A stretch of 64,000 nt of DNA from Acidobacteriota bacterium (GTDB lineage: Bacteria; Acidobacteriota; Terriglobia; Acidiferrales; UBA7541). Below the pieces are notes generated by a model that saw only the letters and a list, made by a program, of their open reading frames with translations, had not been told where the DNA came from and searched no databases. This document shows, piece after piece, positions 1 to 64,000 of this stretch. Positions within the stretch are counted from its first letter, which is position 1, and every line of letters starts with the position of its first letter. The position numbers were made by a program, and so were the translations under genes. The DNA lies in assembly GCA_013289585.1 (NCBI GenBank), contig JABCZR010000024.1, forward strand, positions 1 through 64,000. Direction: 5' to 3'.

Positions 1-220
1 ATCGCCGTCCTCCTAAACGTTGGCGAGGCCTAGCTCGCGCTCGCCCGCCGAAACGTTATAGATATAAACAATATGACCTCCAATATGACTTCCTTGGAGG
101 CCGCGATGAGACCCGAACTGAACTAAATCTAAATTCTATCAGTCATGGCAATCATAAATTGCCTTAAATGGTCTCGAGGGATTATGTGAGTGGGGCGGAA
201 AGGTGGGCTGCCAGGGGTGG

Positions 221-619
221 TCACCAAGATTCAAGATTGATGAAGCCGGACTGAAAACTTAACCCCACACAGAAACGCCCATCCGGCAGAGGCTGACAAT
301 AGACCACTCTCGATTGTAGGCGAAACTCGTTGAACAACGAAGCCAGCCACGGCTGGTCTTCGGCCTGCCAGCGCCGCTTAGTGATCACGCGCGCGCCACG
401 GGAGCTTACGTTGACAGTAACAGCCTTTTCGGCGAGGAACAGTTGTTCCGCAGGCAAAAGATACACGGGCAGGGCTACAGGGGTGCGCTTCTCAATTCTT
501 CCTTCCAGAGGCACCGAGCCAGATCTTATTTCAGCAGCAGCCTTGTCCGAAGCCCCTGGCGTCTCTTGTGATTCAGGAATTGCCTTGGAAAGATTTCTGA
601 CGGTTTCGTTTTTGTTCAT
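221..619 (-). CDS. PilZ domain protein, probable c-di-GMP receptor
   Basis: A protein of 132 residues. The first ~45 residues look disordered. A PilZ-like domain follows, with an RIEKR motif (RxxxR type) and further on NVSSRG, which fits the (D/N)xSxxG half of the c-di-GMP binding signature. Both halves are present, so ligand binding is plausible. The ATG at 619 starts the conserved-looking part (MNKNETVRN). An earlier in-frame start would only add residues read through the upstream gene. It overlaps the end of the diguanylate cyclase gene by 47 bp on the same strand, so the two are probably translated together as a maker-and-reader pair. The effector output is not evident from the sequence. 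Confidence 0.78.
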   Translation of the reverse strand: MNKNETVRNLSKAIPESQETPGASDKAAAEIRSGSVPLEGRIEKRTPVALPVYLLPAEQLFLAEKAVTVNVSSRGARVITKRRWQAEDQPWLASLFNEFRLQSRVVYCQPLPDGRFCVGLSFQSGFINLESW

Positions 620-1379
620 ACATAGCCTCGTCCGCTTGAGCCATAAGTTCACCGAGTGAAACGGCGCGTTTGGGATCAAAGCGAGCCGCGCCAACGCTGA
701 GGGTTAACTGGTAGCGAGTTTCGCCTGCGTTGGTCTTCTTGAGAGTCTTTTCCAGCCGGCGGAGGAGCACTTCCTTCGTTTGGTCGGAGGCTTCCGAGGC
801 CAGGACGACAAATTCATCGCCGCCAAGGCGAGCCAGAATGTCGGAATCCCGGAAAGCCTTTTCCAGAGCGTCCGCCGAGTGAATCAGCGCCAGATCTCCC
901 TCTTGGTGCCCAAAGGAGTCGTTGATTTTTTTCAGATTGTCGACGTCGCAATACAGCAACAAGAGGCTTTGCGAGTTTCGGCCGGCCACCTTGAGCTGCT
1001 GTGCTGCGGCGGCAAAAAATCCGCGCCGGTTATAGAGACAGGTCAATTCATCCGTGAGAGCCAGATGGCGCAACTCTCTGTCCAGCAGGGCCTGCTTGAC
1101 AGCGCACCAAACCGCAGGATGGGAGGCAGCCCTGACGGTTTGCAAGTCCGGGTCCGATTTCAGTGACTTAGAAATCGCGTCCACTTCATGCAGAATCTGC
1201 CCAAGCTCGTTGTCGGAACTCCGCAAAGCGGCAGAGAGAATCTCTTCAAGGCCCTCGCTTTTGGCGCCGTTCTTTCGAGCCATGGCAACAATTTTGCGGT
1301 TGGATTTGTGATTGGGCGAGCCGGACTGAGGGCCTGCATCCTGCATCTGGTTAGCAGCCGGCAATTCGTGGATCGGCAT
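573..1379 (-). CDS. Diguanylate cyclase (GGDEF domain)
   Basis: 268 residues. The N-terminal ~110 residues are soluble, with no membrane segment or recognised sensor domain. A GGDEF domain follows. The active-site motif reads GGDEF, and an RDSD (RxxD inhibitory site) lies exactly five residues before it, so both catalysis and product inhibition appear intact. It would make c-di-GMP from two GTP in the cytoplasm. I chose the ATG at 1379 because an AGGAGG lies a few bases upstream; the open frame extends further but has no comparable site. It is divergent from the stressosome operon and overlaps the downstream PilZ gene. Control by the neighbouring stressosome is an inference from position only. 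Confidence 0.9.
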   Translation of the reverse strand: MPIHELPAANQMQDAGPQSGSPNHKSNRKIVAMARKNGAKSEGLEEILSAALRSSDNELGQILHEVDAISKSLKSDPDLQTVRAASHPAVWCAVKQALLDRELRHLALTDELTCLYNRRGFFAAAAQQLKVAGRNSQSLLLLYCDVDNLKKINDSFGHQEGDLALIHSADALEKAFRDSDILARLGGDEFVVLASEASDQTKEVLLRRLEKTLKKTNAGETRYQLTLSVGAARFDPKRAVSLGELMAQADEAMYEQKRNRQKSFQGNS

Positions 1380-1720
1380 CGTTCCTCCTGTCAGCAAACG
1401 TAAAGTACCAAGTCGCTGGATAGCACATGGTTTCACCTCCCTGGGGAGCGGACAATTGGGTAGGAGCCGCATTGTCGGTGCAGGTGAATACCGTAGTACC
1501 CGCGCGGAGAGGCATTCTTGAATCCGAGGAAGAAGGGGATCTATCAACACGAATAAGAACTTAACTCGCGACTCAGGTATTCACCTGATGCCCTTCGCAG
1601 GAATTCACCCCCTTGAGGGAGCGGGTAAGTCATGGTATTCCTCCCAAATCTGCGGGGACCCAGACCATTCCTAGGCACTAGGCACCGGTCCATGCCGTTC
1701 AGAGCAAGGAGAAAGAATTC
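1380..1720. promoter_or_regulatory. Divergent promoter region with paired palindromic sites
   Basis: 341 bp separate the leftward diguanylate cyclase gene from the rightward stressosome operon, so both promoters should lie here. Two related 14-bp sites are visible. CAGGTATTCACCTG at 1574-1587 is a palindrome with 5-bp arms. CAGGTGAATACC at 1481-1492 is its inverted counterpart and matches 12 of 14 positions. Two copies of one near-palindrome, about 80 bp apart, look like a shared operator. The binding protein is unknown. Confidence 0.45.
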
Positions 1721-2635
1721 ATGTCCAAGCGAGATAGCAGTTCGAAGGACTCGGGGGCACGGAACAATCCGGGCGTGGACTTGGTGCGGAGTGAAGCACC
1801 TTCCGAGCTTCTTCGCGAACTCGTAGCGCACCTGCGCCAGAACCGCACGCAGTTGCGCGAGGAATGGGTGGTGCGCATCACGGAGACGCGCCTCCTTACG
1901 GCGATGACCAAGGAAGAGATCTTCGCGGAAGCGACCTCGGTGTACGACAGTTACGTGGAGGCCTTGGAAACCGAAGCCTTCGAAGCGCTGCAAGCGTACG
2001 CGCGCAACCTTTCGGAACGCATTATTCCGCGAGGCGTTGAGACGCACGAAGTGGTTGGGATCGTTCTCCTGCTGCGTGACGTTTTGGCGCGGTCCCTGTT
2101 CGCAAAGTACCAGACGGATTTCAAAAAATTGAACCGCATTTTGGATGCGTACGAGCCTGCCGCGAACCGCATCGCCAATACCGTGGCCGTAGGTTTCGTA
2201 CAAGAGCGCGAGCGCGTCATCCGTCAGCAACAGGAAGCGATTCGCGAACTCTCGACGCCGGTGCTGCAGGTTCGCGAGCGCTTGCTGATTCTCCCGATCA
2301 TCGGGGTGATCGATCCGCAGCGAGCGCGGCAGTTGACGGAACAACTCTTGCGGGGAATCCGCACCAACCGCGCGAAAGTGGTGGTAATCGATATCACCGG
2401 TGTGGCCGCCATGGACTTGACGGTAGCGAACAACTTGGTGCAAACGGTGGAAGCTTCGCGGCTTCTTGGCGCAACCGTCATTGTCACGGGCCTTTCGCCG
2501 GAAATTGCGCAGACTTTGGTGACCATCGGGGTGGATCTTGGCAAGATGAATACGGTGGGCGACCTGCAGGGCGGCATCGAGCAGGCAGAACGACTGTTGG
2601 GTTACAAAGTTGAGAAACTAGCGGAGCCACGCTAG
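1721..2635 (+). CDS. rsbR: Stressosome scaffold/sensor RsbR-like protein
   Basis: 304 residues. An all-helical N-terminal sensor-like region (about 25-165, RsbRD-N type rather than the globin fold of Bacillus RsbRA) is followed by a linker helix and a C-terminal STAS domain (about 185-295, containing VVVIDITGVAAMDLTVA). The family forms the shell of the stressosome with RsbS and is phosphorylated by RsbT. A Thr in the linker motif ELSTP (residue 179) fits the first phosphosite. At the second site the motif reads MDLT, so Leu falls where Bacillus has Thr and a Thr follows directly. First gene of a tightly packed operon. Nothing in the sequence tells what stress it senses. Confidence 0.9.
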   Translation: MSKRDSSSKDSGARNNPGVDLVRSEAPSELLRELVAHLRQNRTQLREEWVVRITETRLLTAMTKEEIFAEATSVYDSYVEALETEAFEALQAYARNLSERIIPRGVETHEVVGIVLLLRDVLARSLFAKYQTDFKKLNRILDAYEPAANRIANTVAVGFVQERERVIRQQQEAIRELSTPVLQVRERLLILPIIGVIDPQRARQLTEQLLRGIRTNRAKVVVIDITGVAAMDLTVANNLVQTVEASRLLGATVIVTGLSPEIAQTLVTIGVDLGKMNTVGDLQGGIEQAERLLGYKVEKLAEPR

Positions 2636-2656
2636 GCAAAGCGGAGGAAGGGCCAC

Positions 2657-3019
2657 GTGGAAGTACCGATTCTCAAACAGGGAGCGGTCCTGATTGCCAC
2701 TTTTCAGGCCGCTCTCTCGGACGCGGACCTCAACCACCTGCGCATGGGTTTAGTGCAGCAAGTTGTTAAGTTTCGTTCCCGTGCGGTTATCGTCGATGTT
2801 ACCGCGATGGACGTGATGGACTCCTTTGCATCGCGGACCCTGCGAGAGATCGCGCACATGATCCGGCTCCGCGGGGCAGAGACAGTAATCGTGGGGATCC
2901 AGCCGGAGGTGGCCTTTGCTATGGTTCAGCTGGGACTGACATTGGAAGGCGTTGCGACGGCGCTGGACTTGGAGGAAGGCCTCGCGTATTTGACTCAAAA
3001 ATTCAAGAACACAGACTGA
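2657..3019 (+). CDS. rsbS: Stressosome core protein RsbS (STAS domain)
   Basis: 120 residues, a single STAS domain, the usual length for RsbS. The segment DVMDSFASRTL holds the conserved Ser (residue 56) that RsbT phosphorylates to release itself from the complex. It starts 21 bp after rsbR and is followed 10 bp later by rsbT, the canonical R-S-T order. A GGAGG-like site (gcggaggaag) precedes the start at 2657, which reads GTG. The order and the intact Ser make the assignment firm. Confidence 0.93.
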   Translation: MEVPILKQGAVLIATFQAALSDADLNHLRMGLVQQVVKFRSRAVIVDVTAMDVMDSFASRTLREIAHMIRLRGAETVIVGIQPEVAFAMVQLGLTLEGVATALDLEEGLAYLTQKFKNTD

Positions 3020-3029
3020 GAGAGAAACT

Positions 3030-3434
3030 GTGAGGGCTGGAGAAATCCGAGTGGTCATCAACTCGGACCAAGATATCGTAACAGCCCGCCAGAGAGGCCG
3101 AGCTTTGGCCATCGAAGTTGGTTTTTCCACGGGAGACGCAACTCTCATCGCTACTGCTATCTCCGAACTTGCGCGCAATATTGTTTCCTACGCCCGCAAG
3201 GGCGAAATCAGCCTGAAACAAGTCCACGCTTCGAGCCGCCAAGGCATCTTAATCGTCGCTTCGGATGACGGGCCGGGAATCCGGGACATCCGCCAGGCCA
3301 TGCGGGACGGTTTCTCGACATCGGGAAGCCTGGGCCTTGGACTGCCCGGAGTGCGCCGACTGATGGACGAGTTTGAAATTGCATCCGAACCGGGCCGGGG
3401 GACAACCGTGAAGGTGAAGAAATGGAAACAATGA
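3030..3434 (+). CDS. rsbT: Stressosome switch kinase RsbT
   Basis: 134 residues of the GHKL anti-sigma-type serine/threonine kinase fold. The N box reads ISELARNIVSYA, the G1 box DDGPGI, and the glycine-rich lid GSLGLGLPGVRRL. RsbT phosphorylates RsbR and RsbS on stress, leaves the complex and then activates a partner. The start is GTG. It overlaps the next gene (rsbX) by 13 bp, so translation is probably coupled. In Bacillus the freed RsbT binds the N-terminal domain of the phosphatase RsbU. No RsbU phosphatase occurs here, but a kinase two genes downstream carries an RsbU-like N-terminus. Confidence 0.93.
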   Translation: MRAGEIRVVINSDQDIVTARQRGRALAIEVGFSTGDATLIATAISELARNIVSYARKGEISLKQVHASSRQGILIVASDDGPGIRDIRQAMRDGFSTSGSLGLGLPGVRRLMDEFEIASEPGRGTTVKVKKWKQ

Positions 3435-4039
3435 GCGAGCCGCTCGTCGAGTATGGAGTGGCGAAATTCATTCTCCCTGGCCAGGGTGAATCTGGCGATC
3501 AACATTTGGTTCGCTGCGGGGGAAATGGAATTCTGATCGCTGCAATAGACGGGATCGGACACGGAGAAGAAGCAGCCAGTGCGGCAAACGCGGCGGTATC
3601 CATTCTCAAGGCGGGCGCGGATGAGCCGGTCATCTCCCTCGTACAGCGCTGCCATGAAGGACTCCGGGCGACGCGGGGTGTGGTACTGAGTCTTGCAACC
3701 ATTGAGCCGGAGCATGGCATGATGACCTGGCTCGGGGTTGGAAATGTTCAGGGTGTATTGATGCGGGCGGGTTCGAAAAAAGGAGCGAGCCAGGAAGTGC
3801 TGCTTTTGCGAGCGGGGGTAGTTGGCTCGCAATTGCCCGCGCTACAGGCCGCCGTGATTCCTGTGGCGAAGGGGGATACTCTGGTTTTTGTTACGGATGG
3901 GATTGGAGGCGAATTCGCCGAGGGTCTCTCCGCGCTGGAGTCTCCGCAACGAATGGCGGACAGGATTCTAAAGCAGCATTGTCGCGGGAAAGACGACGCG
4001 CTCGCTTTGGTGGTGCGGCTCACCGGAGTTCGTGCATGA
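3422..4039 (+). CDS. rsbX: RsbX-like PP2C-type phosphatase (stressosome reset)
   Basis: 205 residues, a minimal SpoIIE/PP2C phosphatase with no extra domains, as is usual for RsbX. Metal-site motifs are visible: AAIDGIGHGEEA near the N-terminus and FVTDGIGGEF further on. RsbX removes phosphate from RsbR and RsbS so that RsbT can be recaptured. Its place directly after rsbT, overlapping by 13 bp, supports this role. Its stop codon overlaps the start of the following kinase gene (ATGA), so the stressosome and the two-component genes share an operon. Confidence 0.88.
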   Translation: METMSEPLVEYGVAKFILPGQGESGDQHLVRCGGNGILIAAIDGIGHGEEAASAANAAVSILKAGADEPVISLVQRCHEGLRATRGVVLSLATIEPEHGMMTWLGVGNVQGVLMRAGSKKGASQEVLLLRAGVVGSQLPALQAAVIPVAKGDTLVFVTDGIGGEFAEGLSALESPQRMADRILKQHCRGKDDALALVVRLTGVRA

Positions 4040-5013
4040 AGAACGCAACCAAACGGAAGACGCAGCCGGCGGCAACCTTTGAAGAAGAATATCGTTCCGG
4101 ATTGAGTGAATATGCCCTGCGTGGGGGCGAAGCTGCGTTGGGCCGGGCTTACGCGCTCGGTCGCCGCGCTATCAGTGAGAAAATGAGCCTCATCGAACTG
4201 GCCTCCCTGCACCATCAGGCTCTTCACCGAATGCTGGCCGATGCAAGGGGAGCGTTGCGAAACCGGGAATTGCTGACAGCTGGCTGCGATTTCCTGGCTG
4301 AGACGCTCTCGCCTTATGAAATGGCACACCGCGGTGTTCAAGATGCGATCGCGGCTCTTCGACAGCTGAATGAGACGCTCGAGGAAGAGATCAAGCGCAT
4401 CGCCTATGCCGTGCACGACGAAGCAGGGCAGCTTCTGGTGGCCGTGCACCTGGCGCTGGCGGACCTCGCGCGCGAATTGCCGGAACATCAAAAAGCAGAG
4501 GTTGGGCGGATTGAAAAATTGCTGAATCAGGTTGAAAAACAGTTGCGGCGGTATTCCCATGAACTCCGGCCAACCGTGCTGGATGACCTTGGATGGGTGC
4601 CTGCGATCCGGCTGCTGGCTGAAGGAGTCTCAAAGCGTGCCAATCTCAGGATCCAGGTCAAAACGACGATTGCCGGCCGGCTGGCCGGGCCGCTTGAAAT
4701 AGCCTTGTACCGTATCGTTCAGGAAGCACTGACCAATGCCGCGAGACATGCGAAGGCGAGCCAAGTACGAATTCAGATTGAGAGGAAGAATCGCTTGCTG
4801 TGCTGCACCATCGAAGACGATGGCGTGGGGTTTGATGCCCGGGAGGTCCAGTCTGATGGCAAGCGAAGAGGCCTGGGTCTGATCGGCATGCAGGAGCGCT
4901 TGAGCGCGATCGGAGGAACTCTCTCGATCAAGTCAGCTCCCGGACGGGGGACTAAACTTTTGATTCAGCTTGCAACGGAGAATTCGAATGCCAATTCGCA
5001 TCGTGCTCGCTGA
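4036..5013 (+). CDS. NarL-family histidine kinase with RsbU-like N-terminal domain
   Basis: 325 residues, starting at the ATG in the ATGA overlap with rsbX. Residues ~15-110 are helical and resemble, from memory, the RsbT-binding domain of Bacillus RsbU: an FSRKTI...IHRKVL-like pattern here reads LGRRAI...LHHQAL. A HisKA_3 dimerisation domain follows, with the phosphoaccepting His in AYAVHDEAGQLL. The C-terminal ATPase domain has the N box EALTNAARHAKA, DDGVGFD, and GLIGMQERL. There is no membrane segment, so the input should be cytosolic. I infer that free RsbT docks on the N-terminus and controls kinase activity, in place of RsbU activation. It overlaps the next regulator gene by 26 bp. Confidence 0.87.
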   Translation: MKNATKRKTQPAATFEEEYRSGLSEYALRGGEAALGRAYALGRRAISEKMSLIELASLHHQALHRMLADARGALRNRELLTAGCDFLAETLSPYEMAHRGVQDAIAALRQLNETLEEEIKRIAYAVHDEAGQLLVAVHLALADLARELPEHQKAEVGRIEKLLNQVEKQLRRYSHELRPTVLDDLGWVPAIRLLAEGVSKRANLRIQVKTTIAGRLAGPLEIALYRIVQEALTNAARHAKASQVRIQIERKNRLLCCTIEDDGVGFDAREVQSDGKRRGLGLIGMQERLSAIGGTLSIKSAPGRGTKLLIQLATENSNANSHRAR

Positions 5014-5620
5014 TGACCATGTCCTTGTACGCCAGAGCCTGAAGGCCCTGCTGGAGCGCGAAGGATTTCAAGTCGTCGCGGAAGCTTCCGACGGGCAGGA
5101 GGCCGTTCGTCACGCAGGGTCGCTCCAGCCCGATATCGTGGTAATGGATATCAGCATGCCGATTCTGAATGGGCTAAATGCCGCGCGGGAAATGAGTCGT
5201 TCTATTCCAAAGACAAAGATCATTCTCCTCACGCAACATGACGAAGGCCAGTACATTTCCGAAGCATTGGACGCGGGTGTGAAAGGTTATGTGCTGAAAA
5301 ATCAGGTTGCCAGCGATTTGCTGGAGGCCATCCGCCAGGTTTCGCGCGGCCAGGTTTATTTGAGTCCGGGCGTATCGCGTGGCGTCATGGAGGCCTACCA
5401 CTCCAAGTCAGAGAAATCCAAAAGTTCATTGACGTTGCGAGAGCGGCAGGTGCTCCAGTTGATTGCCGAGGGAAAATCCACCAAGGACGTCGCGTCATTA
5501 CTGGGAATCAGCGTGAAAACAGCGGAATCTCACCGCACACGGCTGATGAACAAGCTGGATATTCATGAGACGGCAAGCCTGGTGCGCTACGCAGTTCGCC
5601 AAGGCATGGTAGAGCCATGA
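4988..5620 (+). CDS. NarL/FixJ-family response regulator
   Basis: 210 residues. The receiver domain (1-120) has the acidic pair in LADDH, the phosphoacceptor Asp in VVMDISMP, and the conserved Lys in GYVLKN. A LuxR-type helix-turn-helix follows (about 145-205: LTLREREVLQLIAEG-like, then VKTAESHRTRLMNKLDI). I chose the ATG at 4988 because it starts the receiver fold and has a GGAG upstream. It is cotranscribed with, and overlaps, the kinase with the RsbU-like domain, so it is the probable transcriptional output of the stressosome. Its targets cannot be read from the sequence. The divergent diguanylate cyclase is one candidate. Confidence 0.92.
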   Translation: MPIRIVLADDHVLVRQSLKALLEREGFQVVAEASDGQEAVRHAGSLQPDIVVMDISMPILNGLNAAREMSRSIPKTKIILLTQHDEGQYISEALDAGVKGYVLKNQVASDLLEAIRQVSRGQVYLSPGVSRGVMEAYHSKSEKSKSSLTLRERQVLQLIAEGKSTKDVASLLGISVKTAESHRTRLMNKLDIHETASLVRYAVRQGMVEP

Positions 5621-5730
5621 TCTTAGGCTCGCTAAGGAAATTTCCCAGCTGAAAACGACGAATCCAGAGAAATGTTTCCGTGCAAGTTGAAAGCGGGTGA
5701 AGCCCGACCACTCGAGTAAGAGCGGAGAGA

Positions 5731-5994
5731 TCAGGGGAAGTCGAGTTCGATCTCGTCGATGAAGCACCAGCCCCAGGTTTCGCCGGGTTCGAGAGATTTC
5801 ATGATGGGGTGTTTGGTTTTATGGAAATGCTTGGTGGCGTGCTTGTTTTTGGAGGAGTCGCAGCAGCCGACGTGGCCGCATTCGAGGCAGAGGCGCAAGT
5901 GGACCCAAGTGTCACCCATTTTCAGGCATTCCTCGCAACCGTTCGTATGCGGTTTTACGGGGCGAATCAGACCGAGATGCGTACAAGCAACCAT
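5731..5994 (-). CDS. UBP-type zinc finger protein
   Basis: 87 residues making up one ZnF-UBP domain. Ordered ligands are CTH near the start, CEEC, LCLECGHVGCC, then H-x3-H and TKHP, ending with a WCFIDE strand. In eukaryotes this fold binds the ubiquitin C-terminus. The bacterial stand-alone versions have no settled role. It lies 12 bp downstream of the flavoprotein gene on the same strand, so the two are probably one operon. Bacterial UBP fingers occurring beside thioredoxin-reductase-like proteins is a recurring arrangement as I recall it, which hints at shared redox or sensing function. Confidence 0.88.
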   Translation of the reverse strand: MVACTHLGLIRPVKPHTNGCEECLKMGDTWVHLRLCLECGHVGCCDSSKNKHATKHFHKTKHPIMKSLEPGETWGWCFIDEIELDFP

Positions 5995-6006
5995 AACTTT
6001 CCTCCC

Positions 6007-7272
6007 TTACGTAGCGGCTAAATAGCGGTGCACAAAAGTGACGGCCATGGCGCCTTCGCCGACAGCCGACGCGCAACGCTTGACGGAGCCATGCCGGACG
6101 TCGCCTGCGGCGAAGAGGCCTGGCATGCTGGTTTCCAAATAATAAGGTGCGCGTTGGAGCGGCCAGTTCCCCAGGTTGTGGCCGTTCTGTGAGAGATCGG
6201 GGCCGGTGACGAGATAGCCTTCCGAATCGCGCGTGATGCCGGCTTCCTTGGCCCACTCCGTGTGCGGCACGCCGCCCAAACACAGGAAGAGCCAGTGTGT
6301 GTCACAGGTACGCTGTTGGCCGGTCTTGTTGTTGGTGAGAGTGATGGCGCGCAAAGCAGAATCACCGTGTAGAGCGGTGACCTCGGTATGTGTCAGAACC
6401 TCGACCTGGGACGCGGCATAGATGCGATCAATGAGATATTGGGAGAGAGTCTGTTTCAACGAAGGACCGCGGACGACGATGGTTACCTTGCGGGCATACC
6501 GGGCGAAGTGCATGACGGCTTGTCCCGCAGAGTTGCCGCCTCCGACGACGAAAACGTGCTCATTGCCGCAGAGAGCCGCTTCGCTGGCGCCAGCGCCGTA
6601 GTAGACGCCGGCTCCAAAGAGACTTTCTTCATTGGGAAGATCCAGGCGCCGATATCTTACGCCGGTGGCGCAGATGGTGGCGTGGGCAACAATTTTAGTG
6701 CCGTCGGCGAGGTAGCCCGTGCCTTTGCCCGGTGTGAACTCACCGCGCACGCCTTCGCGCAGGATGAGAATTTCCGCGCCGAAGCGGCAAGCTTGCTCGC
6801 GCGCAGCTTTGGACAGGTCGGCGCCACTGATGCCTTCCGGAAAGCCTAAATAATTTTCGATTCGGGAACTGGTGCCTGCTTGCCCGCCAACGACGGAGCG
6901 CTCGATTAACACCGTTCGAAGGCCCTCGGATGCCCCATAGACAGCAGCGCTCAGACCTGCGGGTCCGGCGCCGTAAATCGCAAGATCGTACTCCGAGCGG
7001 GAAGGATCACGAAGCCAGCCGAGTTTTTCCGCGAGCTGGCGGATGGTCGGGCATTCCATGCGCGTGCCGTCGGTGAACAGGCAGATGGGGAGACGTGGAT
7101 CGTTGAAATTGTCCACGCCGAGCTCGCGGGCTTCTTCGTCGCTCTTGAGTTCCACGAATTGAAACGGGACATCGCCGCGATAAAGGAAGTCACGAATCGA
7201 GTAAGCCCGGGCCGAGGCGGCTTTTCCAAAGACCTTCACGATGGGCTGGGGAGGGTGTAGTTCTTCGGCCAT
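6007..7272 (-). CDS. Thioredoxin-reductase-like FAD/NAD(P) oxidoreductase with N-terminal thioredoxin-fold domain
   Basis: 421 residues. Residues ~10-95 look like a glutaredoxin/thioredoxin fold, with a cis-Pro-like DPRLPICL but no CxxC. The FAD-binding GxGPAG (IYGAGPAGLSAA) starts near 107. An NADPH-binding VGGGNSAGQA follows, and the second FAD motif is LFAAGDVRHGSVKR near the C-terminus. The CxxC pair of classical thioredoxin reductase is absent; the region reads GAGASEAALCGNE. This puts it among the TrxR-like proteins of unknown electron acceptor. I chose the ATG at 7272 because the fold begins there. The ~165 bp of extra open frame upstream look non-coding, and no strong ribosome site is visible. 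Confidence 0.85.
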   Translation of the reverse strand: MAEELHPPQPIVKVFGKAASARAYSIRDFLYRGDVPFQFVELKSDEEARELGVDNFNDPRLPICLFTDGTRMECPTIRQLAEKLGWLRDPSRSEYDLAIYGAGPAGLSAAVYGASEGLRTVLIERSVVGGQAGTSSRIENYLGFPEGISGADLSKAAREQACRFGAEILILREGVRGEFTPGKGTGYLADGTKIVAHATICATGVRYRRLDLPNEESLFGAGVYYGAGASEAALCGNEHVFVVGGGNSAGQAVMHFARYARKVTIVVRGPSLKQTLSQYLIDRIYAASQVEVLTHTEVTALHGDSALRAITLTNNKTGQQRTCDTHWLFLCLGGVPHTEWAKEAGITRDSEGYLVTGPDLSQNGHNLGNWPLQRAPYYLETSMPGLFAAGDVRHGSVKRCASAVGEGAMAVTFVHRYLAAT

Positions 7273-7558
7273 ATTCTCGTGAAAAGGATTCTGCCTTTTC
7301 AAGGTTCCTAAGGTACTACTTTTTCCCACGGTTCGCGCCCCGGGGACCCATACCGAATGGAATGAGCGCAAGGCCGCGCACACCCTGCGGCATCGCCCGG
7401 AACCATCGTCAGGGCCGCAAACAAACAATGTTCCCAATTCGACAAGGGAATCTGTTATTGAGATGAGTACAAATCGCGCTACAAAGCTTGTTTCCCGGCG
7501 GAAGGGAATCTAGTGTAGAGGGAAGCGTGAGGAGGGGTAGGAACCTCCACCGACAAAT

Positions 7559-10500
7559 ATGAGTCCCGAGACACGAGGCGGGGCGCGGGCGTTTGTCCGC
7601 AGCCTCAACATCCTGCTGAAATTCGCGCGTCTGTACGAGTTTGGCCACGCGAAAACGGCGCAGCAGTTTGAAACGACGTGGAAGGAACTGCGCGGTGCAT
7701 TGGATGACAGCGGCGGAAGCGGCGTGCTGCTGGGCGCTTCGGGGACGCAAATTCTCCTGGATGGTGTGCCGCTGGGATCGGCAGCGGGCGAACGCAGCTT
7801 TGCGCAACTGCTGATTACTTCCGGTATCGCCAGCATTCACTTTTCACCGACACTCACACAGCCGCAATTCGCGCGATTTGTGCGTGCTTTCCCAAGCGGA
7901 AATGCGAAGCCGTCCTCGCTGGCGGAGCAGTTGAAGTCCGCGCTGGCGGGAGAAACCAGTATCAAGGTCAACGAGATCCGCTACGTCGCAGAGGACTCCT
8001 CCGTTGCGGGAATCAAGGTGGCTGCGCAACTGACACAGAAAGTGCTCGGCGCGCAGGGCGACAAGTTCAAGGATTTTTTTGAAGATCCGAACAAGCTGCT
8101 GCAGATGATTCTGGCCGCGGAGAGTTCGCGCGGCGGAGGTGGTGGTGGCAGCGGGGCGGGCGGGCCTGGACACGGTTCGGGAGGTTCCGGGCCTGGCTTC
8201 GGCTTGGGCGGAGGCACAGGAGGCAGCGGCTCGGGCGGAAGTGGCACGGGCGGAAGTGGTGGCTCGGGCGCGCCCGGAACAGGTACGGGCAGCGGCTCCA
8301 GCTTATGGGAACCGAGCGGCGGCGGCCAGGGTGGCGCCGGGGGATTAGGTACGGGCGGACTGGGGACGGGAACAGGCGGAAGTGGCAGCGGCGGCGTTGG
8401 TGGAGCGGGCGGACCGGGTTTCGGTGGTGGGTCCGGCGGTGGAACCGGAGTTGGCGGTGGGAGTGGCACCGGTACCGGAACCGGCGGCGGTGGTACGGGA
8501 GCAGGTGGTGGCTCTGGAACCGGTGGTGGTCCCGGATCTGGAGGAGGGCCAGGCACCGGCGGCGGCACGGGTGGCCGCGGCGGCGACGCGAACCCGCCTG
8601 GCAAATGGCGCACCGCCTCGGCGATGCTGCGGGACACCATGGCGGGCGGGTCTGGCGGCGTATCGTCAAGCGTTCTTGGCGGAGCCGGCGCTGGCGAAGG
8701 TGGCGGGGGATTCTCTGTCGCGGAAGAAGATGTTCGTTCAATGCTGGGACTCTTCGCGCAACTGGGCAAGTCTCGCAAAGATCCGGAATCACGCCTGGAT
8801 GTGCCGACCTTCCAATCGCGCCTGAGCGCCATGCCGGTGCGTGCGCAATACACGCTGCAGCAAGCGCTCGCCGGACTCGCCGCGCAAGCGCCCGATGCCA
8901 AGCCGGACAAGCCGATGCTGCTGAAGCTGGCGGAGCATGTGGCGATTCGCTTCGCGCTGGATAGCTACGAAAAAGGCGAGCTGCGCGTGAACGCGGTGAA
9001 GCAGTTGCTTGACCGCATGAATACGGAAATTGAAGCGCTGCGCAAGATTCTCTCCACGCAGGAAGAAATGATGGCGCACGCAGGACTCTCCGTGCAGTCG
9101 TATACGGAATTGCTGGATCAGGAATTCTGGGAGCAGGTGCCGGAAGAGAATAAGAAGGAAGTCCTGACGTCGGACGAGTCGTGGTGTGTGCCGCCGCGAA
9201 ACGTGCGCGCTTTCCTGGAAGACATGCTGCGGCGCGGGGAACTCAAGACCGTCAATGAAATTCTGATGAAGTACGCGTCGTGCATCGGGCTGGAAGCGCC
9301 GGAAGCGCGGCGCACCACGGCCATCGGATTATCGGACCTGGGCGAGCTTTACGGCAGCGGCGACGGCAGCGCGTTGATGGACGCGATCCGGCGGCTGGGC
9401 AACCAGTTGGCGGTCGAGCGCGAACCGGAATTGCAAACGCTGATTAGCGCCGCCTTTGTGCGCTTGAGCCAGGAAGCGGCTTCCAAGCGCTGCTACCCCG
9501 CGATCCAGCAAGCTCTGGCGTCTCTCGACAGCGTGGAAACGCAAAGGCCGGGATCGACGCAGAGCCTGCGGCCGCGCATCGGCGCGGAAGAGCGGTTGCC
9601 GGAATTCATCGAGGAAGCGCTGCGTAGCGGCCACATCGCGGATGGCATGTCGGAAATCCTCGGGTTGATGCCCAAGGCCACGCTGCATTATGCGACGAAC
9701 CGTTTCGCGCATTGCGGATTCCGTGAAGATTGCGAATTGCTTTGCGATGTCGTCCGTGGGCTGGGCGAGGACGCGACCCAACGGCTGGTGGAGACTTTGC
9801 AAACCGCTCCTGCAGGAGAGGCCGCCGAGGTCGTTGGATTGCTGAGCCAGCTTTCGCCGGAGAGCGTGGAAAAGATTTTGCCGCTGCGATTGTCGCAGTG
9901 GCCGCGTTCCGCGCACGACCGCACGGTGAGGCAACTTTCCGCGACGCCTGCGGAGCAGCGGACCAGACTGCTGGTGGCGCTCTATGATTCGTTGGACGTC
10001 ATGATCCGCCCGCTGGCCATCGATGAGATGGGCATGAGCGGGGAAGGCTCGTGCATCCCCAAGCTCATCGAACTGGCGCAGAACGATGAGACGCCGGGAT
10101 TCACGCGAATCAAGGCGGTCGAAGCTCTGGGCCGGTTGCGCGCTTCGGGTGCAAGCGCCTTGTTGCAGCACATTCTGGACGCGCGGCAAGTGTGGCGCTG
10201 GGTCTATCCGAATGAATTGAGAATTGCGGCGGGCCAGGCGCTGATTCGTGTCGATCCATCGGTGGGCATGGAAAAGGTTGCCGCCAGCGGGATTGACAGG
10301 AAAGAATTGACGCTCGAGCCCTCGGATCCGGAAGCGAACGCCTCGGTCATCCGGCAGAGGCGGTATGCGCGCTTGAAGCTTTCGCGCAACATTGTTGTGG
10401 TGACCACGAATTTGCGCGAAAACTTCCGGCTGTCGATTCCCGAGATGAATCTGGGCGGCGGGATCGGTTCCGGAGAGCGCCATCTGGCGCCGGGGTCGCT

Positions 10501-10720
10501 GCTGACACTGAAATTCTCGCAAGGCGTGCGCCACATCAAGGCGCAAGCGATCGTTCGCGGAGCCCGGCCGCAGGCCATGGCGTTCGAATTCGTGGAAATG
10601 GATCTGGATGAACGCTACCGGCTGCGGAAACTGCTGTTGGAATTGGGTGGCCTGCCGATGGTTGCGCAGGTAACCAATCGAACGCGACGGCGCGGGCGTG
10701 TAGCGATCTCCAAGAACTAG
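7559..10720 (+). CDS. Very large Gly-rich, helical-repeat, PilZ-like protein (copy 1)
   Basis: 1053 residues, no signal peptide or membrane segment. A conserved N-terminal domain (1-190, opening with ARAFVRSLNILLKFARLY) is followed by about 150 residues made almost only of Gly with Ser, Thr, Ala and Pro (about 191-344). A long alpha-helical body comes next (about 380-920; HEAT-like pieces such as IKAVEALGRLRASGASALLQ). The C-terminus (about 930-1040) is PilZ-like: RQRRYARLKLSR, then EMNLGGGIG. The second PilZ motif is degenerate, so c-di-GMP binding is doubtful. Function unknown; a scaffold with a flexible spacer is a guess. A paralogue follows immediately in tandem. Confidence 0.85.
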   Translation: MSPETRGGARAFVRSLNILLKFARLYEFGHAKTAQQFETTWKELRGALDDSGGSGVLLGASGTQILLDGVPLGSAAGERSFAQLLITSGIASIHFSPTLTQPQFARFVRAFPSGNAKPSSLAEQLKSALAGETSIKVNEIRYVAEDSSVAGIKVAAQLTQKVLGAQGDKFKDFFEDPNKLLQMILAAESSRGGGGGGSGAGGPGHGSGGSGPGFGLGGGTGGSGSGGSGTGGSGGSGAPGTGTGSGSSLWEPSGGGQGGAGGLGTGGLGTGTGGSGSGGVGGAGGPGFGGGSGGGTGVGGGSGTGTGTGGGGTGAGGGSGTGGGPGSGGGPGTGGGTGGRGGDANPPGKWRTASAMLRDTMAGGSGGVSSSVLGGAGAGEGGGGFSVAEEDVRSMLGLFAQLGKSRKDPESRLDVPTFQSRLSAMPVRAQYTLQQALAGLAAQAPDAKPDKPMLLKLAEHVAIRFALDSYEKGELRVNAVKQLLDRMNTEIEALRKILSTQEEMMAHAGLSVQSYTELLDQEFWEQVPEENKKEVLTSDESWCVPPRNVRAFLEDMLRRGELKTVNEILMKYASCIGLEAPEARRTTAIGLSDLGELYGSGDGSALMDAIRRLGNQLAVEREPELQTLISAAFVRLSQEAASKRCYPAIQQALASLDSVETQRPGSTQSLRPRIGAEERLPEFIEEALRSGHIADGMSEILGLMPKATLHYATNRFAHCGFREDCELLCDVVRGLGEDATQRLVETLQTAPAGEAAEVVGLLSQLSPESVEKILPLRLSQWPRSAHDRTVRQLSATPAEQRTRLLVALYDSLDVMIRPLAIDEMGMSGEGSCIPKLIELAQNDETPGFTRIKAVEALGRLRASGASALLQHILDARQVWRWVYPNELRIAAGQALIRVDPSVGMEKVAASGIDRKELTLEPSDPEANASVIRQRRYARLKLSRNIVVVTTNLRENFRLSIPEMNLGGGIGSGERHLAPGSLLTLKFSQGVRHIKAQAIVRGARPQAMAFEFVEMDLDERYRLRKLLLELGGLPMVAQVTNRTRRRGRVAISKN

Positions 10721-10933
10721 CTTTTAGACTATTCAAGTCACGCGCGTTACGCGTGACAGCCCCTCCCACCTGTCCCTCCCAAGGTCGTACCCGTCCGGTC
10801 GTTCAGTGTGTCCACCCGGCCAATAGGAGTCTTGACCGCGCGGACACATGGAACCTCTGTACCATTGCGGGGTACGGTGGCTGGCCCTACGGTACTAGAC
10901 AGGGAGTCCTATTCGGGACCTACGCGGCATGGA

Positions 10934-13900
10934 ATGAAAGCAGATCCAAAAACAACGGCAGCACGCGCTTTCGTAAGAAGCCTGAACATCTTGTTGAAGT
11001 TCGCGCGCCTGTACGGCTTCGAGCACGCCCGTACCATCGAACAGCTACAAATTGCAGGACAGGAACTACATACGGCCATCCCCTACGGGTCCGAAGGCGG
11101 CCTGCTCTTAGGCGCAACGGGTTCCCAGCTGCTGCTCGATGGCGTGCCGCTGGAAGGCGCGCCTGCCGAAAAACAGTTTGCACAACTGCTCTCCGCCGCC
11201 GGCCTGGCAAGTGTACAGTTCTTCGCCTCCGTGACGGGAGATGAGCTGGCGCGTTTCGTGCGTGCCTTTCCGACTGGCAAGGCCAAACCTGCAGAATTAG
11301 CGATGCAATTGAAGGCCGCTCTGACTGGCGCCCAAGGAATCCGCATTAATGAGATTTGCTTTGTGGCCACGGACTCGCGGCTGAAGGAAGCGAGCATGGC
11401 CGCACAGTTGGCGGTCGCTTCGCTTGGCAAGGATCAGGATAAGTTCACGGACTTAATGAACGATCCGCACAAACTGCTGGAATTGATTGCCGCCGCCCAG
11501 GGTGCCAAGGGGGACGGAACTGCTGGAACGGGATCGAGTGGACCGGGTGTCGGAGGAGTTGGGCCAGGATTTGGCGGACCAGGAGCCGGGGGCGCGGGAG
11601 GCTTTGGACCGGGCGGCGGGCCGGGCGGCGCCGGAACCGGTGGTGGAGGATCAGGGGCGGGTTGGCCGGGTGGCGGCGGACCCGGCGGGGGTGGAACGGG
11701 AGTTGGCGGGCCGGGTAGTGGCGAACCGGGTGGTGGAGGCTCGGGGACTGGTGGATCCGGTGGCGGTGGAACGGGGAGTGGACCTGGCGGTGGAGGCTCT
11801 GGGCCTGGCGGACCCGGCGGGGGTGGAACGGGAGTTGGCGGGCCGGGTGGCGGCGGACCTGGTGGCCCAGGCGGCGCGCCGGGGGCGGGCACGTGGACCG
11901 GAGCTGGCGGTAACGGCGGCGCGACCCTTGTTTCCGGTGTCGTTGCTGGTCTCGCTGGTGGAGGACCTGCCGGGCGCGGTGAACCAACGGAAGAAGAGCT
12001 GCTTGGAATTCTCGGTGCACTGACGAGTTTCGGAAACATCACTGCTGGGCAAGGCGGCGTGGGTGCAGCGGTCGCATTTCAGGACCAGGTGTCACAGTTG
12101 CCGGGCCGCGCCCAAGACACGTTGAAGCAGGCGCTCGCGGCTTTGGCCGCGCAGGCACCGGACACGAAGCCGGATGAGTCTGTCCTTGTTCAATTGGCGG
12201 AGCACCTGGCGATTCGCTTCGCCATCGAGCGCTTCGAAAAGGGCGAAGTCAAAGTCAACGCGGTCCGGCAGATGCTCGACCGCATGAATCAGGAGATCGA
12301 GAATCTCCGCAAGATTCTTGGCGCGCACGAAGACAAGATGAGCGACGCCGGTTTACTTGTCGAATCGCACCGCGAAATCCTGGACCGGCAGTTCTGGGCG
12401 GCGGTGCCGGAAAGTGGGAAGCGCGCGGTACTGCTTTCGGGAGAGGCTTGGTGCATTCCGCCACGCAACGTGCAGTCCTATGTCGGCGAACTCATCGAGC
12501 AGGGAAATATCGAGGAGGCCATCAGCATTCTTCAGAACTACGCCGCTTGCGCGGACAGCGAAGAGGCGGACGCGCGCAAGAAAACCGCGGTTGGACTTTC
12601 CGAAATGGCGGAACTCTACGCCAAGGCCGATCCGAAACTTTTGAGCGAAGCGCTGCGGCACCTCGGGCTGCGCCTCAATGTGGAACAGGATAGCGAACTG
12701 CAAGGCCTCGTCAGCGGCGCATTCGTTCGCTTGAGCCAGGAAGCGGCCACCAGCCGCTGTTTCCCCGCGATGGAGCAGGCGCTGGATCTGGTTCTCGGCG
12801 TGGAAAGTCAGAGGCCGGGAGTTGGGCGGACTCTGCGCAGCAAGATGGGCATCGAAGAGCGCATTCCGGAATTTGTTGACGAAGCGCTGCGCGCGCGGCA
12901 GGTGGCTGCCGGCCTGACGAATGTTCTCCGGCAATTGCCGCAAACGACCATGGAACAGTTGGCCACGCGTTTCAATCGTTGCAGTCTGCGCGATGACGCC
13001 GAACACATCGCCAATCTGGCTGCTGACCTTGGCGAAGAGACCGTGCAATACCTGCGGAGCACCGTGCGGGGCGGACCGATCGCGGAAGCGGTGGAGATGG
13101 CCGGCCTGCTGAGCAAGCTCGATCCCGAATCGATCATGGTCTATTTGCCCGGGCGAATGAAGGATTTTCCGCGGACTTCGCAAGACCGCGTAATCCGCCA
13201 GATTTCGGCGAGCGGCGCGCCGCGGCGCTGCCAGATTTTGCTGGAATTGCTGGACCATGTGGACCCGCTGGTGATGCCGCTGGTGATCGATGAAATCGGC
13301 GTGGCGGCGGACCGCGACGCGCTCGGCAAGCTTCTGACCATCGCCGATGGAGACATCCCTGCCGGCGCCAGTCCCTTTCTGCGCGTGAAGGCCATTGAAG
13401 CGCTGGGCAGAATCAATGCGCCGGAGTCTGTCAGCACCCTCAAGCGGATTCTTGAGTCGAAGAAAATGTTTGGCTGGCAGCATCCCCAGGAATTGCGGAT
13501 CGCGGCGTTCCAGTCGATGGAAAAGCTGGAACCAGGATGGGCGGTAAATTATTTGCCGAAGAGCGGGATCGAGCATGAAGACCTGGCGCTGGCTCCGCTG
13601 GCCATTCCCTCGGTATCGAAATTTGTGCGGCATCGCCGGCACACGCGCGTGCGGCTAAAGAAAACCGTCCGCGCGGTGTGCACAAATCTTAAAGAAGGCT
13701 GCTCGATGGAAATTAAGACTGCCAGCCTGACCGGCGGCGTTGCCACCCTCAGCCGGCACTTGACTCCCGGGACGCAGGTGCAGTTGAGGTTGCAGGTTGG
13801 ACTGAGAAACTTGCAGGCCACCGCGCTCATGCGCGACTCCCGCGCGCAGGATATGGCCTTCGAAATCGTAGATATGAACCTCGACGAGCGCAGCAAATAC

Positions 13901-14002
13901 CGCCGCATGCTGGCGGGCAACCTCTCCTCTGGATCTAGCAAGCCAAGCCTTACGGAAAGTGATCCGACTCCCGCTCCGGTGGAAACTCTGGCTTCCCGCT
14001 AG
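10934..14002 (+). CDS. Very large Gly-rich, helical-repeat, PilZ-like protein (copy 2)
   Basis: 1022 residues with the same plan as its upstream neighbour. The N-terminal domain contains ARAFVRSLNILLKFARLY with 16 or more identical residues in a row. A Gly-rich spacer covers about 190-325, a helical repeat body about 345-890, and a PilZ-like C-terminus from about 895 (RHRRHTRVRLKK, then TASLTGGVA). A Ser/Pro-rich tail of ~20 residues is unique to this copy. I start it at ATG 10934, the first Met before the conserved domain (MKADPKTTAARAF). The frame is open further upstream, but that part looks like spacer. It is clearly a tandem duplicate of the gene at 7559. Similarity is highest in the terminal domains and the helical body, while the Gly-rich part differs in repeat number. 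Confidence 0.84.
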   Translation: MKADPKTTAARAFVRSLNILLKFARLYGFEHARTIEQLQIAGQELHTAIPYGSEGGLLLGATGSQLLLDGVPLEGAPAEKQFAQLLSAAGLASVQFFASVTGDELARFVRAFPTGKAKPAELAMQLKAALTGAQGIRINEICFVATDSRLKEASMAAQLAVASLGKDQDKFTDLMNDPHKLLELIAAAQGAKGDGTAGTGSSGPGVGGVGPGFGGPGAGGAGGFGPGGGPGGAGTGGGGSGAGWPGGGGPGGGGTGVGGPGSGEPGGGGSGTGGSGGGGTGSGPGGGGSGPGGPGGGGTGVGGPGGGGPGGPGGAPGAGTWTGAGGNGGATLVSGVVAGLAGGGPAGRGEPTEEELLGILGALTSFGNITAGQGGVGAAVAFQDQVSQLPGRAQDTLKQALAALAAQAPDTKPDESVLVQLAEHLAIRFAIERFEKGEVKVNAVRQMLDRMNQEIENLRKILGAHEDKMSDAGLLVESHREILDRQFWAAVPESGKRAVLLSGEAWCIPPRNVQSYVGELIEQGNIEEAISILQNYAACADSEEADARKKTAVGLSEMAELYAKADPKLLSEALRHLGLRLNVEQDSELQGLVSGAFVRLSQEAATSRCFPAMEQALDLVLGVESQRPGVGRTLRSKMGIEERIPEFVDEALRARQVAAGLTNVLRQLPQTTMEQLATRFNRCSLRDDAEHIANLAADLGEETVQYLRSTVRGGPIAEAVEMAGLLSKLDPESIMVYLPGRMKDFPRTSQDRVIRQISASGAPRRCQILLELLDHVDPLVMPLVIDEIGVAADRDALGKLLTIADGDIPAGASPFLRVKAIEALGRINAPESVSTLKRILESKKMFGWQHPQELRIAAFQSMEKLEPGWAVNYLPKSGIEHEDLALAPLAIPSVSKFVRHRRHTRVRLKKTVRAVCTNLKEGCSMEIKTASLTGGVATLSRHLTPGTQVQLRLQVGLRNLQATALMRDSRAQDMAFEIVDMNLDERSKYRRMLAGNLSSGSSKPSLTESDPTPAPVETLASR

Positions 14003-14092
14003 CACCAGGGACATTCGAGGCGATGGCAGTTGTAGCCGTCGCCTTTCTTCTAACGATGCCCATCCAAACCGCCTCTGACCATACCGGGGACT

Positions 14093-14620
14093 CTAAGATG
14101 CCGCCCCATCGCCGGCGAGGGCTCGAACTGCCTCGGGCTGAGGACGCAGCAGCAAATAGAATGCGACGACATGCGTGATCATCAACACGGGCACATAGAG
14201 GATCGGGATCGCATACGTGGCGCCCAATTGTCCTGCCATCGCGGGAAGGCCAACCCGGACGGCGTGGTAGTAGTCGAGGATGAGGTCAATCGTCCCAACG
14301 AGATTGAAGGCCACGACGAAAAGCCAGAAGAGCGGACGTATCCTTACCGAGAGAAGCGCCAGGATCGCCAGCACCCCGGTCGCCAGGTCCCAGTAGGCGG
14401 CGAAAGTGGCGAAGCCAGCGGCGGGGAGATTCGGGCCGACGATGCCTGGAAGGATAAAGACCAGCCCGAAGAAGCGGAAGCTGTGCAGCGTTGCGATGGC
14501 GCGTTGCGCTGCGACCAGATCCATCGACTTGAGCCAGGGCATGACGTACACGCTGAAGCAAAGCAGCCACGCGACATAACCTAGAATGAGATGCAGATTG
14601 AAAATGATTTCCGGTGACAT
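14093..14620 (-). CDS. Multi-pass membrane protein of unknown function
   Basis: 175 residues with five or so hydrophobic helices (for example LHLILGYVAWLLCFSVYVMPW, FFGLVFILPGIVG, LFWLFVVAFNLVG, ILYVPVLMITHVVAFYLLL, in sequence order). No catalytic motif is recognised. The start at 14620 is fixed by AGGAGG five bases upstream. It follows the secreted isomerase-like gene on the same strand by 32 bp, so the two form a small operon whose promoter lies by the TetR operator at 15091. Likely an integral inner-membrane protein induced together with its partner. Confidence 0.72.
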   Translation of the reverse strand: MSPEIIFNLHLILGYVAWLLCFSVYVMPWLKSMDLVAAQRAIATLHSFRFFGLVFILPGIVGPNLPAAGFATFAAYWDLATGVLAILALLSVRIRPLFWLFVVAFNLVGTIDLILDYYHAVRVGLPAMAGQLGATYAIPILYVPVLMITHVVAFYLLLRPQPEAVRALAGDGAAS

Positions 14621-14652
14621 TTGGCCTCCTATCGGATTGACGGTTTCTCGAT

Positions 14653-15051
14653 TCACTTATTGGTTGAGTTGTCTCGCAGGAGTATCCCGAGCGGCAAGAG
14701 TGGCCCGACCGGAATGAACTGCTCGTCCATGAGGTTTTCCTTCGAGAGCGGCAGGCTTTCGATGAGGGCCCGAGCCTCCGCAACGTCCTTGCAGTTCAGT
14801 AGGAAGATGACGCCCTTGCCGTCGCCGCGCGTGAACCACTGCTGAATCTTGCCGTCGAGATACAGGGGCACGGTCGCACGAATTTCGGCGGGCATGATTT
14901 TCATGACTTGCTCGACCGTAACTCCCGGTTTTGGTGTAAGCATCGTCAGCACGCCGGTGATCTTGGGCTGCGGGGGTGTGGACTGGCCTTGCGCCATGGG
15001 CGCCAGGACCGTCGCAAACGCCAGCAGCGTGTAGAACATTTCAATCTTCAT
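14653..15051 (-). CDS. Exported protein related to muconolactone isomerase/YCII fold
   Basis: 132 residues. A signal peptide is clear (MKIEMFYTLLAFATVLAPMAQG, cleaved near residue 23). The mature part is a ferredoxin-like dimeric alpha-beta barrel fold, with the segment FLLNCKDVAEARALIESLPL and then FIPVGPLLPL, as in muconolactone delta-isomerase-like and YCII-like domains. No catalytic residues are obvious. First gene of the leftward operon, divergent from tetR, with a perfect palindrome 40 bp upstream of the start. Probably repressed by the TetR protein and induced by its ligand. Confidence 0.7.
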   Translation of the reverse strand: MKIEMFYTLLAFATVLAPMAQGQSTPPQPKITGVLTMLTPKPGVTVEQVMKIMPAEIRATVPLYLDGKIQQWFTRGDGKGVIFLLNCKDVAEARALIESLPLSKENLMDEQFIPVGPLLPLGILLRDNSTNK

Positions 15052-15090
15052 TGTTCAGCTCTTTTGATTTCTTGCGAAATCACCATATTT

Positions 15091-15108
15091 TGGTACCACT
15101 GGGTACCA
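15091..15108. promoter_or_regulatory. Operator 1 for the divergent TetR regulator
   Basis: TGGTACCACTGGGTACCA is an 18-bp palindrome of the form TGGTAC-N6-GTACCA. It sits 40 bp upstream of the leftward secreted-protein gene, where it would cover that promoter. A second site with exactly the same outer arms and spacing lies at 15187-15204. Confidence 0.78.
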
Positions 15109-15186
15109 CACACTTTTTAGACGCAGCTACAAGAGAAAAGTTGCATCCGCAGGCTATTAAAATTCTTTTCACCCCTGCACGCAGGG

Positions 15187-15204
15187 TGGTACTATACGGT
15201 ACCA
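15187..15204. promoter_or_regulatory. Operator 2 for the divergent TetR regulator
   Basis: TGGTACTATACGGTACCA shares the TGGTAC-N6-GTACCA pattern of the site at 15091-15108. It ends 18 bp before the tetR start codon, so binding would block transcription or its clearance and give autoregulation. The two sites are 96 bp apart centre to centre. Confidence 0.78.
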
Positions 15205-15222
15205 TGTTGTCAGGGGAGGGAG

Positions 15223-15876
15223 ATGGCTACGGCTTCGAGGTCAAAACGCCGCCAGAAAGGCGGCGACGAAACCGCGGTGCGCCAGCGCATCCTTGAGGCG
15301 GCCTTTGCCGCGTTCATGAAGAGCGGCTACGCCATGGCCAGCACGCTTGAGATCGCTACACGCGCGCGCGTTTCGAAGCGAGAGCTTTACGCGTTAGTTG
15401 GCAACAAACAGGAAATGCTGATCGCCTGCATCAGCGAGCGCGCCAAGCGCTTTGACGTGCCCGCTAACCTGCCCGCGCTGCGCGATCGCGAGACCTTGGA
15501 GCAGGTGCTGGCTTCTTTCGGGACGAGGTTCGTCCGCGAGGTAAGTGATCCCACCGTCATTGCGGTATTCCGGCTGGCGATCGCAGAGGCGGTCCAGGCC
15601 CCCGAAGTGGCGCGCGCGCTCAACTCGATAGGACGCGAGGCAAGCCGCGCCGCTTTGCGCAAAATCATGGCCGAGGCCCAGGCGTCCGGCCTGCTCACGG
15701 GCCGTCCTGCAGAATTTGCCGAGCAGTTTGCCGGGCTGCTCTGGCGCGATTTGATGGTCAGCCTGCTGCTCGGCGTCGCCGAGCGGCCGAACCGCCGCGA
15801 AATCGCGGCGCGTGCCCGCGCCGCCGCAGCCGCCTTCCTGCAACTTCATCCGCTACCGAATGACGCGCCAGCTTGA
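15223..15876 (+). CDS. TetR/AcrR-family transcriptional regulator
   Basis: 217 residues. The N-terminal TetR helix-turn-helix (about 20-65) includes ILEAAFAAFMKSGYAMASTLEIATRARVSKRELY in outline. The C-terminal half is helical and ends with an Ala-rich stretch, as in TetR_C ligand-binding domains. The ATG at 15223 is preceded by GGGAGG. Two identical-format palindromes in the 171-bp divergent spacer mark it as an autoregulated repressor that also controls the exported-protein/membrane-protein operon to its left. The inducer is unknown. Confidence 0.92.
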   Translation: MATASRSKRRQKGGDETAVRQRILEAAFAAFMKSGYAMASTLEIATRARVSKRELYALVGNKQEMLIACISERAKRFDVPANLPALRDRETLEQVLASFGTRFVREVSDPTVIAVFRLAIAEAVQAPEVARALNSIGREASRAALRKIMAEAQASGLLTGRPAEFAEQFAGLLWRDLMVSLLLGVAERPNRREIAARARAAAAAFLQLHPLPNDAPA

Positions 15877-15999
15877 AGTTATGTTTTAATGCTGTCTCCC
15901 GATTTCCTGGGCGGGCTTCGGCGTTGTTTTGCGAACCTCGCAGGGTTGGCCGTGATATGCTCGTCGGCCTACTACTACTTGGGCGAATCAGGAACCGGC

Positions 16000-16374
16000 A
16001 TGACCAAGACAGCCGTCACCGTGCAAATCACTCACCGCTGGTACACGCGTCCCGTGCTTTTCGTTGCTGACGTGAACCGTGCACTTCGCTTCTACATCGA
16101 CATGCTCGGCTTCGAGAAGAGTTGGCACGAGGGCGCCGGCGCGGGCGGGGTCTGCCAAGTCAATCGCGCGGGAACCGAGATCATCCTTTGCGAGGATGCC
16201 ACGCGAACAGACAAGTCGCGCTTGTTCGTCGAACTGACCGTCGATGGACTCACCGCGCTCCGCCGTGAAATCCTCGAGCGCTCGGTTCCTAGCGAGAAGT
16301 CCTGGTGGGGTTACGACGTCATCAAGATCGTCGATCCCGACGGAAATGAGTTGTTGTTTCCCGCGGCCGAATAG
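16000..16374 (+). CDS. Glyoxalase/bleomycin-resistance-fold protein
   Basis: 124 residues of the vicinal oxygen chelate fold: VLFVADVNRALRFYIDMLGF early, and KIVDPDGNELLFP at the end, the usual closing motif with its Glu ligand. The bleomycin-resistance-like bleO subgroup has this size; a binding or detoxifying role is possible but the substrate cannot be read. I chose the ATG at 16000. The extra 37 residues of open frame upstream are hydrophobic and lack a ribosome site. It lies 123 bp after tetR on the same strand and might be in its operon. Confidence 0.82.
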   Translation: MTKTAVTVQITHRWYTRPVLFVADVNRALRFYIDMLGFEKSWHEGAGAGGVCQVNRAGTEIILCEDATRTDKSRLFVELTVDGLTALRREILERSVPSEKSWWGYDVIKIVDPDGNELLFPAAE

Positions 16375-16453
16375 TCTAAGCAGTGAGTGTCGGAGACAGT
16401 TCCCGGATCTCCTTGTAGGGGCGCAGCACCGCTGAGCCTTTCCTAAACGTAGC

Positions 16454-16471
16454 GCCGCCCTTTAGGGCGGC
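16454..16471. repeat. REP-like hairpin (GCCGCCC-TTTA-GGGCGGC)
   Basis: Perfect 7-bp arms with a 4-base loop, in the gap between two convergent genes. There is no T-run, so it is not a classic terminator. The sequence resembles short intergenic palindromes that recur in this window. Confidence 0.6.
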
Positions 16472-16500
16472 ATCTGGCCTCTTGTTCTTGGACCCGCCAC

Positions 16501-16542
16501 GCATCCGCGCTTTGTAGAGGCCGGGCTTCAGCCCGGCTCCTT
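16501..16542. repeat. Interspersed hairpin repeat, copy 1
   Basis: GCCGGGC-TTCA-GCCCGGC at 16520-16537, flanked by GCATCCGCGCTTTGTAGAG on the left and TCCTT on the right. The same ~40 bp recurs with few changes at 20593-20632, where it sits inside an insert that splits another repeat. The hairpin core also recurs at 40177-40194 with a TTCT loop. Confidence 0.65.
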
Positions 16543-16563
16543 AAAACATGACCCCGACTCGCT

Positions 16564-17268
16564 TTATGCCGTTGCCGCGGCTCCCTGATTAGCTTTCGCG
16601 GCGGCGCGAATCACCTCGATGACGCGTTCTGGTTGGGAGAGCATCGGCACGTGGCTGCTGTCGAGCTCATAGGTGGTTGCGCCCATGCGCTTGGCGAAAA
16701 AACGCTCCAGATCGGGATGCACGGTGCGGTCTTTCTTGCCGACGATGTACCAGCTCGGCTTCGATTTCCAAGCGGTTCCCCCGGCTTTTGCCTCGAACAG
16801 GTCGGGTAGGGGAGCGCCTTGGGTCGCCCAAACGAGCTTCTGCTCCTGCTCCGAAAGGTCTCCGCAGAAATGCTTCGTGCCCTCCGGACTCAGCCAGATA
16901 CGTCCATCCACGACTTCGATGTGGGAGAAGACGTCGGTCTTCGGGAATTTGGACTGCTGCGTTTGAGACGTTTCATCGGCGTCGGGAGCGAGCGCGCAGA
17001 TATAAACCAGCCCGACAACGCGATCGTCGGTGCCGGCGCCGGTGATGACGCTTCCGCCGTAGGAGTGGCCGACAAGGATAACGGGTCTGCTGACGCGGCC
17101 TATCGTTGCTTTCGTCACGGCGACGTCCTCTGCCGTTGTGTTGAGGCCATATTGCGCGGCAATACACTCATACCCCTCCGCCTGAAGCGGACCGATCAAC
17201 TTACTGAAGCACGAGCCATCGGCCCAGAGTCCGTGGCAGAACACGATGCTTGGTTTTGTTTGCGTCAT
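16564..17268 (-). CDS. Alpha/beta hydrolase
   Basis: 234 residues of the EstC/salicylate-esterase-like alpha/beta hydrolase type. The N-terminal strand VFCHGLWADGSCF supplies the oxyanion region, GHSYGG holds the nucleophile Ser (near residue 69), YIVGKKDRTVHPDLE should carry the acid, and DSSHVPMLSQPE the His. No signal peptide, so cytoplasmic. The Ala-rich end is not conserved. Substrate unknown. It is convergent with the glyoxalase-fold gene and single on its strand. Confidence 0.86.
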   Translation of the reverse strand: MTQTKPSIVFCHGLWADGSCFSKLIGPLQAEGYECIAAQYGLNTTAEDVAVTKATIGRVSRPVILVGHSYGGSVITGAGTDDRVVGLVYICALAPDADETSQTQQSKFPKTDVFSHIEVVDGRIWLSPEGTKHFCGDLSEQEQKLVWATQGAPLPDLFEAKAGGTAWKSKPSWYIVGKKDRTVHPDLERFFAKRMGATTYELDSSHVPMLSQPERVIEVIRAAAKANQGAAATA

Positions 17269-17897
17269 TTTGTTCTCCTTGCTTGTCTCTCACATATTCC
17301 GGGTTCAACAGAGCCGGACAGTGAAGCAAATTCTAAGAAAAGCTGGACGCTGTTGCAAGCGACTGTCGATGGACGTGTCCCACTCAGCGCATTCTCAAGG
17401 TTGGCTGCTCGCTTGCAGAATCTTGCTGGTCTTGTCGCTGCCTGGGGACCGTGCCGGGGGACAGACCCCACCCTGAAAATCTCCAATCCTTACGAGCCAA
17501 ACGATCGATATCACGTGAACATCAGAAAACGTCCAATCTGTCCCCGTCGCCAAGGGCGGGCGGAATTTATCCCGGCCCGGCCGGGCACCCGACCCTTACT
17601 TCGTCTTCTCCTCCTTACTGGCCTGCCCTGCGGGCCAATCGCCACTCCCCACACCAAGTAGTTCAATCTGGTTACCGAGCATTCCAGAAGTTACGATTCT
17701 TCTGCTTCTAGCTTCCGAGTTGCCAGTAATCCGTCCAGGATCGGTGCCAAGCGCTGAGATAGCTGCCTACAACCCAGTTAACCGAGCGAGTGGTATTACT
17801 TCCGAATCGGGCGTGTCACTAACACCCGCCAAGGCGAAGATGAGTGCCCAATGTGGCGTCCAAGGGATGACAGAGACTGTCTGAAGGATTGGCGATA
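17269..17897. other. Intergenic region, no gene seen apart from one repeat
   Basis: 629 bp between an alpha/beta hydrolase and an amidohydrolase, both leftward. Open frames here are short and lack coding character. It holds repeat copy A (17451-17547). I see no tRNA or recognisable promoter motif. Confidence 0.6.
17451..17547 (+). repeat. ~100-bp interspersed repeat, copy A
   Basis: Begins GTGCCGGGGGACAGAC and continues with CTCCAATCCTTACGAGCC, AACGATCGATATCACGTGAA, CATCAGAAAACGTCC and CTGTCCCC. The five other copies in the window are B 19821, C 20530, D 21641, E 24279 and F 27451, all in the same orientation. This copy lacks the GAAGTTTCCCCT block. Confidence 0.8.
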
Positions 17898-19694
17898 TTA
17901 GTTGGTGGAGTTAAGTTTTTTCAGCATTTGGATGGCGTTGCTGTTGGAAGGGTCGAGCTGAAGAGACCTCTGGTAGTTGGCGATGGCGAGTCGCGTGTCG
18001 CCGTTGTCCATGTAAGCTTCCGCGAGGCTGTCATAAGCGTTGCCCGACTGGGGATAGGCCTCCACATTTAACTGGAAGATGCGAATCGCCTCTTTGAAAT
18101 TCTTGCTGCCGAGCAGTTGATAGCCAAGTGCGTTGAGTTCCGCTTCGTCAAAGTCGTACACGCCGGGTTGCGTCGACTTAAGCTCCTGATACTGCTTAAT
18201 CGCAGCATCGATGCCACCGGAGGATATGGTCTGCAAAAGAACCTCCACGATCGACTTGCGATTCGCGAGACGTTCCACTTTTCGGAGCATCGCGTCGAGC
18301 GCGCCGCGGTCATAGTAGGCTCCATCGTAGACGAGCGCGGAGATCTTACGGACGTTACGGATGTCGTCCAGAGGATTGCCATCGAGAAGCACCATATCGG
18401 CGAGTTTGCCGGGCTCGATAGTGCCGAGGTCTTTTTCGCGGCCGAGGAAGAGTGCGGGATTGTAAGTGGCGGTACGGATAGCCTCCTGGGGAGAAAGACC
18501 GGCCTTAACATAAAGTTCCAGTTCGTCTGCAAGACTGAAGCCAGGAGCAACGAAGGGACTCGGCGTATCAGTGCCCGCGATGATGCCTACGCCGGCCTGT
18601 TTCAGCGCAAAGACCGTGACCATGTCATGTTCGAATTGGCGCTTCGCATACGTTGGATTCAGGGCGGCAATTTTGAACAAGTAGTTGTTTTCAGGCTCCC
18701 AGGAAACCCGGATACTTCGTGGCAAATAACGAACGTTTGGATCATTCGAGAGGCTCGGGTCACCGACAAGCGCCATGGTGCGGAAAATTACAAGAGTAGG
18801 GCAGACCCAGGTTCCATTGGACTTGAGGTGAGCGCCGACAGCGGCACATCGCTGAGGGCTGTAGCTATCGAGAATCGAGACGCCCATGGCGGCGAGATGA
18901 GATCCTCCTGCGAGAGAGGATTTGCCCGCGGCAATCATCTCCACGAGATCCTGTCGGGATCTGAGATGAAAGTCCTCTGCACGTGATGAGCAGGAGCCAT
19001 CGATACCAGCGAGGTGTTCGATGCTTTTTTGTCCGGCATCGGAAGCTTCTTCAACTGAAACAGACATCGGCGTGTGGCCGGTGAATGGAAGGCCAAGTTT
19101 TTTGGATTCACTGACAATGGCGAAATAGAGATCGCGGGGGAGGAAGGAGTAGACCTTAATGAAATCAGCGCCCGCCTGCTTCTCCGCGTCGACCGCTTTA
19201 CGCGCTTCGTCGGGCGTTTGAACGGAAATGAAGTAGGGCAGAAATGGGGTCGGGCCATCGATAATTCTGCTGCCGATGACCATGCGCGGCCCGACTAGTG
19301 TCCCGGCTTCGATCTGCTTGCGACTCTCGTGGGCGGTGGAATCGCCAAACATGATGCGGAGGCCGGTGACACCGTTGACGAGATAGAGAGGAAGATATTC
19401 TGCATCGGAAAAGTGCGCGTGCATGTCCCAGAGGCCGGGGATGAGGAATTTGCCAGAAGCGTCGATGACACGGGCGGCTTGTGGCAGAGACGGCTTCGCG
19501 GCCCCGGAAATGGAGGAAATGCGATGGCCGGAAATGACGATAGTTCGATCGACGAGCAGGGGCGTACCAGTGGCGTTGATAACCGTGACATGAGTGATGA
19601 CCAGAGGTTGCGCTGAGGATTCGGCGGTGGATTGGGCGTAAGCGACGGAGTGAAGCCAAACGACAAGTAAGAAGAAGGTGGCGAAGCGATGCAT
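17898..19694 (-). CDS. Exported amidohydrolase with C-terminal TPR domain
   Basis: 598 residues. A signal peptide (first ~22 residues, HRFATFFLLVVWLHSVAYA) exports it. The amidohydrolase domain has the HxH pair in GLWDMHAHFSD, a probable bridging Lys in DFIKVYS, His ligands in GHTPMSV and SIEHLAG, and the Asp in IIAGTDTPSPF, so the binuclear metal site looks intact. From about residue 500 two to three TPR units follow (for example NAYDSLAEAYMDNGDTRLAI), an uncommon fusion. The start at 19694 has GGAGG upstream. Substrate unknown; relatives act on prolyl peptides or imidazolones. The repeat copy B lies just upstream. Confidence 0.88.
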   Translation of the reverse strand: MHRFATFFLLVVWLHSVAYAQSTAESSAQPLVITHVTVINATGTPLLVDRTIVISGHRISSISGAAKPSLPQAARVIDASGKFLIPGLWDMHAHFSDAEYLPLYLVNGVTGLRIMFGDSTAHESRKQIEAGTLVGPRMVIGSRIIDGPTPFLPYFISVQTPDEARKAVDAEKQAGADFIKVYSFLPRDLYFAIVSESKKLGLPFTGHTPMSVSVEEASDAGQKSIEHLAGIDGSCSSRAEDFHLRSRQDLVEMIAAGKSSLAGGSHLAAMGVSILDSYSPQRCAAVGAHLKSNGTWVCPTLVIFRTMALVGDPSLSNDPNVRYLPRSIRVSWEPENNYLFKIAALNPTYAKRQFEHDMVTVFALKQAGVGIIAGTDTPSPFVAPGFSLADELELYVKAGLSPQEAIRTATYNPALFLGREKDLGTIEPGKLADMVLLDGNPLDDIRNVRKISALVYDGAYYDRGALDAMLRKVERLANRKSIVEVLLQTISSGGIDAAIKQYQELKSTQPGVYDFDEAELNALGYQLLGSKNFKEAIRIFQLNVEAYPQSGNAYDSLAEAYMDNGDTRLAIANYQRSLQLDPSNSNAIQMLKKLNSTN

Positions 19695-19820
19695 TGGACC
19701 TCCAACGGCGAGCAAATCGGGAGACCAAGAAAGCGGACGAAAGGACTGGGCGAAAGCATAGCGCAAAACGCAAGTAGCGACGAGACAGAAGAGAATTGCC
19801 GACGAGTTGCCGGGGGACGG

Positions 19821-19905
19821 GTGCCGGGGACAGTCTCCAATCATCACGAACCAAACGCTCGATATCACAGGAACTTCCGAAACCGTCCCGTCTGCCTCCG
19901 ATTTC
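19821..19905 (+). repeat. ~100-bp interspersed repeat, copy B (internal deletion)
   Basis: GTGCCGGGGACAG joins directly to TCTCCAATCATCACGAACC, so the GAAGTTTCCCCTACTCTGAA block present in copies C-F is missing. The right part (CGATATCACAGGAAC, then ACCGTCCCGTCTG) is conserved. Confidence 0.75.
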
Positions 19906-19957
19906 CCTGAAGCGGGCTAACCTTGCCAGGCTACCCCATCGGCGGTACTGTTCCGGA

Positions 19958-20506
<549 letters not shown>

Positions 20507-20529
20507 CCATTGAGCTTGTTAGGTGTCGG

Positions 20530-20725
20530 GGCGCCGGGGGACAGAAGGGAAGTTCCCCTACTCTGAAAGTCTCCAATCATCACGGCCAACGGCATTCGCG
20601 CTCTGTAGAGGCCGGGCTTCAGCCCGACTCCTTGTCTCGTCACTCGCCACTCGTCACCCAAATCATTACGAGCCAAACCATCGATATCACAGGAACATCA
20701 GAAATCGTCCCGTTCTGTCCCGACT
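20530..20725 (+). repeat. ~100-bp interspersed repeat, copy C, split by an insert
   Basis: The left part (CGCCGGGGGACAGAAGGGAA to AATCATCACG at 20584) and the right part (AATCATTACG at 20661 to about 20725) together make one complete copy. Between them lie 76 bp carrying the hairpin repeat also found at 16501. The break is flanked by AATCATCACG and AATCATTACG, 9 of 10 identical, which looks like a target-site duplication. Confidence 0.75.
20585..20660. mobile_element. 76-bp hairpin insert within repeat copy C
   Basis: Contains CGCGCTCTGTAGAG, the stem CCGGGCTTCAGCCCG and CTCCTT, matching 16501-16542. It is flanked by near-perfect 10-bp direct repeats (20575-20584 and 20661-20670). Too small to encode anything; if mobile it must be moved by an enzyme encoded elsewhere. 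Confidence 0.45.
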
Positions 20726-20784
20726 CCACCCAAGAAATCTCCTGGGATCGGGGGCTGCCCGCCAACATTCAGATGCCTTACTCG

Positions 20785-21522
20785 TTAGTTCTTTTCTTGT
20801 GGCTCAACCAGCGGCGGGTTGGCCTCTGGGTGTTCCCGCAAATACTGTTCCACAGGCGCGTCGCGCTTCACGAAGCGGAATCCTCGCCGCGTATTCACGT
20901 CGATGCTCTTCTGCAAATCCAATTCGCTGAGGGCCATCGTCCGTTCGACCGACTTCGTGCCACCTTCCTCCAAAGTGATGAAATGGACTTGATCGCCCAC
21001 GAACCAGTAGTCGGTCACGTTCCACGCCGTGCCTTGTTTCAGAAAGAGTTGCACCAGCTCGCGCTCTCCTCCACCGTACAGGTACGGAGCGGTTTCGTAC
21101 ACGGGTATGGTCACGTAATTCTCAAAACCCGCCCCGTACGGAAGGAAATTGTCGCAGCCGTAGCCGTAGTCCCATCTCCAAAGCGGACCGCAGTTCACCC
21201 ACCACGAGTTAAAGAAGCCCCCGCGAAACCCGAAGATGGGCGCATGAACGAAGACACGGCGATGAATGAAAATGGGCCTCTGCCGGATGATCACTTGAGG
21301 AGGCACCGTGGTTCCGTGCGAAGCCCGCGGAGCAGATGCATGTGGCACACTTGCGCGCGCTCCGCCGCCAAAGTGACCGCCTCCCCCGACGTGGCCTCCT
21401 CCCGCATGACCGCCATGCTGCGCGAATGCCTGCGGTGTCAGAACGCACGCGTACGCCAACGCACAGAGCGTAGCAATTATGAGCTTTTTGGGAATCGATC
21501 CGCGAACGACAAACTTGGCCAT
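20785..21522 (-). CDS. Exported hypothetical protein with Gly/His-rich N-terminus
   Basis: 245 residues. Signal peptide of about 34 residues ending in PQAFAQ. Directly after it comes a GHAGGGHVGGGGHFGGG stretch, which could bind metal. An aromatic part follows (FFNSWWVNC, WRWDYGYGC, two Cys-containing segments), and then a soluble domain with LVQLFLKQGTAWNVTDYW and DQVHFITLEEGG. The last part looks like the fold seen in exported proteins that respond to envelope conditions, but I do not recognise a family. Probably periplasmic or on the surface. It is alone on its strand between two repeat copies. Confidence 0.75.
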   Translation of the reverse strand: MAKFVVRGSIPKKLIIATLCALAYACVLTPQAFAQHGGHAGGGHVGGGGHFGGGARASVPHASAPRASHGTTVPPQVIIRQRPIFIHRRVFVHAPIFGFRGGFFNSWWVNCGPLWRWDYGYGCDNFLPYGAGFENYVTIPVYETAPYLYGGGERELVQLFLKQGTAWNVTDYWFVGDQVHFITLEEGGTKSVERTMALSELDLQKSIDVNTRRGFRFVKRDAPVEQYLREHPEANPPLVEPQEKN

Positions 21523-21640
21523 GAGGCTACCCTCCTTGCAGCATCCAACTCAGGCTGCCAGGATCGCGCAAACTCTTTTCCCACCATTCTAATCCCCTCT
21601 GCCGTCCATTGTCTTCCACTCTTAACTTTCGGTAGTGGTA

Positions 21641-21768
21641 CAGTTTCCGGCGGACGAACGCGAAGTTTCCCCCGCTCTGAAAACTCTCCAATCATTACGA
21701 CCCAAACGATCGACATCACATCAACATCAGAAATAGTCCCGTCTGTCCCCGATTTCCCTAGGACTCCA
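21641..21768 (+). repeat. ~100-bp interspersed repeat, copy D
   Basis: Carries all blocks: GCGAAGTTTCCCCCGCTCTG, CTCCAATCATTACGACCC, AACGATCGACATCACATC, ATCAGAAATAGTCCCG and TCTGTCCCCGATTTCCC. Directly to its right is a copy of a second short repeat (21760-21800). Confidence 0.8.
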
Positions 21769-21800
21769 CTTGTTCGGTGAGCGCGTTTATCAGGACCTAG
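21760..21800 (+). repeat. GCGTTTATCAGGACC short repeat, copy 1
   Basis: AGGACTCCAC, then CGGTGAGCGCGTTTATCAGG and ACCTA. The same order (AGGACTCCAC, then CGATAACCGCGTTTATCAGG) occurs at 58669-58709. Shorter relatives lie at 56766-56800 and 59321-59350. Confidence 0.6.
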
Positions 21801-21917
21801 CAGGCAACAAACTCGCCTCTGCCTCATGGACTGGTCCGGGTGCTCTATTGTTTCCTCTGGCGCTACGAAGGACGTTTAAGCAGAGAATCGAGCTCACCCG
21901 CCGCCGAGAAAAAACAG

Positions 21918-23462
21918 CTAGTGGAAGCCTACGGCTCCCGCGATGGAGTCGGCTAGCTTTTTGGGGTCGTAGGCTATGCCGTCTTTGAAGACTAGTTCAA
22001 CATTTTCTATGTCTTCGATTTTGCGGCTGGGATCGCCTTTGAGTACGACTATGTCGGCGCGGCGGCCAGGTTTCAGGGTGCCGATGCGATCGGATTCGCC
22101 GAGGAAGTCAGCACCGTTTTGCGTGGCGATGTGAATGGCTTCTAGCGGAGTGAAGCCCGCTTCGACGAGGAGTTCGACCTGGCGCTGGTCACCGTACCCG
22201 GCCAGAACGCCGCCGTAACCGCTGGGGTCTTCTCCTGAGAGGAGCACTCCACCCGCTTTGACGAAAGCGTACTCGAACTGCATTTCTTTTTTGAGCTGAT
22301 TAACGGTGGGCGGTGGGCCTTCAGCGATTTGAGCGCGGACGGCGAGATAGTCCACGCGCGAGGGCTGCGAGAGGGCTTTCAGGACGCGCTGCTGCAGCGG
22401 CGGGCGATTTGGCTGGAAGGTTTCGAAGATGACCAGCGTCGAAGTGATGGCTACGTGGCGCTCGACTAGTTTGCGGATCATGGCTTGGACTGGCGCACTC
22501 TCGATATCGACGTTTTCTATCGCCGTGCCGGCGTCTGGCGGGCACTGATCGAGTTGCTTGTGCGGATTGAACTCCTCGTCGACGATGATTCCGTGCTCAA
22601 GATTGTCGATGCCGAGGTCGGCAGCTTCGGTAAAGCCTACGGAGCAGAGATGACCGGTTACTTTGATGCCACGCGCGTGAGCCGCTTTGATGGCGGCGGC
22701 GAGTTCGGCCCGCGTGATGTGCATGAAGGCTTTGAACGAAGTGGCGCCGGTGTCGATCCAATAATTGACCATGCGAGTGGCTTCTTCGGGGCCGGAGAGT
22801 TCGTGAAACTGCGGAACGAAAGATCCCACGCCTTCAAGGTACGGGCCGGTGATGTGCATCTTGGGGCCGGGTTGCTGACCCGAGTCGATTAATTTCTTTA
22901 GGGCGAGATCGGTGTACGGCTCGAGACTGCCTGCCGTGCGAATAGTGGTCACGCCACCGGCAAGATACAGGCGCGGAAAACTGAAACCCATTTCGTCGAG
23001 GAGTGCGGGAGCGCCGGGAACCGGTCCCATGCCCGAGGCTGCGGGATAAAACATGTGGTCATGCATGCCGACGAGGCCCGGGATAACGGAGCGGCCGGAG
23101 AGGTCGACAATTTTTGCGCCTTCGGGGATCTTGATCGACGCATCCGGGCCGAGTTCGCGGATGTTGCCCTGGTCGATGAGCACAGTTTGGTTTTCGGTGG
23201 CAGGCGCTCCAGTACCGTCAATGACTCGGACGTGCTGGAGAGCGATTACCGGCGCATCGATAGCGACGAAAGATCTTGTGACCGGCGAGAGCGCGGGCTT
23301 TTCCTGCGCAGGGAGAGCCGCGGCGGGACCAGCGAGCACAGGCGCGGCTTCGGGGTCGGTTGCGTGCGGCGAGGGCGAGAATTGAGACCTTTGCCCTGCC
23401 GCGGGGAGTACGCCGGGAATGAGAAGAAGAAAAGCCAGAAACAAGCGAGTGGTCAATCGCAC
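21918..23462 (-). CDS. Exported amidohydrolase
   Basis: 514 residues with a signal peptide of ~23 residues (RLFLAFLLLIPGVLPAAG) and a Pro/Ala-rich linker. The metal-site motifs are GLVGMHDHMFY (HxH), SFKAFMH (bridging Lys), VTGHLCSVG, NLEHGIIVD and LLSGEDPSG, so it should be an active metal-dependent hydrolase. The C-terminal GTLKPGRRADIVVLKGDP is typical of the family. The start is GTG at 23462. It resembles the amidohydrolase at 17898 in plan but lacks TPRs. Likely periplasmic; substrate unknown. Confidence 0.88.
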   Translation of the reverse strand: MRLTTRLFLAFLLLIPGVLPAAGQRSQFSPSPHATDPEAAPVLAGPAAALPAQEKPALSPVTRSFVAIDAPVIALQHVRVIDGTGAPATENQTVLIDQGNIRELGPDASIKIPEGAKIVDLSGRSVIPGLVGMHDHMFYPAASGMGPVPGAPALLDEMGFSFPRLYLAGGVTTIRTAGSLEPYTDLALKKLIDSGQQPGPKMHITGPYLEGVGSFVPQFHELSGPEEATRMVNYWIDTGATSFKAFMHITRAELAAAIKAAHARGIKVTGHLCSVGFTEAADLGIDNLEHGIIVDEEFNPHKQLDQCPPDAGTAIENVDIESAPVQAMIRKLVERHVAITSTLVIFETFQPNRPPLQQRVLKALSQPSRVDYLAVRAQIAEGPPPTVNQLKKEMQFEYAFVKAGGVLLSGEDPSGYGGVLAGYGDQRQVELLVEAGFTPLEAIHIATQNGADFLGESDRIGTLKPGRRADIVVLKGDPSRKIEDIENVELVFKDGIAYDPKKLADSIAGAVGFH

Positions 23463-23762
23463 AAATCCTCTGTAATGGCGCCGAGTCCACGGACCACTCG
23501 CGATAGACCGTTGTGAACCTGAAGCGGTATTGGATCACGATGTCTCCCCGTCAAATGAGAGACGATGCGCGGGAAGATAGGCTCACCCGGCGTTGCTGTC
23601 AAGCGGTATTACAGGAAGAAGATACGGCGCTGACGGGAAGTATCCAATGAAGCAGCTGCAAGGTCGCGGAACGCGAAGTTGCCCTGTGCTAAAATCCCGG
23701 TCCGATACTCAGCACAGCGTACACCTATTTCGATGACGTTCACAAAAAGTGGGTTGACAGGT

Positions 23763-24277
23763 ATGGCGCACGCAACAAAATTCATAATGATAGCTGTTTT
23801 GTTTTTCTGCTCCAGAAGCGCATTTGCGCAGACCGACAAAGAAGAGAAAGAAGTTGCGGTCATCGAACTTGGAGCAGCAACTAACTGGAATTTCAAAGGC
23901 GGCGGGTCGTCTTTCGGACCCACTGTCGCCGCCGAAGTCACCCCATCGAGAAGTGGCTCGAACTGGAAGCTGGTGTGACGCCACTGATCAGTCGGCATTC
24001 TACGGAGTGGGGCACCGATCTTCTTTTCAAGAAACCTTGGACACTGTCTAGGAAAGTGGAATTAATGGTTGGGATAGGCCCGGAGTGGATTCACACCAAC
24101 GAAACAGGCAAATCACCGAACTCAGTGAGCGCGGAAGCCGTCGTCGACGTTATGTTTTGGCCTTCAAAAAAGCACAGATTCGGTTGGTATGTGGAACCGG
24201 GCTACGAGCGTAATTTTGGCCGTGGACATGAACAATCGCTTGGAGTCAGCGGCGGCCTGTTAATTTCGATCCGGTAA
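23763..24277 (+). pseudogene. Exported beta-rich protein gene broken by a frameshift
   Basis: The first frame encodes a signal peptide (ATKFIMIAVLFFCSRSAFAQ) and a start AVIELGAATNWNFKGG, then hits a stop at 23978. The next frame carries on the same protein: with one extra C in the CCCC run near 23941 the join reads VTPIEKWLELEAGVTPLISR and continues through GIGPEWIHTN and YVEPGYERNFGRGHEQSLGV to the stop at 24277. Intact, it would be ~170 residues and look like a small outer-membrane beta-barrel or surface protein. Either a real 1-bp deletion or a base-calling error. Repeat copy E begins two bases after the stop. Confidence 0.75.
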
Positions 24278-24278
24278 G

Positions 24279-24376
24279 GGTGCCGGGGGACAGACGGGAA
24301 GTTTCCCCTACTCTGAAAGTCTCCAATCATTACGACCCAAACGATCGATATCACAGGAACATCAGAAATCGTCCCT
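24279..24376 (+). repeat. ~100-bp interspersed repeat, copy E
   Basis: The cleanest copy: GTGCCGGGGGACAGACGGGA, AGTTTCCCCTACTCTGAAAG, TCTCCAATCATTACGACCC, AACGATCGATATCACAGGAA, CATCAGAAATCGTCCC. It starts directly behind the broken exported-protein gene. Confidence 0.82.
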
Positions 24377-24417
24377 CACCAACCGATGGAAAGACATTCG
24401 ATCTAAGTTGCATAGTC

Positions 24418-24666
24418 TTAGCGCCATGGAAGCGGTCGTAGCAGACCCAGGTATATCAACACTCCCCAGACGGTCCAAGCCGTGCCCGCCACGATGTAAA
24501 TGCCGAGATAGAAGTAGAATCCGCGAGGATTGTCTTGTCGGTTAGGCCGGTACCCCCGAAATCCTCCCGCAACGAGTTCGCCAGAGATATGGCCCCGCCA
24601 AGCTGCAAAAAGAATAAGAAAGCCTAACGCCAGGAGAGCGATTGTGCTCGGCATGCGCCCCATCAT
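24418..24666 (-). CDS. Small membrane protein
   Basis: 82 residues with two hydrophobic helices (STIALLALGFLILFAAW and YLGIYIVAGTAWTVWGVLIYLGLL) separated by a polar loop of ~30 residues. The start at 24666 has AAGGTGG upstream. No family recognised and no operon partner. Confidence 0.55.
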   Translation of the reverse strand: MMGRMPSTIALLALGFLILFAAWRGHISGELVAGGFRGYRPNRQDNPRGFYFYLGIYIVAGTAWTVWGVLIYLGLLRPLPWR

Positions 24667-24982
24667 CTGCCACCTTACTTGTCTCGCAGACAAGACCGTT
24701 CTGCGTCAGTCAGACGCCCTAGAAGGGGATTATCCCGCACTTTTGAATACTGTACGCCGAAGTGTAAAGGTTTTCTGACCAGGTCGAGAGCCAGTGCTGA
24801 CCTCGTTATGGCAGTACAGGCTGTTCTGAGGTGTCGAGTGCCGGCGGACAGACCAGAAGCGCTTATTACTCGCCGTCTGCTCCGTCGTAGAAATCGTACG
24901 CGCACCGCTGGGCCTGTTGGAGCGCGGGCCGGTGCAAAACGAAAGCTAATTTACCCAAATTGGGAGGCCGGGGCCGTGCTAT
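24667..24982. other. Intergenic, nothing recognised
   Basis: 316 bp between a small membrane-protein gene and the 3' end of a broken lipoprotein gene. No coding region, repeat copy or RNA fold was recognised. Confidence 0.5.
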
Positions 24983-25952
24983 CTAATCAAGGCGATTCAA
25001 GCTGAAGGCCAGTCTCCACGAGTCGCCATCTTTTACATACACGGACGTGCCGTAGATCGGCACCAGCGGGAGGTTCTGACCGTTGCATGTTCCCTCAGCG
25101 GTTCCCGTACGGCTGAGTATGCCAACTTTCGGCGACAGCAATGTGCCTGCACCGTCGGCTACGCTGACGCCCTTGATGTCGCAATATGCCGATGTCCAAT
25201 TTTTCAGGGTGTCCGCCTTGTTAGCAAAATAAGCGCCCTATATGTTTTGGAACGAAAGGTCTGCTGTCGTCAGTTCTTCGAGCTTCTTGGCATCCTTTGC
25301 TTTCCAGGCTTCCCAGACGTTCTTTTCGACCGCCATCATGGCTGCTGGTACTCGGATCGGCGGCGATATTCGCGCTTGGCACAGCCTTGTCGTCCTTCTT
25401 CGTTTCTTTCTTGCTCTCGGCCGTTGCGGGAAGAGGCGGATTCTTGGCGTCGAAAATCGGATCTTGACCGTGGAACGCGGCTCGCCACGTGCCACCGGCT
25501 CGAATCCAAACAGTCGCAGCGCGAATCGGGCTTGGGATCTTCAACTTACCGTCCGGACCGGTGCAGCTTCCGTCAAATGTTCCCCGGTAACTAAGCACGT
25601 AGATGTCCGCATCTATCCTGGCCATCTGCGGGTCTTCGAGCCTCCAGCCTTTGACGTTGCACTTGTTACTGGCAATCAATTTCACCACCGCGGCTTTGTC
25701 CATCTGCCGGCCGCCTTCGCGCATCACGAATTTGTCGCTTAACATTCCCTCGAAAAACTTCGAATCACTCCTGAGATAGGCTGCATTGGCCTGATTATCG
25801 AGTGCGAGCAGGGCATCAGCGGTCTCGGCCGCTGCGGCTGGCTTGGTAACGCCAGCGCTCGTGCTACGGTCTGTGGCCTTTTCTGGGGTTCCGCATGCCG
25901 CGAGCATCAGAGCCGCCAGGCCAAGAAATGCGTTAATCACCGCCGTTTTCAT
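24983..25952 (-). pseudogene. Two-domain SnoaL/DUF4440-like lipoprotein gene, broken
   Basis: The start (25952) encodes a lipoprotein signal with lipobox LMLAACG. A first DUF4440-like domain follows (ADALLALDNQANAAYL to TWRAAFHGQDPIF). After NIAADP the frame is lost. The second domain continues in another frame: AVEKNVWEAWKAKDAKKLEE, TTADLSFQNI, then an in-frame TAG at 25238-25240, then GAYFANKADTLKNWTSAYCD to WRLAFSLNRLD and the stop at 24983. So there is at least one frameshift (near 25350) and one nonsense codon. The two domains resemble each other. Function in the intact state is unknown. Confidence 0.75.
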
Positions 25953-26013
25953 GTCCAGTCTCCGCAATCCCTTAGCTTCTTCCCATTGACGCATGCCAGT
26001 ATAGAATCCACTC

Positions 26014-26240
26014 ATGTCCAAATCCACAGCTAAGGCCGACCGGCAAAGTTGATAGTCCTTTGGATTGGTGCCGGATTATGCTCCATCACACTTGTCAGGC
26101 TTGCGTTTCGCATAGCGTATTCGGGCAGAGAGCCTCGCCTGCTTTTTATACTGGCCGAGCTTTGGTGTGGCTTAATGCTGGCAGCATTCCTGTCAGTTAT
26201 AAGAAACTTGTATAAGAAACAAAAGAGTGGGGCGTCTTGA
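26014..26240 (+). pseudogene. Possible small membrane protein, N-terminus out of frame
   Basis: ATG at 26014 opens a short frame (SKSTAKADRQ) that stops after 12 codons. The adjacent frame then encodes LIVLWIGAGLCSITLVRLAF and a second hydrophobic helix (LLFILAELWCGLMLAAFLSV). One added base near 26047 would fuse them into a ~75-residue two-helix protein. Alternatively translation starts at TTG 26049. Weak evidence; it may be non-coding. Confidence 0.35.
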
Positions 26241-26426
26241 ATTTGGATGGGCGGGTGGCAGGCCCTTTACCGCCAGGGGTTCTCCTATTTGCTGCGAATA
26301 GTGAGAGAGCTTCGGTCGCCCCTAAATGTCCGGAAGCCCTCTCTACATGTACGTCGAATGACGCGCGTTGAAATCGACACACATCGCCAAGTATTCGCAG
26401 GTGAGTCTCAGCGAGTACCAAAGCTA

Positions 26427-26849
26427 TTACTGGCTCATCTCAGCGGCGGCGTCGCCGAACTTCTTTTGGATCTCCTTTTGGGTCTCGGGATCGAAGTCGG
26501 TTAGATCAAACATCCGGCGGACTTCAACCATTTCGTTATCCTTTCCGGGGATGCGCGAGGCCCATTCGAGCGCCTCTTCGCGCGACTTCACCTGGATGAT
26601 CCAGTAGCCGCCGACCACTTCCTTCGCTTCGGTAAACGGGCCGTCGGTAACTTTCGATTTTCCGCGTCTGAAGGTAACGCGCGCGCTCATCGTCGCGGGC
26701 GGGGTTAGGCCGTCGAGCGCGAGCAGCACGCCGGCTTTCCCTAGTTCCTCGTTGTACTTGCCCATTGCCTCCATGCTTTTGAGATCGGGTGCCCAGCCGG
26801 GTTTTGCGTTTTCGTAGTCTTTCGGAAACATGATCATCATGAAGCGCAT
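26427..26849 (-). CDS. YCII/DGPF-domain protein
   Basis: 140 residues of the YCII-related ferredoxin-like fold. The signature DGPFTEAKEVVGGYWIIQVK is intact, and the start MRFMMIMFPKD is typical. These proteins often lie beside ECF sigma factors in actinobacteria and acidobacteria; no such gene is in the window. Enzymatic activity is unproven for the group. An AAGGAGAA-like site precedes the start at 26849. Confidence 0.88.
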   Translation of the reverse strand: MRFMMIMFPKDYENAKPGWAPDLKSMEAMGKYNEELGKAGVLLALDGLTPPATMSARVTFRRGKSKVTDGPFTEAKEVVGGYWIIQVKSREEALEWASRIPGKDNEMVEVRRMFDLTDFDPETQKEIQKKFGDAAAEMSQ

Positions 26850-27170
26850 TTTCTTCTCCTTGAGCGTTGAGCGGACGCCGTATCAGCGCCGCTACTTTTA
26901 TATAGGAACTTGGGCTGCGCCGGACCCGAAATGTTGCGAGTGGCCGGGTGCGCGGTGCGGCTCCACTTACGCGTCGAACGGGTGGGGCGCCAATCGACAC
27001 TTTTTTTTGAAAAACTTTGACGTAGCGTAAGGCGCCGAAAACACGTGATTTCTCTCGAGTTGCGGGCGAACGAACGGCGGCAAGCCTTGCTCGAGAGTGT
27101 AATGGCGATTCTTCGCCAATCCTGCAATCGAAGCGGTAAAATGGCTCTCCAAGCTGGTCTCTGGTCGAGC
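26850..27170. other. Intergenic, nothing recognised
   Basis: 321 bp between divergent genes. It should hold the promoter of the YCII gene. No repeat copy or clear -35/-10 pair was seen. Confidence 0.5.
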
Positions 27171-27440
27171 ATGAGCCAAAATCGCTTCAAGAAGACTGCC
27201 CTTTGCGCGACTGCCGGAATTGCTCTCCTGATTGCGCTCTCTGGACTGCTTTTTGTTGTCGAGCAGAGGCGAACACAAGCGGAAATGAGTGCGGTTCTGT
27301 CGGCGTTTTTCTCGCAAGACATGGACAAGTGGGATGCGGGACGCACTATCACGATTGTGGTTATGCGCAATCCAGATTGTCGCATCTGCACGGAACCCAC
27401 CGGGTGCCCCGCGTATCGCTTTCATACGTGGGGATTTTGA
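27171..27440 (+). CDS. Single-pass membrane protein, possibly truncated
   Basis: 89 residues from ATG 27171: a basic start, a transmembrane helix (TALCATAGIALLIALSGLLFVV) and a short extracytoplasmic part with SAVLSAFFSQDMDKW and two Cys (DCRIC). The frame ends 10 bp before repeat copy F, and the sequence stops abruptly at HTWGF, so repeat insertion may have cut off a longer protein. No family recognised. Confidence 0.4.
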   Translation: MSQNRFKKTALCATAGIALLIALSGLLFVVEQRRTQAEMSAVLSAFFSQDMDKWDAGRTITIVVMRNPDCRICTEPTGCPAYRFHTWGF

Positions 27441-27450
27441 CTTTTCCTCG

Positions 27451-27525
27451 AACCGGGGGGCGGACGAAAAGTTTCCCCTGCTCTGAAAGTCTCCAATCAT
27501 CACGAACCAAACGATCGATATCCAA
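27451..27525 (+). repeat. ~100-bp interspersed repeat, copy F (right end lost)
   Basis: GGGGGGCGGACGAAAAGTTT, CCCCTGCTCTGAAAG, TCTCCAATCATCACGAACC and AACGATCGATATC are conserved. After that the match fades, so the CATCAGAAATCGTCC block is missing. Confidence 0.75.
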
Positions 27526-27693
27526 GGTGAGTGTCTGAAAACCTGAGTCGCTGGCCCCACTTCTGTGCCAGTTTGTCCCTCCCCCGGGCCCGCACATCCC
27601 AAACAATTTGCTTTCCGGAAATCCTCGTCCAAAATTGCGGAAGCGTCATAGGCCACGCCTTACTGGCCTCACCGGATAAACGGGAGCGCAACC

Positions 27694-29271
27694 TTGGATA
27701 CAGTGAAAACCGGTACGTCCGCACCTGATAGTCATTCGGCTCAAGGCGAAGCACACCACGTAGAGTCTCTGCCCCCGTTCGCCGTCCCCGTGCTAGTCGC
27801 ACTCTGCGCAGCCAAACTACTGCTGCACCTCTTCACTAGCGTCCGCCATTACGACTATTTTCGCGATGAGCTTTATTACCTCGACATGGCGCGGCACCTG
27901 GATTGGGGCTACGTCGATGCCGCACCGCTGATCGCCGCGTACACGAAAGTCGCGATGCTGATGGGCGGTTCGCTTGCTGCCCTGCGGATCCTTCCCGCGC
28001 TGGCCGGCACAGCCCTCGTCGCGCTCACCCTCCTGATCACACGTGAACTCGGTGGTGGCCGGTATGCCCAGCTTCTCGCCGGCATCGCCATTCTGCTCTG
28101 CCCCGCTTCCCTCGCAATGGACAGCCTCCTCACCATGAATGCCTTCGAGCCTCTCTTCTGGATGGGTTGTATCTGGGTCATCGCGCGTATCTTGCGTACC
28201 GGAGATTCGAGGCTCTGGCTGTGGTTTGGCGTCCTTGCCGGTCTAGGCCTTGAGAACAAACACTCCACGCTGTCGTTTGGATTCGCGGTCGTCCAGGCCC
28301 TCCTTCTGACCCATCACCGGCGCGAGTTCGCACGACAGTGGATCTGGATCGCCGGGGCCATTGCTCTCGCGCTTTTTCTGCCCAACATCATCTGGCAAAT
28401 CCGCCATCACTTCCCGACCATCGAAGACCTCGCCAACGTCCGTCGCGAGGGCAAGAACGTCGTGCTCGGCCCGTTGGCATTCGTCAAGGAGCAGATTATG
28501 GACATGCACCCGATCCTCCTGCCGATGTGGCTGGCGGGCCTAATGTGGTTTCTCCGCGACCTCCGCTGGCGCCTGCTCGGTGTGATCTTTGCAGTTTTCT
28601 TTGTCACGATGGTAGTAGCTCACGCCAAGAACTATTATGTGTTCCCGATTTATCCGATGGTCTTCGCGGGTGGCGCTGTGGCGATAGAGCGATGGCTGGC
28701 AACCCGCGCAGTCTGGACACGTGTGGCTGTCATCGCCGTCATCGTGCTCGCCGCGCTCCCCGCGATCCCACTGGTGACGTGGATGCTGCCGCCGGAGACA
28801 CTCCTCGCTTATCAAAACGCTATCGGCTTCAAACCCTCCAAGGCCGAGGTGCGCCAAGAGTCGCTTTTGCCTCAGCCGATTGCCGACCAGTTCGGATGGC
28901 CCGAGATGGTGAGTGAGGTCGCTACCATCTACAATTCGTTGCCGCTCGGGGAGCGAGCCAAAACAGGCATCTGGGCAAGCAACTACGGTGAAGCCGGCGC
29001 GATCAACGAGTTCGGCCCACGCTACGGGCTGCCGCGCGCTTGGTCTCCCCATCAGAATCATTGGTATTGGGGTCCGCCCCCGCAGGTCTACAAGAACCTC
29101 ATCGTGATTCAGTGGCGCCTCGAAGATGTGCAGGAGAACTGCACTTCCTTTCAGGCCTTCGAGCACTACCAGCGTTTCGGCATGGGAGACGAAAACACAC
29201 CGATATACCTCTGCCGCGATGTCAAATTCGACATCCAGAAAATCTGGTGGCACTCCCACCACTGGAACTAA
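27694..29271 (+). CDS. GT39-like membrane glycosyltransferase (PMT_2 family)
   Basis: 525 residues with about ten transmembrane helices and a soluble C-terminal third. The first periplasmic loop has the acidic motif FRDELYYLDMARHLDWGYVD, typical of ArnT/PMT-like transferases that take sugar from a polyprenyl phosphate. Acceptor unknown: lipid, protein or wall polymer. The start is a TTG at 27694; an ATG is not available near the N-terminus. It stands alone, with repeat copy F upstream and secA downstream. Confidence 0.86.
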   Translation: MDTVKTGTSAPDSHSAQGEAHHVESLPPFAVPVLVALCAAKLLLHLFTSVRHYDYFRDELYYLDMARHLDWGYVDAAPLIAAYTKVAMLMGGSLAALRILPALAGTALVALTLLITRELGGGRYAQLLAGIAILLCPASLAMDSLLTMNAFEPLFWMGCIWVIARILRTGDSRLWLWFGVLAGLGLENKHSTLSFGFAVVQALLLTHHRREFARQWIWIAGAIALALFLPNIIWQIRHHFPTIEDLANVRREGKNVVLGPLAFVKEQIMDMHPILLPMWLAGLMWFLRDLRWRLLGVIFAVFFVTMVVAHAKNYYVFPIYPMVFAGGAVAIERWLATRAVWTRVAVIAVIVLAALPAIPLVTWMLPPETLLAYQNAIGFKPSKAEVRQESLLPQPIADQFGWPEMVSEVATIYNSLPLGERAKTGIWASNYGEAGAINEFGPRYGLPRAWSPHQNHWYWGPPPQVYKNLIVIQWRLEDVQENCTSFQAFEHYQRFGMGDENTPIYLCRDVKFDIQKIWWHSHHWN

Positions 29272-29452
29272 GCAAAGTTAACTGCGCTACGACACTCAGT
29301 GTCCCTGGGACAGGCTATTTGTGGATCCCTCGCGGCTGTTTCTTGGCTCTTCCGCACCCCACCAGTTACAATAGATTGTTTGCAATCGAGGTAAGATAGC
29401 GGCCCTCGCGGACGTAGTCTTCATGTGGGGGCGCTTAGTTCCTTGTCTTTCG

Positions 29453-29482
29453 ACTGTTAACTGTCAACTGTTGACTGTCGAC
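29453..29482 (+). repeat. 7-bp tandem repeat upstream of secA
   Basis: ACTGTTA, ACTGTCA, ACTGTTG, ACTGTCG, then ACT: four units differing by single transitions, just 27 bp before the secA start. It could be a regulatory or slippage site or a REP remnant. Confidence 0.6.
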
Positions 29483-29508
29483 TTTTTTCGGAGACGGCGA
29501 AACCATCC

Positions 29509-32481
<2,973 letters not shown>

Positions 32482-32513
32482 TTGATTCCGTTTGATCTAA
32501 GAAAAGGAAACGA

Positions 32514-33350
32514 ATGCCTCCAGCACCTCAACAGCAGCCCGAACGCCACCCGATTCCGGGCGTAAAAAATCTCGTCGCGGTGGCCAGCGGCAAAGGTGGC
32601 GTGGGCAAAACCACCGTCGCCGTGAACCTTGCGTTGGCGCTTGCAAAGCTCGGCCACAAAGTCGGCTTGCTCGACGCCGACGTTTACGGGCCGAACGTTC
32701 CCATCATGCTCGGCACCACGCAGCAGCCGGAAGCCACGCAGGACAAGCACATCATCCCCGTGCAATCGCAGGGCGTGAAAATGATTTCCATGGGCCTGCT
32801 GAATCCCGGCGACAAACCCATGATCTGGCGCGGGCCGATGCTGCACAGCGTGATCACGCAGTTTCTGCGCAGCGTGGAGTGGGGTGAGCTGGATTATTTG
32901 ATCATCGATCTGCCGCCGGGCACCGGCGATGTGCAGTTGACGCTCATTCAAACCGTCGCTGTCACCGGCGCCGTCGTGGTCACCACGCCATCGACCGTCG
33001 CGCTTGCCGACGTTCGCAAAGCCATCGAAATGTTCCGCCAGGTGAATGTCGAAGTGCTCGGCGTGGTCGAAAACATGAGCTCGTTCGTCTGCCCACATTG
33101 CAACCAGCCGATTGATATTTTTGGCCACGGCGAAGGCGCGAAGACCGCACTGGCGTATGGCGTGCCCGTGCTCGGCGAGATCGAAATCGATCCGCGCATT
33201 CGAATCGGCGGCGATACCGGCAAGCCCGTCGCCGCGCTCGGTGAAGCAGGCGCGGGAGCCAAAAGTCTCTACGCCGTCGCGCGCGCTGTTACTGCGCGCC
33301 TCGCCGAAGTTGCCGGCACCGCCGCCGGCCCTTCAATCCAAATCGACTAA
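32514..33350 (+). CDS. mrp: Mrp/ApbC iron-sulfur carrier ATPase
   Basis: 278 residues. The deviant Walker A is ASGKGGVGKTTVAVNLA, switch regions follow, and CPHC (in SSFVCPHCNQP) binds a [4Fe-4S] cluster at the dimer interface. It lacks the N-terminal MIP18/DUF59 domain of longer Mrp proteins. It transfers clusters to apo-proteins in the cytoplasm. It starts 32 bp after secA with an AAGGAAA site, so the two are cotranscribed or nearly so, and it converges with a small Cys-rich gene. Confidence 0.94.
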   Translation: MPPAPQQQPERHPIPGVKNLVAVASGKGGVGKTTVAVNLALALAKLGHKVGLLDADVYGPNVPIMLGTTQQPEATQDKHIIPVQSQGVKMISMGLLNPGDKPMIWRGPMLHSVITQFLRSVEWGELDYLIIDLPPGTGDVQLTLIQTVAVTGAVVVTTPSTVALADVRKAIEMFRQVNVEVLGVVENMSSFVCPHCNQPIDIFGHGEGAKTALAYGVPVLGEIEIDPRIRIGGDTGKPVAALGEAGAGAKSLYAVARAVTARLAEVAGTAAGPSIQID

Positions 33351-33354
33351 AACC

Positions 33355-33534
33355 TTACGCTTCTTTTGTTTCGCGGAGCTTCTGTATCGCCGCGATCTTT
33401 GCAAGAAGACAATTCCGGCAAAGGCATGCCGTTGCATCGGCCGGTATCGGGACGCGCGGCAGGTCCGCGCACCAGCAACCGCTTTCCGGCTGGCAAGTCA
33501 TCGCGGCTCCGCATTGTGCGCACTTGGTTTCCAC
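33355..33534 (-). CDS. Small Cys-rich CWC-domain protein
   Basis: About 59 residues with the pattern CAQCGAAMTC, GCWC, then CLCRNC, eight Cys in the order of the Cys_rich_CWC family, presumed zinc-binding. The start is uncertain. GTG at 33534 (VETKCAQCG) begins the domain; the open frame reaches further left, to 33732, but that part reads through two hairpin repeats and is unlikely to be coding. It ends 4 bp from mrp, convergent. Role unknown. Confidence 0.68.
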   Translation of the reverse strand: METKCAQCGAAMTCQPESGCWCADLPRVPIPADATACLCRNCLLAKIAAIQKLRETKEA

Positions 33535-33602
33535 GGAGTGATGATGGCGCAGATGCAGTGCGGCGTCCAGCGCTGCTGGTTTTAGGGGTGGCAGACGGAA
33601 AA

Positions 33603-33620
33603 GCGGCAGCAAGCTGCCGC
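33603..33620. repeat. Hairpin repeat GCGGCAGC-AA-GCTGCCGC
   Basis: A perfect palindrome with 8-bp arms and two central bases, in the spacer between the CWC gene and the gamma carbonic anhydrase gene. No T-run follows. Confidence 0.6.
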
Positions 33621-33713
33621 ACTCCCAAATAAGAAACGGCAGCCGCGCTTCCTTGTCAGTCGGGCGACACGGATGATATGTTGACGTGACTCGGCATACT
33701 TGGGTGCTTGAAT

Positions 33714-33735
33714 GGGGCGCAATATATTGCACCCC
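33714..33735. repeat. Hairpin repeat GGGGCGCAATA/TATTGCACCCC
   Basis: A near-perfect 22-bp palindrome (one mismatched pair), 65 bp before the gamma carbonic anhydrase start. Together with the hairpin at 33603 it fills a 265-bp non-coding gap. Confidence 0.6.
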
Positions 33736-33799
33736 TACAATGAGATAGCGGCGCCAGTGCCCTAAACGCGCTCAAGCGGATCAAAGAAAAAGGACTCCA

Positions 33800-34333
33800 T
33801 TGGCTCGACAGCCGGACATTCGACCTTACAAAGGCAAGCGCCCGCAGATCGCGGCTTCGGCTTATATTGACGCCGCCGCGGTCATCATCGGCGACGTAGT
33901 CATCGGCGAGGATTCGAGCGTTTGGCCGTGCACGGTGATTCGCGGCGACGTGCACTACATTCGCATCGGCGCGCGCACCAATATTCAGGACGGCTCGATC
34001 TGCCACGTCATGCGCGACGAGTGTCCGCTGGTCCTCGGCGACAACGTGACCGTCGGCCATTCCGTGACGCTGCATGGCTGCACCATCGAGTCGCGTTGCC
34101 TCATCGGCATGGGCGCGATCATCCTGAACGGCGCGACGATCGGTACCGGCAGCATCGTTGCCGCGGGCACGCTCATCACCGAGCGCACCGTGATTCCCGC
34201 GGGCAGCCTGGTGATGGGCTCGCCGGGGAAAGTGAAGCGCCTGCTCACGGGGATCGATCAGGCATCGATTGACGCGTACGCGCAGCGCTACGTTGAGTAC
34301 AAGAACATTTATCGCGAGGAGCCAGCCGAGTGA
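33800..34333 (+). CDS. Gamma-type carbonic anhydrase family protein
   Basis: 177 residues of left-handed beta helix with hexapeptide repeats (IIGDVVIGEDSSVWPCTVI and onward). The zinc-binding His residues of the family appear in ICHVMRD and GHSVTLHGC (VTVGHSVTLHG). Family members are trimeric; only some have carbonic anhydrase activity, others act in CoA metabolism. The start is TTG at 33800. The stop overlaps the hisS start (GTGA), so the genes are translationally coupled. Confidence 0.9.
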   Translation: MARQPDIRPYKGKRPQIAASAYIDAAAVIIGDVVIGEDSSVWPCTVIRGDVHYIRIGARTNIQDGSICHVMRDECPLVLGDNVTVGHSVTLHGCTIESRCLIGMGAIILNGATIGTGSIVAAGTLITERTVIPAGSLVMGSPGKVKRLLTGIDQASIDAYAQRYVEYKNIYREEPAE

Positions 34334-35952
34334 GCGAAGGCGCAGCAAAAAAAGAAGAGAAGCCGCGCAAGTTCCAAGCCATCCGCGGCACGCGTGACCT
34401 TTTGCCGCCCGAGACGTCGCTATGGAACCGTGTCGAGCAAACCGCGCACGAAGTATTCGCTACGTTCGGCTTCGGCGAAATCCGACTCCCCATTTTTGAG
34501 CCCACCGAGCTTTTCGCGCGATCCATCGGCATTGACACAGATGTCGTCTCGAAAGAGATGTACGAATTTGAAGATCACCCGTCCAAGGAATTGGCAGCCC
34601 TCAGAACACTGCTTCTCGAAAAGAAGCCAATAATCGACGACCCAAAATTCTTCTGGTCCTACGAGCTCAAGGTCGAGGAGTTCGTGGTGAGACTTCAAGA
34701 CGCCATGAACCGAGGAGAGGTCCCTAAAACGCCAGAGAATGAGCGCGTCGTTAAGGACTTGGGCCCCCTCCTAAACGCGATGGCCTTTGCCAGACAGGAG
34801 TATGACAAGGGAAGTGACCAGACACATGTTGCCCGTTTCGAGTTATATGCGAAACACATTAAGGACCGTCTGAACGCTGTGCAAGCGCAGGCTATTCAAG
34901 CTTATCTGGGTGACGACATCACTTTGCGCCCCGAAGCCACGGCCAGTGTGTGCCGGGCCTATATCGAGCACGGCATGCAGCAATTGCCGCAGCCTGTAAA
35001 GCTGTACTACATGGGGCCGATGTTCCGGCGCGAGCGGCCGCAGAAGGGACGTTACCGCCAGTTCTACCAGATTGGCGCGGAAGTGCTGGGCGGGAGCGAT
35101 GCGCCGGCGATTGACGCCGAAGTGATCGAAATGGTCATGACATTTTTCGACCGGCTCGAATTGCAGGGCGCGCGGCTGGATCTTAATTCGATCGGCTGCC
35201 GCGAATGCCGCCCGAAATACGTCGAGCTTCTTCGCGCGGAGCTTTTAAAAGTGAAGGACAAGCTCGGGCCAGACAGCCAGCGGCGCATCGAGACGAATCC
35301 CCTGCGCGTGCTGGATTCGAAGCTGGAGAGCGAGCAGGGCATCATCGCCACACTACCGCGCATCGCGGACCACCTCTGCGAAGCATGCGCCAAGCACTAC
35401 GCGGAGGTGAAACATCAGCTTCAACTTCGCGGCGTCATGTACCGCGAGAATTGGAGGCTCGTCCGCGGGCTCGACTATTACATGCGTACCACGTTTGAAA
35501 TTACGGCGCAGGGCCTGGGTTCGCAGAACGCCGTTTGCGGCGGGGGACGCTATGACGGGCTGGTAGAATTGCTCGGCGGGCCGCCGACCAAAGGCATCGG
35601 CTTCGCCATCGGCGAAGATCGTTTGATCTTATCGCTGCAAGAGAGCGGGAAAATGCCCGCGCAGCAAGGCCGCGACATTTACATCGCCTGGATGGGCGAG
35701 AAAGCGCAGGCCACCGCTGTTCGCGCGGCAAAAGGCTTGCGTAGAGCGGGGTTCAGCGTCGAACTGCCGCCCGTGGAGCAAAAATTCGGCAAAGCCCTCG
35801 GCCACGCCGACAAACTCGGCGCGAAATATGCGCTCATTCTCGGCGATAATGAAGTTGCCGAAGGCTTGTGGACGCTGAAAACACTTGCCGACGGATCGCA
35901 GGCAAAGTTCACCGAGGCCGATTTGCTCGAGCATTTGCGAAAGAAAGAGTAG
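34330..35952 (+). CDS. hisS: Histidyl-tRNA synthetase with a large in-frame insert
   Basis: 540 residues, about 110 longer than usual. The core is normal: motif 1 region (GFGEIRLPIFEPTELFARSI in part), motif 2 (MFRRERPQKGRYRQF), the histidine motifs LVRGLDYYMRTTFE and GGGRYDGL, motif 3 (GIGFAIGEDRLIL) and the anticodon domain. Residues ~83-195 interrupt the usual FEDR...ITLRPE junction: the gene goes from MYEFED to ITLRPEATAS through ~113 extra residues. There are no stops inside, so the full-length protein is probably made. The GTG start overlaps the upstream stop (GTGA). It makes His-tRNA in the cytoplasm. Confidence 0.95.
   Translation: MSEGAAKKEEKPRKFQAIRGTRDLLPPETSLWNRVEQTAHEVFATFGFGEIRLPIFEPTELFARSIGIDTDVVSKEMYEFEDHPSKELAALRTLLLEKKPIIDDPKFFWSYELKVEEFVVRLQDAMNRGEVPKTPENERVVKDLGPLLNAMAFARQEYDKGSDQTHVARFELYAKHIKDRLNAVQAQAIQAYLGDDITLRPEATASVCRAYIEHGMQQLPQPVKLYYMGPMFRRERPQKGRYRQFYQIGAEVLGGSDAPAIDAEVIEMVMTFFDRLELQGARLDLNSIGCRECRPKYVELLRAELLKVKDKLGPDSQRRIETNPLRVLDSKLESEQGIIATLPRIADHLCEACAKHYAEVKHQLQLRGVMYRENWRLVRGLDYYMRTTFEITAQGLGSQNAVCGGGRYDGLVELLGGPPTKGIGFAIGEDRLILSLQESGKMPAQQGRDIYIAWMGEKAQATAVRAAKGLRRAGFSVELPPVEQKFGKALGHADKLGAKYALILGDNEVAEGLWTLKTLADGSQAKFTEADLLEHLRKKE
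34576..34914 (+). other. In-frame insert of ~113 codons within hisS
   Basis: It begins after FED (HPSKELAALRTLLLEKKP) and ends before ITLRPEATAS. It is mostly helical and charged, with no recognised domain, no intein ends (no Cys/Ser at the start or HN at the end) and no homing-endonuclease motif. AGA, AGG and ATA codons occur several times, unlike the flanking hisS sequence, and it is visibly less GC-rich. It sits in the loop between motifs 1 and 2. Confidence 0.7.
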
Positions 35953-36022
35953 GACAGACATTCCTGTCTGTCCTCGACATGTCAGGTTGGATCGGCAGAG
36001 GACAGGCAAGAATGCCTGTCCT
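35951..36022. repeat. Pair of 24-bp REP-like hairpins between hisS and aspS
   Basis: Hairpin one: AGGACAGACA and TGTCTGTCCT with loop TTCC (35951-35974), beginning inside the hisS stop codon. Hairpin two: AGGACAGGCA and TGCCTGTCCT with loop AGAA (35999-36022). Both have perfect 10-bp arms. A related hairpin precedes cmk at 41032-41051. Lacking U-runs, they may stabilise or attenuate the transcript. Confidence 0.75.
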
Positions 36023-36066
36023 ACTGAAGCGCGAATAGAATTTGGCCTGTGTGAGGAGACGAAGAC

Positions 36067-37857
36067 TTGCTGGACTTTCTGGGAAACTTGAAGCGCACGC
36101 ACTACTGCGGCGAATTGCGCGCCACGGACGACGGCCGCGACGCACTGGTGATGGGCTGGGTGGCGAAGCGGCGCGACCTGGGCAATCTGCTTTTCCTCGA
36201 CATCCGCGACCGCACTGGCATCGTTCAGGTGGTTTTCAACAAAGAGACGCAGCCCGAGGCGCACGCCAAAGCCGAGCAGGCCCGCAGCGAATTCGTAGTC
36301 GCCGTCGAAGGCAAGGTCATCAAGCGGCAGAAGGCCAATCCGGAATTGGCCAGCGGCGAAGTCGAACTGGTCGCGTCCAAGTTGCACATTCTCAACAACG
36401 CCAAGACGCCGCCGTTCCCCATCGAAGACGAAATCAACGCCGCGGAAGAAACGCGCCTGCGCTTTCGCTATCTCGATCTGCGTCGCCCGAAGCCGCATCG
36501 CAATCTGGCGCTGCGCCATCGCATCATTCTTGAAATTCGCAAAGTGATGGACGAACTGGGCTTTATTGAAGTGGAGACGCCTATGCTTACGCGCTCGACG
36601 CCGGAGGGCGCGCGCGATTTTCTTGTGCCCAGCCGCGTTCATCACGGGCAGTTCTACGCGCTGCCGCAATCGCCGCAGATTTTCAAGCAGATTTTGATGA
36701 TCGCCGGGCTGGACAAATACTTTCAGATCGTGAAATGTTTTCGCGACGAAGACCAGCGCGCCGACCGCCAGCTCGAATTCACGCAGCTCGACCTGGAGAT
36801 GTCTTTCCCGCGCCAGGAAGACATTTTTCATGTGATCGAGCAGGTGATGGTGCGTGCTTGCGCCGTCGCGGGTGTCAAGGCCTCGGCCCCGTTTCCGCAC
36901 CTGCTCTACAAGGATTGCATTCGAAAGTACGGCAGCGACAAGCCGGACATGCGTTTTGGCATGGAACTGCACGAGGTAACGCATTGCTTTCCGGAGGAAG
37001 CGAAACAAAAGCTGCAGATCGAAGGCAATGTTTTTGCATTTGCTGCGCCCGGAGCCGCGGGCTATTCGCGCAAGCAACTTGACGAATTGACGGAAAAGGC
37101 TAAATCGCTGCACGCTCGCGGCGCCTACTTCGTGAAAGTCACGCCGGAAGGGCTGACCTCGACCGTCGAGAAATTGATCGGCCCGGAAAACGTAAAGAAA
37201 CTCGCCGAGGCGTGCGGCGCAAAGGCCGCCGATCTCGTCGTCGCCGTCTCTGCCAAGGAACAGATTAAAGGAACAGAAGCCGCCGCGTTGATCGCGGGCC
37301 AATTGCGTTTGCATCTCGGCGAAGCGCTCGGCGTCATTGACAAATCGCAGTGGAAATTCCTGTGGCTCACAGGCTTTCCGCTGTTCGAATGGAGCGAAGC
37401 GGACAAAACCTGGGTCAGCGCGCAACATCCGTTCACCGGCATCGTGGATGAAGACCTGGAAAAACTGGAATCCGCGCCGTGGGAAGTGCGTTCGAAGGGC
37501 TATGACCTCGTCCTCAACGGCTACGAGCTCGGCTCCGGCAGCATTCGAATCCACCGCCAGGACATTCAGGAGCGCCTGTTCAAAGCGCTCGGCCTCACTG
37601 AAGAACAGTTGCGCCGCCGCTTCGGCTTCTTTCTCGACGCGCTGACCTACGGCACGCCCCCGCATGGTGGCATTGCGCTCGGTATTGACCGCGTGGTCAT
37701 GCTCCTCGCCGGCGAAAAATCGATTCGCGAAGTGATTGCTTTCGCGAAAACCACTGCCGCGCAAGATTTGATGGCAGAATCACCCTCGAACGTGGACATA
37801 GAACAGCTCGATCAATTGGGGATCGCTATTCAAGAAAAGAAGAAAGCGGCTGAATGA
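36067..37857 (+). CDS. aspS: Aspartyl-tRNA synthetase
   Basis: 596 residues, the bacterial class IIb form. The N-terminal OB anticodon domain (VMGWVAKRRDLGNLLFLDIR in part) is followed by motif 2 (CFRDEDQRADRQLEFTQLDLE in part), the ~100-residue GAD domain inserted between motifs 2 and 3, and motif 3 (GIALGIDRVVMLLAG). The start is TTG 36067. No GatCAB genes lie in the window, so whether it is discriminating cannot be told. It lies 114 bp behind hisS, with two hairpins in the gap. Confidence 0.97.
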   Translation: MLDFLGNLKRTHYCGELRATDDGRDALVMGWVAKRRDLGNLLFLDIRDRTGIVQVVFNKETQPEAHAKAEQARSEFVVAVEGKVIKRQKANPELASGEVELVASKLHILNNAKTPPFPIEDEINAAEETRLRFRYLDLRRPKPHRNLALRHRIILEIRKVMDELGFIEVETPMLTRSTPEGARDFLVPSRVHHGQFYALPQSPQIFKQILMIAGLDKYFQIVKCFRDEDQRADRQLEFTQLDLEMSFPRQEDIFHVIEQVMVRACAVAGVKASAPFPHLLYKDCIRKYGSDKPDMRFGMELHEVTHCFPEEAKQKLQIEGNVFAFAAPGAAGYSRKQLDELTEKAKSLHARGAYFVKVTPEGLTSTVEKLIGPENVKKLAEACGAKAADLVVAVSAKEQIKGTEAAALIAGQLRLHLGEALGVIDKSQWKFLWLTGFPLFEWSEADKTWVSAQHPFTGIVDEDLEKLESAPWEVRSKGYDLVLNGYELGSGSIRIHRQDIQERLFKALGLTEEQLRRRFGFFLDALTYGTPPHGGIALGIDRVVMLLAGEKSIREVIAFAKTTAAQDLMAESPSNVDIEQLDQLGIAIQEKKKAAE

Positions 37858-37914
37858 TATTCTTGTTGCTCCGAATCTCTCTCGGAACGCGTTTGAGCTC
37901 AAGGCGAGATCGCC

Positions 37915-38235
37915 ATGCAAAAAGGGTTTGCAGCACTCGCAGCATTTCTTCTTGTGATGGGCTGGCAATATCGCAAAAATAGGCCCGTTTTGTTTGTCAT
38001 AGTTGCGACATTATTTGCGGAAGCAGCTCTATTCGTGGCACGTCGGACTGGTCCTTGGGAGTGGATCCTCAAGTCGTTGGCCTTTTGCTGGCTAATTTGT
38101 ATGCTTGCCGCTGGGGTATTTGCAGTAGAGAAACTGATTTACAGTAAAAGGGTTCGCAAATCGTATTCCAAAGGTATTGAAGCTGGGGCAGCTGATGTCA
38201 CGGATACGCATATTGCCGGAAGCGGTGGCGAATAA
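37915..38235 (+). CDS. Small membrane protein upstream of mutL
   Basis: 106 residues with three hydrophobic helices (GFAALAAFLLVMGW, PVLFVIVATLFAEAALFVA, ILKSLAFCWLICMLAAGVFAV) and a basic tail. The ATG has AAGGCGAG upstream. Its 3' end overlaps the mutL start by 41 bp in another frame, which suggests coupling if it is real. No family recognised. Confidence 0.5.
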   Translation: MQKGFAALAAFLLVMGWQYRKNRPVLFVIVATLFAEAALFVARRTGPWEWILKSLAFCWLICMLAAGVFAVEKLIYSKRVRKSYSKGIEAGAADVTDTHIAGSGGE

Positions 38236-40165
38236 AATCGCGGCGGGCGAAGTTGTCGAGCGGCCCGCGTCAGTGGTGAAAGAGCTGCTTGAAAACGCGC
38301 TGGACGCTGGCGCGAACACCATTCGCATCGAAGTCGAGCAGGGCGGCAAGCGCATGATCCGCGTGATCGACGACGGCCACGGCATGACGCACGACGACGC
38401 GCTGCTGGCGTTCGAACGCCACGCCACCAGCAAGCTCCGCTCCGCCGATGATTTGCTGTCCATCTCCAGCCTGGGGTTTCGCGGTGAAGCGCTGCCGACG
38501 ATTGCCGCCGTCTCGCGCCTGCTGCTCGAAACACGCGATGAAGCCGAAGCCGACGGCACGCGCATCGAATTCGCGGGCGGCAAGTTGATCAACGTAAAGC
38601 CGGCGGGGCTACCAGCGGGAACAACCATCAGCGTCGCTGACATTTTTTACTGTGTTCCCGCGCGCAGAAAATTTCTGAAATCCGACACCACCGAGCTGGG
38701 CCACATCGCTTCTCTGGTCACGCACTACGCGCTGGCGAATCCGGCGAAGCAATTTATTCTTACCACCCCGACGCAAGAGATCATTAACTGTCCGCCCGCT
38801 GAAAAGCTGGCCGATCGTGTCTACCAGCTTTTTGGCAGTCAAGCGCTCGCCGAATTAGTGGAGATTCCCGCCGCGTCCGCGCCCTTCCGCGCGGCTATCA
38901 CCGAGCCGGCACTCGATCCCGAAGAAGAAAAATCATCGCTGACGGTGAGCGGATTTACCTCGCGTCCCGACATTCAGCGGACGAATCGCAACGGCATCTA
39001 CATTTTCGTGAACCGCCGCCTGGTGCGCGACCGGCTGATCCTGCACGCCATTCACGAAGCCTATCGCAACATTTTGCCGCCGGCGGTTTTTCCCGCGACA
39101 CTGCTGTTTCTGGAAATGCCCTACGACGAAGTGGACGTCAACGTGCACCCCGCGAAAATCGAAGTGCACTTCCGGCGCTCGAACTTTGTGCACGACTTTA
39201 CGCGCGATACGATTCGCCAGGCGCTGACGGGTGCGCGCCCGATCGCGAGTTTCGCCGCTGCCGCGGCCGCAGCCCCTCACTCCACGGGGTCTGGCAACGG
39301 AACATTTGCCGGCGGAATCACACCAGCACCTGTTGAATCCGGCGTGCCCCGCGCGATCATTCCGCCGATGGAGGAAATCGGGCTAGGCTCCGGCGTCGGT
39401 TCGGACGGCGGGTTCGATCTAAGTTCCGCGCCGATGCAGCCGGTCGAGCAGCGCATTCCTTTTACTTCCGGCACCTCATTTGGCACGGCTCTCGCGCCGA
39501 CGCCAATATCCTCGGCGGGGAATTGGGCCGCGAATCTCGCCGCTCCCAACGCGGATGCGCCCGCGAGCCTCCCGCGCCCTGAGCAAATCGCCGACCTCAA
39601 ACCGCTGGGCCAGGTCAGCGCGAGCTTCATTGTGGCGGTGAACAGCCAGGGACTCTGGATCGTGGACCAGCATGTGGCCCACGAGCGCGTGCTCTTCGAA
39701 CAACACCTCGAAGCGCGCCGCGCCGGAAAAGTGGAAGCGCAGCGCATGCTGATTCCCCTGGTGGTTGAACTCTCGCCGCGCCAGATCGTCACCTTTGAAA
39801 AAATCGCCGAAGAGCTAAGCGCCAACGGATTCGAAGTCGAGCCCATGGGCCCGAAAAGCGTAGCAATCCAGGCCGTGCCGGCGGGCGTTGGAGCGCCGGA
39901 CGCGAAAAAACTCCTTCGAGAAATCCTCGACGGCCTCGAACGCGAAAACGCCGCGATTTCCATCGAAACCTTGCAGGCGAAAATCGCCGCATCGACGGCC
40001 TGCCACGCGGCGATCAAAATCAACATGCCACTCGAACAATCAAAAATGGAATGGTTGCTGGATGCGCTGGCAAAAACCGATTGTCCGATGAGCTGTCCGC
40101 ACGGGCGACCGGTCGTCCTTCGTTATTCGCTGAAGGAAATAGAGAAAGCGTTTCACAGAATTTGA
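38195..40165 (+). CDS. mutL: DNA mismatch repair protein MutL
   Basis: 656 residues. The N-terminal GHKL ATPase has KIAAGEVVERPASVVKELLENA in part, DDGHGM and GFRGEALPTIAAVS. The transducer domain follows, then a ~110-residue Ala/Pro/Gly-rich linker (about 345-450). The C-terminal dimer domain carries DQHVAHERVLFE, the endonuclease motif DQHA(X)2E(X)4E with Val for the first Ala, plus ACHAAIK and CPHGRP. So this is the nicking type of MutL used where MutH and Dam are absent. I chose ATG 38195 (MSRIRILPE), the canonical start. mutS is not in the window. Confidence 0.96.
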   Translation: MSRIRILPEAVANKIAAGEVVERPASVVKELLENALDAGANTIRIEVEQGGKRMIRVIDDGHGMTHDDALLAFERHATSKLRSADDLLSISSLGFRGEALPTIAAVSRLLLETRDEAEADGTRIEFAGGKLINVKPAGLPAGTTISVADIFYCVPARRKFLKSDTTELGHIASLVTHYALANPAKQFILTTPTQEIINCPPAEKLADRVYQLFGSQALAELVEIPAASAPFRAAITEPALDPEEEKSSLTVSGFTSRPDIQRTNRNGIYIFVNRRLVRDRLILHAIHEAYRNILPPAVFPATLLFLEMPYDEVDVNVHPAKIEVHFRRSNFVHDFTRDTIRQALTGARPIASFAAAAAAAPHSTGSGNGTFAGGITPAPVESGVPRAIIPPMEEIGLGSGVGSDGGFDLSSAPMQPVEQRIPFTSGTSFGTALAPTPISSAGNWAANLAAPNADAPASLPRPEQIADLKPLGQVSASFIVAVNSQGLWIVDQHVAHERVLFEQHLEARRAGKVEAQRMLIPLVVELSPRQIVTFEKIAEELSANGFEVEPMGPKSVAIQAVPAGVGAPDAKKLLREILDGLERENAAISIETLQAKIAASTACHAAIKINMPLEQSKMEWLLDALAKTDCPMSCPHGRPVVLRYSLKEIEKAFHRI

Positions 40166-40176
40166 TTATTGCAGAC

Positions 40177-40194
40177 GCCGGGCTTCTGCCCGGC
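40177..40194. repeat. Hairpin repeat GCCGGGC-TTCT-GCCCGGC
   Basis: Perfect 7-bp arms, the same stem as at 16520-16537 with one loop change, in the 47-bp gap between mutL and fabI. Confidence 0.65.
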
Positions 40195-40212
40195 CTTCGG
40201 GAGACGCATCGA

Positions 40213-40977
40213 ATGAGCGACTCGCAAAAAACCGCGGTGATCTTTGGCCTGGCCAACAAGCGCAGCATCGCCTGGGCCATCGCGAAAAAACTGCACGAAG
40301 CCGGCTGGCGGCTGGCCATCACCTATCAAAACGAACGGCTCGAGCTCGAAGCCAGGGATTTGATCGCGGAGATGCCGGGAGCCGCGGGCTTCATGTGTGA
40401 CGTCACAAAAGACGACGAAATCGCGCGATTGTTCGAGGAATTGAAGTCACGGTACGGGGTGCTCCACGGACTGGTGCATAGCGTGGGATTTGCTCCCCCG
40501 GAGGAGCTGAAAAATCCTTTTCTGAACACTTCGCGGGAAGGATTTCGCATCGCGCATGACATCAGCGTCTACTCGTTGATCGCCGTGGCGCGCGGCGCCG
40601 CGCCGTTGATGACCGCCGGCGGCGGCATCGTGACGCTGACCTACTACGGCTCCGAGAAAGTCGTTCCGAACTACAACGTGATGGGCGTGGCCAAAGCGGC
40701 GCTCGAAGCCACCGTGCGCTACCTCGCGTTCGATCTTGGCGCGCAGGCCGTGCGCGTCAACGCCATTTCCGCAGGCCCCATCAAAACGCTTGCGGCGCGG
40801 GGAATCTCGAACTTCGGCGACATGCTTAAGACGCAAGTCGAACGCGCGCCTTTGAAACGCAACATCGACGCCGCCGAAGTTGGCGCGACCGCCGCGTTTC
40901 TACTTTCCGATGCGGGCTCGGGCATCACCGGCGAGATCATCTTCGTCGATTGCGGCTACAACATCATGGGTTTCTGA
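40213..40977 (+). CDS. fabI: Enoyl-ACP reductase FabI
   Basis: 254 residues, an SDR-type enoyl-[acyl-carrier-protein] reductase. The NADH site has the FabI-specific FGLANKRSIAWAIA in place of TGxxxGxG. The active site YYGSEKVVPNYNVMGVAKAA contains the Tyr and Lys. The C-terminal GSGITGEIIFVDCGYNIMG is typical. It does the last step of each fatty-acid elongation cycle. I chose ATG 40213 (MSDSQKTAVIFG); earlier starts read back into mutL. A hairpin repeat separates it from mutL. Confidence 0.96.
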   Translation: MSDSQKTAVIFGLANKRSIAWAIAKKLHEAGWRLAITYQNERLELEARDLIAEMPGAAGFMCDVTKDDEIARLFEELKSRYGVLHGLVHSVGFAPPEELKNPFLNTSREGFRIAHDISVYSLIAVARGAAPLMTAGGGIVTLTYYGSEKVVPNYNVMGVAKAALEATVRYLAFDLGAQAVRVNAISAGPIKTLAARGISNFGDMLKTQVERAPLKRNIDAAEVGATAAFLLSDAGSGITGEIIFVDCGYNIMGF

Positions 40978-41031
40978 GTTGCGCGGGCACTCCTGCCTGT
41001 GTAGCAATTAGGTTAGTCGAGAGAAAAGCGT

Positions 41032-41051
41032 ACAGACAGGATTGTGTCTGT
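41032..41051. repeat. Hairpin ACAGACA-GGATTG-TGTCTGT
   Basis: Perfect 7-bp arms, 8 bp before cmk. It belongs with the hairpins at 35951-36022; a weaker relative (GGGCACTCCTGCCT) lies at 40985-40998, so this spacer too carries a pair. Confidence 0.65.
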
Positions 41052-41059
41052 GCTACTAA

Positions 41060-41779
41060 ATGCCGAAACTTACCATCGCCATTGACGGCCCGGCAGGCTC
41101 GGGAAAAAGCAGCGTCGCGCGGCTCGTCGCGCAGATGCTCGGCTATCTATATCTCGACAGCGGAGCGATGTACCGCGCACTGGCGCTGAAAGCAATACGG
41201 ACTGGCATTTCCCCCGATGACGAGACGCGTCTCGAAACGCTCGCGCGCGATACGCACATCGAACTGCGAGTCCCTTCTCCGGAGCAGGAAGCGGCCGGCG
41301 CGAAGAATTGCGTGTTCCTCGATGCCGTGGATGTGACAGCCGCGATCCGATCCGCGGAAGTGGCTCAGGCGGCGTCGCACGTCGCTGCATTCGCCAAAGT
41401 GCGCAAGGTGCTGGTCGCGGAGCAACAGCGCGCGGGAGCTGGAGGCGGCGTGGTGATGGAAGGGCGCGATATCGGCACGGTTGTTTTTCCCAACGCAGAA
41501 CTGAAGATTTTTCTGGACGCTGCGCCGGAAACCCGCGCGGAGCGACGCTGGAAGGAGCACCAGGAAAAGGGAGATCGTTTGACCCTAGCCGAAGTGTTTG
41601 ACGAAGTCATCGAACGCGACAAACGCGACCGCGAACGCAAAGTATCTCCGCTGGTCCGCGCGGCGGATGCCGTTCTGGTGGACAATACCGCCATGGGCAT
41701 CGAAGAAACCGCGCGCTTGATCGTCATGCTTGCGCAAGAACGCGAAAAGGATTTGGTAAAAGCAGGGAGGGTGGGATGA
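41060..41779 (+). CDS. cmk: Cytidylate kinase
   Basis: 239 residues. The P-loop is AIDGPAGSGKSSVARLVA, the nucleotide-binding site LYLDSGAMYRA, and the conserved EGRDIGTVVFPNAELKIFL region is intact. It phosphorylates CMP and dCMP with ATP. Usual length for the bacterial short type. Its TGA overlaps the ATG of the DUF885 gene (ATGA), so the two are coupled though functionally unrelated. Confidence 0.95.
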   Translation: MPKLTIAIDGPAGSGKSSVARLVAQMLGYLYLDSGAMYRALALKAIRTGISPDDETRLETLARDTHIELRVPSPEQEAAGAKNCVFLDAVDVTAAIRSAEVAQAASHVAAFAKVRKVLVAEQQRAGAGGGVVMEGRDIGTVVFPNAELKIFLDAAPETRAERRWKEHQEKGDRLTLAEVFDEVIERDKRDRERKVSPLVRAADAVLVDNTAMGIEETARLIVMLAQEREKDLVKAGRVG

Positions 41780-43611
41780 CGCGTTGGATGGAAATGCTGC
41801 TGAGTGGAATTGCGAGCGCCTCACTTGTGGTACCCATGCTGTCCATTGCGCAATCCGCATCGAACGCGACCAGCCCCCATGCGAAGGCCGCCCGCGAATT
41901 TCGCGCGTATCTGGAAAGGGATTGGAAGCTCTGGATGGAGCAGTATCCTGAAGCCGCAACGGCTGTCGGATTCCCCGGGCAAAACCGCCGCTGGAGCGAT
42001 GATTCGCCGGATGGCATCGAAGCAAGGGTCCGGCACCTCCACGAAAGTTTTTCTGAGCTGAATTCCATTTCACGCGCTGAGCTTCCCGCCGAGGAGCAAC
42101 TCAACTACGACCTCTATCGCGAACTTCTTCAAACCGCGGTCGAGGGCTTGCAGTACGGCGACGACCCTGCCCCATTTCGTGATGTTGTGCCCGGCAATTT
42201 GTGGATGCCGTTCACGCAGATGGGCGGAATCCAGCAAGGCAGCGCGTCCACGCTGGCAGACATGCCGCACCAAACGGTAGCGGATTACGAAGACATCGTC
42301 GCGCGGCTCGAAGCGCTTCCCAGAGCTGTCGAGCAGAACCTCGGGCTCCTTCAAGCCGGCTTGAAAAAAGGCTATACACCGCCGAAATTGATGTTGCGCG
42401 ATGTTCCGCAACAAATCGCCGGTCTCATTCCCGCCGATCCGCTGGCGAGCCCGCTCCTGCAACCTTTTACCGAATTCCCTCCTGGCATTTCCGAAGCAGA
42501 CCGTAGCCGGCTCATCGATCGCGCAAAGAAAATCTACACAAGTGCTGTTGCGCCCGCATTCCAGAAACTGCACGACTACATGGTGTCCACATATTTGCCG
42601 GCCTGCCGCGAGTCCATCGCGGCAACGGCCCTCCCGAACGGCGCGGCCGCGTACGCCTTTCACGTGCGCTGGCAAACGACCACAACCCTTACGCCGCAGC
42701 AGATTCATGAAATTGGACTCTCCGAAGTGAAGCGCATTCGCGCCGAGATGGATCGAGTCGTCGCATCCACCAATTTCAAAGGCGGCTTCCACGATTTCAC
42801 GGAATTCCTGCGCACCGATCCGCGTTTTTTCTACGAAAAGCCCGATGACCTGGTGAACGGCTATCGCATCATCACAAAGAGAATCGATCCCGAGCTCGCG
42901 CATGAATTCGGAAAATTGCCGCGCTTGCCCTATGGTGTCTGCGTGATCCCGGAATTCAAAGCCCCATCGCAAACGACCGCGTATTACCAACCAGGCGCGC
43001 CAAGTGCCGGCCGCCCCGGCTGCTATTTCGTGAATACCTACAACTTGCACGCACGGCCCAAATGGGAAATGGAAGCGCTTTCACTGCACGAATCCGTGCC
43101 CGGCCACCATTTGCAGATTTCCCTCGCGCAAGAGATGGAAGGGCTGCCGGAATTCCGCAAGCACGCCGGCTATTCGGCATTCGTCGAAGGATGGGCGCTG
43201 TACTCGGAAAGTCTTGGCGCGGAACTCGGCATGTACAAGGATCCCTACTCGAAATTCGGGCAACTCAGCTACGAAATGTGGCGCGCCGTGCGTCTGGTCG
43301 TCGACACCGGAATGCACTCCATGGGCTGGACGCGCGAGCAGGCCATTCAGTTTTTCAAGGACAACACCGGCAAGACCGACCAGGACATCACCGTCGAAGT
43401 GGATCGCTACATCGTCTGGCCCGGCCAGGCGCTGGCGTACAAGCTCGGCCAATTGAAGATTCGCCAACTGCGCACGGAGGCGGAAAGAAAACTTGGCACG
43501 AAATTTGATGTCCGCAAGTTTCACGATGCGGTGCTCGAAAGCGGAGCCATTCCCCTCAATGTATTGGAATCGCACATGGCGCGCTGGATGGACGAGCAAG
43601 CGGCGCATTGA
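41776..43611 (+). CDS. Exported DUF885 family hydrolase/peptidase
   Basis: 611 residues. N-terminal signal-like helix (IASASLVVPMLSIAQS) suggests export. The family motif LHESVPGHHLQ occurs near residue 435, with EGWALYSESLG some 30 residues on, the metal-binding pattern of DUF885 proteins, which resemble metallopeptidases. Many acidobacteria carry multiple copies. Substrate unknown. It starts in the ATGA overlap with cmk at 41776. Confidence 0.9.
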   Translation: MTRWMEMLLSGIASASLVVPMLSIAQSASNATSPHAKAAREFRAYLERDWKLWMEQYPEAATAVGFPGQNRRWSDDSPDGIEARVRHLHESFSELNSISRAELPAEEQLNYDLYRELLQTAVEGLQYGDDPAPFRDVVPGNLWMPFTQMGGIQQGSASTLADMPHQTVADYEDIVARLEALPRAVEQNLGLLQAGLKKGYTPPKLMLRDVPQQIAGLIPADPLASPLLQPFTEFPPGISEADRSRLIDRAKKIYTSAVAPAFQKLHDYMVSTYLPACRESIAATALPNGAAAYAFHVRWQTTTTLTPQQIHEIGLSEVKRIRAEMDRVVASTNFKGGFHDFTEFLRTDPRFFYEKPDDLVNGYRIITKRIDPELAHEFGKLPRLPYGVCVIPEFKAPSQTTAYYQPGAPSAGRPGCYFVNTYNLHARPKWEMEALSLHESVPGHHLQISLAQEMEGLPEFRKHAGYSAFVEGWALYSESLGAELGMYKDPYSKFGQLSYEMWRAVRLVVDTGMHSMGWTREQAIQFFKDNTGKTDQDITVEVDRYIVWPGQALAYKLGQLKIRQLRTEAERKLGTKFDVRKFHDAVLESGAIPLNVLESHMARWMDEQAAH

Positions 43612-43692
43612 GCGCCTGACTGGACTAGGTACCTGAAAATTAACAAGTTACGCAGAAAATCAGCCAAAAACGCGTTTTATCCAAGATTTGGC

Positions 43693-43721
43693 TTGACAGT
43701 TCTCGGTTCTCCGTTTACTTT
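43693..43721 (+). promoter_or_regulatory. Strong sigma-70-like promoter
   Basis: TTGACA at 43693-43698, exactly 17 bp, then TACTTT at 43716-43721. The -35 matches the consensus fully. It points right, away from the DUF885 gene, toward a region with no confident protein and a terminator at 44163. Confidence 0.6.
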
Positions 43722-43727
43722 CGAATT

Positions 43728-44162
43728 ACCTCAGTCGTACATCCCGTTAAACCGGGATCCTCACTGAGCGTGAAAAGGCAGATATGAGACACGAAGACAA
43801 ATCCGAAACCGCAATTCGGCGACAGGGTCTCATGGTCTGCTTGCTCGCGCGACCGTAAGTCGACCCGCTTAATTCGTTTCGATTCAAAATTAGCAGCTTG
43901 CGAAGAGCGTATTTCTCTTCATGCGTTTGCTTTTTGCTCGAACAATTTCCGTTGTGGGAGAAGTGTTCCCGGAAGGAGGTGTGGTTGTCCGACGAATCGT
44001 TCCTCTGCAACGCGAAGCCGAAGGATGCGTCGCAGGCGGCCGTTCGAAAAAACTCGTTGAGGACACGCTCGAACCTCCCGCACTCCGGGAAGTTGCCTTG
44101 TCCGCAGGGAAGGACAAGCGCGAGAATTTCAATCGGCTCCTGCCGCAACCATCGGTAAAAAT
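43728..44162 (+). ncRNA. Candidate untranslated transcript between promoter and terminator
   Basis: Between the promoter-like site and the terminator, ~435 bp have no open frame with convincing coding character. A GGAAGGAGGTG at 43973-43983 looks like a ribosome site, but the frames after it give low-complexity Arg/Ser-rich or unlikely peptides (about 57 residues from TTG 43987). Small stems are visible (CCCG-TTAAAC-CGGG near 43743). It could be a small RNA, a short or damaged gene, or a leader. No known RNA family was recognised. Confidence 0.3.
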
Positions 44163-44197
44163 AAAAAGCGCAGCCGGGAAACCTGCTGCGCTTTTTT
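44163..44197. terminator. Bidirectional intrinsic terminator
   Basis: Arms GCGCAGC and GCTGCGC around a 10-base loop, with AAAAA on the left and TTTTTT on the right. On the plus strand it ends the transcript from 43728; on the minus strand it lies 39 bp past the rho stop and ends that gene. Confidence 0.88.
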
Positions 44198-44235
44198 GTG
44201 CTTGCGAAAACTCGAACCGAAAGTTCGTCGCTTGT

Positions 44236-45531
44236 TTAGGTTGGTGCCGACATCGAGCCCAGAAACTCCGCATTTGATTTCGATTTCGAAAGCCGGCTGA
44301 TCAACAGCTCCATCGCCTCAACCGTCGAAAGCGGGCTCAACACCTTGCGTAGAACCCAGACGCGGCTCAACTCGTCGGGCGGCAGCAGCAATTCGTCCTT
44401 ACGCGTGCCGGAACGCTGAATATCAATCGCCGGGAAAACACGCTTGTCCGAGAGCCGCCGGTCGAGGTTGATTTCCATATTTCCTGTGCCCTTGAACTCT
44501 TCAAAAATAACGTCATCCATGCGGCTGCCGGTATCAATCAGCGCCGTAGCGATAATCGTCAGCGAGCCGCCTTCTTCCACGTGCCGCGCCGCCGCAAAAA
44601 AGCGCCGCGGGCGCTGCAAAGCGTTGGCGTCAATACCGCCCGAAAGCACTTTGCCCGATGGCGGCGTAACGGCGTTGTAAGCGCGCGCAAGGCGTGTGAC
44701 GGAATCAAGAAGCACTACAACATCGCGCTTGTGCTCCACCAGCCGCTTGGCTTTTTCCAAAACCATTTCCGCCACCTGAATATGCCGCTGCGGCGCCTCG
44801 TCAAACGTCGAACTGATGACTTCGCCCTTCACCGTGCGCTGCATGTCCGTGACTTCTTCCGGCCGTTCGTCAATCAGCAGCACGATCAGAGCGACTTCCG
44901 GATGATTCACGGTCACCGAGTTCGCGATGGATTGCAGCATCATGGTTTTGCCGGTACGCGGTGGAGCGACGATCAAGCCGCGCTGCCCCTTGCCTACGGG
45001 GCAAAGCAGATCCAGCACACGCCCGGTCATATTCTCTTTCGTCGTTTCCATCTTCAGCCGGCCCTGCGGATAGAGCGGCGTCAGGTTGTCGAAGAAAATC
45101 TTGTTGCGCGCGACCTCGGGGTCCTCGAAATTCACCGCTTCGACCTTGATCAGCGCGAAATAGCGTTCGCCATCCTTCGGCGGCCGCACCTGGCCAGAGA
45201 CGGTGTCGCCGGTGCGCAGGTCAAACTTGCGGATTTGCGACGGGGAGACGTAGATATCGTCCGGCCCGGGGAGGTAGTTGTATTCCGGCGCGCGGAGAAA
45301 TCCAAATCCGTCGGGCAGGCATTCGAGCACGCCTTCGGAAAAGATCAATCCGTTCTTCTCCGTCTGCGCGCGGAGGATCTGGAAGATCAACTCCTGCTTG
45401 CGCATCCCGCTGGCGCCGGGAATGTTCAGTTCCTTGGCGATCTTGGCGAGATCGGTGATGTTCTTTTCCTTCAGCTCGGCAAGGCTGATACTCATCTGAT
45501 TGTTTCCTTCAATGCTTGTTTCTTTTGGCAT
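44236..45531 (-). CDS. rho: Transcription termination factor Rho
   Basis: 431 residues. The N-terminal Rho_N helix bundle ([20 protein letters not shown]), the cold-shock-like RNA-binding domain ([20 protein letters not shown]), Walker [12 protein letters not shown], Walker [18 protein letters not shown], the Q loop and R loop ([15 protein letters not shown]) are all present. It is a hexameric RNA helicase. The ATG at 45531 has AAGGA upstream; ATG 45495 (MSISLAELK) is an alternative. No long N-terminal insert. Bicyclomycin-site residues were not analysed. Confidence 0.97.
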
Positions 45532-45831
45532 ATATCCTTAACTTTGATTGTGAAAATTGACTCTGTCCTGCGCGACTGCGAAGCGATTAACGAGAATCTC
45601 GAATTTTTTTGAGGTGGCGCACTGAACTGGCGGCTGACTGCACCGCGGTCGCGTAACATTTCGACCGCTCAGCAATCACAAACCGAAGACCCGAACACCA
45701 TCCGAAATAGATAAACCAGGCTTTCTCAAGCGTGAACCCGAATCGGTCGTTGCCGACCCCTGACTGCCTGCAGCGCCAGCCTGCACTCACCTGCATGCCC
45801 GCAGGGTGGGCCGGACCCAAATCCTCGCTGC
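45532..45831. other. Intergenic between lon and rho, nothing recognised
   Basis: 300 bp downstream of lon and upstream of rho, both leftward. It should hold the rho promoter. No repeat or clear terminator was seen. Confidence 0.45.
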
Positions 45832-48240
45832 TTAATTTGTCAAACTCTTGTCTTTCTCGGCGCCGGCGACGAATGGTTCCGCTACGGGCGCAACCGCGGC
45901 ATGCTCAAGAGGCACAGTGGGCCGTTCCAGCGCAATCTGCAGCACTTCATCCATGGTCTCTACAAAATGGACCGTAAGGCTGGAGAGGATCTCCTGCGGG
46001 ATGTCCGCCAGGTCCTTCTCATTGTCCTTCGGAAGCAGTACCGTACGCAAGCCCATTCGGTGGGCGGCCAGCAGCTTCTCCTTGACCCCGCCGATCGGCA
46101 GTACTTTGCCCCGAAGCGTGATTTCGCCAGTCATGGTCACGTCGCGGCGCACCGCATTCCGTGTGAGCGCGCTCACGATGGATGTGCAGATGGTGATTCC
46201 GGCGGAAGGGCCGTCCTTGGGAATCGCGCCTTCGGGCACATGTACGTGGATATCGATGTTGCGGTAGAAATCCTTCGGCAGTCCCAGCTGATTCGAACGC
46301 GAGCGCACGTAGCTCATGGCGGCTTGCGCGGACTCTTGCATCACGTCGCCGAGTTTTCCGGTAAGCGTCAGCCGGCCCTTGCCTTCCATCAGCGTGGCTT
46401 CGGTAGCCAGCACCGTGCCGCCAACTTCCGTCCAGGCCAGGCCCGTGGTCAGACCGATCTCATTGTATTTTTCCAGCCAGAATTCGCGGTACTTCAGAAT
46501 GCCGAGGTAGTCGTTGACGTTGGCGGGCGTAATTTCCACCGTGGAAGCTGGCCCGTCCGTGACGACTTTGCGCGCCATTTTTCGTGCAATATTCTGGATT
46601 TCGCGCTCCAGGCTGCGAACTCCCGCTTCGTGCGTGTAATGACGAATGATGTGCAGCAGTCCTTCGTCCGTAAGATTGAGGTTCTTGTCCGTCAGTCCTG
46701 TCGCTTCCCGCGCGCGCTTCACCAGAAACCGCTTGGCGATCTCCAGTTTTTCCTGTTCCGTATACCCCGGCAGGCGCAGGATCTCCATGCGATCCTGCAA
46801 CGGCTGCGGAATTGTGTGCAGCACGTTGGCCGTGCAGACGAACATCACTTTCGAAAGATCGTATTCCACGTCCAGATAGTGGTCCGTGAACGAATGATTG
46901 AGCTCGGGATCCAGCACTTCCATCAAGGCGGCCGACGGGTCGCCGCGAAAATCGGTGGACATCTTGTCCACTTCGTCCAGAACGAAAATCGGGTTCACCG
47001 TTCCGGCCTTTTTCATCATCTGGATGATCTGGCCGGGCAGCGCGCCGATATAAGTCCGGCGATGGCCGCGAATTTCCGCTTCATCGCGCACTCCGCCGAG
47101 CGAAACGCGCACAAATTTGCGTCCCGTGGCGTGCCCAATGGACATGGCCAGTGACGTCTTGCCAACGCCCGGAGGCCCGACAAAGCACAAAATGGAGCCC
47201 TTCGGATTCTTCACCAGCTGCCGCACCGCGAGGAATTCCAGTATGCGGTCCTTGACCTTCTCCAGCCCGTAGTGCTCTTCGTTGAGGATTTTCTCCGCGG
47301 CCTTGATATCGCGGATCTCTTTCGATTTCTTTTTCCAGGGCACCGCCAGCAGCCAATCCAGATAATTCCGGCTGACGGTCGATTCCGCGGACATCGGAGG
47401 CATCAGTTCCAGGCGCTTCAGCTCCTGGATGGCCTTTTCATGCACTTCCTTGGACATGCCGGCGGTATCAATTTTCTTTTTCAGCTCGTCGATCTCGCTC
47501 TTTTCGCCGCGGCCCAATTCCTTCTGAATAGCCTTGAGCTTTTCGTTGAGGTAGTATTCTTTTTGAGCACGTTCCATCTGGCGCTTTACGCGCGTATTGA
47601 TGTTGCGGTCGACGTTCAGCTTCTCCAGCTCGATTTCCAGGATGTCCCCGATGCGGTTCAGCCGCTCGAGCGGATCGACGGTTTCCAGTAAATCCTGCTT
47701 TTCATCCACCGGGAGCTGCAAATTGGCAGCGATCGTATCCGAGAGGCGCGCCGGATCATCCACGCGCGCGGCGGCAATCATCGTGTCGTAATTCAGGCTC
47801 TGCGACAGCTTGATGAACTGCTCGTAGAGGCCTGTGACCTTTTCGACGATCTGCTTCACTTGCGGCGAATCTTCGACCCGCGCACCCAGCAGCCGCACCG
47901 TCGCGCGGAAGAAACCTTCTTCCGCGGCAATCGAGATGGCCCGCGCTCGCTCCACGCCTTCTACGAGAACCTTGATGTTCCCGTCCGGGAGCTTCACGCT
48001 CTGGACGATGTTCGCCAGCGTTCCTACCGCGTAAATCTCTTCTGGCTTGGGATCATCAATCGAAGCGTCATGCTGTGTGGAAAGGAAAATCTTTTTGTCG
48101 CCTGCCAGGGCCTCTTCGAGCGCGCGCACGCTGGCTTCGCGGCCGACGATGAAGGGCGTCATCTGCTGCGGAAAGATGACCATATCGCGCACCGGCATCA
48201 TGGGCACGCGCTTCAATTCCTGTTTTTCTCGATTGAACAT
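45832..48240 (-). CDS. lon: ATP-dependent protease Lon
   Basis: 802 residues. The N-terminal substrate domain starts [18 protein letters not shown]. The AAA+ module has Walker [14 protein letters not shown] and Walker [12 protein letters not shown]. The protease domain has the catalytic Ser in KDGPSAGIT and the Lys in [13 protein letters not shown]. It degrades damaged and regulatory proteins. The ATG at 48240 has AGGGG upstream. It ends a leftward cluster tig-clpP-clpX-lon, 37 bp from clpX. The last ~30 residues are Ala/Pro-rich and variable. Confidence 0.98.
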
Positions 48241-48277
48241 TAGGGCCCCTGAACTCTTCGCTTACGCCTGCAGCCGG

Positions 48278-49528
48278 TTATCCGGCTTTTTCGAGCAAGC
48301 TCCAATTGATTTCGCGGGTGCGGACCATGTCCGCCGTGACCACAAAATCCCGCACCTTCCGCTGCATGGGAAGGTGGTACATCAGTTCCAGCATGAGGTC
48401 TTCGAGGATCATGCGCAAGCCGCGCGCGCCGACCTTGCGCTGAAGTGCTAACTCCGCGACCGTTTCCAGCGCGTCGTCAGTGAAGCGCAGCCGCACATTT
48501 TCGAATTCGAACAGCCGCTGGTACTGCTTCAGCAGCGCGTTCTTTGGCTCCGTCAGGATCTTGACGAGCGCGCCCTTGTCCAGATCGTTCATCACGCCCG
48601 CAACCGGCAAGCGGCCCACAAATTCCGGAATCAAGCCGTAGCGGATCAGATCGCCCGGCTGCACCTGTTCGAGCAACTCGGTATTGCGCCGCTGCGGCGT
48701 CGTCGGCGAGGCATCCGTGTGGAAACCCAGCGAGCGGCGGCCCGCGCGTTTCTCGATGATTTTTTCCAGTCCGACGAACGCTCCGCCGCAGAGAAACAGG
48801 ATGTTTGTCGTATCCACCGGCGTAAATTCCTGATGCGGATGTTTCCGCCCGCCTTGCGGCGGCACATTGGCAACCGTCCCTTCGAGAATCTTCAGCAAGG
48901 CTTGCTGCACGCCTTCGCCGGAAACGTCGCGCGTAATCGAAGGGTTCTCATCCTTCTTGGCGATCTTGTCGATCTCGTCGATATAGATGATGCCTTGCTG
49001 CGCCTTCTGCACGTCGCCATCGGCGGCCTGCAGCAGCTTCAGAATAATGTTTTCGACGTCCTCGCCGACATAGCCCGCTTCGGTCAGCGTCGTGGCATCC
49101 ACGATCGCGAACGGCACATCCAGCATTCGCGAGAGCGTCTGCGCCAGCAGTGTCTTGCCCGTGCCCGTGGGGCCGATCAGAAGAATATTCGACTTGCTCA
49201 GTTCAATCTCACCTGGCTGCTTGTTCAGGAAAATTCGCTTGTAGTGGTTGTAAACCGCCACCGCCAGCTTTTTCTTCGTGCGGTCCTGCCCGATGACGTA
49301 GCCGTCCAGGAACCGCTTGATCTCCGGTGGCCGCGGAAGCTGCTTCGTCGGTGCGGCGGCCTGCTCGCGCTTCTCATCTTCCAGAATGGTCTGGCAAACG
49401 CCGACGCATTCGTTGCAGATGTACGCGCGCGGGTAGTCCGAAGGCGAACTGATCAGCTTCTCGACCTGCTCCTGCGTCTTATGGCAGAACGAACAGCGCA
49501 AGGGCTCTTCTGGGTTGAATTTTTTCAC
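48278..49528 (-). CDS. clpX: ATP-dependent protease ATPase subunit ClpX
   Basis: 416 residues. The N-terminal zinc domain has CSFCHKTQ and ICNECV. Walker A is [16 protein letters not shown], Walker [14 protein letters not shown], and the IGF-type ClpP-binding loop reads RRSLGF. It unfolds substrates for ClpP. The start is GTG at 49528. It follows clpP by 162 bp in the usual order. Confidence 0.98.
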
Positions 49529-49690
49529 TGGTGTGAAGGCCTCGTCTCCGCTGGGCTTCGACGGAGTCTCTATCCACTATTCTAGGCCGATTTTTCTCCT
49601 GAGCAAAAGAGAAACTCGAAGCATTACTAACTTTTTGGAACTAGCATCCTGCCCCGGCTTCGAACCGTAAAGCGCTCTGCGGCGCTGAAA

Positions 49691-50341
49691 CTAACGATGC
49701 TTGTAAATAATCTCGTCGATCATCCCGTATTCTTTGGCCTGCTCGGGATTCATGATGTAGTCGCGCTCGACGTCCTTCTCGATTTTCTCCACGGGTTGCC
49801 CGCTGTGCTTTGACAGCAACTGATTGATGGTCGACCGCATGCGCAATATCTCCTTCGCATGCAGGTCGATGTCCGTGGCCTGGCCTCCCAGCCCGGACAT
49901 CCACGGTTGGTGAATCAGGATGCGCGCGTTTGGCAGCGCAAACCGCTTCTTCGGAGCGCCGCCAACAAGCAGCACCGCGGCAATCGAGGCCGCCTGGCCG
50001 ACGCAAGTCGTCACCACGTCGGGCTTCACAAACTGCATCGTGTCATAAATGGCAAATCCCGCGGTGATCGAGCCGCCCGGCGAATTGATGTACAGCTGAA
50101 TGTCCTTTTCCGGATCTTCCGCTTGCAGGAACAGCATCTGCGCCGTGGCCAGGTTGGCGACGTGGTCGTCAATCGGCGTCCCGATAAAAATAATGTGCTC
50201 CTTCAGGAGCCGCGAATAGATGTCGTACGCGCGCTCGCCGCGGCTGGTCTGTTCGACCACCATCGGTACGAGGGTTGTGCCGCGATACTCTGGTTCTTCG
50301 AAATTTTTCATTTGGATGGTTGAGCTGCCGGAATGTTTCAC
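49691..50341 (-). CDS. clpP: ClpP protease subunit
   Basis: 216 residues. The catalytic Ser is in [13 protein letters not shown], the His in [11 protein letters not shown], and the Asp in the following HAKEI...[18 protein letters not shown] region. The GTG at 50341 overlaps the tig stop (GTGA) and would add ten residues of propeptide; ATG 50311 is the alternative. It forms the tetradecameric chamber with ClpX. A single clpP is seen in the window. Confidence 0.97.
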
Positions 50342-51630
50342 TTCGAATCTGTCGCCGCGATCGCTGCCGCTACCGTCTTGATCTTGGCATTCTGCGCCAG
50401 CCAGTCGAGCGTTTTGTCGCTGCGCAGCTTAGCTTTCATCCTATCGAGCGTCCCCTGCTTTGTCAAACGAGCGCGAATTACTTCCGCCGATTCGCCGCCG
50501 TGGCTGGCCATGTGTTCCAGCTCATGCGTGATTTCTTCGTCGGTCACGTCGATGTTTTCCGTGGATGCGATGCGGTCGACGATCAGCTCCGCCTTCACAT
50601 CGTCCTTCGCGCGCTCTTCCTGGCGCTTCCGCAGCGTCACCCAATCCACGTTTACCGCTCGGGGATCGACGCCCTGCGAAGCGAGTGAGCGGACCACCCG
50701 CTCCAGCCGCGCATCCATTTGATGCTCGACCAGGGATTCGGGTACAGGGAAGTCATGGAGTTTGACGACTTCCGCGAGAACCTTCTCATGCAACAGCTCT
50801 TTGTGTTTGTGGTCGCGCTGATGCTCCAGGCCTTCACGCACTTTCTTCCTTAGTTCGTCAAGCGTCGTCGCGTCGCTCACATCTTTCGCGAAATCGTCAT
50901 TCAATTCGGCTAGTTTTTTATTCTTGATTCCCAGTACTTCGACCGCGTACTGATATTTCTTTCCCGCCAGCTTGGGATCGGGGTAATCCGCCGGATACTC
51001 GACATCAAAATTCTTGTGATCGCCGACGCTCGCGCCCTTCAGGTTAGCGTTGAACGGCTCCATCGTTTCTTCCGCACCGATGTGGCAGAGCACGCTGTCC
51101 GCTTGCAGCGGTTCGCCGCCGCCCTCAGGTGTGCCGAGCAGCTTGATCTGCGCGAAGTCGCCGTCTTGGATCGCGCGGCCTTCGACAGGGGCAAAAGTCG
51201 CGGCGCGCTCTCGCATATCTTCGAGCGTCTTCGTAACGTCTTCGTCGGTGATGTCCAGCGCGGGCATCTCCAGTTCCAGGTTCTTGTAATTGCCCAATTC
51301 GAATTCCGGCAGCACTTCGAACACCGCTCGGAATTTGAGCGGCTGGCCCTCATTGAAATCAAGTTTGTCCACCTGCGGCTGCGAAACCGGCGTGAGTTTC
51401 TGCTCCGCCACCGCCTTCTCCACGCGCTCCGGCACCAGCGATTGCAGCACTTCTCCCTTGATGTCCTCCGCGAATTTGCGGCGGATCAGCGAAACCGGCG
51501 CTTTTCCGCGGCGGAATCCTGGAACGTTGGCAACGCGCGCGAATTCTTTCGCCACGCTCTCAATTTTTTTCGTGACTTCTTCCGCGGGAATTTCGAGTTC
51601 CAGTTCGCGGCGGCAGCTTGCTTCGGCCAT
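50338..51630 (-). CDS. tig: Trigger factor
   Basis: 430 residues, the normal family length. The ribosome-binding tail has the signature [16 protein letters not shown] (FRK-like loop) near residue 40. The FKBP-type domain ([16 protein letters not shown] in part) and the helical C-terminal arms follow. It is a ribosome-bound chaperone and prolyl isomerase. I chose ATG 51630 (AAAGGA upstream); the open frame adds 28 residues before it. First gene of the folding and proteolysis cluster; its stop overlaps the clpP start. Confidence 0.96.
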
Positions 51631-51868
51631 GCTACGGTCCTTTCCGGGGACGGCAATTGGTTTGGTGTCGAACGCTTCGCCGGTCTCGACGGCAGGCGCC
51701 TGGACTGCGGCCACGAACGATTCGAACGTATGCCGCTACGCAGCGCTCAGCAGCTTTCAGAAGAGGCCAGACCGGTGAGAATTCACCCTGCAAATCGAAT
51801 CAACAGTATAGGCGAGCGTTCGAACAGCGTCAATTGAAGCGGCCACGAACCCACCAAACTTGAGTAGA

Positions 51869-52750
51869 ATGATTCCGCAAAGCGGGAGACCAATTTTGAA
51901 AAATAGCGCGATTCTTCTGGTGCAGTGCCCGGACCGCCGGGGACTCGATGCGGCCATCGCCGATTTCATCTACTGGCATGGCGGCGACATCCTTCACTTC
52001 GAGCAGCATCAGGCGGGTAGCGAACGTTTTTATCTTGCGCGCATCGAATGGGATCTCACCGGTTTTGAAGTCGACTTGAAAGATTTTCCGAAATGGTTCA
52101 CTCCCATCGCCGAAGAATTCTCCATCCGCTGGCGCATTACAACCTCAAGCCATCGCCCGCGAGTGGCGATTTTTGTTTCAAAATACGACCACTGCCTCGT
52201 GGATCTTCTCTACCGCCAGCGAAACGGCGAGCTGGCTTGCGAAATTCCGCTGATTATCAGCAATCACGTGGACGCCAAACGGCACGCCGATTTTCACGGC
52301 ATTCCGTATCACGTGATTCCAGTGACGAAAGAGAATAAGCCGCAAGCCGAGCAGCAGGAACTCGACTTGCTGCGAGAAAATAAAATCGAGTTAGTTGTGC
52401 TGGCGCGGTACATGCAAGTGCTCTCATCGGATTTCATCCGGCACTTTCCGCAGCAGATCATCAACATCCATCATTCGTTTCTGCCCGCGTTCGTCGGCGC
52501 CAAGCCGCATCATCAGGCGTTCGAGCGCGGCGTAAAACTGATTGGCGCCACCGCGCATTACGTTACCGAAGTTCTCGATGATGGGCCGATCATCGAGCAG
52601 GGCGTGGCGCGCATTTCGCACCGCGATGCGCTCGACGACCTAGTGGAAAAAGGCCGCGAGATGGAACGCGTTACCCTGTGCCGTGCCGTTCGCTGGCACA
52701 TTGAAAATCGCATCATGCTTTACGGGAACAAGACCGTGATATTCGAGTAG
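51869..52750 (+). CDS. purU: Formyltetrahydrofolate deformylase
   Basis: 293 residues. An N-terminal ACT domain (ILLVQCPDRRGLDAAIADFI) is followed by the formyltransferase-like domain with the catalytic trio in NIHHSFLPAF (Asn, His) and LDDGPII (Asp). It hydrolyses 10-formyl-THF to formate and THF, supplying formate and balancing folate pools. It starts at ATG 51869 with no strong ribosome site. Divergent from tig. Confidence 0.94.
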   Translation: MIPQSGRPILKNSAILLVQCPDRRGLDAAIADFIYWHGGDILHFEQHQAGSERFYLARIEWDLTGFEVDLKDFPKWFTPIAEEFSIRWRITTSSHRPRVAIFVSKYDHCLVDLLYRQRNGELACEIPLIISNHVDAKRHADFHGIPYHVIPVTKENKPQAEQQELDLLRENKIELVVLARYMQVLSSDFIRHFPQQIINIHHSFLPAFVGAKPHHQAFERGVKLIGATAHYVTEVLDDGPIIEQGVARISHRDALDDLVEKGREMERVTLCRAVRWHIENRIMLYGNKTVIFE

Positions 52751-52819
52751 GTTCAATATCGCCTATCTCGGCTCTTCGACCCTTGAACTCTTCGAGTCTT
52801 CGACTCTTGAACTCTTCCG

Positions 52820-53950
52820 TCAGTCTGCCGCGGCGGGGCGATTGGCTACGCCAGTGAGGTCGGCGTGGAGCAGGCGGTGAAAGAGGTGCTCGCCGGCTTC
52901 GCGGCGGACGGAGAGGCGTCCGGCGACGTAGGCGCGGGAGCCGAGGCCGCGCTGGACGGCGTCGCAAATGGCTTCGTCTTCCTCCTGGACTTTTTCGCTG
53001 ACCTTGATGCTGGCCTGATTTTTCTTCGCGGCTTTTTTGCTGACGTCGGCGAAGAAATAATCGAAAACGACGGCGCACTTGTCGACGCCGAGCGGCAGAA
53101 CGAGATTGGTGTCCATGACGCCTTCGTAGGCATTGATCATGAAGTTCGGATAGATCCAAAGATAGAAGGCGCGGCCCTGGCGCGTGGCGGCCACGCCGGA
53201 TTCGGATTTGGAGTCCGAAGAGAGCGGGCTGGATTGCAGGCAGGCGCGCTCGAAATTCTCGATGGTGTATTTGGTGTACTCGATCACGCTGCTCAGGCCT
53301 TTGTGGGCGTGGGGGACGTGGTAGCCGCCGTCGAGATAGTTGTCCAGGTAGACTTTCCAGTTGCAATTCAGCGTGTAGACGCGGCGGTCGAAATATTCCA
53401 TTTTTTTGGTGAGCTGCAGCGGGGCGACGATTTCCGGAATCCCGCCGAGAAAATTCTGCAGCGGCGCGGCGCGCCCGTCCAGATTCACGAACACAAAATT
53501 CTCCCAGGTGTCCACCTTGACGGGAACGAGGCCATTTTTCGCGCGGTCGAAATTGCAGACGCCTTCAAACTCGACCATACCTTTGAGAGCGCCATCGATT
53601 CCGTAGGTCCAGCCGTGGTAGGGGCAGCGGAATTGTTTCGCGCAGCCCTCCGGCTCGGTGACGACGGCGGCGGCGTGATGGCGGCAGACATTGTAGAAAG
53701 CGCGGAGCTGGTTGTCATCGCCGCGCGCGACGACAATGGGTTCGCCGGCAATGTCCGCAGTGAAGAAATTTCCTTTTTCGCGGACTTGGTCGATGCGGCC
53801 GACGGCTTGCCAGGTTTTTGCGAAGACGCTCTGCTGTTCGAGTTCGTGGATGCGCGGATCGAAGTACCACGGAGAAGGAATGGTCCAAGCGTGGTCGAGG
53901 GCATCGTTGGGATTGTAGAGATTGATGAGGTCGTGGATGTTGCGTTCCAT
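52820..53950 (-). CDS. Rieske non-haem iron oxygenase, alpha subunit
   Basis: 376 residues. The Rieske cluster ligands are CRHH and CPYHGW (residues ~89-112). The mononuclear iron site is in NYLDGGYHVPHAHKG, with a conserved bridging Asp near it. The catalytic domain is short, as in choline/glycine-betaine-type and phytanoyl-like oxygenases. No ferredoxin or reductase gene lies nearby, so its electron donor is elsewhere. The final ~40 residues carry the lid helices. Substrate unknown. The last gene on this strand before a repeat-bearing gap. Confidence 0.9.
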   Translation of the reverse strand: MERNIHDLINLYNPNDALDHAWTIPSPWYFDPRIHELEQQSVFAKTWQAVGRIDQVREKGNFFTADIAGEPIVVARGDDNQLRAFYNVCRHHAAAVVTEPEGCAKQFRCPYHGWTYGIDGALKGMVEFEGVCNFDRAKNGLVPVKVDTWENFVFVNLDGRAAPLQNFLGGIPEIVAPLQLTKKMEYFDRRVYTLNCNWKVYLDNYLDGGYHVPHAHKGLSSVIEYTKYTIENFERACLQSSPLSSDSKSESGVAATRQGRAFYLWIYPNFMINAYEGVMDTNLVLPLGVDKCAVVFDYFFADVSKKAAKKNQASIKVSEKVQEEDEAICDAVQRGLGSRAYVAGRLSVRREAGEHLFHRLLHADLTGVANRPAAAD

Positions 53951-54782
53951 GAGATGCTCCTGGGCCGCTGAGTCGGCTGCTGGACTAGTTGAGAGGCCGT
54001 GCTCATTTCATACCCCGAAACCCGGCTTGAGAGAAGAGGAAAAGAGCGGCGGCCGGAGACCAGAGAAAGGAGAGCAGAGAATGGCGAGATGCGGCTTTCA
54101 CAAAGGGAGTTGATGGGTGACACCCCGGCACTTTTAAGAAAGAGTGTGGAAAGGATTGATTGGAAAAGAGTTGTGAAACTCTCTTGGTGCAAGGAGCGAA
54201 AAGAGGGAGCAAAAGAGGGAGGGATAAGAAAGAAACAGACCCCCTCCCCCCTATGGTTTTTGTAAGGATGTGATTGGATGAGGGTTAGCGGGTGGGGGGC
54301 TGCTAAGGATGTGATTCCGTAGGAGTTAGGGGAAGGGAAATGGCTGATCGAGAATGTCGAGGAGTGGTGGGATGTACAAGACCGAGTTCCCACCCCCCCT
54401 GTTTTTTGTAAGTGTTGCATCTAAAGGAGTTAGTCTTGGCGTAAGTCTTTTGTTTGCAATACTTGCGGGGAGATCCATAAGTGCTGCCGCTAAAGGACTT
54501 ACGGGGACGAGGTGTTGGCAAAAGAGTAATGGTATGGGTTGGAGCAATCTTGAGGGAGTTTGAAGGACCACCTGGCGGGCGCTCATGGGAGGCAGGCACG
54601 CCCCTTCGCCAAGCCTGCGGCGCGCAGGCGGGAGATTGGTGCCGCAGCACCACATGATTATAACATATCGGTACAGTTAGTCAAGGATTACTTGTAAGTG
54701 GTTTGTCTGCTGAGGGATAGAAGAAAGGTGGAGGCACCGGGAGCAGAAAAGTTAAAAGCGCCACAAGCAAAACTGGCGTTTA
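53951..54782. repeat. Long non-coding spacer with four short repeat units
   Basis: 832 bp without a credible gene. Four related ~25-bp units lie in one orientation: GTAAGGATGTGATTGG near 54262, CTAAGGATGTGATTCCG near 54303, GTAAGTGTTGCATCTAAAGG near 54410 and ATAAGTGCTGCCGCTAAAGG near 54477, each ending with (A/G)GGAGTTAG- or GGACTTAC-like sequence, so each is an imperfect palindrome (TAAGT...ACTTA). Strand composition is skewed: the left part is G/A-rich on the plus strand. Confidence 0.55.
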
Positions 54783-54977
54783 TCAGGCAAGAGGTTTGCG
54801 AATAGTGTCAAGCATCCCAAAAGCGGTAGGGTGGCGTTCGATTTCTGTAAACAGCCGTCTGATTTTGCAAACGAGTAGAAGCCTACGCTTAGGGTTTTCC
54901 GTCGCCTGGAGCGTCGAGAGGGCCTCCTCAAGCTCTCGCAGTAGTTCGGCTAATTCGTTTAATTTGCTCTCAGCCAT
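54783..54977 (-). CDS. Small coiled-coil protein
   Basis: 64 residues, helical and charged (LNELAELLRELEEALSTLQ), with heptad spacing that suggests a coiled coil. No family recognised. It is 23 bp downstream of the Cys-containing hypothetical gene on the same strand, probably in one operon. Confidence 0.5.
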   Translation of the reverse strand: MAESKLNELAELLRELEEALSTLQATENPKRRLLLVCKIRRLFTEIERHPTAFGMLDTIRKPLA

Positions 54978-55000
54978 ACAGAATAGGCAATGCTAATTCA

Positions 55001-55465
55001 TTAATTTTTGGACTTCTTTGAAAGCTCGCCATTGAAATGGCTTTCAACATCGTCACGACTAAGCGGGTTTCCTGCTCTGGTCAATACGACCGAATAAACG
55101 ACCTCATGCCCTGCAAGCTGCGCAGTGATAAACGCCCCGTCCTCCGGCAGCTCTTGGTAGATGAATTTCACTCTTCTGCCGTCTTCAAGTGTCTTGATCC
55201 ACTCTTCGTCTCGCGTGTTAGCAGCTTTTATCTTCAATGCCCTCAAAACCGCTGCGACCCATTCCGTCTTCGGCCTCGCGGCTCCCGGGTGCCTGACACA
55301 ATCGTGGGCAGCAAACTCTTTGTCACGGCCGGCTTCGTACTTCTGCTTCATTTCATCCAGTGATTTGCCACCAAGCTCACCAACAGGCTCAAACACCCAG
55401 TTACATTCGGAGCAGCCGAAGCCCTGAAAGTTTTTGTTCTGAATCCATACCAGCTTGCGTGGCAT
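55001..55465 (-). CDS. Hypothetical protein with zinc-ribbon-like motif
   Basis: 154 residues. The N-terminal half has CSECNW and later HDCVRH, a possible zinc site (CxxC...HxCxxxH). The C-terminal half carries EEWIKTLEDGRRVKFIYQEL and AGHEVVYSVVL, a small alpha/beta domain. No known family. Followed closely by a coiled-coil protein gene. Cytoplasmic as far as can be seen. Confidence 0.62.
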   Translation of the reverse strand: MPRKLVWIQNKNFQGFGCSECNWVFEPVGELGGKSLDEMKQKYEAGRDKEFAAHDCVRHPGAARPKTEWVAAVLRALKIKAANTRDEEWIKTLEDGRRVKFIYQELPEDGAFITAQLAGHEVVYSVVLTRAGNPLSRDDVESHFNGELSKKSKN

Positions 55466-55868
55466 GGCCGCAGTATACGCCCGAAAAATGTGTAAAACAG
55501 AACAGTGTCCAGAGGCTGAAACATTCTCAAAGAGCGGGCAAAGGTGTTCTAACCCTCAAGGAGTAGAGGCTTGATGTGTTCAAGATTGAACACTGGATTT
55601 GAAGCCCTGCGGAACGACAGGGTTTCAGCCGTCACCTGTTCGGCGTAGGCTCGTGGCATGCTGGCATCGGAAGAAGGCAGCAATGAACTACAAACTAAAC
55701 TGCTCCGCGTGACGGAAGACATATGCTGAAGATTTGTTAGAGATTGGCTTTGAGAGATTGCCGACAATAATAGCAGCCACAGAAATAACAGTCTTCCGGC
55801 GCCTTTGGGAATTAGCTTCTAAGCAAAATGCATGGGCCCTGTTTTGCACCCAAGTTGTGGCCAGGTGT
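55466..55868. other. Intergenic, nothing certain
   Basis: 403 bp between a hypothetical gene and the 3' end of a Crp/Fnr gene. A 72-codon leftward open frame (55549-55767) has low-complexity Ser-rich composition and no ribosome site; I do not call it. Confidence 0.45.
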
Positions 55869-56585
55869 TCAGCTCGGTCGAGAAGCACGTAGATCGGAGA
55901 ACATCGAGTCTTGCAGGACCCCGGCCAGCGAAGAACTGTGAACTCGTAATCCCTTCCCATACTCGATGTACCCTTGCTTCTTAAACTTGTTCATAAAGTA
56001 AGAGACCCGGCTTCGGGTTGAGCGAATCAATCCTCCGAGTGTCTCTTGACTGATTTTTGGGATGACCGTGGTTGGCTTGCGTATCTTGTCGTAGCGGGCG
56101 ATTAGCAATAGTGCGCGAGCCAGCCGTTCCTCACAGGAGCACAAGTGTTGGTCGATTAGGTCCTCTTCGATCCGGATGTTCCGTCCAAGCAAACAGGCGA
56201 TGAAATGGTCTGAGAATTCATGGCCGTTGTGGAGAGCGAGCATCATCTCCTGTTTTTTGACGACCAGGATCCTACATCGAGTGAGCGCGGTAGCGGTCGC
56301 TGTGCGGAACGCTTGACCCGTCATGCATCCTGAACCGAGGTAGTCTCCACGATGTAGAATCGCGAGGACCGTCTCCTTACCCCGCTTTGACTTAACGGTG
56401 ACTTTCACTTGCCCTTTCTCGATGAAGAACACTTCATTGCTGGCGTCGCCCTGTGAACAGATAGACTGCCCTTGACGAAATAAGACGATCATGGTTTTCG
56501 CGCCCATTTTTGTGAGAAAGACTTCTGGTTGAAAAGACCTCTGGCGCTGACGAGTCATCGGGGGCTCAAAGACCCTACTTTCCAT
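55869..56585 (-). CDS. Crp/Fnr-family transcriptional regulator
   Basis: 238 residues. The cyclic-nucleotide-binding fold (about 30-140) has GQSICSQGDASNEVFFIEKGQ but in the phosphate-binding cassette reads GDYLGSGCMTG, which differs from the cAMP-binding REL...ARAAT pattern, so the ligand is probably not cAMP. Cys residues are scattered (CSQGD, GCMTG, TRCR, HLCSCEE), and no regular Fnr Cys cluster is present. The HTH_Crp domain ends the protein (ISQETLGGLIRSTRSRVSYFM). It may sense redox or another small ligand. Confidence 0.88.
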   Translation of the reverse strand: MESRVFEPPMTRQRQRSFQPEVFLTKMGAKTMIVLFRQGQSICSQGDASNEVFFIEKGQVKVTVKSKRGKETVLAILHRGDYLGSGCMTGQAFRTATATALTRCRILVVKKQEMMLALHNGHEFSDHFIACLLGRNIRIEEDLIDQHLCSCEERLARALLLIARYDKIRKPTTVIPKISQETLGGLIRSTRSRVSYFMNKFKKQGYIEYGKGLRVHSSSLAGVLQDSMFSDLRASRPS

Positions 56586-56765
56586 CTTGATGAAGTACGG
56601 TTTTCACGGACAAATGGATAGCACACTTGGTCTGGGATGTTATGTGCTCTTATGAACAGTATCCGATACTGGTAATTTGTGGGGAATCCGCTTCCCACAG
56701 TAGCCATTGCCGGAAGGTCGGACAACTCGCGATAAGTCGCGGAACCGAAAATATAGTATTACTTC

Positions 56766-56800
56766 GCTTCTCCGGTTACCGCGTTTTTGCCAGCACCTGA
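56766..56800 (+). repeat. GCGTTTATCAGGACC-like short repeat, weak copy
   Basis: CTTCTCCGGTTACCGCGTTT, TTGCCAGCACCTGA. It shares CTCCGG and ACCGCGTTT with the copies at 59321 and 58669. Lies between divergent... Crp/Fnr and STAS genes in a spacer. Confidence 0.4.
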
Positions 56801-56852
56801 CTAGGTGGTGGTTACAAATGCCCAAGCGGATTATGGGCATCGTCCGCCATCC

Positions 56853-57194
56853 TCAGAAACTTGCAACGGCGGCAGTTTCGGTCGGACAGGTTTCGAATAT
56901 TGGCAGCAGGCGGGCCATTTCCAACGCTTGCCTCAAGTTCGGGCCGAGATTACAAAGCTTGAGGACTCCGCCTTTGGCTTTTGTCTTTCGATGCATTTCG
57001 ATAAGAGCGCCGAGGCCCGCGCTGTCAACATAATTGACTTGCTCCAGATTAATGACAATCCGTGTGGCCCCGGATGTCAGCAGATTGTCGACCATTGTAA
57101 GCACCCCGCTGCTCTCTTGCCCGAGCACAAGGCGCCCTTTGAGCGCCAGAAGGTAGATTCCATTCATCTCACGCTGCGTTATTTCCAAAGGCAT
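56853..57194 (-). CDS. STAS-domain anti-anti-sigma factor
   Basis: 113 residues, a single STAS domain. The loop NLEQVNYVDSAGLGALIEMH holds the Ser of the DSxG motif, the phosphosite of SpoIIAA/RsbV-like proteins, so switching by an RsbW-type kinase is possible. No such kinase or sigma factor is next to it. I chose ATG 57194 (MPLEITQ), which starts the fold. It could act with the stressosome 50 kb away, but nothing in the sequence shows this. Confidence 0.88.
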   Translation of the reverse strand: MPLEITQREMNGIYLLALKGRLVLGQESSGVLTMVDNLLTSGATRIVINLEQVNYVDSAGLGALIEMHRKTKAKGGVLKLCNLGPNLRQALEMARLLPIFETCPTETAAVASF

Positions 57195-57526
57195 TGTTTG
57201 CCCCCCAAGGACCATTTACGCGCATTCGCGAATGTAACCATAATAGCCTCCGGATTCCCGATACCAAAGGCTGTGCTTTGATTCGTTTCTGATTCGATGA
57301 CGAGTATATGTCGAGTTTAGAGGTTCCAGTTCGTCCAAGGCGTTCAAGCCTGATTCGCAGTCGGACTCTAGTCTTTCCAATTGGAAATCGGAAGATGACG
57401 CACCCGGCCAACGATCGAGTAGTCCCAATCATCAAAAAAGAGTTTGCTGCTGAGCCGGCGCGTGCGTAACCATGAGCGACGGTCCCGAATGACAATTTAG
57501 AGGCGCAACCGCCAGGAGGTGGAATC

Positions 57527-58420
57527 ATGCAACTGGAAGATCGCAGCCGACTGCAAGTGTGGTCCCGTCTGGCCGCTCTGGTTGGAATTATGTGGCTGCT
57601 GTCTGATTTTGCACCGGCGCGGTCTCAAGCGCGGAATCACCCTGATGCCTCCGACCTAGGTGCGATAGCGCGGCAGGCAACGATCGAGATTTGTCGAAAT
57701 CGAGATTCCACTGCCATTGATCGCTTCTTTTCCGAGCCGTTCGTGCAACACGATCCGAACATTGGGGACGGACTGCCCGGCCTGAGGGCCTTTGTTACCG
57801 AGCTAGCGAATTCTACGACGACGAACATTACGATTTATCGCACGGTTGTGGATGGCGACATCGTTATGCTTCATTCGAAATACGAAGGCTGGCCCGGCTT
57901 TTCGGGGCCGGTCATAGCTTTTGATCTATTTCGTTTCAAGGACGGCAAAATCGTCGAACATTGGGGCGGACAAACCCCCGAGACCGGTCCCAATCCTTCC
58001 GGGCATACGCAGGTGGATGGTCCGACGGCCGTTGTTGGTCGCGAACGGACCGAAGCCAATCGCACTCTCGTTTCCAGCTTCAAGCAAGTCGTGACCGTTG
58101 AATTGCGTTTCGATCGTGTCGGTGAGTTCATCGACGGTGATCATTACACCCAACATGCCTCCAAAGTTGGTGATGGTGGCGCACGGATGCAAGCGCGGGT
58201 CTCGGGGGTGGTGAAGCCCGGCGCCGCGCAGGTGCTGATTCCTCGCCTCTACATCGCGGAAGGCAATTTCGTGCTTGCCCTTGTCGAAGCACGCACCGAA
58301 CCGCCCACGGCGAACTATGATCTTTTTCGAGTAGAGAACGGCAAGATTGTTGAGCATTGGGACGTGCTCTCTGTGATTCCGCCGCGCGATCACTGGAAGA
58401 ACGCCAACGGCCCCTTCTGA
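57527..58420 (+). CDS. Exported protein with two SnoaL-like domains
   Basis: 297 residues. A signal peptide (LAALVGIMWLLSDFAPARS) and two tandem SnoaL-like cone domains: the first around FVQHDPNIGDG and FRFKDGKIVEHWG, the second around YTQHASKVGDG and FRVENGKIVEHWD. The (Y/V)xQH...GDG and KIVEHWD pieces are the family hallmarks, so it is an internal duplication. Intra-window relatives are the broken DUF4440 lipoprotein gene. AGGAGG precedes ATG 57527. Substrate unknown; a periplasmic isomerase, hydrolase or binding role is possible. Confidence 0.83.
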   Translation: MQLEDRSRLQVWSRLAALVGIMWLLSDFAPARSQARNHPDASDLGAIARQATIEICRNRDSTAIDRFFSEPFVQHDPNIGDGLPGLRAFVTELANSTTTNITIYRTVVDGDIVMLHSKYEGWPGFSGPVIAFDLFRFKDGKIVEHWGGQTPETGPNPSGHTQVDGPTAVVGRERTEANRTLVSSFKQVVTVELRFDRVGEFIDGDHYTQHASKVGDGGARMQARVSGVVKPGAAQVLIPRLYIAEGNFVLALVEARTEPPTANYDLFRVENGKIVEHWDVLSVIPPRDHWKNANGPF

Positions 58421-58745
58421 GAAGCAGTCACGTCCCCCATGCTCTCCAACCCCAGGTGGTGATTGACGTGATCCGAACGGCAGCAAAGGCAGTTCAAAAA
58501 GTCGTCGCAGCAGCATAAAGCGATTCGGGGATTATCTTTTGGCTGCGGCGGTTCAGCAGTTTAGGTAACTGTTCAGCGAGAGTCCATTCAGGTTGGTCAG
58601 TCGTTCTTCCTGGATGACGGGCTAACCGGAATGTATGGCCCGCCGATTTGCCGGACAAGTCCAGTTCTAGGACTCCACATCCCCGATAACCGCGTTTATC
58701 AGGACCTATCCTAGATAACCCGGTGAAAAATGGTCTAGCTTTGCG
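58421..58745. other. Intergenic with one short repeat copy
   Basis: 325 bp between convergent genes, no coding region seen. It contains the short-repeat copy at 58669-58709. Confidence 0.5.
58669..58709 (+). repeat. GCGTTTATCAGGACC short repeat, copy 2
   Basis: AGGACTCCACATCCCCGATA followed by ACCGCGTTTATCAGGACCTA. It agrees with the copy at 21760 in both halves, including AGGACTCCAC, although 37 kb away. Confidence 0.6.
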
Positions 58746-59153
58746 TCAGTCGCTATCTGGTTCACTACGCGTGCGCAGCCACCACGTCAAAATCGCAAGT
58801 ATGGCTAGCGGGCCAATGATTCCGGTGGGAAGGAAAGCAATCGTCTGATGCCGTTCCACACGGACAAAGATACCACCGAGGACGACTACACCCGCTAAGG
58901 CTGCACAGTAGTGTGGAAGTCGCGTTGCAGAAACGATCCAAGAATTTCCCGCAAGCTTGGTTGCAAGAATTAGAGTGGGGAGACCAACAAAGATAAAAAT
59001 GAAGGCCCACCTGGTTATAGGCGGCCAACCATAGCACACGTGGCACGCGAGGCAGGCCAGCGAAACGATCAACACGAGTTGGCAAACCCCAATGAACAGG
59101 CCAAGCACGATGCCTGTGAAAGGTATGCTGTCTCGCCCCCAATATTTAGACAT
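58746..59153 (-). CDS. Four-helix membrane protein of unknown function
   Basis: 135 residues from ATG 59153 (GGAG upstream), with four hydrophobic helices (IVLGLFIGVCQLVLIVSLACLA first part, WAFIFIFVGLPTLILAT, CAALAGVVVLGGIFV, GIIGPLAILAILTWWL). No family. The region before 59153 is in frame but polar and probably not translated. Confidence 0.6.
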   Translation of the reverse strand: MSKYWGRDSIPFTGIVLGLFIGVCQLVLIVSLACLACHVCYGWPPITRWAFIFIFVGLPTLILATKLAGNSWIVSATRLPHYCAALAGVVVLGGIFVRVERHQTIAFLPTGIIGPLAILAILTWWLRTRSEPDSD

Positions 59154-59320
59154 TCGCCACTCCAGAACAACGGCGTGACCCTTCGCAAAGTCATGTAGGA
59201 CCTGTCTAGATTTAGGGTCCCACGTGCAGGTCACTCTTGGCGAGGTCGAAAACTGCCGTTTGTGGGTTTGGGTAACTCCTGAGTGGTCGCCTAAACGGAC
59301 ATTGAGGATGGAGCCGATTT

Positions 59321-59350
59321 CACTTCTCCGGTAACGGCGTTAATCAGGAC
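59321..59350 (+). repeat. GCGTTAATCAGGAC short repeat, copy 3
   Basis: ACTTCTCCGGTAACGGCGTT then AATCAGGACT. It overlaps the stop end of the ion channel gene at 59340. Confidence 0.45.
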
Positions 59351-60077
59351 TTTGGTTTGATGGTCGTGAGCGTGACCGCTCTTGCTTCGAGTGTTCTTCG
59401 GCGCTTATGTGCATCGAAACCAATCGCGCCACTAGCACGGCCAAATATAATTGCCCTGTTACGGCTTCTGCTGAACAAAGAGTGTGCGCAACCGGGTCGA
59501 CGGCGGTAATCCCCGAGTAGCCTATTGTTGTCAACATACCAAAACTGTAGTTGACCCAATGGATCGAGAGCGAAATATCCGTTCCCGCAGCGTTGAACGA
59601 GTTGGGGTCGGCCAACGCAGCTATGTGGTATGCATGCGCCCATCCGTATGCAAGGCAGAGGTAGGCCGCAATTGCGCCTTGGATGCGCATCGCCGTGACT
59701 GGCCCAGCGCGGAACACCTGCCAAAGCAACACAATCATAATCATGCTAATGAGTGCTAGGCCCGTCGAGGCACTCCATAGTCCTAATGTATGCGTTGGCC
59801 ACCACCATGTTGCCCAGCGGAAGGCGATCGCCACGATTGCCACTAGCGACGTCGGCAGAAATAGCTTTCGATTCCCCCAAGCGATCGCTGTTGCCATGAC
59901 TGCTACAAGAGTCGCCGCCACGCGATCGTAAAGTGGCAAGTTATTCTTCTCGAAGCCTAGTGCGGGCAACACGAACGCCGTTAGGATGAGCAGCAGCAGG
60001 AACAAGGTGAGGTTGGTCTGTGACTGCCAACTGCGCGTCAGGAGATCGCGGGTCTTCAGAGGCATGAGTGGGTCCAT
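59340..60077 (-). CDS. Ion channel-like membrane protein with altered selectivity filter
   Basis: 245 residues. About six hydrophobic helices, then a pore region WVNYSFGMLTTIGYSG and a last helix (LYLAVLVARLVSM). This matches the two-transmembrane potassium-channel unit, but the filter reads TIGYSG where TVGYGD is usual, so ion selectivity may differ. The start at 60077 is set by GGAGG five bases upstream, which excludes the first four codons of the open frame. A Ser/Arg-rich tail ends it. No regulatory RCK domain. Single gene. Confidence 0.78.
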   Translation of the reverse strand: MDPLMPLKTRDLLTRSWQSQTNLTLFLLLLILTAFVLPALGFEKNNLPLYDRVAATLVAVMATAIAWGNRKLFLPTSLVAIVAIAFRWATWWWPTHTLGLWSASTGLALISMIMIVLLWQVFRAGPVTAMRIQGAIAAYLCLAYGWAHAYHIAALADPNSFNAAGTDISLSIHWVNYSFGMLTTIGYSGITAVDPVAHTLCSAEAVTGQLYLAVLVARLVSMHISAEEHSKQERSRSRPSNQSPD

Positions 60078-60300
60078 CGAATCCTCCATGGATACCCTAC
60101 CCTTAATCGGGGCGCGAGAGACATTGCAGGGCTTCTGATGGTATCAATGCATCGTAGTATCCAGAACGACTACCGATGTTCCAGAGTTTAACGGTGTTCA
60201 GTCGCTGGCTTTCACGAGCGCCTGATAAGGAATTCACATGTTCGGTTTGCGCGTTAATCGTCCAAGTGGATTATTTCCTGCTGCACCGTTCTAGACATTC

Positions 60301-61203
60301 TTAGCGGGCGACAATTGGAATGCGTTCTGGGATGGAAGATTCTTCCGATCCCGGGGCCAGTCCGTCCTGATTATCGTTTGCAACCCCGCTCCATGGTTTA
60401 TTGGCGCGGAAATCTAGAAAGGGCCCGCGGGGGAGGGCGGCGACGAGTTTTTGTGTGTACGGGTGCTGGGGGGCGCCGAAGATTTGGGAGGGGGGGCCGC
60501 ATTCGATGATTTCGCCGGAGTTCAGGATGGCGATGCGATGGCAGAGCGCGGCGACAGAAAGCAGGTCGTGAGATATATAAAGGATGCCCATGCCTAGTTC
60601 ACGGTTGAGGCGGGCGAATAGGCTGAGGATTTCGGACTGGGTGATGGTATCGAGGGCGCTTGTGGATTCGTCGGCGATGAGGAGCGAAGGACGGTGAAGG
60701 ATGGCCATGGCGATGATGACGCGTTGCGCTTGTCCAACGCTGAGCTGCGAGGGGCGGCGGCGGAGAAAGTCGGGGTCCCCGGGGAGGCTCACGCTCGAGA
60801 GCGCCTTGCTAATCACTGCAGCGCAGTCTGCTTGTGTGCCGGTGGCATGGGCACGCCAAGCTTCGCTCAGTTGCGAGCCAATGCGAAGAGCGGGATTAAG
60901 AGAAGACAATGGGCTTTGCAGGACGATGCTGATTTCACGGCCGCGAAGAGAGCGCATCTGAGATTCGGATTTTGTGGAGAGGTCTTCGCCTTTGAAAAGA
61001 AGATTGCCGCAGGCAGTGCCTCCCTTCAAGTGAAGGAGTCGAAGTATCGCGAGAGAGATGGTGCTTTTGCCGGAGCCGCTTTGACCGACGAGGCCGAGGA
61101 TTTCGCCGGGCTGGATGGAGAGGGAGACGTCGCGCAGGACTCCGGGATTATTGTGATAGTCGACGGAGAGCTGGAGCGAGAGAAGGGGTGGCGTCTCGGT
61201 CAC
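60301..61203 (-). CDS. Oligopeptide ABC transporter ATP-binding protein (DppD/OppD type)
   Basis: 300 residues. Walker A GLVGQSGSGKST, signature LSVGQAQR (Val for Gly in LSGGQ), Walker B LLIADESTSALD, and the H loop (SHD). The C-terminal oligopeptide-type tail is partly present (FGAPQHPYTQKLVAALPRG) but no Cys-rich Fe-S motif. The GTG at 61203 overlaps the stop of the binding-protein gene. The operon has only this one ATPase in the window, so it may work as a homodimer or with a partner elsewhere. Confidence 0.93.
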   Translation of the reverse strand: MTETPPLLSLQLSVDYHNNPGVLRDVSLSIQPGEILGLVGQSGSGKSTISLAILRLLHLKGGTACGNLLFKGEDLSTKSESQMRSLRGREISIVLQSPLSSLNPALRIGSQLSEAWRAHATGTQADCAAVISKALSSVSLPGDPDFLRRRPSQLSVGQAQRVIIAMAILHRPSLLIADESTSALDTITQSEILSLFARLNRELGMGILYISHDLLSVAALCHRIAILNSGEIIECGPPSQIFGAPQHPYTQKLVAALPRGPFLDFRANKPWSGVANDNQDGLAPGSEESSIPERIPIVAR

Positions 61204-62849
61204 TTCTGCGCCCCCATAGATGGATCGGGGCCGAGGCGGAGAACGTCGGCGTTCCAGAAAGCATGGGGATCGAGGACGGAAGGCGCGGAGCCGATGACGG
61301 CGGGTGATATGGCGGACATGGCGTCGCGGTTGATGAGATAGATGAAGGGCTGCTGTTCGAAGACGATTTGCTGCACGCGGTCCCAGTCGGTTTTGCGCTT
61401 TTTGTCCGAGGTGGAGGAAGCTTGGGACTGCATCAGGCGGTCAATTTCGGCTTCCCACGGAGTGGCAGGCTGGCTTTGTTTGGGATTCCATTGATGGTTT
61501 TCCGCGGAGCTGAGCCAGACGTTCATCTGGCTACTGGGATCGAGATCGGTGTTGGTGAATCCGAGCAGGCAAGCCTCGTAGTCAAAAGTGCGGGTGATGC
61601 GCTCGATCAAGGAAGGAAAATCGAGCGTGACCATGTTCACCTTGATGCCGATTTGAGAAAGGTCCTGCTGAATCATGGTGACCATTTGCTCGCGGGGCTT
61701 ATTGCCAGTGCTAGTAATGAGCGTGAACTCGACGTGATTGCCGGAGGAGTCGCGAAGGATACCGCCGTCGAAGCGGAAGCCTGCCTGGGCAAGCAGGCGG
61801 AGGGCTGCAGCGGAATCGTACTTCGGAACGGGAAGCGCGGAGTTGAACCAGAAACGATTTGCTGGCGAGATGGGGCCGTAAGCCGGCTGGGCATGGCCGG
61901 CGTAGACGATGCGGGCGAGATCGTCACGATTGATGGCCAGAGAAATGGCCTTGCGGAATTCGGTGGAGCGGAACCAAACTTTTTTGTAGTCGGGGAAAGC
62001 GGCGGTGGGAACCTGATTGAACCACACGAATTCGGAATCGAGACTGGGGCCGGCGTCGTGCGCGGCGGCGGGGGACTCCTTCTGGAGGCGGTCGAAGAGA
62101 TCGGCGTCGAGAGAATTGATGATATGGATTTCGCCGCGGCGGAAGCGAAGGATTTCGATGTCGTGATTGCGCTGAATGTCGAGGCGAATGGAATCGAGGT
62201 AGGGCAGGGGCTTGCCTTCTTTATCTTTCTTCCAGTAGTTCGAATTGCGGCGCAGCAGGACGTGGGAGCCGGGGCTGTAATCAGCGACGTAGAAAGGACC
62301 GAGGACGGCCATTTCTTTTTTGGGAGAGTGGGCGGAGAGAATGGCAACCTGGTCGAAGAGGCGTTCGAGTCCCGCGACTGGCGCGGGGAACGTGACGGTG
62401 ATCGTGTCAGCAGAAGGAGTCTGGACGCTGACTTGGCCATCACCGGAGCGGAAGGAGTCTCCAGTGGGCGAATGAAGCTGCGGATCCATGAGAGCTTTCA
62501 CGGTGTAGGCAACGTCTTCGGAGGTGAAAGGCGTGCCATCGGAGAAATGTAAGCCGGTGCGGAGATGAAATATGATGGTGCGGCCGTCTGGAGTGGTCTT
62601 CCACGAAGTGGCGAGAGCGGGCTCGAGCGCTTGGGTCTGGCGATTGAGGCGAATCAAGACACCGCCAGTAAGGTAGCGCACGATTTCGGATTGGCCGTCT
62701 TCGACGAGAAGAGGATTAAACGTTTTCGGTTCGCCATGGAGACAGAAATGGAGCTCGCCACCCGACTGGCTGGCAGATTCGGAGCTGACGAAAGACGGCC
62801 AGCACAAAACCAGGGTAAGAACGAAAGCAACGCAAAGACGACGTATCAC
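61200..62849 (-). CDS. Oligopeptide/nickel ABC transporter substrate-binding protein
   Basis: 549 residues of the SBP_bac_5 family. The GTG at 62849 has AGGAGG seven bases upstream and overlaps the permease stop (GTGA). A signal peptide follows (LCVAFVLTLVLCWPSFVSS). Family motifs: GGELHFCLHGEPKTFNPLL, TFHLRTGLHFSDGTPFTSEDV-like pieces, and IYLINRDAMSAISP near the end. It captures peptides or similar ligands in the periplasm. The exact ligand is unknown. Confidence 0.92.
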   Translation of the reverse strand: MIRRLCVAFVLTLVLCWPSFVSSESASQSGGELHFCLHGEPKTFNPLLVEDGQSEIVRYLTGGVLIRLNRQTQALEPALATSWKTTPDGRTIIFHLRTGLHFSDGTPFTSEDVAYTVKALMDPQLHSPTGDSFRSGDGQVSVQTPSADTITVTFPAPVAGLERLFDQVAILSAHSPKKEMAVLGPFYVADYSPGSHVLLRRNSNYWKKDKEGKPLPYLDSIRLDIQRNHDIEILRFRRGEIHIINSLDADLFDRLQKESPAAAHDAGPSLDSEFVWFNQVPTAAFPDYKKVWFRSTEFRKAISLAINRDDLARIVYAGHAQPAYGPISPANRFWFNSALPVPKYDSAAALRLLAQAGFRFDGGILRDSSGNHVEFTLITSTGNKPREQMVTMIQQDLSQIGIKVNMVTLDFPSLIERITRTFDYEACLLGFTNTDLDPSSQMNVWLSSAENHQWNPKQSQPATPWEAEIDRLMQSQASSTSDKKRKTDWDRVQQIVFEQQPFIYLINRDAMSAISPAVIGSAPSVLDPHAFWNADVLRLGPDPSMGAQK

Positions 62850-63652
62850 TGGGTGACCTCCTGCGACGGAAGAACGAGTTGAAAGCATATGACCACGATT
62901 ACGAGAAGAATGAGCGGCACAAGCCGCCACGGATTTGCCCCGAGCGCGGAAAAATCCTCAAAGCCTCGCAGCAAGTTTCCCCATGACGCCATGGGTTCCA
63001 TCACTCCAAGTCCCAAAATACTGAGGTTCGCCTCGGTCAAAATGAACAACGGGATAGAAATCCAGAATTGCGCGTAGAAAAGTGAACGTAGGTTTGGCGC
63101 GACGTGGCAGAGCACGAGCCGCGCGGGTTTGCACCCCGAGGAGCGAGCCAGGAGCAAGAAATCAGAATCTCTGATGCCGCGCGCCGCAGTGCAAACGACG
63201 CGGACCGACGCCTGCCAGCCCAGCAGGCCCATCATCAAGAAGGCGATGACGACGGACACCATTGGCGGAACATCAAGGGGCAACATGGCGCGAACGGTGA
63301 GAAGTAGAAAGAGCCAGGGCAAGGCGAGAGAGAGGTCGGTCACAGCAAGAACAATCCGTTCGAACCGGCCGCCAAGAAATCCCGCAGCGCTACCCAGTAA
63401 TGCGGCAATCATAGTGGAAAGAAGGGCGGCAGCCGGTGCAAGCAGCAAGGAAACGCGTGTGCCGTAAAGCAGGCGGGATAAGGAGTCGCGGCCCAACGCA
63501 TCCGTGCCGAGTGGATGCGCGGTCGAAGGACTGGCGTTCGGGACATCTCGAAACTGATGGAAATGGGGAGCAGGCACAAGGATGGTGCCGAGCACCATTA
63601 GCAGAAAGATCGCACACAGAATGACAGCTGCCGTCTTCTGTAAGGGGCTCAC
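62846..63652 (-). CDS. Oligopeptide ABC transporter permease (DppC type)
   Basis: 268 residues, with an N-terminal helix (ILCAIFLLMVLGTILV) and the DppC-type segment HPLGTDALGRDSLSRLLYGTRVSLL, a hallmark of this subunit. Four or five more helices follow, and the EAA-like loop includes ARSSGCKPARLVLCHVAPN. It overlaps the neighbours on both sides by 4 bp. Inner-membrane component of the operon. Confidence 0.93.
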   Translation of the reverse strand: MSPLQKTAAVILCAIFLLMVLGTILVPAPHFHQFRDVPNASPSTAHPLGTDALGRDSLSRLLYGTRVSLLLAPAAALLSTMIAALLGSAAGFLGGRFERIVLAVTDLSLALPWLFLLLTVRAMLPLDVPPMVSVVIAFLMMGLLGWQASVRVVCTAARGIRDSDFLLLARSSGCKPARLVLCHVAPNLRSLFYAQFWISIPLFILTEANLSILGLGVMEPMASWGNLLRGFEDFSALGANPWRLVPLILLVIVVICFQLVLPSQEVTQ

Positions 63653-64000
63653 TGCACGCTCCCCGCGAAAGCGCGACTTGTCAGGTCGGCGAGCGAGTTC
63701 GCTGCGAACATCACAAGACTGACAATGAGGGTGACATTGACGATGAGCGGCAAGTCCCGGTTGAGCGCGGCCTGCCAGGCGAGCTGTCCCAGGCCAGGTG
63801 AATCACATAAGGCTTCGATGGGAATGGCGGCACCGAAAGCGATCGTGAAGGACACACCGAGAAGTGCGAGGAGCGGCGGGGCAGCGATAGGCAGCACGTG
63901 CCGACAAAAAATTGCCCCGCTTCGCAGGCCTCTAGCGCGTGCCGCAAGCACGTGAGGCTGGTTGTAGGAACGCACCAGAAGACTCCGGATGTAACGATGG
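63649..64000 (-). CDS. Oligopeptide ABC transporter permease (DppB type), cut by the window edge
   Basis: Only the C-terminal ~117 residues lie in the window. The frame is open to base 64000 and reads HRYIRSLLVRSYNQPHVLAA, then ARARGLRSGAIFCRHVLP, the EAA loop of DppB-type permeases, followed by three hydrophobic helices. Its start lies outside. The TGA overlaps the start of the DppC-type gene. It is the first visible gene of the operon; further members may lie beyond the edge. Confidence 0.93.
   Translation of the reverse strand, partial: HRYIRSLLVRSYNQPHVLAARARGLRSGAIFCRHVLPIAAPPLLALLGVSFTIAFGAAIPIEALCDSPGLGQLAWQAALNRDLPLIVNVTLIVSLVMFAANSLADLTSRAFAGSVQ

Follow-up and report, generated by a model that had tools for sequence, protein, structure and literature searches.

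Interchangeable hypervariable domains at a single site of histidyl-tRNA synthetase in Ca. Acidoferrales

In the order Ca. Acidoferrales (Acidobacteriota gp2), a group of soil bacteria, one site of histidyl-tRNA synthetase (HisRS) is filled by alternative small domains, here called alleles. Which long allele a gene carries is almost independent of the rest of its sequence, and one pair of genomes at least has exchanged a short insert within a recombination tract of approximately 200 bp. The best explanation, to which we assign a probability of about 0.4, is that diversifying selection, possibly exerted by proteins attacking HisRS, acts on the insert as an exchangeable domain for recognition or shielding. 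The gene from which the analysis started lies in a 64,000-nucleotide stretch of DNA from an Acidobacteriota bacterium (the window).

The hisS gene of the window (Table 1) is assigned to HisRS by its score against TIGR00442 (462.8 bits, cut-off 286.75), and the predicted fold of its product is similar to that of a solved HisRS (Z 40.4 with 1adj_A, 415 aligned residues, rmsd 4.2). Residues invariant in an alignment of 38 HisRS, in which the window protein is row 1, include L199, R200, P201 and E202, as well as R379, G380, D382, Y383, Y384, G405, G406, R407 and Y408. One HisRS copy per genome was found in 17 congeneric genomes (E 1e-8). The insertion site is the tip of the hairpin joining MYEFED and ITLRPE; the distance from KEMY to LRPE is 120 residues in the window protein, compared with 10-11 (10/12) or 17 (2/12) in outgroups from the class.

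An earlier note on this DNA had described an in-frame insert passing from MYEFED to ITLRPEATAS, and such an insert is indeed present there in an open frame; its length, put at 113 residues (34576-34914), is nearer to 109. The lower GC content and unusual codon choice that it reported are borne out. The GC content of the insert is 0.51-0.53 versus 0.56-0.62 alongside (240-base windows), AGA or AGG account for three of seven Arg codons versus two of 34 in the flanks, and ATA for one of four Ile codons versus none of 22, counts that are small for this gene alone, the effect being strong over 55 inserts of the order. The helical character that it had read from the sequence agrees with the four helices given by AlphaFold2, and its statement that the ends (DHPSKE and YLGDD) are not those of an intein holds. 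The checks that it proposed on the insert alone yielded no known family in profile searches and a four-helix bundle in structure prediction.

Table 1. Features of the window hisS gene and of its insert
Feature	Position	Strand	Basis or remark
hisS, histidyl-tRNA synthetase, 540 aa, GTG start	34330..35952	+	open throughout; TIGR00442
First hairpin strand, MYEFED, residues 77-82	34558..34575	+	AlphaFold2 strand 78-82
Hypervariable insert domain, ~109 extra residues versus insert-free relatives	34582..34908	+	length comparison
Insert helix 1, residues 86-97	34585..34620	+	AlphaFold2 model
Insert helix 2, residues 105-128	34642..34713	+	AlphaFold2 model
Helix 2/3 turn and helix 3 start, GxIPxTxxN, residues 129-137	34714..34740	+	best conserved internal stretch
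Insert helix 3, residues 135-160	34732..34809	+	AlphaFold2 model
Insert helix 4, residues 165-190	34822..34899	+	AlphaFold2 model
Second hairpin strand and LRPEATAS, residues 199-206	34924..34947	+	L199, R200, P201 and E202 invariant in 38 HisRS

The AlphaFold2 model of the full protein, built with 38 sequences, has a mean pLDDT of 88, and the block means over residues 81-200 are 78-94, except for 63 at residues 161-170. When modelled alone with six sequences, the insert reached a pLDDT of 80 with nearly identical helices, the last one being split. The long form is predicted to be a four-helix bundle in the one case modelled. Across 40 long inserts, pairwise identity is 0.29 and 0.39 at the two junctions and 0.33 at the turn between helices 2 and 3 (residues 129-134), and it is lowest in the loops between helices 1 and 2 (0.08) and helices 3 and 4 (0.07); the alignment columns of helix 1 are filled to 64% on average. 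Assuming an up-down bundle, the conserved turn and the junctions would form a base near the HisRS core and the variable loops would form the tip. Foldseek searches of PDB and BFVD with the insert alone gave no match at E <=0.001, and the best PDB matches were four-helix bundles and designed binders (FAT domain E 0.063, TLNRD1 E 0.16).

With hairpin residues included, the net charge is -2 to -10 in all 40 long inserts, and that of insert-free hairpins is mostly -2 to -3. After these acidic residues were trimmed, 33 of the 40 remained net negative, five were neutral and two positive, and the description of the insert as uniformly acidic was therefore dropped; the long domain is only mostly and weakly acidic. 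Of 13 hand-picked alignable pairs, most with pS near saturation, 12 have an insert pN/pS ratio of 0.15-0.55 and the last, of 21 residues, one of 0.98. In the C-terminal flanks of the same 13 pairs the ratio is 0.16-0.56, the insert values being similar to or up to ~3 times those of the flanks. Values of pN/pS below 1 inside alleles are no direct sign of positive selection within an allele.

The order was surveyed in 95 genomes, of which 87 had a hisS match and 83 could be parsed; of the other four, two are truncated by contig ends (G471 and G039), one has no anchor motif and keeps an insert end (G488), and the last is G042. The number of residues between KEMY and LRPE in the 83 genes is 10-17 in 19, 19-26 in eight, 33-79 in 16 and 80-127 in 40; an insert, of 19 to 127 residues, is thus present in 64 of the 83 and absent from 19. 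Each of the three families read from the order includes genes with an insert (f1; f2, 59 residues in G037; f3, 107 residues in G038). A tree built from the flanks (88 rows including 12 outgroups, with seven partial or edge rows left out) requires at least 27 changes for the four length states and 13 for presence or absence alone. Sister rows may differ greatly, as in G453 (124 residues) and G455 (40), or G465 (126) and G464 (11), both pairs being starred, and in the weakly supported (93/44) pair of G011 (44) and G017 (105). Residues 64-73 of HisRS, just upstream of the insert, are dimorphic in the genus, reading either RSIGxDTDVV or RAVGGETDIV. The insert-bearing hisS of G031 (L016) reads LGPEATAS, with Gly in place of the Arg that is otherwise invariant in 38 HisRS, in a frame that is otherwise open; this may be a sequencing error or a real change.

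Outside Acidoferrales, 39 of 68 named loci were parsed, the other 29 being missed by the motif pattern, and in all 39 the distance from the TDVV/TDIV-type motif to the end of LRPExTA is 28 residues, which means that these genes have no insert. A class-wide search covered 151 genomes, 32 of them from the order, and gave a match in 148. Among the matches listed, G267, of family f11, is the sole genome from outside the order in which the match starts only after the insert site, in the manner of long-insert genes, without truncation at a contig end; it has a 118-residue insert at the HisRS hairpin (L250:2497-2850), which shows no relation to the long class by hhalign. The hairpins of 19 f11 genes, chosen partly for long match spans, measure 17 residues in 16, 42 and 45 in two, and 118 in G267. 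In another family of the class, too, this site has therefore been occupied, independently but rarely. The full-length matches listed in a search of 297 phylum genomes span ~1185-1308 nt and have no large insert; among 30 low-scoring genomes the hairpin was read in four.

When HisRS was compared across relatives, as the earlier note had advised, the insert proved to be lineage-specific. The note had allowed that one and the same insert might turn out to be frequent across the phylum and inherited from its ancestor, which would have spoken against its reading. This is not the case: insertion at this site is frequent in the order, but the inserts have no common sequence. What escaped it is that nearly every species has a different insert, or none, at this hairpin. 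Its proposal of an acquired domain is only partly right, in that alleles are common to several genera and were swapped by recombination in at least one pair, and its alternative, a mobile in-frame element in the sense of a transposon, is not supported by the copy searches described below.

Close relatives whose flanks are ~90% identical have inserts that are unalignable or ~30% identical, and similar inserts recur in other genera. For G000 and G027, its nearest flank relative among the long-insert genes, similarity is 0.94 in the flanks and 0.06 in the insert; for G006 and G498, from different genera, it is 0.67 and 0.51, respectively. The rank tests cover 37 of the 40 long inserts (without L021, L091 and L095) or 36 (also without L020). 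In none of the 36 cases is the most similar insert that of the nearest flank relative; ranked by flanks, this best partner stands at a median of 16.5 of 35, and it belongs to the same genus in 13 of 32. For five control segments from these proteins the median rank was 2, with rank 1 in 12-16 of 36 and the same genus in 31-32 of 32. The best-partner similarity is >=0.20 in 21 of 37 long inserts, 11 of these partnerships crossing genera and none joining nearest relatives, and it is below 0.20, which is near noise, in the other 16. For the shorter inserts (n=15) the numbers are few and the result is less clear, with rank 1 in three and the same genus in nine of 13, compared with six and 11 of 13 for the control.

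The exchanged short insert is a 45-residue form shared by G028 and G008. Third-position differences between the two genes are 8/68 in the tract, 140/298 downstream and 29/48 upstream (Fisher 3e-9, an optimistic value since the tract was delimited by eye). The tract starts ~21 codons ahead of the insert and ends inside LRPE, and pS is 0.13 in the insert versus 0.64 in the flanks. An insert pS far below that of the flanks was found in two of 72 pairs, this one and G478/G480, a 20-residue pair with little sequence behind the drop. The third-largest drop, in G475/G487, is 0.14, and in the median of the 72 pairs the insert pS is 0.12 above that of the flanks. Most of the sharing of alleles is therefore either long-standing or a product of rapid vertical change, recent exchange being shown for one pair.

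The codon signature of the window gene extends over the order. GC3 is lower than in the gene's own flanks in all 55 inserts of at least 40 residues (mean 0.56 versus 0.73). In these inserts AGA and AGG make up 100 of 330 Arg codons, versus 132 of 1912 in the flanks (Fisher 3e-29), and ATA makes up 56 of 255 Ile codons, versus 38 of 1171 (Fisher 5e-21). Recurrent acquisition and fast turnover under weak codon selection fit this signature alike.

Variation of this kind appears to be particular to HisRS. The 17 congeneric genomes each contain four genes with PF00587, hisS among them, and the core spans of the other three, assigned by length to ThrRS, SerRS and ProRS, are 630-633, 528-543 and 504-510 nt, respectively. 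Among 11 genes at and around hisS, for each of which 7 to 21 genomes were compared, the largest internal block of low identity is that of HisRS (132 columns holding 20-129 residues, 21 genomes); there is one such block of 83 columns in SecA and there are two of 42-49 in MutL, lying in what we take to be linker regions, and none occurs in the remaining eight. Among 138 genes from ~264 kb, aligned with their counterparts in up to three relatives (299 pairs), two have blocks of more than 100 columns in two relatives, namely HisRS and a frame of 479 aa that is unannotated and in which a membrane segment is visible by eye; one further gene has such a block in one relative. A segmentally variable gene contains a highly variable segment of at least 70 residues within a conserved protein, and HisRS, with its 132-column block in a conserved core across 21 genomes, fits this description.

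Searches placed the insert in no known family and in no gene other than hisS. The window insert alone has no NCBIfam match, and in Pfam only a weak one to the TipAS antibiotic-recognition domain (PF07739; 15 bits versus a cut-off of 23.8, E 0.035), given by one of the 40 long inserts, an assignment that was rejected. An intein was rejected on the ends and the lack of a nuclease or intein match, and an intron or other RNA element on a search of positions 33000-36500, which gave three matches, all far under the family gathering score and none within the insert. The 40 long inserts, searched against known families at E up to 0.1, gave best values of 0.0073 in Pfam, 0.0042 in PADLOC and 0.012 in PHROGs, nearly every family being matched by a single member; the single-insert PADLOC and PHROG matches are at chance level. 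For 16 short inserts the best Pfam value was E 0.018. Among PDB sequences the profile of the long inserts reached at best E 0.018, with mostly designed helical proteins on top. The long class, the short class and the insert of G267 are mutually unrelated by hhalign.

A dispersed in-frame element like the palindromic elements of Rickettsia, which would have copies in several genes of a genome, was rejected. Within its own genome the window insert has no convincing second copy (two matches, E 0.6-0.8). The profile of the 40 long inserts gave nothing outside hisS in the 95 genomes of the order but one match at E=0.01; the 40 genomes that it matched are those used to build it, and only the absence elsewhere is informative. 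In 396 genomes of the phylum it found its own genome and one partial match in G291 (E 9e-5), to a protein that is MCE/MlaD-like and coiled-coil by eye, a match judged to be chance. As a single query in the same 396 genomes the window insert found itself and eight matches at E 0.011-0.088. A phage or plasmid origin was discarded: the window insert has no match at E 1 in 50,697 phage records and no close relative in IMG/VR, in a search that reaches close relatives only, and four plasmid matches (E 0.06-0.07, 42% of the query) are at chance level. The full HisRS gave one 32% match in viral contigs. A nested gene was also discarded as a general feature, since 8 of 36 long inserts have another frame that stays open from one end of the insert to the other. 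No direct repeats of at least 12 bases and no inverted pair were found at the insert edges.

As a recognition or shield surface, the domain would use its conserved base as an anchor, and its varied tip would alter how foreign proteins see HisRS. Putative antagonists that bind HisRS near the hairpin, such as delivered toxins or the proteins with which phages take over a host, would give rare alleles an advantage; many alleles would then be retained by frequency-dependent selection, and homologous recombination in the conserved flanks could spread them as cassettes with catalysis intact. This explanation is favoured because fold and base are kept and an exposed tip is varied in one essential enzyme, because sharing across lineages is out of step with the gene, and because the insert is absent from about a quarter of genes. 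It draws support from the number of length-state changes, the lack of any nearest relative among best partners, the G028/G008 tract, the pN/pS values in 12 of 13 pairs, the mostly confident predicted fold, and the specificity to HisRS as far as tested, the core spans of the other three synthetases being nearly constant in 17 genomes. It is weakened by the 19 insert-free genes, by pN/pS below 1 within alleles at up to ~3 times the C-flank values and with pS near saturation, by the drop in pS in only two of 72 pairs, by the 16 of 37 best-partner similarities near noise, and by the weak acidity. The phage T4 valyl-tRNA synthetase modifier binds a host synthetase and is a precedent for the kind of antagonist needed by a shield, but its target is ValRS; the match of one of the 40 inserts to its PHROGs family (E=0.088) is at chance level and is no evidence of homology. 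It is possible, if doubtful, that the HisRS of Ca. Acidoferrales is a conflict locus, with a pool of 'mask' domains kept diverse by frequency-dependent selection from putative phage or competitor attackers; as part of the same tentative picture, the locus might represent an immune-evasion polymorphism inside the translation machinery. No such description was found among the titles and abstract openings of literature on inserted or hypervariable HisRS, on synthetase arms races, or on HisRS with phages or toxins.

The main rival, neutral turnover of a tolerant loop, appears somewhat unlikely; it supposes that the hairpin tip takes insertions and that gain, loss, fast divergence and ordinary recombination proceed without selection for diversity. 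It readily explains the codon signature, low GC3 and rare codons in all 55 inserts being expected for fast-turning sequence under weak codon selection, and the broad range of lengths, which includes 19-26-residue forms that are disordered by eye; the insert-free genes and the divergence of inserts, equal to that of the flanks or greater in most of the 72 alignable pairs, also agree with it. Constraint, the base and specificity to HisRS are not as easily explained. Purely vertical drift would make nearest relatives the most alike, which was observed in none of 36 cases, the low pN/pS, conserved base and mostly confident fold argue for a functional domain, and three further class II synthetases show no such variation in their core regions. 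A folded domain with a constrained base and a variable tip could also be a lineage-specific adaptor that docks HisRS to a fast-changing partner (a regulator, a complex or a localisation factor) tracked by the alleles, and inserted synthetase domains often carry added functions. However, relatives with ~90% identical HisRS flanks differ in the domain or have none, so the partner would have to change equally fast, and we consider an adaptor improbable.

Two further readings have very little probability. A selfish mobile element entering coding sequence would account for the in-frame position, for codon usage unlike that of the host gene and for recurrent gain and loss, but the searches for copies, edge repeats and nucleases or inteins went against it, and it stands refuted as things are, barring copies at other loci. 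An extension aiding the binding of tRNA-His or substrate would resemble the insertion of eukaryote-type GlyRS between motifs 1 and 2, which lies near the acceptor stem; the domain is, however, hypervariable among species that should share tRNA-His, missing from 19 of 83 genes, and in its long forms mostly weakly acidic instead of basic. A tRNA-binding role is unlikely for a domain that is dispensable, hypervariable and mostly acidic.

Synthetases are commonly seen as slow-evolving housekeeping enzymes. That an inner domain of HisRS should vary among close relatives and move as a cassette implies that this enzyme is under a pressure that is strong, specific and shifting, and near-complete divergence between close relatives together with trading between lineages is a pattern usually found in molecules under evolutionary conflict. 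In type I restriction HsdS subunits and the tips of polymorphic toxins, variable domains are exchanged by recombination in conserved flanks; the HisRS insert is likewise exchanged via conserved flanks and decoupled from the species tree, but those are defence or conflict proteins, whereas HisRS is a housekeeping enzyme and carries the domain within its catalytic core. The INS domain of ProRS and insertion 1 of eukaryote-type GlyRS are similarly extra domains embedded in a class II core between motifs; unlike the HisRS insert, they are conserved families, with editing or tRNA roles. The nearest published concept met is that of segmentally variable genes (PLoS Biol 2004, PMC387263), where variable segments form a mosaic in conserved sequence, the likeness being a variable segment inside a conserved protein. 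That paper suggests diversifying selection from fast-evolving interaction partners and includes aminoacyl-tRNA synthetases, with the ProRS insertion, among its examples, the variable part being linked to tRNA recognition or to a YbaK-similar ProRS insertion (PMC387263). The HisRS described here differs from those synthetases in that one of its hairpins carries unrelated domains that substitute for one another among close relatives. If the pressure comes from an antagonist, it would point to an undescribed class of phage or competitor proteins attacking HisRS, and the allele series would provide ready reagents for finding such attackers. If the variation is neutral, the hairpin would be a striking fold-tolerant hot spot and a natural insertion point for engineering.

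The neighbourhood of the window hisS has two minor features. Its GTG start overlaps by four bases (34330-34333) the stop of an upstream ORF (33800-34333) that is gamma-carbonic-anhydrase-like by eye, and this overlap suggests possible translational coupling. The gap between hisS and aspS (35953-36020) contains two copies, in opposite orientation, of an imperfect palindrome-like 20-mer (two matches at <=3 mismatches, none expected), which look like a small intergenic repeat pair.
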